From contig JABLUY010000129.1 in assembly GCA_013306675.1 (NCBI GenBank), positions 1 to 32,469 on the forward strand: 32,469 nucleotides of DNA, written 5' to 3'. Below, in pieces: positions 1 to 32,469 of the stretch (position 1 is the first letter of the stretch; each line of letters opens with the position of its first letter). The DNA comes from Thraustochytrium sp. TN22 (lineage: Eukaryota; Sar; Bigyra; Thraustochytrida; Thraustochytriidae). The notes beneath the pieces are model-generated. The model saw only the letters and a list, made by a program, of their open reading frames with translations. It ran no database searches and was not told the DNA's origin. Made by a program: the position numbers and the translations under genes.

Positions 1-1
1 C

Positions 2-1508
2 GAGAGCTATGAAAGCGTGCCGACAGTCACGACGCCCGTGCTGAAGGTCGCCGGCTTTGACAATACGGAGGAGCCCACCACGTCGTCTCCCACCACGTCG
101 TCTCCCACCACGTTGTCTTCAACCACAACGTCGTCTACCACCGCCACCGCCCCCGCTGCCTCCACGAGAGCCGGCATTGGCGCGCAATGCTCGTCCTCCG
201 ACGAGTGTAGGGGAGCGCTCGTGTGCAAGGAGGACCTCAAGCGTTGCGTGCCCCCTGGACTGCACGCCCTTGACGTGTGTGACTCCGACGCCGAGTGATT
301 CGCGACCCGCGTGCCCGGCTACTTGCCGGAGTGCGACCGCGGGAAACAGCGCTGCGGGGTGTTGTCGGAATCCGACTGGGCCAGCGCCGCCGTATGTGCT
401 TCGGAGGCATACGCTGCGCGCAAGTGCGAGAGTGTCAAGGTGCGAAGCGTGGTGCTTACGGAGGCCAACGCAACGAAACGGCATCAGCTCGTCCGCAGCA
501 TCGCGAGTGAGTTCTCCGGTGACACGGAGGTGGTGGTGGTGGTGTCGGGGGCGCTGGTGGTGTCGGGAGTGGCGGACACCGGCATCGACGCCCTGACGGC
601 CCTTGCAGACCACCTAAAGAGCCTCATCTGTGGCGACGCCGCCGATCTCTGTGTCGCCAGAAGCGCCAGTATCGAGAGTGCCCGCCGCATGCTGCAGGAC
701 GCGAACGGCGACAGTGTGACCATCTCGGTGTCCTTCGAGGCGACGTCTGACGCCTACGAGGTCATCGTCAGCACCGGCGTGGACGTGTTGGCGGCTGACT
801 TTGAGGCTGCCCTGGCGGAGGCCCTCGGCGACTCCACCAGGGTCACGGTGGAGAGCGTCGCGGACAGCAGCTTCACGATTGACATCGTCGCGACCGACAC
901 GTCCTCTTCAGCGCTCACCAAGACGGAGGCCGAGGTGGAGGCGCTCGTCGCGAGCACCATCGACTCCGTCGGCGTCTCCAACGCCACGCGATCAGCGTCC
1001 CCCAAGTGCCCTGCTGACCAGCTGTGCAGCATGAGGGGTTCCTGTGATGCCGACACGGGCCTCTGCGTGTGCGGCTCGGACTGGTTTGGCCTCTTGTGCG
1101 ACACTCTCGTTGGGGAACCCACCGCCACCATTGGTGAGGACAGCAGCATGGGCGGCATCGTCACGCTGGGAGGGGCGGCGCTGTACTTCAATGAACTCGA
1201 CACGTCCTGCGCCAGTCCCACCGCCACCGATGCATCATAGGCGCTGGCTGGCGTTGATGTCGCGGCCATCGCGGTGTCGGAGGCCTCGCCATCGTGCGAG
1301 CTCCAGACGGCCATTGCTTCAACCCGCGGCGGAGCGCATGCTCCCCGTTTACGTGATGGTCGGTGCCGCCACCACCGACGACGACTACCGCACCTTCGAC
1401 AGCGCTGGCGCTTACGCCACCGCCGCGCCGCCCAACGCCACCGCGCCACCTATCACGGCGCCCACTGCCGCCGCCGCCGCCGCCGCCGCGGCGCCCTCGG
1501 TCAAGTAA
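2..1508 (+). pseudogene. Degenerate EGF-like membrane/secreted protein gene, 5' end outside window
   Basis: The frame is open from the window edge. It encodes a Thr/Ser-rich mucin-like stretch (about 70-165), a Cys-rich segment, a long region rich in acidic and beta-branched residues, and an EGF-like module near 1006-1110 with six Cys in the pattern C-x5-C-x5-C-x6-C-x-C-x8-C. The same frame is interrupted by TGA at 296-298 and TAG at 1238-1240. After the TAG it still encodes a hydrophobic run (AGVDVAAIAV) that could be a membrane-segment remnant. A plausible cytoplasmic tail (DDDYRTFDSAGAY, then a Pro/Ala-rich end) continues only in another frame and stops at 1506-1508. I see no convincing GT-AG intron that repairs both breaks. 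I infer a decaying surface or adhesion-type protein. Sequencing error, stop readthrough or unusual introns are alternatives. Confidence 0.5.
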
Positions 1509-2209
1509 AATCTTGCGATCGTAGTTGGCGTCGCATCTGCTTTGGCGCTGGCCGTCCTCTGAAGCTTTCTGCATTGTTACGCTCGCCACCGCCTGCACGA
1601 GCAGCAGCACGAGCGCCCTGTACGATCCTGTCCACTCTTACAACTTCTGACGTAACTTGCCTTTCAGCAAGAAACTGAGTTGTTCCCATCATTTTTCTTA
1701 CGGCACAGATCTGTGCCACAACAACACTGTGTCCAGCGTACCTTTTTACGAAGTTTGCTACCAGCTCTGGAACTTGAAGGCGCCACGTATCAGGTTCGAG
1801 TCTATCAGATTCTCCTTCCCTGTGTTCCCGTGTTGGGCGGTTCCACTACTACATTCTGCAAAGAATCCGCGCGCGAGCGTCGAGGTTCGAGCTCGTTGAG
1901 CTCTGCCTCGCGACGTGAAGATAGGGCTAGTCTGCAACGGCGCGATGGAATGAGGCGCCGGCAGTCTACGGTCGCTCACACGGCCGCGGCCACGCGCGGC
2001 ACGCGTCGCGGGGCCCGTCATTCTCGCGCCTACGAGCTGCACTCCGGTGCGCTTGCTGGCAAGTTGCTCTTGCATCGTGCATCGACGAAGCTGCTGTTCG
2101 TGGTGCTGCACCAGGGCGAAGCCGCGCCAAGAACGTCGACCCATGTCCACCAGGAGATGCTTGATCCCCTGCAATCGCGATGGCTACCCAATACGACAAT
2201 GGCGACTCC

Positions 2210-2239
2210 CTCTAGCTAGCTATAGCCAACTAGCTAGAG
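2210..2239. repeat. CTAG-rich perfect inverted repeat (10-bp arms, 10-nt loop)
   Basis: The arm CTCTAGCTAG at 2210-2219 is the exact reverse complement of CTAGCTAGAG at 2230-2239. The intervening sequence is CTATAGCCAA. The repeat could form a hairpin or bind a dimeric protein. It is one of four CTAG clusters in the window, all in spacers. Confidence 0.8.
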
Positions 2240-2589
2240 CGAATCAGCTCCGACTCGAGCCGAGCTTGCGAGCCGGGCCGAGCCCCAACTCCTCAGCTCG
2301 CCGCCGCCGAGGAGACCGTGCTCGTGCCCGAAACGCTCGAGCCCGTGCGCGCGCGCTGGGGCTGCGCAACCCTTTTTCCCCTTTCGAAGTCGGCCTCTTC
2401 CCCGCAGCCGTTTCCGCCCTCTCTCTCTGCGCCAGTGGCGCGCCTCTTCCCTTCGCCTTTACCAGCGCTCCTCGGTTGCCTCCTCTTACTCCGCCGCTCA
2501 GTGGTCGCGCCCCTCAAGAGGATCGAAATTCGAAAACCTTCCCTCAACCCTCCCCCTCTTGTCACAGGGCGTGGCTCCGGGTGACAGAC

Positions 2590-2712
2590 GGGGGAGCGAG
2601 TGCAGTGGGCGAGGGGGGGCGAGATTGAACCGTTGGGGGGGGGGAGGCCGGAATTGGGGGCCGCCACTGACGCGGGGGGTGGCGGGGCGCAGAGGGGACA
2701 GGCGCGAGGGGG
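2590..2712 (+). repeat. G-run tract with G-quadruplex potential
   Basis: Eight runs of four to ten G occur on the + strand (2590-2594, 2613-2619, 2635-2644, 2656-2660, 2674-2679, 2684-2687, 2694-2697, 2708-2712). Several are separated by short loops. The tract lies about 175-300 bp upstream of the ATG at 2887, so it is probably in the promoter or 5' UTR. Quadruplex formation is inferred from the pattern only. Confidence 0.5.
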
Positions 2713-2886
2713 CGAGGAGGCGCAGCGCGTGGAGCAAACCACGATCGAAGCCGCCGCGAGCTTGGCGAGCGCGAGGAGGCCGCGCGAGCGCAGCGCGAGC
2801 GAAGAGAGAGAGGGAGAGGCGAGGAGCTGGAGCAGGAGGAGTTGGTGCGACGGCGAGCGGCCAGGCGCTGCCCGGAGGAAGGCAGG

Positions 2887-3471
2887 ATGCCCACGCTCAA
2901 GACGCCGAGCAAGGCGCCGTCGCCGCGCAGCGGCAGCAGCAGGACAACGCGGAGCCCGTCGGACGAGGTGGCCAGCCCGTTCACCAAGCTGCTGCTGGGG
3001 TCCTCCAAGCAGCATGCGAGCAACAAGGAGCTGGCGCGTGTGCTGTTTAACAACGGCGTGCGGAGGAACAGCGCGAGGCAGGCCGCCGCGGTCGCGAACG
3101 TGCAGCAGCAGCTGGCCAAGGCACGCAAGACGCCCGTCAAGGGCGGCCGCGGCGGCGCCTTCCGTCCGTACAAGAGCCCGACGGACGCCATGGTGAGCCC
3201 GGCGACCCGTGGCCTCCGCTCGCGCACCACGCGAGCGAACGCGCTCACCGACGAGGAGAACGATGCGCCGCCGCCCTTTGTGCTGCCGCGCAAGGCGCGC
3301 AGCTTCGACATGCAGCGCAGCTTCCACGTGCTTGCCGCCGCGCGCAAGGTACGCGCCACCGCCAAGCGCAGCGCCAAGAAGGCCAGCAAGCTCTCGCGCG
3401 TGCCGAGCGCCTCCACGCTGGGCCAGCGCTCCGGCAACGACCACAGCCCGGAGCCCACCTCAACAATCTGA
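2887..3471 (+). CDS. Small basic Ser/Thr-Pro-rich protein, function unknown
   Basis: The 194-residue protein starts at ATG 2887, the first in-frame ATG; the frame upstream is open only from non-ATG codons. It is rich in Lys, Arg, Ser and Ala. It carries many SP/TP sites, for example at residues 6-7 and 12-13, in TPVKGG and in SPATRG, so proline-directed kinase phosphorylation is likely. One segment (SPFTKLLLGSSKQ, then NKELARVLFNNGV) looks like a mixed helix that could be a docking or DNA-contact element. A short acidic DEEND patch lies mid-protein and the C-terminus is Lys/Arg-rich. I see no signal peptide, membrane segment or known domain. Composition suggests a nuclear or cell-cycle-regulated protein, but this is inference. 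It converges with DNAAF4 across a 348-bp spacer. Confidence 0.7.
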   Translation: MPTLKTPSKAPSPRSGSSRTTRSPSDEVASPFTKLLLGSSKQHASNKELARVLFNNGVRRNSARQAAAVANVQQQLAKARKTPVKGGRGGAFRPYKSPTDAMVSPATRGLRSRTTRANALTDEENDAPPPFVLPRKARSFDMQRSFHVLAAARKVRATAKRSAKKASKLSRVPSASTLGQRSGNDHSPEPTSTI

Positions 3472-3819
3472 GACCGACTGACTGGAGTGTGGTGTGTTGC
3501 GTTTGCACGCCCGCACAGGGCGCGCGCGCCTTGCCAAGTCCTCTGCATCCGTCCATCGAGCAATTGATCGATCGGTCGATTCATGACATCTCTCCTCTGT
3601 CCCTGTATTTGTCGTCTAGCGACTCGCTAGCCGCTGGCTAGGCTAGTCTCTAGGCTACTGACTGCGACGCCACATCCAGACGGCGTGCGGTGCGCACTCC
3701 AAGCGAAGTGTAGCGCCGCGCCCGTCGCCACCCATGTAAAGCATCTGAATGAACAATCACACGCCCGATGTGAGATCTTTTGATCGCCTGCGCATTCTCT
3801 TTGTGGCCAGCAGCAGCAA
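3472..3819. other. Convergent 3' spacer with CTAG cluster
   Basis: This stretch separates two convergent genes. It contains nested ATCGAT-type sequence (about 3560-3582) and five CTAG tetranucleotides within 3616-3653. I see no open reading frame or RNA gene worth calling. Confidence 0.6.
3616..3653. repeat. CTAG cluster
   Basis: CTAG occurs at 3616, 3627, 3638, 3643 and 3650, five times in 38 bp. The surroundings are GC-rich and this tetranucleotide is otherwise uncommon there. Confidence 0.7.
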
Positions 3820-5742
3820 TCATGCACTTGCGTCGTCCCGGCGCATCTCCGCAAACTTGACCTTTTTGGCCAACTCCAGGCTCGTGGGCTCTAGTGCGAG
3901 TGCGTTCCGGTACGCCTTGGCCGCCTCGCTCCAGGCCGCCTCCTTTTGGTGCAGCGTCCCGAGCCGCTTCCAAAGCTTGAGCTCCAGAGCGAGGTCCTCC
4001 TCCTGCTGCTGCGTCTTGGCCCTACGTTCCGCGCTTTCGGCGCCGCGCGCGCGCACCAGCTCCAAGGCGCGCTCACAATCCGCCTGCGCCTCGGCGCCAC
4101 GTTTGAGTGAAAGCAGACAGGCCGACCGGTTCGCGAGTACGCCGACCGCGTCCGGGTCGAAGCCAAGCGCCTTCTCGTAGCAGCGCAGCGCCTCCTCAAA
4201 GTCCTTGCGCCGGAACGCGGTATCGCCCAGGTCCTTTTGTGCGGCGCACTGCACGAGGCAGAGCAGCCGCGCGCAGTCAGCGCGCAGATCCTCGTCGTCC
4301 GGGCTCAAGTCCTGCGCCACCTGGTACTCGGCCAGCGCCGCCGAGTACTTTTGAAGATGCCGCAACGCCGTGCCCTTGCGCACGTGCAACTTCTTGCGCA
4401 TCTCCTTGGTGCGGCGCAGCTCCTTGGGCACCTCAGCGAAGCCCTCTTGCTGCGCGAGCTCCGCCTCCTCCTCGCGTTCCGTCTTGAGCACGGCCAGCGC
4501 GTCGTCGCAGTCCTTCACGCAACGGTCCAGGTGGCCGAGCTTGAGGAAGCACGCTGCGCGATTCGACATGCAGCTCGTCATCTTCGGGTCCAGCTCCAGT
4601 GCGCACGCGTACGCATTCAGCGCGCCTTCGAAGTTGCCGGCGCGGAAAAAGTCGTCGCCCTTGGACTTGAGCCAGAACGGGTCGCGCTCACTAATATCCA
4701 CCGCGTCCAGCCGCTGCCGTGCCTTGCCCTTGATGTGCCTGCGGTTGCGCAGCAGCCAGTCCTCCTCTTCCTCCTTGCGTGACTCGCGCATCGGCGTCGG
4801 GAACACGCGCGCCGTGAAGGCCATCTTCACGCGCACGCCCTGCCGCGGTGGCGGCAGCACCGCCTCCAGCTCGTCGCCTTCCGCCTCAGTCTCGGCCGCC
4901 ACCGCCGGCGCGCGCGACGAGCTGACGCCGCGTTCCGGCTCGGCGCTCTCCTCGGCTGTCTGCGCCTCCATCTCGGCGTCCTCGTCCGCAAAGATGGCAT
5001 CCTCCTCGGCCGTCGCAGCTACCGCCTTGGGCCTTTCTGGCGCCGCTTCCACGGGCGCCGCTTCCACGGGCGCCGCCTCTTTGACCTTGACCGGCGCTTC
5101 ACTGGCGAAGGACACGCGGCGGTCTCTCTTGTCGCCCGAAGCCTGAGCCTTCTTGAGAATAGACTTGACCGGCGTGCCCGCGTTCTCGGCGGAGTCGCGA
5201 ATCTGGTTGCTCGCGACGATCGGGGTTGCGGGCGGCGCGGCCTCGAGCCCACGTAGCGTCTCGTACACGTGCCGCTCGGCCTCCTCCTTCTCCTCGGCCT
5301 TGAGGTCCTCGAGCCGTTGCCGCTCTGCCTCGTCCACGCGCATCTGCATCTGCGTCGTGAAGCGCTCGTCCTTGATCTTGCGTTCGCGCAGCTTCTTGGC
5401 CTGGTCCTGCAGCCGCGCCGTGCGCTCCTCCATGGCCTTGTACCTCCGCTCCTGCATGCTCTTCTTGTCCTTGTGTTCGGCGCACAGCAGCTCGGGCCAC
5501 TCCCCGGCCTCCGCCTTTTGATAGTTGAGCACCAGCACGCCGTCCTCCGCCGTCACGACCTCGGACGCGTCATCCACGTCCGCGAACAGGTCCAGGTGCA
5601 GCAGGTACGGCTTGTAGTTCACCTTGACGTAGCGCGCGCTCGAGTACACGTCCACGCTCTTGAGCGACGCGCGCTTGAGCGGCACCCGCACCGTCACATC
5701 GCGCGCCGTCTGCGCCCACGTGAACTCGCCGCTCAGCACCAT
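3820..5742 (-). CDS. DNAAF4: DNAAF4 / DYX1C1 dynein axonemal assembly factor
   Basis: The 640-residue protein starts at ATG 5742. Residues 1-86 form a CS/p23-like domain opening with MVLSGEFTWAQT, closely matching the DYX1C1 N-terminus. Residues about 91-165 are a charged coiled coil and about 165-300 an acidic Ala/Pro/Glu linker. Next come the family signature FTARVFPTPMRES (309-321) and EEEEDWL, then a TPR block (about 353-495). In this family the protein is an HSP90/HSP70 co-chaperone that acts in the cytoplasm to preassemble axonemal dynein arms. A further TPR block (about 500-632) has two clear 34-residue-type units; the shorter human protein ends after the first block. The segment EAAPVEAAPVEAAP is a small internal repeat. 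Family assignment is strong; the role of the extra block is unknown. Confidence 0.92.
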   Translation of the reverse strand: MVLSGEFTWAQTARDVTVRVPLKRASLKSVDVYSSARYVKVNYKPYLLHLDLFADVDDASEVVTAEDGVLVLNYQKAEAGEWPELLCAEHKDKKSMQERRYKAMEERTARLQDQAKKLRERKIKDERFTTQMQMRVDEAERQRLEDLKAEEKEEAERHVYETLRGLEAAPPATPIVASNQIRDSAENAGTPVKSILKKAQASGDKRDRRVSFASEAPVKVKEAAPVEAAPVEAAPERPKAVAATAEEDAIFADEDAEMEAQTAEESAEPERGVSSSRAPAVAAETEAEGDELEAVLPPPRQGVRVKMAFTARVFPTPMRESRKEEEEDWLLRNRRHIKGKARQRLDAVDISERDPFWLKSKGDDFFRAGNFEGALNAYACALELDPKMTSCMSNRAACFLKLGHLDRCVKDCDDALAVLKTEREEEAELAQQEGFAEVPKELRRTKEMRKKLHVRKGTALRHLQKYSAALAEYQVAQDLSPDDEDLRADCARLLCLVQCAAQKDLGDTAFRRKDFEEALRCYEKALGFDPDAVGVLANRSACLLSLKRGAEAQADCERALELVRARGAESAERRAKTQQQEEDLALELKLWKRLGTLHQKEAAWSEAAKAYRNALALEPTSLELAKKVKFAEMRRDDASA

Positions 5743-6363
5743 GCTCGCGGCCGAGGCGCCCTCGCGCGCCCGCCGCGCCGCGCGCCCGCCTGCCGACGCC
5801 CGCGCCGCGCGCGCGCCGTTCCCGCGGCCTCGGACTTGAGCTCGAAGTAGGTTTGGCTTGGGCTTTGCGACCTGGCCCAGCTGGGACGCGCGGCGACGGC
5901 GAACCCGCCCGCAACGGAAGCCTGGGTTTCTCAGAAGCTGGCCGCCTCCAAGGGCCTCCAAGGCTTCAACTTCAAGTTCTCCGCTGCAGCTGGCTGCAGC
6001 TCGAACTCATCGACGGTGCATGCCTGGGCCCTGCTCGCGCGCGCCACTCTTGAAACAGTAGTTAATTAACCAGCGCGGCGGGCCAAACAGGCCGTGACAT
6101 GCGTCATGGTGTTCTTGGCCGGATGTTGGCGAGAGCGAGCTGACATTTGCGCGGTGGACAGCACTGCGGCCAAGAAGTTCCTTTAGCCTTGAACCTGGAG
6201 TGAAAAGGCAGCCGACACGCAAGCCGATGATTCGTTCGAGTCAGGGCAAAGCAAGTGCGAATGTGACAAGTTTTTGCCGTGGACGACACCACTGTCCGAC
6301 GACATGGCGCGCCAAACGATCATGAACAATGTGGTCGACGTGATCTGTAATCTAAATTTCAGC
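5743..6363. other. Spacer between two minus-strand genes
   Basis: This region should hold the 3' UTR of the nuclease-helicase gene and the promoter and 5' UTR of DNAAF4. The DNAAF4 frame stays open upstream to 5961, but the extra residues are Arg/Gly/Ala-rich, lack an ATG and precede a perfect family-type start. A 10-bp palindrome, GTTAATTAAC, lies at 6061-6070. I see no RNA gene. Confidence 0.55.
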
Positions 6364-6404
<41 letters not shown>

Positions 6405-9400
6405 TCTGCTGCTGCGTCTTGCGGCGGCGAGCCAAGGCGGCGCGACGTGAGGCCGAAAGTCCGGCGCCGGTGGTCGGTGCGGGCGAGGGAGCCTTGGCGG
6501 GCAACTTGCCCGACGCAGAGTCCTTACCCGACAAAGACTCCTCCTTGGCCGGCGCAGAGTCCTCGGCCGGCGCAGAGTCCTCGGCCGGCACAGACTTCTT
6601 GGCCGGCACAGACTCCTTGCCCGAAGCGGGGGGCTTCTTGACGGACTTATCCGGCTGCAAGTATGGATTGACGACCTGCTGCATCAAGTCGTCTGCTGTG
6701 GCCGTGGACGTTGGGATCTCTGCTTCCTGCTTGGGGAGAGTGTAGTAGTCGGAGGGCAGGGGACGCGCGACGAGCGTGAACTCCTTAAAGATGGCGTCAA
6801 AGTTCGCCACGAGCATTGGCTGCGGCGCAAGGTCCTGACCTTCCTCCAGCGTGGAAACGGACTCCTCCCAGAGCATGGCGCAAACCCTCTCGGCGAGGCG
6901 CACACGGGCCGAGTCGAGCTTGACAGCGCCGCCCAGCGTGGAGCGCTTCTTACCGACACAGATGAGTGCATAGTACAGCCAGTCCATGCCGTACGGAAGC
7001 ATCTCAACGTGGTCCGCGGAAGCCGCGTGACCGGCGTGGCCCAGGAGCGTAACGCCGATGGCAAAGCCAGGCAGGCGCTTCTGTTCAGGGAACATGCAGC
7101 TTGCCAGGGAATGCTGCGCAGGGAAGATCTTCTTCACCCGCGGGTAGGTGACGAAAGTGTTGGCTTCGCCGTTAGCATCGGGCCCCATGCCGTCCGGCAC
7201 GCTAAAGCGCACCGGCGTGATGATCGGCGTGAGGTTGACAGGGATTTCCACCGTCACCACGCCGCCCGGATCGCGGCGCACGCCTCCCGGGGCTGAGCTT
7301 GCAAGGTGGTTGGCCTTGAGCTGGAGGGCATTGCGCGGCCGGTTGCCCGAGGCATACGCGATGAGGAGGCGAATGCCAAGCGGCGCGTCAGGGACGGCGC
7401 GCAGGTGCTCGGCACCAAACGTCGTATCGCCCACGCGGTCGTCGTACTCCTCGTTGCGCACGTACAGCGCGCGACCGCGCGAAACTGTCCTGGCCCGGTT
7501 GGCGCCGGGCTCCCGCATCCAGAGCAGCGCCTTCGGGTTGGCGTTCGGCGCGGAAAGAATGTGCGTGTCAGCGAGGGCGCAGGCCAGCGCCTCGTGCGAG
7601 GGCGCAAAGTTCTCGCACGCGACGTCAATCGTCTCGCGGGACTCGCTGGTCGAGAGCTTGCACACGGCGTAGGCGCGATTGGAGTGCGCCTGCCAGGACT
7701 TGACCGCCGCAAGCTCCTTGGGGTTGCGGAGCATCAGCTTGAGCACCGCACGGCCCTCGACGGTCAGCTCGGCATCGATCTCGACAGGAACCTTGAACGC
7801 GGCCAGCGAGCGGAGGAGGTCCTTCTCATCTGGGATGAGGAGCCAGGCCGGGAAAATAGGCCGCACGATCGCTTCGCCGTCCATGTCGGAGTCAGCGTTC
7901 GAGAGGTAGTCGTCCTGCCAGGAGTTGTCCGAATCGTACGCAAAGTCAGCGTTTGGCTCATACGGCTCACGGTACTCGACCAGCTCCCGCTCCACAACGG
8001 TGCTCCACACGCCGTCGTGCGGACCGGCGCCGGTCTTTGCGTTGCCGCCCTTGTTGCCATTGCCCTTCTTCTTCTTGCCCTTGCTGCCAGCCACAGCGGC
8101 GTCAAAGAGGTCGAAAGAGGCGCTGGGCTTGCCGTCGCCGCCCTGTGCCGAAGCACCCGTCCCGCCACCACCGGCCTTGGTCCCGCCGCCAACCACGGTC
8201 GCGTTGACCCAGGCGGAGAAGGGCGCCGCGAGCAGGCGCGATCCGAGCGCCACGACGGCCGCATCCACCTCCGCGTTCGACAAAATCGAGGGCGCGACGA
8301 AGCGGGCCGTGGTCTGCGAGAGCTTGTAGTAGGCCCACTGCACCTCACTCGGATAGAGGTCGGCCAGCATGTCGGGCGTGACGTGGTCGAACTTGCCGCT
8401 GTCAAATGAGAGCCGCGCGTAACGTGCCTCGGGCTCGTTGATGTTGGCCCGGAGGTTGTCCCCGTAGGCTGCCACGTTATTACGTTCGAAGGTCACCAGG
8501 TTGCCCGGGTTCGACGCGAAGAGCACGAAGCGAATCCGATTCAGGCGCGTGGGGTCGCGAAAGATTTCGTCCGGCGGCGGCAGTGCCAGCTCGGACTCGG
8601 GCCGACGCACGATGCGCGCCACGGCGTGCACCAAGTGCTTGTGCAAGACGGCCAGGCGGGTGATGCGCGTCCATGCGAGACCGCCGACGCGGCAAAAGTA
8701 CCGCCGGAAGCCCTCGTTTGGCGTGTGCGTCCAGATGCTGAGAAGGCGCACCAGCGAGAGCGTCTCCGAGTGCATGCCACCGTCCAGCACAACCTTGGTC
8801 GGGATGGTCTGCATAAGGATGCCGTGGTACTCAGCCGGGTCGCGGTGCACGAGCGGCGTGGCGATGCGAAACGGGCCCTTGTCCGCGCTCAGCACTGCGG
8901 CCACTGCGATGCTCTCCGCCAGGCAGTCGAGCATGAGCGCGCGACCAATCAATACGCCCATGCTGAGATCGAGCCCGAGGTGCGTCACGAAGAGGCCCAG
9001 GGGCGTGCGGGCCGCCGTGTCGTCATACTCGGTATCCACGAGGCCCTGCTTGTACAGGTTCATCATGGCGTCCTCGGCACGGTCCAGCGAGGGCGGGTCG
9101 ATGACGTCAAGCAGAATCGGAATTACCGGGCCCTGCACCATGCTCTTGAGGTCGAGGAGCACCTTGTCGAGCGGGCACGAATGAATCTCCGGCAGGTCGA
9201 ACGGCAGCATCTGTTCGTGCATCTCGCGCGTGTACAGGCGCCACACCGTGCCAGGCCGCGTGCGCGCTGTGCGGCCGGCGCGCTGCGTCGCCGAGGCCTG
9301 CGACACCCAACGCGAGTTGAGCGAGGACGTCTGCGAGCGCGCGTTGAACTCGAGCTGTCGCCGCGTGCCCAGGCAGACCACGTTGTCCACGTCCGGCAGC

Positions 9401-12348
9401 GTGATGGACGACTCCGCCGAATTCGTCGCGACGATTACCTTGAGCACATCATCCTCCATGTCCTTCCACGCGTCCAGCTGCTCCTCATAAGGGATGGAGC
9501 TGTGAATGGCGATCACGCGGAATTCGCGCACGCCGCCGTATGTCGTGCCGCTTAGGCTCGGCTGGAACATGATCAGCTCATTCACCTCTTGGAGCTGCGC
9601 CGCGATCTCGATGATCTCCGCCATGCCCGACACGAACACGAGCACAGCGGACCGCGACAGCCGTCCTAGATAGGTCACCAACTGCATCGCCACGTTGATC
9701 TGGGCCTTTACCATGTCCGCCTTGACCTCGATGCTCACCTGCGGGTTCTCCGCCAGGTACTGGTTCAGTGCCGAGTGTGAGAGCCCAACGGGCAGCGGGG
9801 GGCGCAGCTCTAGCGACTTGCGCTGCAGCGCAATCAGCCCAGAGACGGCCTGCTCCACACCCCGAGGCATGGCCTGGGCCACGATCGGGTCGTCCAAAAA
9901 GTGCTCCGTGAGCGGGAACCGCTTCGCGCCGACAAAGAGCGGTGGCGCGCACCCGAAGTAGTCCTGGAAGAGGTTCGCCTGCAGCGTTGCGCTCATGAGA
10001 ACCAGCTTGATCTTCCTGTTCGTGGTCAACAGTCGCTTGGCCAACAGCACGAGAATGTCCTGGTCCACGCTGCGCTCGTGCACCTCGTCCAAGATCAGGT
10101 GCGTCATGCGGTCAAAGTACTCGGGCGACCCGGCGAGCAGCCGCACCAGGTACCCCGTCGTGCAAAACGTGATGGGCGCGCGCTCGCCGCCCTCACGAAC
10201 GCCGCCGCCCAGCCGCAGGCCGACCACCCTGTTTCCGTTCGGAATCTGCGAGGAGACGCGCTGCGCGAGGCTGCGTGCGGCGATACGCCGCGGCTGCGAG
10301 ATGATGGCGCGGAAGCCGCTCCCCTCCGACTCGTACAGGAACCGTGGCAGGCAGCTCGACTTGCCGGACCCGGTCTCGCCGTGCACAATCGTCACGCGGT
10401 GCCGTGCCACGTGCGCTACAATCTCCTCGCGATGCGCGTCGATCGGCAGCGATTCCGGGCCCGCCGACTGCGGAGACGGCGTTCCGAACGGCGGCTTGGT
10501 CGATGACGGCTCTCCCTGGGACCCAGGCAGCTTGGGCACCGCAGACCCATCCTGTTTGGGCGTCCGCGGTGGCTGGCGTGGCGTGCCTTGACGCGGGGCG
10601 CCGCCGCGCTTCCGCTGGTGGGACGAAGGCCGCGCCACCCCGTCCGCAGACGACTTGCTCACAAAGTTGAACGGAGCCGGCTGCGTCGAGGCCGATGGGG
10701 CTTGCTGCGACTGCATCGGACTGGCCGATGCGCCGGCGCGACCGAGCACGATTTCATCGCCCAGATCATCCTCATCATGATCATGATCATTGGCCTCAAC
10801 CTTGGCGGCGTCCGTCCCCGACGCGGCATTGCCCGGCGTCCTCTCGAAGAGGATCCGCATGGACTCAGCGCCAACTTGCTCCGCAGCTTGCCCATCCGTC
10901 ACCAGTGCCTCAAGGGGAAAGGCAATCGGCACCGAGAGACGCTCAAGCGAAGAGGGCGTGCGGAATTCCTCGGTGCCCTCCTGGTGGTTCGTGAAGACGT
11001 CTGCGCGGTGGGGCGGGCGTGCTATAATCGTGCGTGCGAAGCCTCGCGCCAGCATCTGCGCGAGGTAAGCCTCGCAGTAGCGCGTCCAGCAAGGCTCTGC
11101 CGTCACGTGCTGCGGCACGGCCTTGGACTCTCTCCACATTGCCTCTCCCGCTTCGAGCAGCACTGGAAGGAGGTCGAAGCTGCGAGGGGAATCGAGAGAT
11201 CCGCGCAGATGCCGAAAGCGCCTTGCGACGTGGTCGGCGTACTGGCGGAGCTCCAGAAGCTGTGCCATGAGCTGCTCCTTGGTGAAACTGCCGTCAGGAC
11301 CCAGCGGCCGGCGCTCGTGGTCGAAGAAAGTCCCGTCTGGGCCCAACTCCCGTAGCTGGTACCCCACCAGATCAATGTCCTCCGCAGATAGCTCCGACAC
11401 AGAGAAAGCGTCGTTCCGGAACACCAAGGAGGCGCCATCGCTGGTGTCGGCGAAGAGGAGATCCTCCACCGGAGCTGACCCAGGCTCCACCCGATTGTCG
11501 TAGAGCCGCGTGGCAAATGCAGAGTCGGGGACGGCCCCGAGCGTTTCCCGCGTCGGCCCGGTGCCGTGGCGAAAGAAGTTCACGATGTGCGCCACGCGGT
11601 CCACCAAAGACACCCTGCCCAGCTCGCTCGGCAGCTCCCAGCCCTCGCAAAAGTCGGTGCCAATCGCCAGCGCGAGGTCCGTCATGCGCTCCTCCGGCAC
11701 TCCCAGCGCCTGAGCGAGCCAAGCACGCGTGTACACTCGACAGCGGCCGTGCTGAATCGTATCGAGCGGAATGTACGAGATGCCGGCCGTGAAGAAGTAG
11801 TCAGAGTCCTGAGCAAGCACATAGGACCCTGGCTCCCGGGCGGCAGCCTTGGCCACCACCTCGTCGGCCTCCCCACGCGCGTACACCATGGTCGGTCGAG
11901 CGGCGCCCTCGGCGTCTGGCTTCCGATGCCACTGACCGCAGCACTCCTCGCGAAACAGGGGTGGCATTGGCAGCTCCCGCGACGACGCGGGCGTCTCACC
12001 GTACTCAAGCAGCCGATACAGCCTGTACACCTTGTCCGCGCGCTCACTCCTTCGCTTCTCCAGCGTCGTGCGCTTGCTCGCCGGCTTGAGCGGGCCGTCC
12101 ATGACGATGGTCACCTCGTTCATGCACTCTCCGACCTGCACCTCCACGAACCGTCTCGCCGCGGCGCCGATGGCCGTGTAGTCGCCGCCCAGCTTGCGCT
12201 TGGCTGCGGCGCCGCAGCAGTCCACCACGAAGTGCGCCAGCCCATCTCCGTCCACGAACACCTTGCTCTCCCGGGGGATGTCCTGCTCCGGCGGCTGCCT
12301 GCCGGCCAGCTCGCGCTTCAGGTACGCTGTGAACCCCGGCAGGCCCAT
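6364..12348 (-). CDS. Asteroid/FEN-type nuclease fused to a DEVH-box RNA helicase
   Basis: The 1,994-residue protein is one uninterrupted frame from ATG 12348, the first in-frame ATG. Residues 1-260 are an XPG/FEN-like PIN-fold domain of Asteroid (ASTE1) type. It starts MGLPGFTAYL and has the expected acidic residues: D33 and D35 (VDGDG), D84 (VMDG), E160 and D162 (GEADE), D181 and D183 (QDSDYF), D232 (GTDFCEG). A 260-residue all-helical-looking stretch and a Pro/Ser/Gln-rich linker (about 535-630) follow. A DEAH/RHA-family helicase begins near 633: motif I GETGSGKSS (657), Ia QPRRIAARS (685), II DEVH (754), III SATLQ (786), IV VLVFVSG (902), V VATNSAESSI (973), VI QRAGRTAR (1022), then HA2 (about 1080-1240). 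The C-terminal 700 residues have no domain I recognise and end in six-residue repeats and polyglutamine. Nuclease and ATPase residues look intact. RNA processing or decay is an inference. Confidence 0.9.
6367..6402 (-). repeat. (CAG)12 microsatellite coding C-terminal polyglutamine
   Basis: Twelve uninterrupted CTG units on the + strand read as CAG, coding Gln on the minus strand. They are the last twelve codons before the stop of the nuclease-helicase gene. After a Lys codon interruption, three more Gln codons lie just upstream. Such pure triplet runs are length-unstable. Confidence 0.95.
6542..6613 (-). repeat. Four 18-bp in-frame repeats in helicase C-terminus
   Basis: Four near-identical 18-bp units start at 6542, 6560, 6578 and 6596. 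They encode hexapeptides of the type S-V/A-P-A-K/E-K/D/E in the disordered tail of the nuclease-helicase. Degenerate flanking units (SGKES, SGKDS) suggest an older, longer array. Confidence 0.85.
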
Positions 12349-12389
12349 TTTGCCCTCCTCGCCGTCGCCTGCGTCGCCTCCGGGTCGCC

Positions 12390-12497
12390 GAGCGCGGCGA
12401 GCGCGGCGAGCGCGGGGAGCGTGACGAAGGCGGCGAGCGCGGCGAGCGCGACGAAGGCGGCGAGCGCGGCGAGCGTGACGAGCCCGGCGAGCTGGAG
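12390..12497. repeat. 9-bp tandem array, consensus GAGCGCGGC
   Basis: About twelve 9-bp units start at 12390. GAAGGCGGC and GAGCGTGAC variants recur in a pattern that suggests a 27-bp higher-order unit. The array begins about 40 bp upstream of the helicase ATG, so it is probably in its 5' UTR or core promoter. Confidence 0.85.
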
Positions 12498-12754
12498 CTG
12501 CGCCCTGCCGAGGCCACCCTCCGCGGCCCCTGGCAGAGAACGCAGTAGCTGCTCCGCGGCGGCTTGGGAGACTGCGCGCGCTCGGCCCTCCGCGCGCGCC
12601 GGCCCTGCCCTCGGATTCCCGTGGCCTCGCGTGGCCACGCCGGAGTGGAACGAGCTCTGCACAGTGCTTGCTCCGCCGCCAGTGATGGCGCTTCGGTCCC
12701 GGATGTTGGGACCTCGGCGCGCGAGAGTGATGAAGAGAGTGACGGTACAACGCA

Positions 12755-12874
12755 ATGCGAAGCGATGCGAAGCGATGAGAAGCAATGCGAAGCAATTCGA
12801 AGCGATGCGAAGCAGTTCAAAGCAATGCGAAGCAATTCAAAGCAATGCGAAGCGATGTCAGGCGATGCGAAGTA
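12755..12874. repeat. 10-bp tandem array, 12 copies, consensus ATGCGAAGCR
   Basis: Units start every 10 bp exactly from 12755 to 12865 with no indels. The consensus is ATGCGAAGCR, with substituted copies such as ATTCAAAGCA and GTTCAAAGCA. The 10-bp period is not a multiple of three, so the array is not a protein repeat. It matches roughly one turn of the DNA helix. It lies about 400 bp from each flanking ATG. Confidence 0.92.
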
Positions 12875-13272
12875 TTCCTGATGCCGGTCGTCTGCACGGC
12901 ACGACTCGGATGGTGCTCGGGTATGCACTGCAAGCGTGGCTTCTTTCGACCTTGTTTCTCTGACAGACACCGAGGCACCGCCAGCGGCATCCCACCCCAC
13001 TGGCACTGGCAGCCTGTGGCAGGGCAATTTGTTGCATTTTCCCTTCGGCCGGGCAACGGTCCCAGAGAGCAGGACCGACGAGCCGTTGACCTGTGCTTGT
13101 CCGAGACAGTGCGTGGAGGAGTGCTCGCGGACTCGGAGCGCGTGCGGAAGCGCGCTCACTGGCACTGGCAGGCTGCGCTGGAGCCAAACGCAAGGAGGCA
13201 AGCTTGGCGCGCGCGCAGTGCGACTCGGCGCGCGCGCAGTCGCTGGCAGCGAGCCAGCCGGCCTCGGTCATC

Positions 13273-15996
13273 ATGTCGCTCCAGGTGCGGCTGGACCGCG
13301 CCAGGCTCGTGCGGCGGCGCGACGGCGAGCAAACGGAGCAGGAGGAGCAGCAGGCGACGGAGCGCGTGGAGCTGTGCGTGCGGTGCTCGCTCGGCGAGGC
13401 CGTAGAGGCGCAGCTGGAAACGCCTTGGAAGGGCGAGTCGAGGCCCTGGCGCAACGTGCTGCACCGCGACGGCGATGATGCCTTCGTGGCCGACCGCTTC
13501 TGGATGCGAGAGACGGCCTGCTTCGGCGCGACGCCCGACGCGGCCTTGACGGCCGTGGCGAACGGGGAGGGCGTGAAAATCCAGGTCTTCCGGGGCAAGA
13601 AGGCGCCGCAGGACCCTATTGAGGCCGCCGCGCAGGTGCTCGGCGCTGCGCAGGTCTCACTCGTAGACGCTGCTGTCCGCGGGCGAGCGACAACCTCGGC
13701 GGTGGAGCTCGAGCTCGTTCTGGACGGCGCGCCCTTTGTGCTCACGCTTGACGTCGTGCTCGTGCCTGACGACGATCTGGTTCGCGCAACCATTGGAAGC
13801 CGCATCTTGCGGCTGGAAGACTGCCGTGCGCTCAAGGTCCCGGAAGCCTTCGTGGAGGACCTGGTCGCCGAGGTACGTCCGGCCGAGACTTCTGAGGAGT
13901 CCGAAGGCGAACAGGGCGATGTGATTGTGGAGAAGCCGATGTACACGCCCGAGCAGGCGGAGGCTCTGGCCGCTGCTGCAGAGACAGCGGCCCGAGAGAT
14001 CGACGTCCGTGTGACGCTGAGAAACGCGCCACCTCAGACCGAAAAAGTCCCTGTGGAAACCCAGGATGAGACTAGGAACGCTGCCGAGCCCGGGGAGGAT
14101 GTAGAGGAGGCCACGGCCCCTCCGGACGATGCACAAGAGGACGAAAAGGAGGTGGCGACCCCGAGCGTGCACGTCTTCCAAACGCTCAAGCGCTCACTTC
14201 GTTTTGACAAGGAGACGCTCGTGTGGACGCTCGAGGACGCCGGTGGAGTGAAGAGCACCCCCGTGATTTACGTGAGCGCGGCCAGCTTGGCCGCAGCGCG
14301 GCGCTCCGAGCCGGCCTGGGCCGCCTGCTCGATTGAGCTCGCACTCGCGAACGAGCAAGGCGAGGAGGGCGCGACGACCAGTGCGAAGCTGGACGTTGAC
14401 CTCTCAAGACTCTTCGCGCCGGGCGCCTCCGAGGTGTCGGCCGATTCTGTGGATGGCAGCGCGCAGGTCTGCGTGGTCAGCTCGGCCCCGCTCGTGCGCG
14501 CGGAGGCCGGGCAGCCCGCAGAGGCCGGGGGCGCGGCGGAACTCTCGCCCACGGCTCTGAGCGCCGCTGTGGTCGGCGACGCCCAGACGTTGCGTGGCTG
14601 CGAGGCGCAAGTGGCTCTCACCGAGCGCCTCGCAGCAGGCAAGTCCTCTAGCGAGGAGTTGCGACTTCTTTTGCTCGCCAGCCTGCAGCACGAGACCGGC
14701 GTAAAGGCCACCTCCGAGGAGTCCGCGCCGCTGCCCCGGTCCATGGAGGTCCTCGCCGCCTTGCAGGCGCGCGACACCAATGTTCACACGAAGAGCGTGC
14801 GCCGGCTGGCGGAGGAGGCCGAGCTGCAGGGCCAGGATGCGCGTGCCCGTGAGCTCTGGTGCGAATGTGTCGCCAAGGAGGGCGAGGCAGCGCTGGAGGA
14901 CTTTGCGCGATTCTCGGCGCGCTCCGGGGCGCTGGGCCAGGCCCTCGCCCTGCTGACGCGCCGCGCTGCCGCGCAGGACGAGCCGGAGACGGTGCTCTTG
15001 GACGGCGCTCTCACCGCCGCGCGCGAGGCGGCCAGCGATTTGCTCAGCCCGTCGCTCCTCCTGGCGCTCGTGCGCTTCGAGTTGGGCGACGGGGAAGCGG
15101 TGGTCTTTCCGCAGGAGGCGCCTGTTCATGACGTGGAGACCTACCTGGCGCTCGCCGAGGAGGTGGCGCGGCTTCGCCTCGCGGCCGCCACCAAAAAGGT
15201 GCTCATGTGCGCGCACCTGAGCGCGGCAGCGCCGCTCGCGGACGAGCTCTTGGTCCGAAGCGAGATGGTGCGCGCCAAGCACAAGGAGCTGACTGGCCTG
15301 CCGTCGGTTGCCGTGACGCTCCTCCAGGGCGCCTGCAGGGAGAGCGAGTCGGTATGCCAGGCCAACGTGAGCGAGGTGGTGCGCGCCAAGGCGCACCACG
15401 CGCTGGGCGAGGTGCTGAGCATCGTGCGCGAGCACGCCAAGTCGCGGGCCGTCTTCAGCACTGCCATGTCCATTCTGAATGAGCTCGAGGACCGCGGCCT
15501 GGGCGAGGCCGACAAGCGCTGGGCGGACCACATTCCGGGCCTCCGCCTGCGCCTGGCACACCGCCTCGGCACGCTCACGTCCGCGACTGAAGACTGGCGC
15601 AAGGCGCGCGTCATCTTTCGCGGCGCTGTGCGCATGCAGCCGACCTTTGGCACGCTCGCATGGGCGTGGCAGGGGCTGGGCCGCGCGTGCATCGAGCTGC
15701 GCGAATTCGCCGAGGCTGATCTAGCCCTGCGCGAGGCTCTCATTGCGGACCCGGAGAACCCGCATACCTGGGGCCTCATGGCCGTCAAGGACCGCGCCGC
15801 GGGCGCGCTCGTAGCTGCGGATGAGGCTCGCAACAGCTTGCACCGAGCGCTGCACGCCGGGCTCTGTGACCCAGCACTCCTCGCTGTCCTCGCGGGCGAC
15901 GACACGCGTGGGGAGGCGGTCCCGGAGGTTGAAGAGCGCCTGACGCTCCTTGCTGAGATTCACGCGGTTCCCGCGCCGGCCGCCATGTCCTACTAG
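13273..15996 (+). CDS. CFAP70: CFAP70-like axonemal TPR protein
   Basis: The 907-residue protein starts at ATG 13273 (MSLQVRLDR); the upstream open frame is Ala/Arg-rich and has no ATG. The N-terminal 230 residues are beta-rich, with strands like AVELELVLDGAPFVLTLDVVLV, compatible with the C2-like N-terminal part of CFAP70. An acidic disordered linker follows (about 200-300). From about residue 430 onward it is helical, and residues about 758-890 contain TPR units: WRKARVIFRGAVRMQP, AWQGLGRACIELREFAEADL and NPHTWGLMAVKDRAAGALVAADE. Their order and the LG.AC..L.E..EA motif resemble the C-terminal TPR end of CFAP70 (TTC18). CFAP70 is an axonemal protein needed for ciliary motility. Nearby DNAAF4 and KIF6-like genes fit this, but another TPR protein is possible. 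Confidence 0.6.
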   Translation: MSLQVRLDRARLVRRRDGEQTEQEEQQATERVELCVRCSLGEAVEAQLETPWKGESRPWRNVLHRDGDDAFVADRFWMRETACFGATPDAALTAVANGEGVKIQVFRGKKAPQDPIEAAAQVLGAAQVSLVDAAVRGRATTSAVELELVLDGAPFVLTLDVVLVPDDDLVRATIGSRILRLEDCRALKVPEAFVEDLVAEVRPAETSEESEGEQGDVIVEKPMYTPEQAEALAAAAETAAREIDVRVTLRNAPPQTEKVPVETQDETRNAAEPGEDVEEATAPPDDAQEDEKEVATPSVHVFQTLKRSLRFDKETLVWTLEDAGGVKSTPVIYVSAASLAAARRSEPAWAACSIELALANEQGEEGATTSAKLDVDLSRLFAPGASEVSADSVDGSAQVCVVSSAPLVRAEAGQPAEAGGAAELSPTALSAAVVGDAQTLRGCEAQVALTERLAAGKSSSEELRLLLLASLQHETGVKATSEESAPLPRSMEVLAALQARDTNVHTKSVRRLAEEAELQGQDARARELWCECVAKEGEAALEDFARFSARSGALGQALALLTRRAAAQDEPETVLLDGALTAAREAASDLLSPSLLLALVRFELGDGEAVVFPQEAPVHDVETYLALAEEVARLRLAAATKKVLMCAHLSAAAPLADELLVRSEMVRAKHKELTGLPSVAVTLLQGACRESESVCQANVSEVVRAKAHHALGEVLSIVREHAKSRAVFSTAMSILNELEDRGLGEADKRWADHIPGLRLRLAHRLGTLTSATEDWRKARVIFRGAVRMQPTFGTLAWAWQGLGRACIELREFAEADLALREALIADPENPHTWGLMAVKDRAAGALVAADEARNSLHRALHAGLCDPALLAVLAGDDTRGEAVPEVEERLTLLAEIHAVPAPAAMSY

Positions 15997-16008
15997 AAAG
16001 AAACAAAG

Positions 16009-16581
16009 TTAAGCTTGGTAAGATTCTGTATGATGAGACGTGCTGTGTTGTCTGTGGTCAGGTTGCCATGTGCATCTTCTGGCGGCCGACAGCCATGGCT
16101 CGTTTCACAAGACTCGCAGAGCGAGCCCTTTGGCGCGGTGCAGGCTCGCCCTGGTGCTTCGCTTCGGCATCCATGATTGCCGCAACTGCCTCCTCGTCGT
16201 TAAGCTTGGTAAGATTCTGTATGATGAGACGTGCTATGCTGGCTGTGGTCAGGTTGCCATGTGCATCTTCTGGCGGACGACAGCCATGGCTCGTTTCACA
16301 AAACTCGCATAGCGAGCCCTTTGGCGCGGTGCAGGCTCGCCCTGGTGCTTCGTTTCGGCATCCATGATTGCCGCAACTGCCTCCTCGTCGTTAAGCTTGG
16401 TAAAATTCTGTGTGATGAGACGTGCTGTGCTGTCTGTGGTCAGCTAGCCATGTGCATCTTCTGGCGGACGACAGCCATGGCTCGTTTCACAAGACTCGCG
16501 GAGCGAGCCCTTTGGCGCGGTGCAGGCTCGCCCTGGTGCTTCGTTTCGGCATCCATGATTGCCGCAACTGCCTCCTCGTCG
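16009..16581 (-). repeat. Three tandem 191-bp copies of a kinesin 3' end with stop codon
   Basis: Units start at 16009, 16200 and 16391, each beginning TTAAGCTTGG on the + strand; the period is exactly 191 bp both times. Read on the minus strand, each unit has 142 bp of coding sequence (46 codons plus TGA) and about 49 bp of 3' flank. The unit at 16391-16581 is the real end of the KIF6-like gene. The other two lie downstream of its stop. Their copied frame is intact: differences in copies 1 and 2 change a few residues (for example S to Y, L to F, V to G, terminal S to T) but introduce no stop or frameshift. Confidence 0.95.
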
Positions 16582-18128
16582 TCTGCGTGCTCTGATCCAT
16601 GGTCAGGACCGAGCCAGTGCTCAAAGGCCTGCAGCCAGGCCGCGTGCTCCACCATGCTGCCGTCCGTAGCGTACTCGAGCGAAGCGAGCTCCGTCCCGTG
16701 CTCGTAGCCGTGCAGGACGAAGTTCGCATGGATGCCATCGTCCTGACGCACGCGACGAAAAGCAGCGACATCTGCACGGCGCAGCTCCATGCAGCGCATG
16801 CCCGGACCGTTGAGTAATATTGTGCACGCATCCAGGTCAACTTGAACGGCGACGCCATTGCGGAACTCGAGCTCGGAGGACACAAGGGCGTTGACGTTCT
16901 CGTCGATGTGGTCCAAAATGCCACGCAACATGTCCCCAATTTCCGCGTGCTCGCGCAGCGAGGTGAGCGCGCGCGCAAGGTCGCGTCGCAAGGTAATATT
17001 TTCGTCCTCCAGGCGCCGGATCCGCTGCGGGAGCGTCTCATTCGTGCTCACGCGCGTCGTGATGCAGCGGCACCGTTGCGCAAAGCGGCATGTCGCGAGC
17101 GACTCGATGGCGTGCGCCGCCTCCGGGTTTACGGTGACGAGGAAAGCCGTCTGGCAGTTCCCGGTGAGGCTGTCACGCAGGAGCGTGGTCATGGTCGAGT
17201 TGCGGAAGCAGACGTGGCTGCGACGGCCCTGCAGGTTCATTACGACCTGCTCCAGAAAGTGCAGCGACAGGTTGATGTGCTTGGAGGTATGGTCCTGAGT
17301 CCGCTCGGAGCCCGCAAGGTCCACGAAATTGATGCGCCCCACGTGCGCGATCGTTTCGACCTCAATGGAAAACACGCAGTGCGAGCGCGAACTGGACATG
17401 TTGAGCGATGTGCGGCCCGTGCTACGCTCCACGCTGCCGGCGAAGAAGGCATCCAGAGCATCCTCCTCGGACTGTGTCTCGCGCACGTGCAGATCACGCA
17501 CCGTAACGCTCGCAGGCCGAGGGGCGGTTGCCGCCTCCGAAGTTGCCGCCGTCGCAGCAGGGGGTTTGGGTGCCGTGACGAGCGACACGCGCTTGCGGCT
17601 GCGAAGCAGGTCGTAGACCACCTCATTATAGACTTCCACGAAGGATACGCGGCAGCGCCGCAGGCGCGGGTCCTCAAAGAGGACGCTGAGAGCGCGCGGG
17701 ACGACCCCGCGCGACTCGTACGACTCCCCGCCCGTGATTGTGTACGTCTTGCCAGACCCCGTCTGGCCGTATGCAAACATGGTGCAGTTCTTTCCGGCGA
17801 GCACCGCGTCCACGAGCGGGCGCACCGCGGACTGGAAGACGTGGTCCTGCCGCGCGTCAGGCCCGAAGACGCCATCGAACTGGAATACGTTTTCCGCGGA
17901 CCGGGTCGCATCGTCAAGTTCATGTCCCTGGCTGCTGACGCCCCTGCGCCGCCCGATGATCGCCTCCTCGCCCTTGGCCGCCCACAGCGGCGGCCCCAGC
18001 GTCGTGCTGATGTTCACCGTGCCTGCGCGCTCGTCTGCGCTCACGCACCCCGGGCCCGGTTCCGCCCCTCGAAACGCCACTGGCAGGCCACCGCCTCCTC
18101 GCACGCGAGCGTACGTCCTCACCCTCAT
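16440..18128 (-). CDS. KIF6: Kinesin-9 family motor, KIF6-like, with altered switch II region
   Basis: The 562-residue protein starts at ATG 18128 (MRVRTYARVR). Motor landmarks are FDGVFG (85), P-loop GQTGSGKT (121-128), switch I NMSSSRSH (243-250) and switch II DLAGSE (270-275). Next come INLSLHFLEQ (285), FRNSTMTTLLRDSL (308) and CRFAQR (347), which together match KIF6/KIF9 best. A Pro/Ala/Thr-rich insert lies at about 185-205. A short coiled coil (370-395) and a small C-terminal domain follow. Kinesin-9 motors act in cilia and flagella. Oddities: the usual RVRP start reads RVRGGG, and only eight residues separate DLAGSER from INLSL, where KIF6-type motors have about sixteen. Loop 11 and the start of helix 4 are therefore shortened. 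The last 46 codons are duplicated downstream. Confidence 0.85.
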   Translation of the reverse strand: MRVRTYARVRGGGGLPVAFRGAEPGPGCVSADERAGTVNISTTLGPPLWAAKGEEAIIGRRRGVSSQGHELDDATRSAENVFQFDGVFGPDARQDHVFQSAVRPLVDAVLAGKNCTMFAYGQTGSGKTYTITGGESYESRGVVPRALSVLFEDPRLRRCRVSFVEVYNEVVYDLLRSRKRVSLVTAPKPPAATAATSEAATAPRPASVTVRDLHVRETQSEEDALDAFFAGSVERSTGRTSLNMSSSRSHCVFSIEVETIAHVGRINFVDLAGSERTQDHTSKHINLSLHFLEQVVMNLQGRRSHVCFRNSTMTTLLRDSLTGNCQTAFLVTVNPEAAHAIESLATCRFAQRCRCITTRVSTNETLPQRIRRLEDENITLRRDLARALTSLREHAEIGDMLRGILDHIDENVNALVSSELEFRNGVAVQVDLDACTILLNGPGMRCMELRRADVAAFRRVRQDDGIHANFVLHGYEHGTELASLEYATDGSMVEHAAWLQAFEHWLGPDHGSEHADDEEAVAAIMDAETKHQGEPAPRQRARSASLVKRAMAVVRQKMHMAS

Positions 18129-18259
18129 TCCCAGGCCTCCTCTGCGCAGCTCCAGCCGCAGCGCTGGCCTCCACTGCACGGCCACCGCCGGCGCCACCAC
18201 CAGCCTGAGCCTGAGCAGCAGGTCGGTTACGTTCGGCCTCGCTCGCCTCTGCGCCTACC

Positions 18260-18291
<32 letters not shown>

Positions 18292-18661
18292 AGCGCGGCC
18301 CAGCAGCCGCGCTCGCGGGCCCTGCCGCCCTCCCGCGCCCGCCTCGCGCCTCGCGCCGCCGCGCCCTGATGCGCGGCAGCAGTGGCGCCGCCGCGCGGGT
18401 TCTGTGCAGAACTGCAGTTCTGCAGTTCTCCGGAGAAGCAGCGTAGCCTAGTGACCGCAGGCGACCGAGCGCACACCGGTGCCCGTGCCCGCACACCGCA
18501 GGCCCGCCCCGGCGCCGCCCGGCTACGGCGCGCGCCGGCGGCTCGGCTCCGCCCCGCGCCCGAGTCCGATCAGCCCGCGCGCGCCCGGACGCCGGCGCGC
18601 TGCGCGGCGGCGCGCGCAGTCGCGCATCTCGCGCATCCCGCCCGCGCCCCCGCGGCCGTCG
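18129..18661. promoter_or_regulatory. Divergent spacer (KIF6-like / thioesterase)
   Basis: Both genes are transcribed outward from this 533-bp spacer. It contains a (CCG)n-like run near 18260-18292 and a cluster of short palindromes at 18408-18437. Open frames here are Arg/Ala/Pro-rich artefacts of high GC. Confidence 0.45.
18408..18437. promoter_or_regulatory. Palindrome cluster in divergent promoter region
   Basis: AGAACTGCAGTTCT (18408-18421) and TTCTCCGGAGAA (18426-18437) are perfect palindromes. CTGCAGTT occurs twice in tandem (18412 and 18420). This could be a binding site for dimeric factors serving either gene, but no factor can be named. Confidence 0.4.
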
Positions 18662-19219
18662 ATGCTGCTCGCCGGGACCCGGGCGGCGACCAGGGCGGCG
18701 CGCACCAGGACCGCGGCGCCGTCGGGGACGAGGACGACGGCGGCGGCAAGGAGCATGGCGTCCAAGGCGTCCAAGGAAACGGCGAAGGAGAAGCCGCAGC
18801 GCAACCGGCGCGACGACTACCGGTACTGGCTGCCGATTCAGACGCGGTGGGCGGATAATGACATGTACGGACACGTGAACAACGTGGTGTACTACTCGTA
18901 CTTTGACACGGTGGTGAACCACTTCCTCATCACGCAGGCCGGCCTCGACCCGACGGCCTCGGACACCATCGGGCTCTGTATCGAGAGCCACTGCAACTAC
19001 TACGCCGCGCTCGAGTACCCGGAGGTCATTGAGGCCGGACTCTTCGTCTCGCACGTGGGCAACTCCTCGCTTCGGTATGAGGTTGGCATCTTCAAGGAGG
19101 GCAGCACCTCGCCGGCAGCCCACGGCCACTTTGTGCATGTCTTTGTGGACAGCAAGACGCGCCGCCCGGTCCCCATCCCGGAGGCCATCATGTCCAAGGT
19201 CAAGGGAAGTCTGCTCTGA
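18662..19219 (+). CDS. Hotdog-fold acyl-CoA thioesterase (4HBT/YbgC-like)
   Basis: The 185-residue protein starts at the first in-frame ATG (18662). A second ATG at 18755 would give 154 residues and still keep the whole domain. The core begins at about residue 55 with TRWADNDMYGHVNNVVYYSY, the 4HBT-type motif. The second Asp (D67) corresponds to the catalytic acid and GHVNN opens the long helix. Later strands (CNYYAALEYPE, LRYEVGIF, GHFVHVFVD) complete a single hotdog domain, so the enzyme is probably a homodimer or tetramer hydrolysing acyl-CoA. The 31 residues between the two ATGs are rich in Arg, Ala and Thr with no acidic residue, as in a mitochondrial presequence. Dual targeting by alternative starts is an inference. 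The substrate is unknown. Confidence 0.85.
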   Translation: MLLAGTRAATRAARTRTAAPSGTRTTAAARSMASKASKETAKEKPQRNRRDDYRYWLPIQTRWADNDMYGHVNNVVYYSYFDTVVNHFLITQAGLDPTASDTIGLCIESHCNYYAALEYPEVIEAGLFVSHVGNSSLRYEVGIFKEGSTSPAAHGHFVHVFVDSKTRRPVPIPEAIMSKVKGSLL

Positions 19220-19289
19220 TGAGCAAGGACGAGCAAGGCTTAAAAAGGAGGCGCCCTGGAGCAGGCCAACGCGCAAACCGGAGCCGGAA

Positions 19290-19338
19290 CTTCTCTCTTT
19301 CTTTCTATCTTCCTATCCTTCCTTTTATCTTTCTTTCT
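19290..19338 (+). other. Polypyrimidine tract in convergent 3' spacer
   Basis: An almost pure C/T stretch of about 49 bases follows the thioesterase stop and leads to GATACATCGCAG. It resembles a 3' splice site or a 3'-processing element. The thioesterase is complete without splicing, so I treat it as a UTR element. Confidence 0.4.
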
Positions 19339-19402
19339 GATACATCGCAGCAAGCAAGGCGCACGTGCTACATGCATGCGCGCATCGAGCCAAGCGTTAT
19401 CA

Positions 19403-20839
19403 TCATGAGAGCAGGCGCGCCTGCTGACCCGGGTGAAAGAGTGTGCAAAAGGGAAAGAAGAACCGCGTGCTGGCCTTGTCGCCAGGCAAGTGCTCCAGGA
19501 CAACAATCTTGAGGCGCACACCGGCGTTGTAATATTCGACTGTGCGCAGCTCCGAGTCCAGTACGATGGTGACAATACCATCATCCTGAATGCTCTGCTG
19601 TGACGTCAGGCGCGGGTCCTTGCCCGGGGCGGCCACTTCGAAGATGACGGTGTCGCGCACGAAGGCCGTGCCGTTGAGCTGCGCAGCAGTGGCGATGCCC
19701 GCCGATACCCACTGATGCGGCCGCAGTCCGCGAAAGCCAATGCGCATCACCACGGTGCCGTCCTCGAAGCCATCATAGCCAAACATACTGGCCTTGGCGT
19801 CTTGCGGGCCGACGTGCGTGGCGCAGGCGCAGTTCTCCGAGAGATCGAGGAGGTTCGTGTCTGACCGCTGCGCATCCCAGGCCAGCGCTCGCTGCGCCAC
19901 GGAGGTGAGCGGCTTGATGTGCTCGAGATTTCCCACCGTGCCAAACAGTCCAATGCGTTGGTGAATCCAGCGGTCGTACCTGAAATCGATCTTGGGTGCG
20001 TCCAAGTTGACCTCCTCGTCTACTGCTTCGTCCTCCTTCGCTTCGCGTCCTTTGCCTTCGCCCTCGTCCGAGCGCGAATTGGCCGCCCCGAGCGCCACAT
20101 CCTCGTCCTGCTCGCGGCCTACACGCGCTAGCGTGCTTGTGATATCCTCGGTGGCCTGATCCAGGTCGGCCTGCTCATCGAAGAGCTGCGACAGCATTCC
20201 GAGATCGTCTCTGGCGCAGATCGTGTTGCCGTGCCCGAGCAGGCGCTCCGACGCCTCGCGCACGTCCTCCAGCGCGCCCAGACCGCCGGTAAGCGTGGCG
20301 TTGCGGCGTCGAGACACCTCGTTGGCGATGGCCACGAGCTCCTCCTCGCGGCTACGTAGGCTGCGTACAAGCTCATCAACGACACCACGAATCTCAGCGA
20401 TGGTCTCGTCGCGAGCTCCGTTGAGCGCCTCCACGCGGTGCTCCGCAACCAGGCGCAGCTGATGCGCCTTGCGCTGCATGGCCATGGTGTGCTCCAGCAT
20501 CTTGCGCAGGTCACCGCGGCGCTCATCGGCTGTCTCCCGCAGCACCTCAATAAGCTCCTCGACCGCGAGGCCGCGCCACGGCACTCCGACGCGCTCGCTC
20601 TGCAGGCGGATGTCGTCTGCAACCTCCTTCTGGATCAGGGTGGCCTCGATCTGGTGCTCGATGAAGCCGGCCTCAAAGGCCGCATTGCACAGCCTCCGAT
20701 CCGCCTCGGTCTCCTCCAGCAAGCGCGCGTACTGCACAGCCTGCTCGCGCGCCAGTTCGTCGCCCTCACGCCGAACCTCGCGTACGCGCGCCTGGCGCTC
20801 CCACACGTCCTCGCCCGCGCCCCGGTACGGCGCGGCCAT
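19403..20839 (-). CDS. Coiled-coil protein with C-terminal SPRY-like domain
   Basis: The 478-residue protein starts at ATG 20839 (MAAPYRGAGEDVWERQ), the first ATG of the frame. Residues 1-260 are almost entirely helical and charged, like the coiled coil of TRIM proteins. An acidic Glu/Asp/Lys linker (about 265-300) follows. Residues about 300-475 look like a SPRY/B30.2 domain: LDLSENCACATHVGP, MRIGFRGLRPHQWVSAGIA, a VTIVLDSELRTVEYYNAG strand pair and a final FFPFCTLFHPGQQARLL matching the usual last strands. No RING or B-box is present, so it is not an obvious E3 ligase. SPRY domains are protein-interaction modules; the partner is unknown. It converges with the thioesterase gene 183 bp away and diverges from the kinesin-3-like gene. 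Confidence 0.7.
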   Translation of the reverse strand: MAAPYRGAGEDVWERQARVREVRREGDELAREQAVQYARLLEETEADRRLCNAAFEAGFIEHQIEATLIQKEVADDIRLQSERVGVPWRGLAVEELIEVLRETADERRGDLRKMLEHTMAMQRKAHQLRLVAEHRVEALNGARDETIAEIRGVVDELVRSLRSREEELVAIANEVSRRRNATLTGGLGALEDVREASERLLGHGNTICARDDLGMLSQLFDEQADLDQATEDITSTLARVGREQDEDVALGAANSRSDEGEGKGREAKEDEAVDEEVNLDAPKIDFRYDRWIHQRIGLFGTVGNLEHIKPLTSVAQRALAWDAQRSDTNLLDLSENCACATHVGPQDAKASMFGYDGFEDGTVVMRIGFRGLRPHQWVSAGIATAAQLNGTAFVRDTVIFEVAAPGKDPRLTSQQSIQDDGIVTIVLDSELRTVEYYNAGVRLKIVVLEHLPGDKASTRFFFPFCTLFHPGQQARLLS

Positions 20840-21523
20840 GGCTGGCTGGCCGCGCGTCGAGCCGAGCCGAGCCGAGCCGAGCCAAGCCGAAGCCGAGCGG
20901 CCCGGGGTCGCGTCGCGTCGCGTCGCGTGGCGTCCAGTTCTACTTGCTAGCGAGCCGCAGCATGTGCCTGCGGACTCGGACCCGCCTGACTGTGAGAGAG
21001 GATTGAGAGAAAATGCAAATGGAGGCAAAAGAGAGAGAGAGAGAAAAATGCGAACCACATCACACTGCACTGCAACGGTGTGTGCCTTCACACGTTTCCA
21101 GGTTCGGGGCTTCTTCTTTGGCTACAGGTCGCGCGCCAGGCGCAGTCTCGCGGCGGGCGCGCCGTGGCGTGCGCATGGAGGCCGGCGCGAGGCCGGCGCG
21201 GGCCGGGCGGCGCCGTCAAGCCGAGGAGGCTGCAACCTCAGCTCGGCCGAGCCTGAGCCGGGGACAACAGCCCCGGAGCCGTTTCGTCAATTCGGAGGCC
21301 GCGCACTGCAAGACACGCGGCGCGAGAAAACGCAGCGCGTAAAGAAGAAGGCCTGAGACGGAGTGAGCTGACAGAGCAGAGAACGAGAGAGCCGCGGCGC
21401 AGAGGCAGAATTAACGTCGGCAGCGCAACGTTCGGTTGTCTCCGGTTGGCCGCTCAGCTCGCTCGCTGCGCGTGCGGAGCGCAGCGCGGCGCGGCGCGGC
21501 GCGGCGCTGCGCAGCGCGGTAGG
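20840..21523. promoter_or_regulatory. Divergent spacer (SPRY protein / kinesin-3-like) with simple repeats
   Basis: This 684-bp spacer should hold both promoters. It contains GAGCC pentamers (20858-20897), GTCGC pentamers (20907-20931), a GA run (about 21030-21044) and GCGGC repeats (about 21481-21518) ending just before the kinesin ATG. No gene is visible. Confidence 0.5.
20858..20931. repeat. Two adjacent pentanucleotide arrays
   Basis: About seven GAGCC-type units (with GAAGCC/CAAGCC variants) are followed by four perfect GTCGC units and one GTGGC. They start about 20 bp upstream of the SPRY-protein ATG, so they are likely in its 5' UTR. Confidence 0.85.
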
Positions 21524-24500
21524 ATGGACATCATGTCGCCGCTCTCGGCGCCCAGCACGCCGCCTACGCCGCAGCTCCAGCGCGGGGCCCGCAGGAGGCG
21601 GCAGTCGTCCGTGCAGGAGGTGGCGAGCTCTATTCGCGTGGCCGTGCGCGTGCGGCCCTTCTCCAAGAAGGAGGAGGCCGCCGGCGCACGCAGGGTCGTG
21701 GAGATGGACGGCAACACGACCGTCATCACCGACCCCACGCTCTACTTGCATCTAGAAAGCGGCGCCTGCGGCGAGGACGACGCGGATGGCATGGAGGAGA
21801 TGGACGACGTCTGGCGCACGCAGTTCACCTTCGACCGCTGCTTTTGGTCCTGCGACCGCGAGAACCCAAACAGTGAGTACGCTTCGCAGATCGACGTATT
21901 CGATACTTATGGCCCGTGGATCATCCAGAATGCCGTGGAGGGCTTCAACTGCTCACTCTTTGCCTACGGCCAGACAGGCTCGGGCAAGACCTACACGATG
22001 ATGGGCAGCGACGTGGACATCGGGCCGGACGGGGATGCCGGCTTCATCCCGCGCCTGTGCGACGGCATCTTCCGCGAGATCAGCAACCGGTCCCTGGCGG
22101 AGTCAGGCGTGCTGCCTGGCGCCCTCGGAACCCCGGACGGCGGCTCGCTCGTCATGGCGCACCTCCCGAGCGGCAAACACGCACAGAGCGCCTTTCATGT
22201 GGAGGCATCGTACTTTGAGATCTATAATGAGCGCGTCTTCGACCTGCTCAACCCGAACAGCAGGCTGGACGAGTCCCCGCCCAGCCTGCGCGTGCGCGAG
22301 CACCCAAAGACGGGTGCCTATGTCGAGGACCTGCTCACCATCGCGGTGAGCTCATACCACGAGATTGAGGAGCTCCTCAAGCAGGGCGCCACGGCGCGAC
22401 GCGTCGCGGAGACCAACATGAATAAAGAGTCTTCGCGCTCGCACGCGGTCTTCCAGCTCGTGCTGCGCAAGCAGCGCGACGGCGCGGACTCCAAGCGCGT
22501 CGAGCAGAGCTCGCGCCTGTACCTGGTGGACCTGGCCGGCTCCGAGCGGGTGAGCGCGTCGGGGGCCACGGGGGCGCGCCTCAAGGAGGCGGCCAACATC
22601 AACCGCTCGCTGTCTGCGCTCTCAGACGTGATCAAGGCGCTCACGTCGCCGCGCACGCTCGAGGCTGCTGGCAAGCAGTTTGTGCCGTACCGCAATAGCG
22701 CGCTCACATGGCTGCTCAAGGAGTCGCTGGGAGGCAACGCCAAAACCGTCATGCTGGCCACGGTCTCGCCAGACGGCGTCAACTACCAGGAGACGCTTAG
22801 CACGCTCAAGTACGCGGAGCGCGCCAAGAAGATCGTCAACAAGGCACGCGTCAACAAGGAGTCCAACGCAGCCCTCGTCGAGGCGCTTCAGCTGGAGATC
22901 CAGCAGCTGCGGGAGCAGCTGGCACGGTACGAGAAGGATGGGTCCTGCTCGTCTTCGGTCAGCAGCCCAACCTCGCCGGCCTCGCGGCTCGAGCGCACCG
23001 AGGCGAACCGCCGCAAGCTGCTCGTGAGACTGGAGAGCCAGGAGAAGCTCGTCACCAGCCTGTCCACCTCGTGGGAGCAGAAACGGGAGCTGGCGCAGGA
23101 GCACTTCGCGGAACTCGAGACGCAAAATGCGCGCCTGCAGCGCGAGCACGCCGAGATGGAGGCCGAGATGCAGCGCCTGCTCTCCGAGAAGCTCGCCCGG
23201 GACGCCGAGGAGGAAAAGCGCCGTCAGGAGCGCCAGCAGCGGCAAAAGCACCAGATTGAGCAGCAACTCCTCAAGCGCAAGCAGGAGCAGAGCAAGCAGC
23301 AAATCACGCAGCGCGAGCTGGAGGAGCTGCGCGCGCGCGCCGAGGCACTCGAAGGCGAGAACCGCACGTTGCGCGAGGAGCGTGACGCCGCACTGCAAAC
23401 CTCCGCCGACCTGGCCAAGGGCAACTCGGGCCTTGAGCGAAAACTGATCAAGGAAGGCCAGCGCCTCGCATCGAGGAACCGCCGCCTTGAGGCGCTGTAC
23501 CGCCTCATCCTCGAAAATCAGGCGCTCGCGCGAGAGGTCAGCCCAGCCGTCGCCCTGGCGCACGGCGTTGACCGCACCAAGGATGCCGGCTCGCCCTCGG
23601 ACGACGCGAGCGAGGCCAGCAACGGCGCACAAGACGACACCACTGTGGACGTCGAGAAGACCTTGGCGCTACAGCTCGCCCGCGCGCACGAACTCGGGGC
23701 CCGCTGCACGCACCTCGAGGCATACTGCACCATGGTGGCGCCCGTGGAGCGCGCGCTGGGCTCCGACAAGCGCGAGCTTGCTGCCGCCCTGGAGCGCGTC
23801 GGCCGCGAGCTGCAAAAGGACAACAAGGCGCTGGACCGCCTCGCTATCGCCGCGGAGAGTGACGCATGTCGGCACGAGAGTGCCGAGCAAAAGGCTGAGG
23901 AGGAGGCCAGCGGCCTTCGGATGCAGCTTGCCGCGGAGACAGATCGCGCCCATCGTGCTGCGCAGGAGTGTGCCGAGCTACGCGCTAGCCTTGCGGCCTC
24001 GAGGGACGAGGCTGCCGAGGCTGCTGCTGAGCACGCGCGCTTCAGAGCGCACGTGGACGTCCTCTCTGAAGATCTGGCCCAGAAGCAGACTGCCCTCCAC
24101 GAGGCCGAGGAGAAGCTGCAAGGCTACGAGGCAGACGCCGCAGCACTAGATCACGCCAAGGAGGAGCTGGCCGAGGCGGCGCGCGAGACTGCCGTCCTTC
24201 GCGCCCGACTCAAGGCGCACGACGAGGAAGCCACGGCAAAGCACGCAGCCCTAGCGTCAGACCTTGAGGCGGCAAGACTCGAGGCCGACTCGCAGGTTAC
24301 CGCGCTCAAGGAGCAGCTCCAAGCGTCGGAGGCGAGTGCTGGCAAGCTGCAGGACGCGGAGGAGCGAATTCGAGAGCTTGAAGCCTTGTTTGCGGCGGCA
24401 AGCGAGAAGCAGTCCAAGGAACTCGAGGCTGCCGCGACAAAGCGCGCAGAGGAGCTTGCGGCGGCGGAAAAGGAGCGCACCGAGGAGCTCGCGGCGGTCC

Positions 24501-26173
24501 AGAGGAGGCTTCAAAACGCCGAGCTTCGTGCTGCCGAACTTGAAACAGCGCGGGAAGATCTTCGCAGGGCTGTGACGCGCGTTGAGGAGCTCGAGACTTT
24601 CGTTGTAGAGTCCGAGTCGCTCCGCGTCGAGCTACAACATGCGGAGGCCCGCATCGCAGAGCTCGAGACGCTGGTTTCGGAGACTGCCGTGCTGCAGGGA
24701 GAGCAGCAGGAGACGGAATCGAGCGCTGCGGCGGAGCTCAAGGCACTCCACGAGCAGTTGCAGGCCCAAAGCGCTGCGCTGGACGCGGCACGGTCTGAGT
24801 CGCACAAGGCGGGCGAGGCCGCCAATGCCCTGCGCGAGGAGCTGCACGAGAAGGGTTCTGCGCTGCGGACGTCAGAGGACGCGCTGCGCAAGGCGAATGA
24901 GGAGCTGCACAGGGCCAACGAGGGGCTCCAAGCCAAGGACGAGGCCCTGCAGTCGACGCAGTCAGCCTCTCTCAAGGAGCTGGAAAGGGCGCGCATGGAG
25001 CTCGAAGATGCGAAGAAAGAGGTCCAGACCCTTCACGAGCAGCTTCACGCTCGCGAAGCCAGTCTGGAGACGACGCAGTCCGGCCTGGAGAAGGCGAGTG
25101 AAGAGATCGAGGTGTTGCAAGGCCAGCTGCAGGAAGCCCGCAGCGCATGCGACGCCGCAGAAGGCTCACGGGCGAGCCTGGAGGAGGCGCTCATGGAAAT
25201 GCACGAGTCGCGCGCAGCGGAGAACGCGAAGCTGAGCGACCTGGAAGCCACCGTGGCGAAGCTGCGGGCCGAGCTCCAGGGGCGCCAGGAGAGCGTGGAG
25301 CGCCTGCAGCTGGACATGAACCAGCAGCGAGAAAACGCGGCGCACCTGCGGCAGGTGCACAACGACGACGTACAGACGCTGGAGCTGCAGGTGGCGAGTC
25401 TGGAGGCAGATCGCAACTCGCTCGGCGAGCGACTGGCGAGTGCGCAGGCCGAGGTGGCGAGCCTGCGCGCGCAGCAGGGCGCTACGAACCGTGAGTGGGA
25501 GACCCGGTGCGCGGAGAAGGACTCGGAGATCGAGGAGCTCGAGGAGCAGGTGCGTGCGCAGCAGCAGGAGATTGAGATTGAGCGCAAGGAGCTCTCGCTG
25601 GCCTTGGCGGCCGCGCAGAGCCAGGCCGCGCTGCTTCAGGGCAAATTCAAGACGATCGAGCAGGCGAAGCGGTCCGCGAGCCAGGCGCGCTCGCGTGAGC
25701 GCGACACGCAGGAGGAGCAGATGGAGGTCCTGGCTCGCGACAAGGTGGCGCTGGAGAGCGAGCTGCGCAGCAAGGCTGAGGAGTGCGACCGGTGGCGCGC
25801 CTCGGAGCTGGACGCCATGAAGACCAACTCGCGGCTCGAGATGGAGCTCCTCGCGGTGCGCGACCAGAACGCCTTTCTCCTTGAGACCGAGGGCAAGCTG
25901 CGCGAGCGGGTCGATGCACTGTCCAGGGAGCGGCAGGAGGCGCTTGAGAGGGTGCGTGCCGCGACGCAGGACGGCTCTCATGAAAGGCTAGCGCTGCGGC
26001 AGAACCTGCAGCAGGCGCAGGCGGAGGCGGACGCCTTACGCAAGCAGCTGGAGAACGAGCGCACGGCCTTTGACTCGATCCTCAAGGCGCAAACCGAGAC
26101 GCTGCACTACACAACCTTTCACCCAAAGCCCGCCGACGACGCGGAGCGCAAGGAGGAAGAGGAGATCAGGTAG
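21524..26173 (+). CDS. Kinesin-3-like motor with ~1,050-residue coiled-coil tail
   Basis: The 1,549-residue protein starts at ATG 21524 (MDIMSPLSAP); a second Met is at residue 4. The motor spans about 37-445: IRVAVRVRPF, P-loop GQTGSGKT (149-156), NMNKESSRSH (298-307), DLAGSER (336-342), FVPYRNSALTWLLKESLGG (386-404) and LSTLKYAERAKKIVNKA (425-441). The SEYASQ, TWLLKE and neck features are typical of kinesin-3. The segment QEKLVTSLSTSWEQK (506-520) resembles the kinesin-3 neck sequence that normally precedes an FHA domain, but no FHA domain follows. Instead about 1,000 residues of Glu/Ala/Leu-rich heptad-type coiled coil run almost to the end. A plus-end transporter with an elongated dimeric tail is likely; the cargo is unknown. 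There is no PH or lipid-binding domain. Confidence 0.88.
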   Translation: MDIMSPLSAPSTPPTPQLQRGARRRRQSSVQEVASSIRVAVRVRPFSKKEEAAGARRVVEMDGNTTVITDPTLYLHLESGACGEDDADGMEEMDDVWRTQFTFDRCFWSCDRENPNSEYASQIDVFDTYGPWIIQNAVEGFNCSLFAYGQTGSGKTYTMMGSDVDIGPDGDAGFIPRLCDGIFREISNRSLAESGVLPGALGTPDGGSLVMAHLPSGKHAQSAFHVEASYFEIYNERVFDLLNPNSRLDESPPSLRVREHPKTGAYVEDLLTIAVSSYHEIEELLKQGATARRVAETNMNKESSRSHAVFQLVLRKQRDGADSKRVEQSSRLYLVDLAGSERVSASGATGARLKEAANINRSLSALSDVIKALTSPRTLEAAGKQFVPYRNSALTWLLKESLGGNAKTVMLATVSPDGVNYQETLSTLKYAERAKKIVNKARVNKESNAALVEALQLEIQQLREQLARYEKDGSCSSSVSSPTSPASRLERTEANRRKLLVRLESQEKLVTSLSTSWEQKRELAQEHFAELETQNARLQREHAEMEAEMQRLLSEKLARDAEEEKRRQERQQRQKHQIEQQLLKRKQEQSKQQITQRELEELRARAEALEGENRTLREERDAALQTSADLAKGNSGLERKLIKEGQRLASRNRRLEALYRLILENQALAREVSPAVALAHGVDRTKDAGSPSDDASEASNGAQDDTTVDVEKTLALQLARAHELGARCTHLEAYCTMVAPVERALGSDKRELAAALERVGRELQKDNKALDRLAIAAESDACRHESAEQKAEEEASGLRMQLAAETDRAHRAAQECAELRASLAASRDEAAEAAAEHARFRAHVDVLSEDLAQKQTALHEAEEKLQGYEADAAALDHAKEELAEAARETAVLRARLKAHDEEATAKHAALASDLEAARLEADSQVTALKEQLQASEASAGKLQDAEERIRELEALFAAASEKQSKELEAAATKRAEELAAAEKERTEELAAVQRRLQNAELRAAELETAREDLRRAVTRVEELETFVVESESLRVELQHAEARIAELETLVSETAVLQGEQQETESSAAAELKALHEQLQAQSAALDAARSESHKAGEAANALREELHEKGSALRTSEDALRKANEELHRANEGLQAKDEALQSTQSASLKELERARMELEDAKKEVQTLHEQLHAREASLETTQSGLEKASEEIEVLQGQLQEARSACDAAEGSRASLEEALMEMHESRAAENAKLSDLEATVAKLRAELQGRQESVERLQLDMNQQRENAAHLRQVHNDDVQTLELQVASLEADRNSLGERLASAQAEVASLRAQQGATNREWETRCAEKDSEIEELEEQVRAQQQEIEIERKELSLALAAAQSQAALLQGKFKTIEQAKRSASQARSRERDTQEEQMEVLARDKVALESELRSKAEECDRWRASELDAMKTNSRLEMELLAVRDQNAFLLETEGKLRERVDALSRERQEALERVRAATQDGSHERLALRQNLQQAQAEADALRKQLENERTAFDSILKAQTETLHYTTFHPKPADDAERKEEEEIR

Positions 26174-26224
26174 ACCATGAACCCCCGCAAGGAGGAAGAG
26201 GAGATCAGGTAGACCATGAACCCC
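26147..26224 (+). repeat. 39-bp tandem duplication spanning the kinesin stop codon
   Basis: The units 26147-26185 and 26186-26224 are essentially identical. Each begins CGCAAGGAGGAAGAG and contains the TAG stop and an ATG. The period is 13 codons. The first copy supplies the last eight residues and stop of the kinesin-3-like protein; the second is in its 3' UTR. Confidence 0.95.
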
Positions 26225-26265
26225 CCTGAGGGGTTTGGCCCTTCCCCCCTCCTCCAAAAACAAGA

Positions 26266-26271
26266 AATAAA
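26266..26271 (+). terminator. AATAAA polyadenylation-type hexamer
   Basis: A canonical AATAAA lies 93 bp after the kinesin stop and 25 bp before the stop codon of the convergent PUS3 gene. The transcripts of the two genes therefore probably overlap at their 3' ends. Use of the hexamer is inferred from sequence and position only. Confidence 0.45.
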
Positions 26272-26295
26272 AATCGGCGGTGCGTTTCTTTCAGA

Positions 26296-28086
26296 TTACG
26301 AGGACGAGGACGGGGACGAGGAGGATGGCGGTGGCACTTCGCTGGCAAGGTCCCAGCCGTGCCGCTTCTTGACCTGCTCGAGGCGATGGTCGCTCATGCG
26401 CGAGACCCTCTCCTCGTACGAGTCGCACAGCTGGCGCTCGAAAAGCGGGACGTGCTTGGGAATCCTGGCCACGCGCCCCTGGCGGCCAGGCTGCGTCCGC
26501 GGGAAGTCGCTGAGGATGTGGTCAAAGTGCTCCGACTCGTGAAAGGGGATGAGCTCGCCCTGGTCGTTGCTGACGGGCGCACGCTCATCGATGAAGTCAA
26601 TGACGCCGCGTGTCATGGCGGCGTCAAGCGCGCTGCGCGACTCTCGCAGCTCGAGGCGGCCGCGCAGCTGCGCAAGCGTTTTTGCGTCATAACGGAAGTT
26701 GAAGTCCTTCTCAGAGTACTCGCTCTCGTAGAGAATGAGCGGCAGCTCGGAGGCGATGTCGTAAGGCGGCTTGCGTGGGTTCTTCTCGATGTCGAGGAGC
26801 TCCTGCACGACGGACGGCTGCTCGAGACCCTGGCCGACGAGGAAGAGCACGGACGCAATGCAGCGAATCTGGTGCCAGAGGAAGGCGGACCCGCGCACGA
26901 GAACGTAGCACATCTCGTGGCGGTCAATGTCGGGCGCGTCAGCCGGGCCGCCGGAGCAGCGGACGACCTTGGCGCTCTCGATGCGGCGCACGAAGTTCTT
27001 GACGTTGTCCACGTCCATCTTGCAGAGGTGCCGATAGTCGTGCGTGCCCTCCAGCAAGTCTGCGGCGCGCTGCATGGCGACGAGGTCCAGATCGCGGCGC
27101 ATGAAGTAGTAGCGGTAGCAGCGTGACTCGCAGTTGAAGCGCGCCTTGTACTCACGGTCGGGCGCAGGCGCCCAGCCGAGCACAAAGATGTCAGCGGGAA
27201 GCAGGCGGTTGAGCATGTTCGGGTAGTCGATCTCCAGGGCGTCGTCGCTCTCGCGGGGGTCCGGCTCGTTTGGCGTCGCGGCGTTCTCGGCGGCGAGGGC
27301 GCTGGCCTCCGGTTCGGCGCCATCGGTCTGCGCCTGAAAAGACTTCTTCTTCTTCTTGGGCGGTCGCTGCTTGAGCGCCGGATACGCGGACGCCTCTGGG
27401 AGCGGGCGCGCAAGGTTGGACCGCACGGTGAGCGTGATGACCTGGCCGAGGGCCGAGACGCCGACGTCCGTGCGGCCGCAGCGCGAGTAGTTGGAGGAGG
27501 GCCTGTCCGTGATGAGGCAGGCCTTGGTCAGCGCGTTGAAGAGGTGCGCCTCGATGGTCTCCTCGGAGGTGACCTGCTTGCAAAGTCCGTGGAAGTTGCC
27601 GCCAAAGTAAGCCAGGTGCAGCGCGATGTGGCGTTGCGCGAAGTAGTCCATGTTGAAGGCCCTGTCGCCCTTGTTCTTTTGCTGCTGCTTCCGCCTGCCA
27701 TTCTGTCGCTGCGCCTTGCCGGCGTTGTCTCCGCCGTCGTCGGCGGCCTTGCCGTCCTCCTCGTCGGGGCGGCGCTTCTTGCAGAGCGGGCCGGCCTCGT
27801 CGCCCGCGGCCTCTCCCTGCGCCGCCGCCGCCGACGACGACGACGACGACGACGACAACGAGGTGGCGTCGAGCTTGTGCGCTCGCGGCGCCTGCGCCTG
27901 CCGCTGCTCCTCGGCCTGGCCCTGCAGCTCGCGCTCGAGGTCCTGGCGCAGGCGCTCGGGCTGCTGCGAGACGTGCTGCGCCGCCGCCCGCACGGCCTCC
28001 TCGCCGTAGGCGTCCGCCAGGCGCAGCACGAGCGCCTTGAGCTCGAAGCGCGACAGCCGCCGCAGCCAGTCGCCGCCCGTCGCCAT
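26296..28086 (-). CDS. PUS3: tRNA pseudouridine(38/39) synthase, PUS3/Deg1
   Basis: The 596-residue protein starts at ATG 28086. Residues 1-145 are a variable extension with a helix, a polyserine/polyalanine run and basic stretches that could act as nuclear signals. The TruA-type catalytic domain starts near 150. SNYSRCGRTDVGVSALGQ (198-215) contains the catalytic Asp207. Also present are NMLNRLLPADIFVLGWAP, ARFNCESRCYRYYF, GTHDYRHLCKMDV and AFLWHQIRCIASVLFLVGQG. LCKMD and NIEKNPRKPPYD identify the PUS3/Deg1 branch rather than PUS1. The enzyme makes pseudouridine at positions 38 and 39 of the tRNA anticodon stem-loop. The residue two after the catalytic Asp pair (GRTDKG in most relatives) is Val instead of Lys. 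A charged insert (about 235-285) splits the domain. It is divergent with the next gene, only 80 bp away. Confidence 0.93.
   Translation of the reverse strand: MATGGDWLRRLSRFELKALVLRLADAYGEEAVRAAAQHVSQQPERLRQDLERELQGQAEEQRQAQAPRAHKLDATSLSSSSSSSSAAAAQGEAAGDEAGPLCKKRRPDEEDGKAADDGGDNAGKAQRQNGRRKQQQKNKGDRAFNMDYFAQRHIALHLAYFGGNFHGLCKQVTSEETIEAHLFNALTKACLITDRPSSNYSRCGRTDVGVSALGQVITLTVRSNLARPLPEASAYPALKQRPPKKKKKSFQAQTDGAEPEASALAAENAATPNEPDPRESDDALEIDYPNMLNRLLPADIFVLGWAPAPDREYKARFNCESRCYRYYFMRRDLDLVAMQRAADLLEGTHDYRHLCKMDVDNVKNFVRRIESAKVVRCSGGPADAPDIDRHEMCYVLVRGSAFLWHQIRCIASVLFLVGQGLEQPSVVQELLDIEKNPRKPPYDIASELPLILYESEYSEKDFNFRYDAKTLAQLRGRLELRESRSALDAAMTRGVIDFIDERAPVSNDQGELIPFHESEHFDHILSDFPRTQPGRQGRVARIPKHVPLFERQLCDSYEERVSRMSDHRLEQVKKRHGWDLASEVPPPSSSSPSSSS
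27834..27857 (-). repeat. (GAC)n run coding polyserine in PUS3
   Basis: A GAC/CGA triplet run on the + strand reads as TCG serine codons on the minus strand. It gives the Ser run at about residues 77-85 of PUS3, next to a short Ala run, in the non-conserved N-terminal extension. Confidence 0.85.
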
Positions 28087-28166
28087 GCTCGCCGCGCCGC
28101 GCCGCGCCGCGCCGCCCGCGCCGCCCGCGCCGCGCGAGTGGCTCTGCTGCGCCGCGCTCGCTAATC
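28087..28166. promoter_or_regulatory. 80-bp bidirectional promoter candidate
   Basis: PUS3 and the coiled-coil gene start in opposite directions from this interval, which is nearly pure GC with repeated CGCGCCGCGC units and no TATA-like sequence. If the second ATG (28263) is used downstream, the spacer becomes 176 bp. Confidence 0.5.
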
Positions 28167-29099
28167 ATGCGCCGCCATGCCGCCTCCGGCGCGCGCGCGC
28201 CGCCCCCCGGCCGGCCGCGGCGCGGCGCGGCGCGGCAGACCGGCGCGCGCGCGGGCGGCGGCATGGCGAGCGGCGCGCGCGGCGCGGCGCTGGAGGCGCC
28301 GCTGCGCCGCCTGCTGGCCGCGCTGGCCGCGCCCGAGGCGGGCGGCGGCGGCGCGGGCGGGGATGGCGAGCGCGACGACCTGGGCGCGGGCGGCGACGGC
28401 GACGGCGACGACCTGGGCGGCCACGGCCTGGGCGCCGGGGCAGCCGAGCTCGGAGGGCTGCGCGAGCAGCTGGCCGTGAGCCTGGACGTCTTCCCGCGCG
28501 GCAGGGAGGACGCAGAGGCGCAGCTGTGGAGCGACGTGGACGTGCGCGCGGCAGCCGTGGACGACCTGCTGGCGGCCTGCGAAGCGTGCCTGGTGCAGAA
28601 CGTGGAGCTGGAGCGCGCCTGGCGCCAAGTGGAGCGTGAGTACGAGGTCAGCGGCGCGCCGGGCCCCGCGCGCCAGCTGGACGTGCTGCGCAAGGCCTGC
28701 CGGGACTCTGTCGCGCAGTACGACGACCTCGGCTGCCAGCTCGCAGAGGAGCTGCGCATGCTTTCGCGCCTGCGCGGCGACCTGGAGCGCGCCGCGGCGC
28801 GCCTTGACAGCCTCGCAGCCGAGCTCTGTGCCGCCGACGCCGACAGCGATGCCATTCGCGCCCTGGGGGATGCCAAGCGCGCGCAGGCCGCGGACGCTCG
28901 CAGAATTGTCCTCAAGCTTACCGAGGTGTTGCACGAGGAACCACCGGCGCCCAACGGCGCTCCAGGCTCTTCAATTGCCCGAGGCAAAGTCCGATGCCAG
29001 GCTAGGCGCCAGGCTCAGGCTCAGGCTAGGGCTAGGGACCAGGATCAGGATCAGGATCGCGACGGGGCAGTCGTGGTTCTCGAGTCTGCTACCTATTGA
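28167..29099 (+). CDS. Small coiled-coil protein, function unknown
   Basis: The 310-residue protein starts at ATG 28167; an in-frame ATG at 28263 would remove an Arg/Pro-rich leader of 32 residues and may be the true start. Residues about 50-100 are Gly/Asp-rich. Residues about 105-265 are helical with heptad spacing (for example LRMLSRLRGDLERAAARLDSLAAEL), so the protein probably forms a coiled-coil dimer or joins a larger complex. The end is a hexanucleotide-repeat product (QAQAQARARDQDQDQD). I recognise no family. The length and single coiled coil resemble subunits of tethering or kinetochore complexes, but there is no specific evidence. It shares a very short upstream region with PUS3. 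Confidence 0.65.
   Translation: MRRHAASGARAPPPGRPRRGAARQTGARAGGGMASGARGAALEAPLRRLLAALAAPEAGGGGAGGDGERDDLGAGGDGDGDDLGGHGLGAGAAELGGLREQLAVSLDVFPRGREDAEAQLWSDVDVRAAAVDDLLAACEACLVQNVELERAWRQVEREYEVSGAPGPARQLDVLRKACRDSVAQYDDLGCQLAEELRMLSRLRGDLERAAARLDSLAAELCAADADSDAIRALGDAKRAQAADARRIVLKLTEVLHEEPPAPNGAPGSSIARGKVRCQARRQAQAQARARDQDQDQDRDGAVVVLESATY
28998..29059 (+). repeat. Hexanucleotide repeats (CAGGCT / CAGGAT)
   Basis: Direct repeats of CAGGCT, GCTAGG and CAGGAT encode the Gln-Ala, Arg-Ala and Asp-Gln dipeptide repeats at the end of the coiled-coil protein. The run probably arose by slippage. Confidence 0.8.
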
Positions 29100-29451
29100 C
29101 AGATATGTGTGTAACTCTGATAGGTCTTCGATGACCGATACTGGCTTGTCCTGTCACTCACAGTCAGGCAAGTGTGAGCGGAGCTCAGGGTCGAGCATCA
29201 TGCTTGCGCGTAGGCGGTCGGTTCAGGCGCCAGTCCGAAAGGGGAGCAAGACAGCTCTGACAAAGTTAGCTAACTCGCAGAGCTACTAGCTAGTAGCTAC
29301 TAGTAGCTAGAGCTAGGCCTAGAGCTAGAGCGCCAACTTTGTCGGGCGAGTGCGTGCTCGAGTCTTTGCGGTCAGGCTGCTCACAACAGCACGACGCAGC
29401 AAAATGAGCGCGGCAGCAAGAGATGAGTGCAGCAGCAAGATGAGCTTGAAA
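29100..29451. other. Convergent 3' spacer with dense CTAG cluster
   Basis: The 352-bp spacer lies between convergent genes. It contains the palindrome GTTAGCTAAC (29265-29274) and the CTAG cluster at 29286-29328. No gene is visible. Confidence 0.6.
29265..29328. repeat. Dense CTAG/TAGCTA cluster
   Basis: After the palindrome GTTAGCTAAC, CTAG occurs seven times in 43 bp (29286, 29290, 29300, 29307, 29313, 29319, 29325). Overlapping palindromes such as ACTAGCTAGT and AGGCCT-type sequence are present. It is the densest of the four clusters. Confidence 0.85.
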
Positions 29452-31191
29452 TTACAAAATGAGCCCCTCCGACGGCTGCGGTGGTGCTTGCGGTGGCTGC
29501 TGCGCCGCAGTCCCGATCGCAGGTGGCTTCGCAGAGGCGGCGTCCGCCGCGGTAGCGTCCGCCGCACCAGCGTCACTGCTCTGTTGGTCGGCCTCCGTCT
29601 TCCCCGTCTCCTCCTTGTTGGTCTGCTGGGCGCTCGGTGGCTCCAGCGTCAGCTCGACCGGCGTCTTGCCGGTGCCATCGCCAATCGGCGCGTCCCCGTC
29701 ATCCCGCGCGCGCTGCACGTCGCCGTCGGCCGCGGCGGGCACCGCGGCGCCTTCCCTGGCCTTCTCCAGCAGCTCCTTGAGCCTGGCGAGCCTCTGCGCC
29801 TTGACCAGCATCGCTTCCTGGTTCTCCTGCAGCGCCTTGGCGAGGTCCTCATCGTGGCCCTCCTCCTGCAGGAACGCCTCGAGCTCGCGGTTGCTGCGCG
29901 CGAGGTGGTCCATGGCGTGCTCGAGCTCCCTGACGTCGAGCTCCAGCACGCTGGGCCCGGCCGCCGCGCCGGCAGCGGCGGCGGCCGCGGCCGCGGCCGC
30001 GGCCGCAGCGGCGTCCGCGTCCGCTACGCCCATCGCACCGCCGACCCGCCCGCGCCGCCGCCGAAGCCGCCGCGCGCGAGTTGGCGGTCTGGGCTGGGGG
30101 GCGGCGCGGCGCGCGGCATCCATACCGGGTACGAGCGAGAGCAGGCGGCGCGCGGGCGAGGCCGGGCGCGGCGACGGCGGCGCGCGCCCGGGGGAGCCCG
30201 GGCGCGGCGAGAGCAGACGCCCCGGCGAGAGCGGCCTGGGCCTGCCCGCTCGCATCGACGACGAGATGGAGTGGTGGCTCCAGAGGTGGTTGGCCGCCTG
30301 CACGCTGCGGTAGCTGCCCTTGTTGGCCTCCGTGTTGCGCGCCACGATCGTGCTCGCCTTGTACGCGCCGTCGTCGTTCGGACGGCCCACGCGGGCGGCC
30401 GTAAATCGGGACCAAGGACCGGCCGGTATCGGCTTGCCGTCCGAGCGCAAGATGGGCACCACCGTCATGCCGGAGACGCCGGCCTCGGCCAGGTTGCGGC
30501 CCGAGGCAGCGTGTCCCGCGAGCCCGCGGGCGACCTGCAGGTCTAGGGTCACGTCCAGCGTCGGCTGCCGGGCGTCGAAGTGCGCCACCTCGCAGAGGTC
30601 CTCGCCGGTCTTCCACTGCAGTTTCGAACTGCGCCGCGAAGGCTGCTGCGAAGGCTGCTGGCTGTGAAACGAGGCCGCACGGCGCCTGGTCGGCCTTGCG
30701 CCCTGCACGACGTTACGAGCCTGCTCCTTGAACTGCGCATTGGCGTGGTGGCGGTACGGGTCTTCTTTGACAGGAGGGGCCTGCTTGGGCTGTACCTCAA
30801 GCTCGGCCTGCTCCTTGCTGTACGACCAGTCCGTGCCAACATTGCCTTCGTAGTGCTGCTGGTGCTTCTGGCGCTCATGGTGGTCGTAGCGGTTGTGGTC
30901 TTTGCGCTGCTGGAAGCGCTCCTCCTGGTAAGCGTAGTCTCCGGCCTTGACCTCGTGCCGGTCCTCGAACTCCTCGAACTCGGGACCGCCACCGCTGCTC
31001 TCCTCCGCGCTCGCCAGCCTCCACGCGTAGTCACCGGCGGCCTTGCCGTACCGATACTGGTAGTACTGCTGCTGGTGCTGCTGGTGCTGCTGGTGCTGCC
31101 TGCGGCTGGCCGCCTCGTGATACTCGTAGCCTCGATCCATCGTCTCGCTCACGTGGAAGCCATCTCCGTGCAGCGAGCCGTCTCGCTGCAT
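29452..31191 (-). CDS. Low-complexity protein with C-terminal helical segment, function unknown
   Basis: The 579-residue protein starts at ATG 31191. The N-terminal 190 residues are rich in His, Gln, Tyr, Glu and Arg (HQQHQQHQQQYYQYRYG), with two related motifs, AGDYAWRLASAEE and AGDYAYQEERFQQ. Residues about 190-300 look more ordered (VTLDLQV, MTVVPILRSDGKPIPAGPWSRF). A Pro/Ser/Arg stretch with SP sites (320-350), an Arg-rich patch and a 15-residue polyalanine run follow. Residues about 415-480 form a helical segment (LDVRELEHAMDHLARSNREL, then FLQEEGHDEDLAKALQENQE) that looks conserved-type and could be a small eukaryotic coiled-coil domain I cannot name. The tail is Gln/Pro/Ala-rich. Mostly disordered; a scaffold or RNA-binding role is possible but unsupported. 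Met387 could mark a separately evolved module. Confidence 0.65.
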   Translation of the reverse strand: MQRDGSLHGDGFHVSETMDRGYEYHEAASRRQHQQHQQHQQQYYQYRYGKAAGDYAWRLASAEESSGGGPEFEEFEDRHEVKAGDYAYQEERFQQRKDHNRYDHHERQKHQQHYEGNVGTDWSYSKEQAELEVQPKQAPPVKEDPYRHHANAQFKEQARNVVQGARPTRRRAASFHSQQPSQQPSRRSSKLQWKTGEDLCEVAHFDARQPTLDVTLDLQVARGLAGHAASGRNLAEAGVSGMTVVPILRSDGKPIPAGPWSRFTAARVGRPNDDGAYKASTIVARNTEANKGSYRSVQAANHLWSHHSISSSMRAGRPRPLSPGRLLSPRPGSPGRAPPSPRPASPARRLLSLVPGMDAARRAAPQPRPPTRARRLRRRRGRVGGAMGVADADAAAAAAAAAAAAAAGAAAGPSVLELDVRELEHAMDHLARSNRELEAFLQEEGHDEDLAKALQENQEAMLVKAQRLARLKELLEKAREGAAVPAAADGDVQRARDDGDAPIGDGTGKTPVELTLEPPSAQQTNKEETGKTEADQQSSDAGAADATAADAASAKPPAIGTAAQQPPQAPPQPSEGLIL

Positions 31192-31203
31192 CCTGCTGTC
31201 ACG

Positions 31204-31238
<35 letters not shown>
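31204..31238. repeat. (GCTT)n tetranucleotide microsatellite
   Basis: Nearly nine perfect GCTT units lie 12 bp upstream of the ATG of the 29452 gene (minus strand), so they are almost certainly in its 5' UTR, reading AAGC in the transcript. Confidence 0.95.
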
Positions 31239-31827
31239 CACCGTCGCCAGGCCCGTCGCGCCGCCAGCGAAGCTTGCGCGTCCTCTGCGTGCTGCGGATT
31301 TCGCGCCGCGGCGAGATCTGTTTGGTAACGAGTGGAGAGACGCTGCGAGCGACCTCAATCCGGACGACCCATCCGGCGACACCAGGTCAGCGCGTGCCTC
31401 ACATCACATCAGGCTCACATCACTCGTGCTCACACATACACTAGGGCAAGCCGGAGAGAGGGCGGCCTGCCCGAGCCTGCCCTGTGCAGCTGAACGGCCT
31501 GCGGCGCTCCTGTAAACTCGCAACGCCTCTCTCGATCCCGGACGCGGCGCACAAGTGTGAGCTTTTCTGGCTGACTGTGAGTCACTGACATGTGAGCAGT
31601 GCCGACTTTGGAAAGCCTGTCAATGAGCAGCCAGAAGAAAAAAATACGAACCGGGGGCCGCCGTGCGAGACTGCCTGCGAGTAGCGCGAGTCCTGGAGAA
31701 CGAATAGGCTCGGTTTCGCTCAACGACGCTCAACGCCACCCAACGGAGTTTAACGGCCGGGCGGCAGCGGCGACGGCCCGGGCTGGGCCAGGACGAAGTT
31801 CAAGTTTCCTTACCTCTCAGAGCAAGT

Positions 31828-31898
31828 AGGCCTAGGCCTAGAGTCGACTGTGAGTGGCGAAGCTGTGTAGCGCAGCAGAGAAGCTCTTCGCTAGCTAG
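31828..31898. repeat. CTAG cluster with AGGCCTAGGCCT palindrome
   Basis: AGGCCTAGGCCT (31828-31839) is a perfect 12-bp palindrome. CTAG occurs at 31832, 31838, 31891 and 31895; the last two sit in GCTAGCTAGA, like the arms of the hairpin at 2210-2239. Confidence 0.75.
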
Positions 31899-32028
31899 AT
31901 TTGAGTGCAGCGCAGCAGAAGACAAGGCCGCAAAGCGCGAAGGAGCGAGGATGCGGTGAACTTGGGCACAGTATACAAGAATCATCGTGGCTTGGTGCTT
32001 GCAAATTGATAGGAGTACTTTCATCAGG

Positions 32029-32469
32029 TTAAGTCGCAATGAGACCGTGCGTGCGGAGCTTGCTGAGGAGGTCGTTGATCTGGGTGGTGGCTTCGCTGAG
32101 CCAGTCGCGCAACTTCTGGCACTCGGCTTGCAGAGCTTGCACTTCTGTGTCCTGGGCCGGGTTGGAGAAGGTGAGCGAGCTGATGCCGGTCGCACCAGGG
32201 TCATTGGACAGCGAGATGCTTGCCACTGCAGTTTGCTGCGCCGCAATGACCTGGGTGGCTCCAACACTGATGGTGCCGACGTTGGAGATGGCTGTCCCAG
32301 TGAAGACAACGCTCTCGACTGCCACCGTACCAGTCGTCGAAACGATCGAAAGCGAGGTTGCGCCCGAGTGTGTGATGGTCGCAGCAGCAGCGTCCATGGT
32401 GAGCGAGTTGACAGCGCTCATGTCGCCAGTGGTGGATACGGCGACCGTGTTGACCACGACATCGCCGCC
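32029..32469 (-). CDS. Phage-tail-fibre-like beta-repeat protein, C-terminal end only
   Basis: The frame is open to the window edge, so only the last 146 codons are visible. They encode short hydrophobic strands alternating with Ser, Thr, Gly and Asn (MSAVNSLTMDAAAATI, GATSLSIVSTTGTVAVESVV, GTISVGATQVIA), as in a beta-helix or beta-prism fibre. The end is a short amphipathic coiled coil, VQALQAECQKLRDWLSEAT, then INDLLSKLRTHGLIAT. This ending resembles the C-terminal trimerisation segments of phage and giant-virus fibre or structural proteins (a general L-x2-LR-x2-GLI pattern). It could be virus-derived or a host surface protein built the same way. Function and full length are unknown. Confidence 0.6.
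   Translation of the reverse strand, partial: GGDVVVNTVAVSTTGDMSAVNSLTMDAAAATITHSGATSLSIVSTTGTVAVESVVFTGTAISNVGTISVGATQVIAAQQTAVASISLSNDPGATGISSLTFSNPAQDTEVQALQAECQKLRDWLSEATTQINDLLSKLRTHGLIAT

Follow-up and report, generated by a model that had tools for sequence, protein, structure and literature searches.

A predicted Asteroid-type nuclease domain and a divergent DEVH-box helicase in one open frame of Thraustochytrium sp. TN22

A long open frame in contig JABLUY010000129.1 of Thraustochytrium sp. TN22 raises the question of whether a single protein joins a nuclease of the FEN/XPG superfamily to a DExH helicase and, if it does, what such a protein would be for. The window analysed here (the whole stretch of DNA, 32,469 nucleotides) had previously been read from its letters alone, and this sequence-only reading described an uninterrupted frame of 1,994 codons. 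That description was borne out: the frame lies on the minus strand, with its ATG at 12348 and its stop at 6366-6364, has no internal stops, carries coding signal throughout and is the longest among the frames listed in the window. Its parts, all on the minus strand, are as follows.

6364..12348, minus: complete frame (P0002), 1,994 codons plus stop (ORF list, simulation, codon usage)
11449..12348, minus: predicted FEN/XPG-superfamily (Asteroid-type) nuclease, residues 1-300, with D33, D84, E160, D162, D181, D183 and D232
11668..11883, minus: match to Pfam XPG_I_2 (Asteroid), residues 156-227 (24.0 bits, E 3.2e-5)
10816..11448, minus: residues 301-511, where a stand-alone Asteroid would have its C-terminal half (Smith-Waterman score 48)
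10459..10815, minus: linker, residues 512-630, acidic and then Pro/Ser/Gln-rich, in frame and free of stops
8830..10455, minus: predicted DEVH-box helicase core, residues 632-1173, two RecA-like domains and a winged helix by alignment to DHX29 (phmmer, Pfam)
8092..8829, minus: residues 1174-1419, where DEAH/RHA helicases have their ratchet and OB domains (similarity suggestive only)
6700..7902, minus: orphan region, residues 1483-1883, with no detected relative
6364..6699, minus: low-complexity tail, residues 1884-1994, with poly-Q end and stop

The length of this frame is beyond chance. The open run at the gene is 2,150 codons long; when the window was simulated 200 times with a second-order Markov model, the longest runs averaged 466 codons and reached 825 at most. 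When codon usage trained on four neighbouring frames was scored in fifty-codon windows, the frame beat the other two forward frames in every one of the 39 windows between codons 3 and 1952, the linker included, and was the best of all six frames in 37, the exceptions being codons 1203-1252 (0.10 versus 0.11) and 1353-1402. The coding signal begins sharply at the ATG, upstream of which the frame was the best in none of five fifty-codon windows and the 149 open codons have a different codon-position composition. Two tandem arrays, at 12389-12492 and 12752-12872 (9/27-base and 10/40-base units), lie just 5' of the ATG.

The remainder of the window holds several further genes. Adjoining the fusion gene, at 3820-5961 on the minus strand, a CS domain and tetratricopeptide repeats are encoded in one frame. 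Two kinesin motors were found, at 16440-18200 (minus) and 21446-26173 (plus); the latter is a kinesin-3-like frame of 1,575 codons whose best PDB matches are KIF13B and KIF1A. A tRNA pseudouridine synthase domain (PseudoU_synth_1, E 2.2e-27) is encoded at 26296-28086 (minus). Scanning the window for Rfam families and for tRNAs returned nothing.

Judged by similarity, residues 1-300 are a FEN/XPG-superfamily nuclease domain closest to Asteroid. The Pfam Asteroid family XPG_I_2 (PF12813) scored 20.8 bits with the whole protein, 24.0 with residues 1-300, and 24.1, and 24.7 with frame neighbours; Pfam's curated cut-off for this family is 24.2 bits, and the 24.1/24.7 match was returned as over it. 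In a single hhalign comparison, residues 1-300 matched a FEN/XPG profile set over 283 columns (88%, E 3.2e-7), and the match rose to 96.8% (E 3.8e-10) when the genome's own Asteroid was added to the query; that Asteroid alone matches the profile weakly (11%, E 6.4e-4). As controls, all four other segments of the fused protein that were compared gave 0.07% or less, and 100 shuffles reached at most 10.3 against the observed score of 38.6. The profile search thus placed residues 1-260 inside the XPG/FEN superfamily, as had been proposed from the letters. A HMMER model of archaeal FENs gave a weak score for residues 1-300 (7.5 bits, with a maximum of 5.6 among the 716 of 2,000 shuffles that were scored), and a phmmer search of residues 1-504 against PDB retrieved no FEN chain and no relative. 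We note that the routes to homology used for the nuclease (Pfam, profile-profile, Smith-Waterman and six-frame match) are partly dependent on one another.

The active-site residues were compared with those of archaeal FENs. A scan of at least 119 archaeal loci, 18 of 119 without a usable FEN frame, yielded 75 less redundant archaeal FENs, 47 of which entered an alignment that has 48 rows with the fused protein. D33, D84, E160, D181, D183 and D232 occupy columns invariant over these 48 rows, and D162 falls in a column that is nearly always E in the archaeal FENs. The acidic set listed in the sequence-only reading therefore stands for these seven residues, and D35, which it had included, lies outside the conserved set, in a column that is nearly always N. 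At column 51, a nearly invariant aspartate of the archaeal FENs is an arginine in the fused protein. Similar to FEN1, EXO1 and XPG, the domain has the catalytic acids and, in a FEN-guided model, may share their fold; it differs in that it is only 15-22% identical to archaeal FENs, scores weakly with HMMER, and mostly does not conserve the glycine-rich stretch that follows the last FEN aspartate.

Both the nuclease and the motor types also appear, by their sequence matches, as separate proteins in the same genome (37.9 Mb in 453 contigs searched). A stand-alone Asteroid of about 492 aa, in a frame of 503 codons on contig C123 (L155:739-2214, minus), scores 40 bits to PF12813. In a six-frame match over the whole genome it was found with residues 25-240 of the fused protein (E 0.0017), and its Smith-Waterman score with the fused protein is 107, whereas none of 500 shuffles scored above 66. 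The two align from residue 1, each beginning with MG, and have the VDG, EAD and DSD motifs in common. Residues 300-520 of the fused protein score 48 against this Asteroid, a value reached by three of 500 shuffles, and the Pfam matches of residues 301-511 stayed at E 0.21 or worse. The orphan C-terminal region was also considered as a displaced C-terminal half of Asteroid and was dropped, 93 of 500 shuffles reaching its score. Motif expressions found no helicase motifs in the 9 kb around the stand-alone Asteroid, and none of the fused protein's 21 matches in the genome lies on its contig. Four places in the genome match PF12813 and ten match XPG_I (eight of them over the cut-off, one being FEN1-like by our reading); the ten contigs that carry the other DEAH-type genes found are absent from all of these places, so that none of these genes shows the nuclease.

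A further FEN/XPG-type gene was met in a dispersed, roughly 5.3-kb element, present at L183:2291-7625 (contig C177), with copies at L181 (C398), L182 (C88) and L185 (C267) and a shorter stretch at L184 (C73); identity among the five loci compared is 94.9-100%. One of its frames (756 codons) matches the DDE_Tnp_4 transposase (E 1.4e-33), another (383 codons) has no Pfam match, and one more (473 codons) matches a FEN/XPG-type nuclease (XPG_N 3.4e-15, XPG_I 3.6e-7). No clear terminal inverted repeat emerged from a simple check. The element may be a DNA transposon that carries a gene for a FEN-like nuclease; in a literature search, neither XPG nor FEN1 occurred among the matches listed.

The helicase of the fused protein is, by alignment, closest to DHX29 and DHX36. 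A phmmer search of PDB with residues 632-1173 retrieved DHX29 (E 9.8e-65) and DHX36 (E 8.1e-64) at 211-222 bits, with PRP16 (183.6 bits), Spindle-E and others ranked below. The DHX29 alignment joins 542 residues of the fused protein to 553 of DHX29. Pfam found DEAD and Helicase_C over their cut-offs; HA2, which the sequence-only reading had proposed to look for alongside DEAD, was not matched anywhere in the fused protein, and neither was OB_NTP_bind. That reading's claim that all DEAH-family motifs are present was slightly too strong: GETGSGKS, DEVH, SATL and VATNSAESS are there as listed, and motif VI is a variant, reading QRAGRTAR where all nine DEAH-type paralogues recovered from the genome have QRxGRAGR. 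With the Pfam and profile matches, the genome's own Asteroid, the coding signal and the DHX29 match taken together, there is good support for the central claim that one frame encodes both an Asteroid/FEN-type domain and an RHA-type helicase with a DEVH box.

The helicase is also very divergent. The whole fused protein has 21 matches in the genome (24 of 30 candidates scored), namely itself and 20 on ten other contigs, all within residues 530-1172. Among the nine paralogue frames recovered, three have a DEVH box and six a DEAH box; contig C139, which had no full DEAH frame by the motif rule, was left out of the tree. In this ten-row tree of the genome's own sequences, a 100/98 branch has the six DEAH-box rows on one side and, on the other, the fused protein with the three rows that have DEVH. 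The end branch of the fused protein measures 2.76 against a median of 0.78, in a tree without named reference rows, and its position is unsure because this branch is so long. Because of this divergence and the changed motif VI, ATPase activity would be uncertain.

For the ratchet and OB domains that follow the winged helix in DEAH/RHA helicases, the similarity is suggestive only. By hhalign against the genome's own paralogues, residues 1150-1480 gave 0.4% (score 9.1; the best of 60 shuffles scored 8.8) and residues 1280-1480 gave 0.85% (score 11.3); residues 1030-1480, which include the winged helix, gave 99.5%. Beyond this point, Pfam matched nothing in residues 1483-1883, even with E up to 10; PDB gave nothing convincing for them, and they matched no other place in the genome. 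A sequence search of PDB with the C-terminal 842 residues found no relative. A CTG run at 6367-6415 (CAG on the coding strand) encodes the poly-Q terminus.

Read from its N-terminus, then, the predicted protein would begin with an Asteroid-type FEN/XPG nuclease, continue through a flexible linker into a divergent DHX29/DHX36-like DExH helicase and carry a large orphan region towards its C-terminus, and we somewhat favour the interpretation that it is a single-chain unwind-and-cut enzyme, most likely one of RNA surveillance. Powered by ATP, the motor would move along single-stranded RNA (or ssDNA) and open structure, passing the opened strand to the tethered nuclease for a metal-dependent cut. 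In the cell, structured or foreign RNA would be destroyed or trimmed in this way, and the orphan region and tail would serve recruitment. The DHX29/DHX36-type DExH family acts mainly on RNA, which is why RNA would be preferred over DNA as the substrate and surveillance of DNA would be less likely than that of RNA. A helicase and a nuclease also occur in one chain in Dicer, DNA2 and Cas3, which embody the same idea of a motor and a cutter; their nuclease folds and helicase families differ from those of the fused protein, and no homology to them is claimed.

Among described proteins, the N-terminal FEN-like domain resembles that of Asteroid/ASTE1, with its MG start, its VDG.GL, EAD and DSD motifs, and GxD. 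The differences lie in what surrounds the domain: silkworm Asteroid, at 746 aa, has no domains besides PIN and XPG (according to the excerpted text of PMC10298989), the stand-alone Asteroid of this genome is shorter still, and no helicase is described on any Asteroid in the portions of the literature covered. In silkworm, per the same excerpts of PMC10298989, dsRNA or virus induces Asteroid, and virus growth rises when Asteroid is knocked down. The single paper retrieved with PF12813, PMC7598268, concerns insect nucleases, to judge from the portion available. The likeness to DHX29 and DHX36 spans about 540 aligned residues, from both RecA-like domains into the winged helix, and includes the DEVH box; the fused protein is distinguished from them by its variant motif VI, its long branch, its N-terminal nuclease and the lack of a secure ratchet/OB match.

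A different reading keeps both activities and moves them to DNA, the protein being a helicase-nuclease for break or fork processing in which an ASTE1-like endonuclease trims strands opened by the motor. The retained FEN-type acids would suit this, as would the precedent of ASTE1 itself, which is described in the excerpted text of PMC12599495 as a DNA endonuclease that is recruited by shieldin and cleaves 3' ssDNA overhangs. Set against these points, the eight places over the XPG_I cut-off, the FEN1-like one among them, already provide the genome with enzymes for DNA work. The chiefly RNA-directed habit of the helicase family also speaks against it, and we regard this reading as unlikely.

It is more improbable still that the N-terminal domain is a catalytically idle module for nucleic-acid binding or scaffolding, as is proposed for Mkt1, which would make the protein a helicase with a PIN-like adaptor. 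Such a role has a counterpart within what has been proposed, in the available portion of PMC12345631, to be a single structural class of Mkt1, ASTE1 and FAM120: the Mkt1 proteins of S. pombe and S. cerevisiae keep only two of six active-site residues, and silencing in S. pombe is unaffected when these are mutated (excerpted text of PMC7026591). Unlike Mkt1, which has lost most of its active-site acids according to that text, the fused protein keeps all six acids in the invariant FEN columns together with D162. Additionally, no MKT1 domain was found in it, Pfam scans having matched neither MKT1_N nor MKT1_C with E up to 1 for the full-length protein and up to 10 for the parts outside residues 632-1149.

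The unwind-and-cut reading supposes one gene, and the place where two might meet is the linker. Of the 39 windows, those in the linker at codons 553-602 and 603-652 rank lowest and third lowest for coding (-0.16 and -0.05 bits per codon), and in both this frame still scores above the other five. Donor-like GTRAGT/G sites occur three times in the frame, at residues 718, 1334 and 1941, and not in the linker; no AATAAA-like signal was found anywhere in the frame. By the rule used, the single in-frame intron candidate spans residues 718-847, and it is unlikely to be real because the DEVH box would be lost with it. Large single-frame genes are usual here, the P-loop and DExH box sharing one frame (766-1651 codons) in nine of the ten DEAH-type contigs and the neighbouring kinesin being a further example, so an intron in the linker is also unlikely. 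That two adjacent genes share an open frame by accident, or that an unspliced in-frame intron joins them, is consequently very improbable, even though the high G+C (66%) makes long chance frames common and methionines are available at residues 497 and 545, since a helicase-only gene would also need its own promoter within the nuclease frame.

With regard to novelty, both families are known, and their combination was not found described in the literature covered, which suggests, weakly, that the arrangement is new. Among the matches listed in the literature, no title or abstract opening told of an Asteroid- or XPG-helicase fusion, and the retrieved portions of PMC11574390 and PMC13139092 gave nothing decisive on the fusion. 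The sequence collections probed for relatives, viral_contigs and genome_contigs, which are viral and prokaryotic and were probed with a few short peptide patterns, are uninformative on eukaryotes. In viral_contigs there were 257 pattern matches with the whole protein, three with the nuclease and 44 with a two-row nuclease alignment, none of them a confirmed relative; a FEN motif pattern there found 27 stretches, all lacking the second FEN motif sought. The nuclease query gave 17 pattern matches in genome_contigs and no confirmed relative. NCBIfam and PHROGs returned helicase matches only for the fused protein.

Returning to the single-chain enzyme, a bolder form of the proposal, which we put forward tentatively and regard as less likely than not, is that an Asteroid-class FEN nuclease driven by a DHX29/DHX36-type motor would constitute an undescribed eukaryotic unwind-and-cut enzyme of RNA or R-loop surveillance. 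The roles reported for the proposed ASTE1/FAM120/Mkt1 class, in the portions of the literature covered, are scattered over the processing of DNA ends, RNA silencing and resistance to viruses. As one clonable enzyme, the fused protein would allow strand opening and cutting to be measured together. If the proposal is true, the logic of gene fusion hints that stand-alone proteins of the ASTE1/FAM120/Mkt1 class may work with DExH helicases elsewhere, and the fusion to an RNA-type motor would name their partner activity, which would be testable in other organisms.
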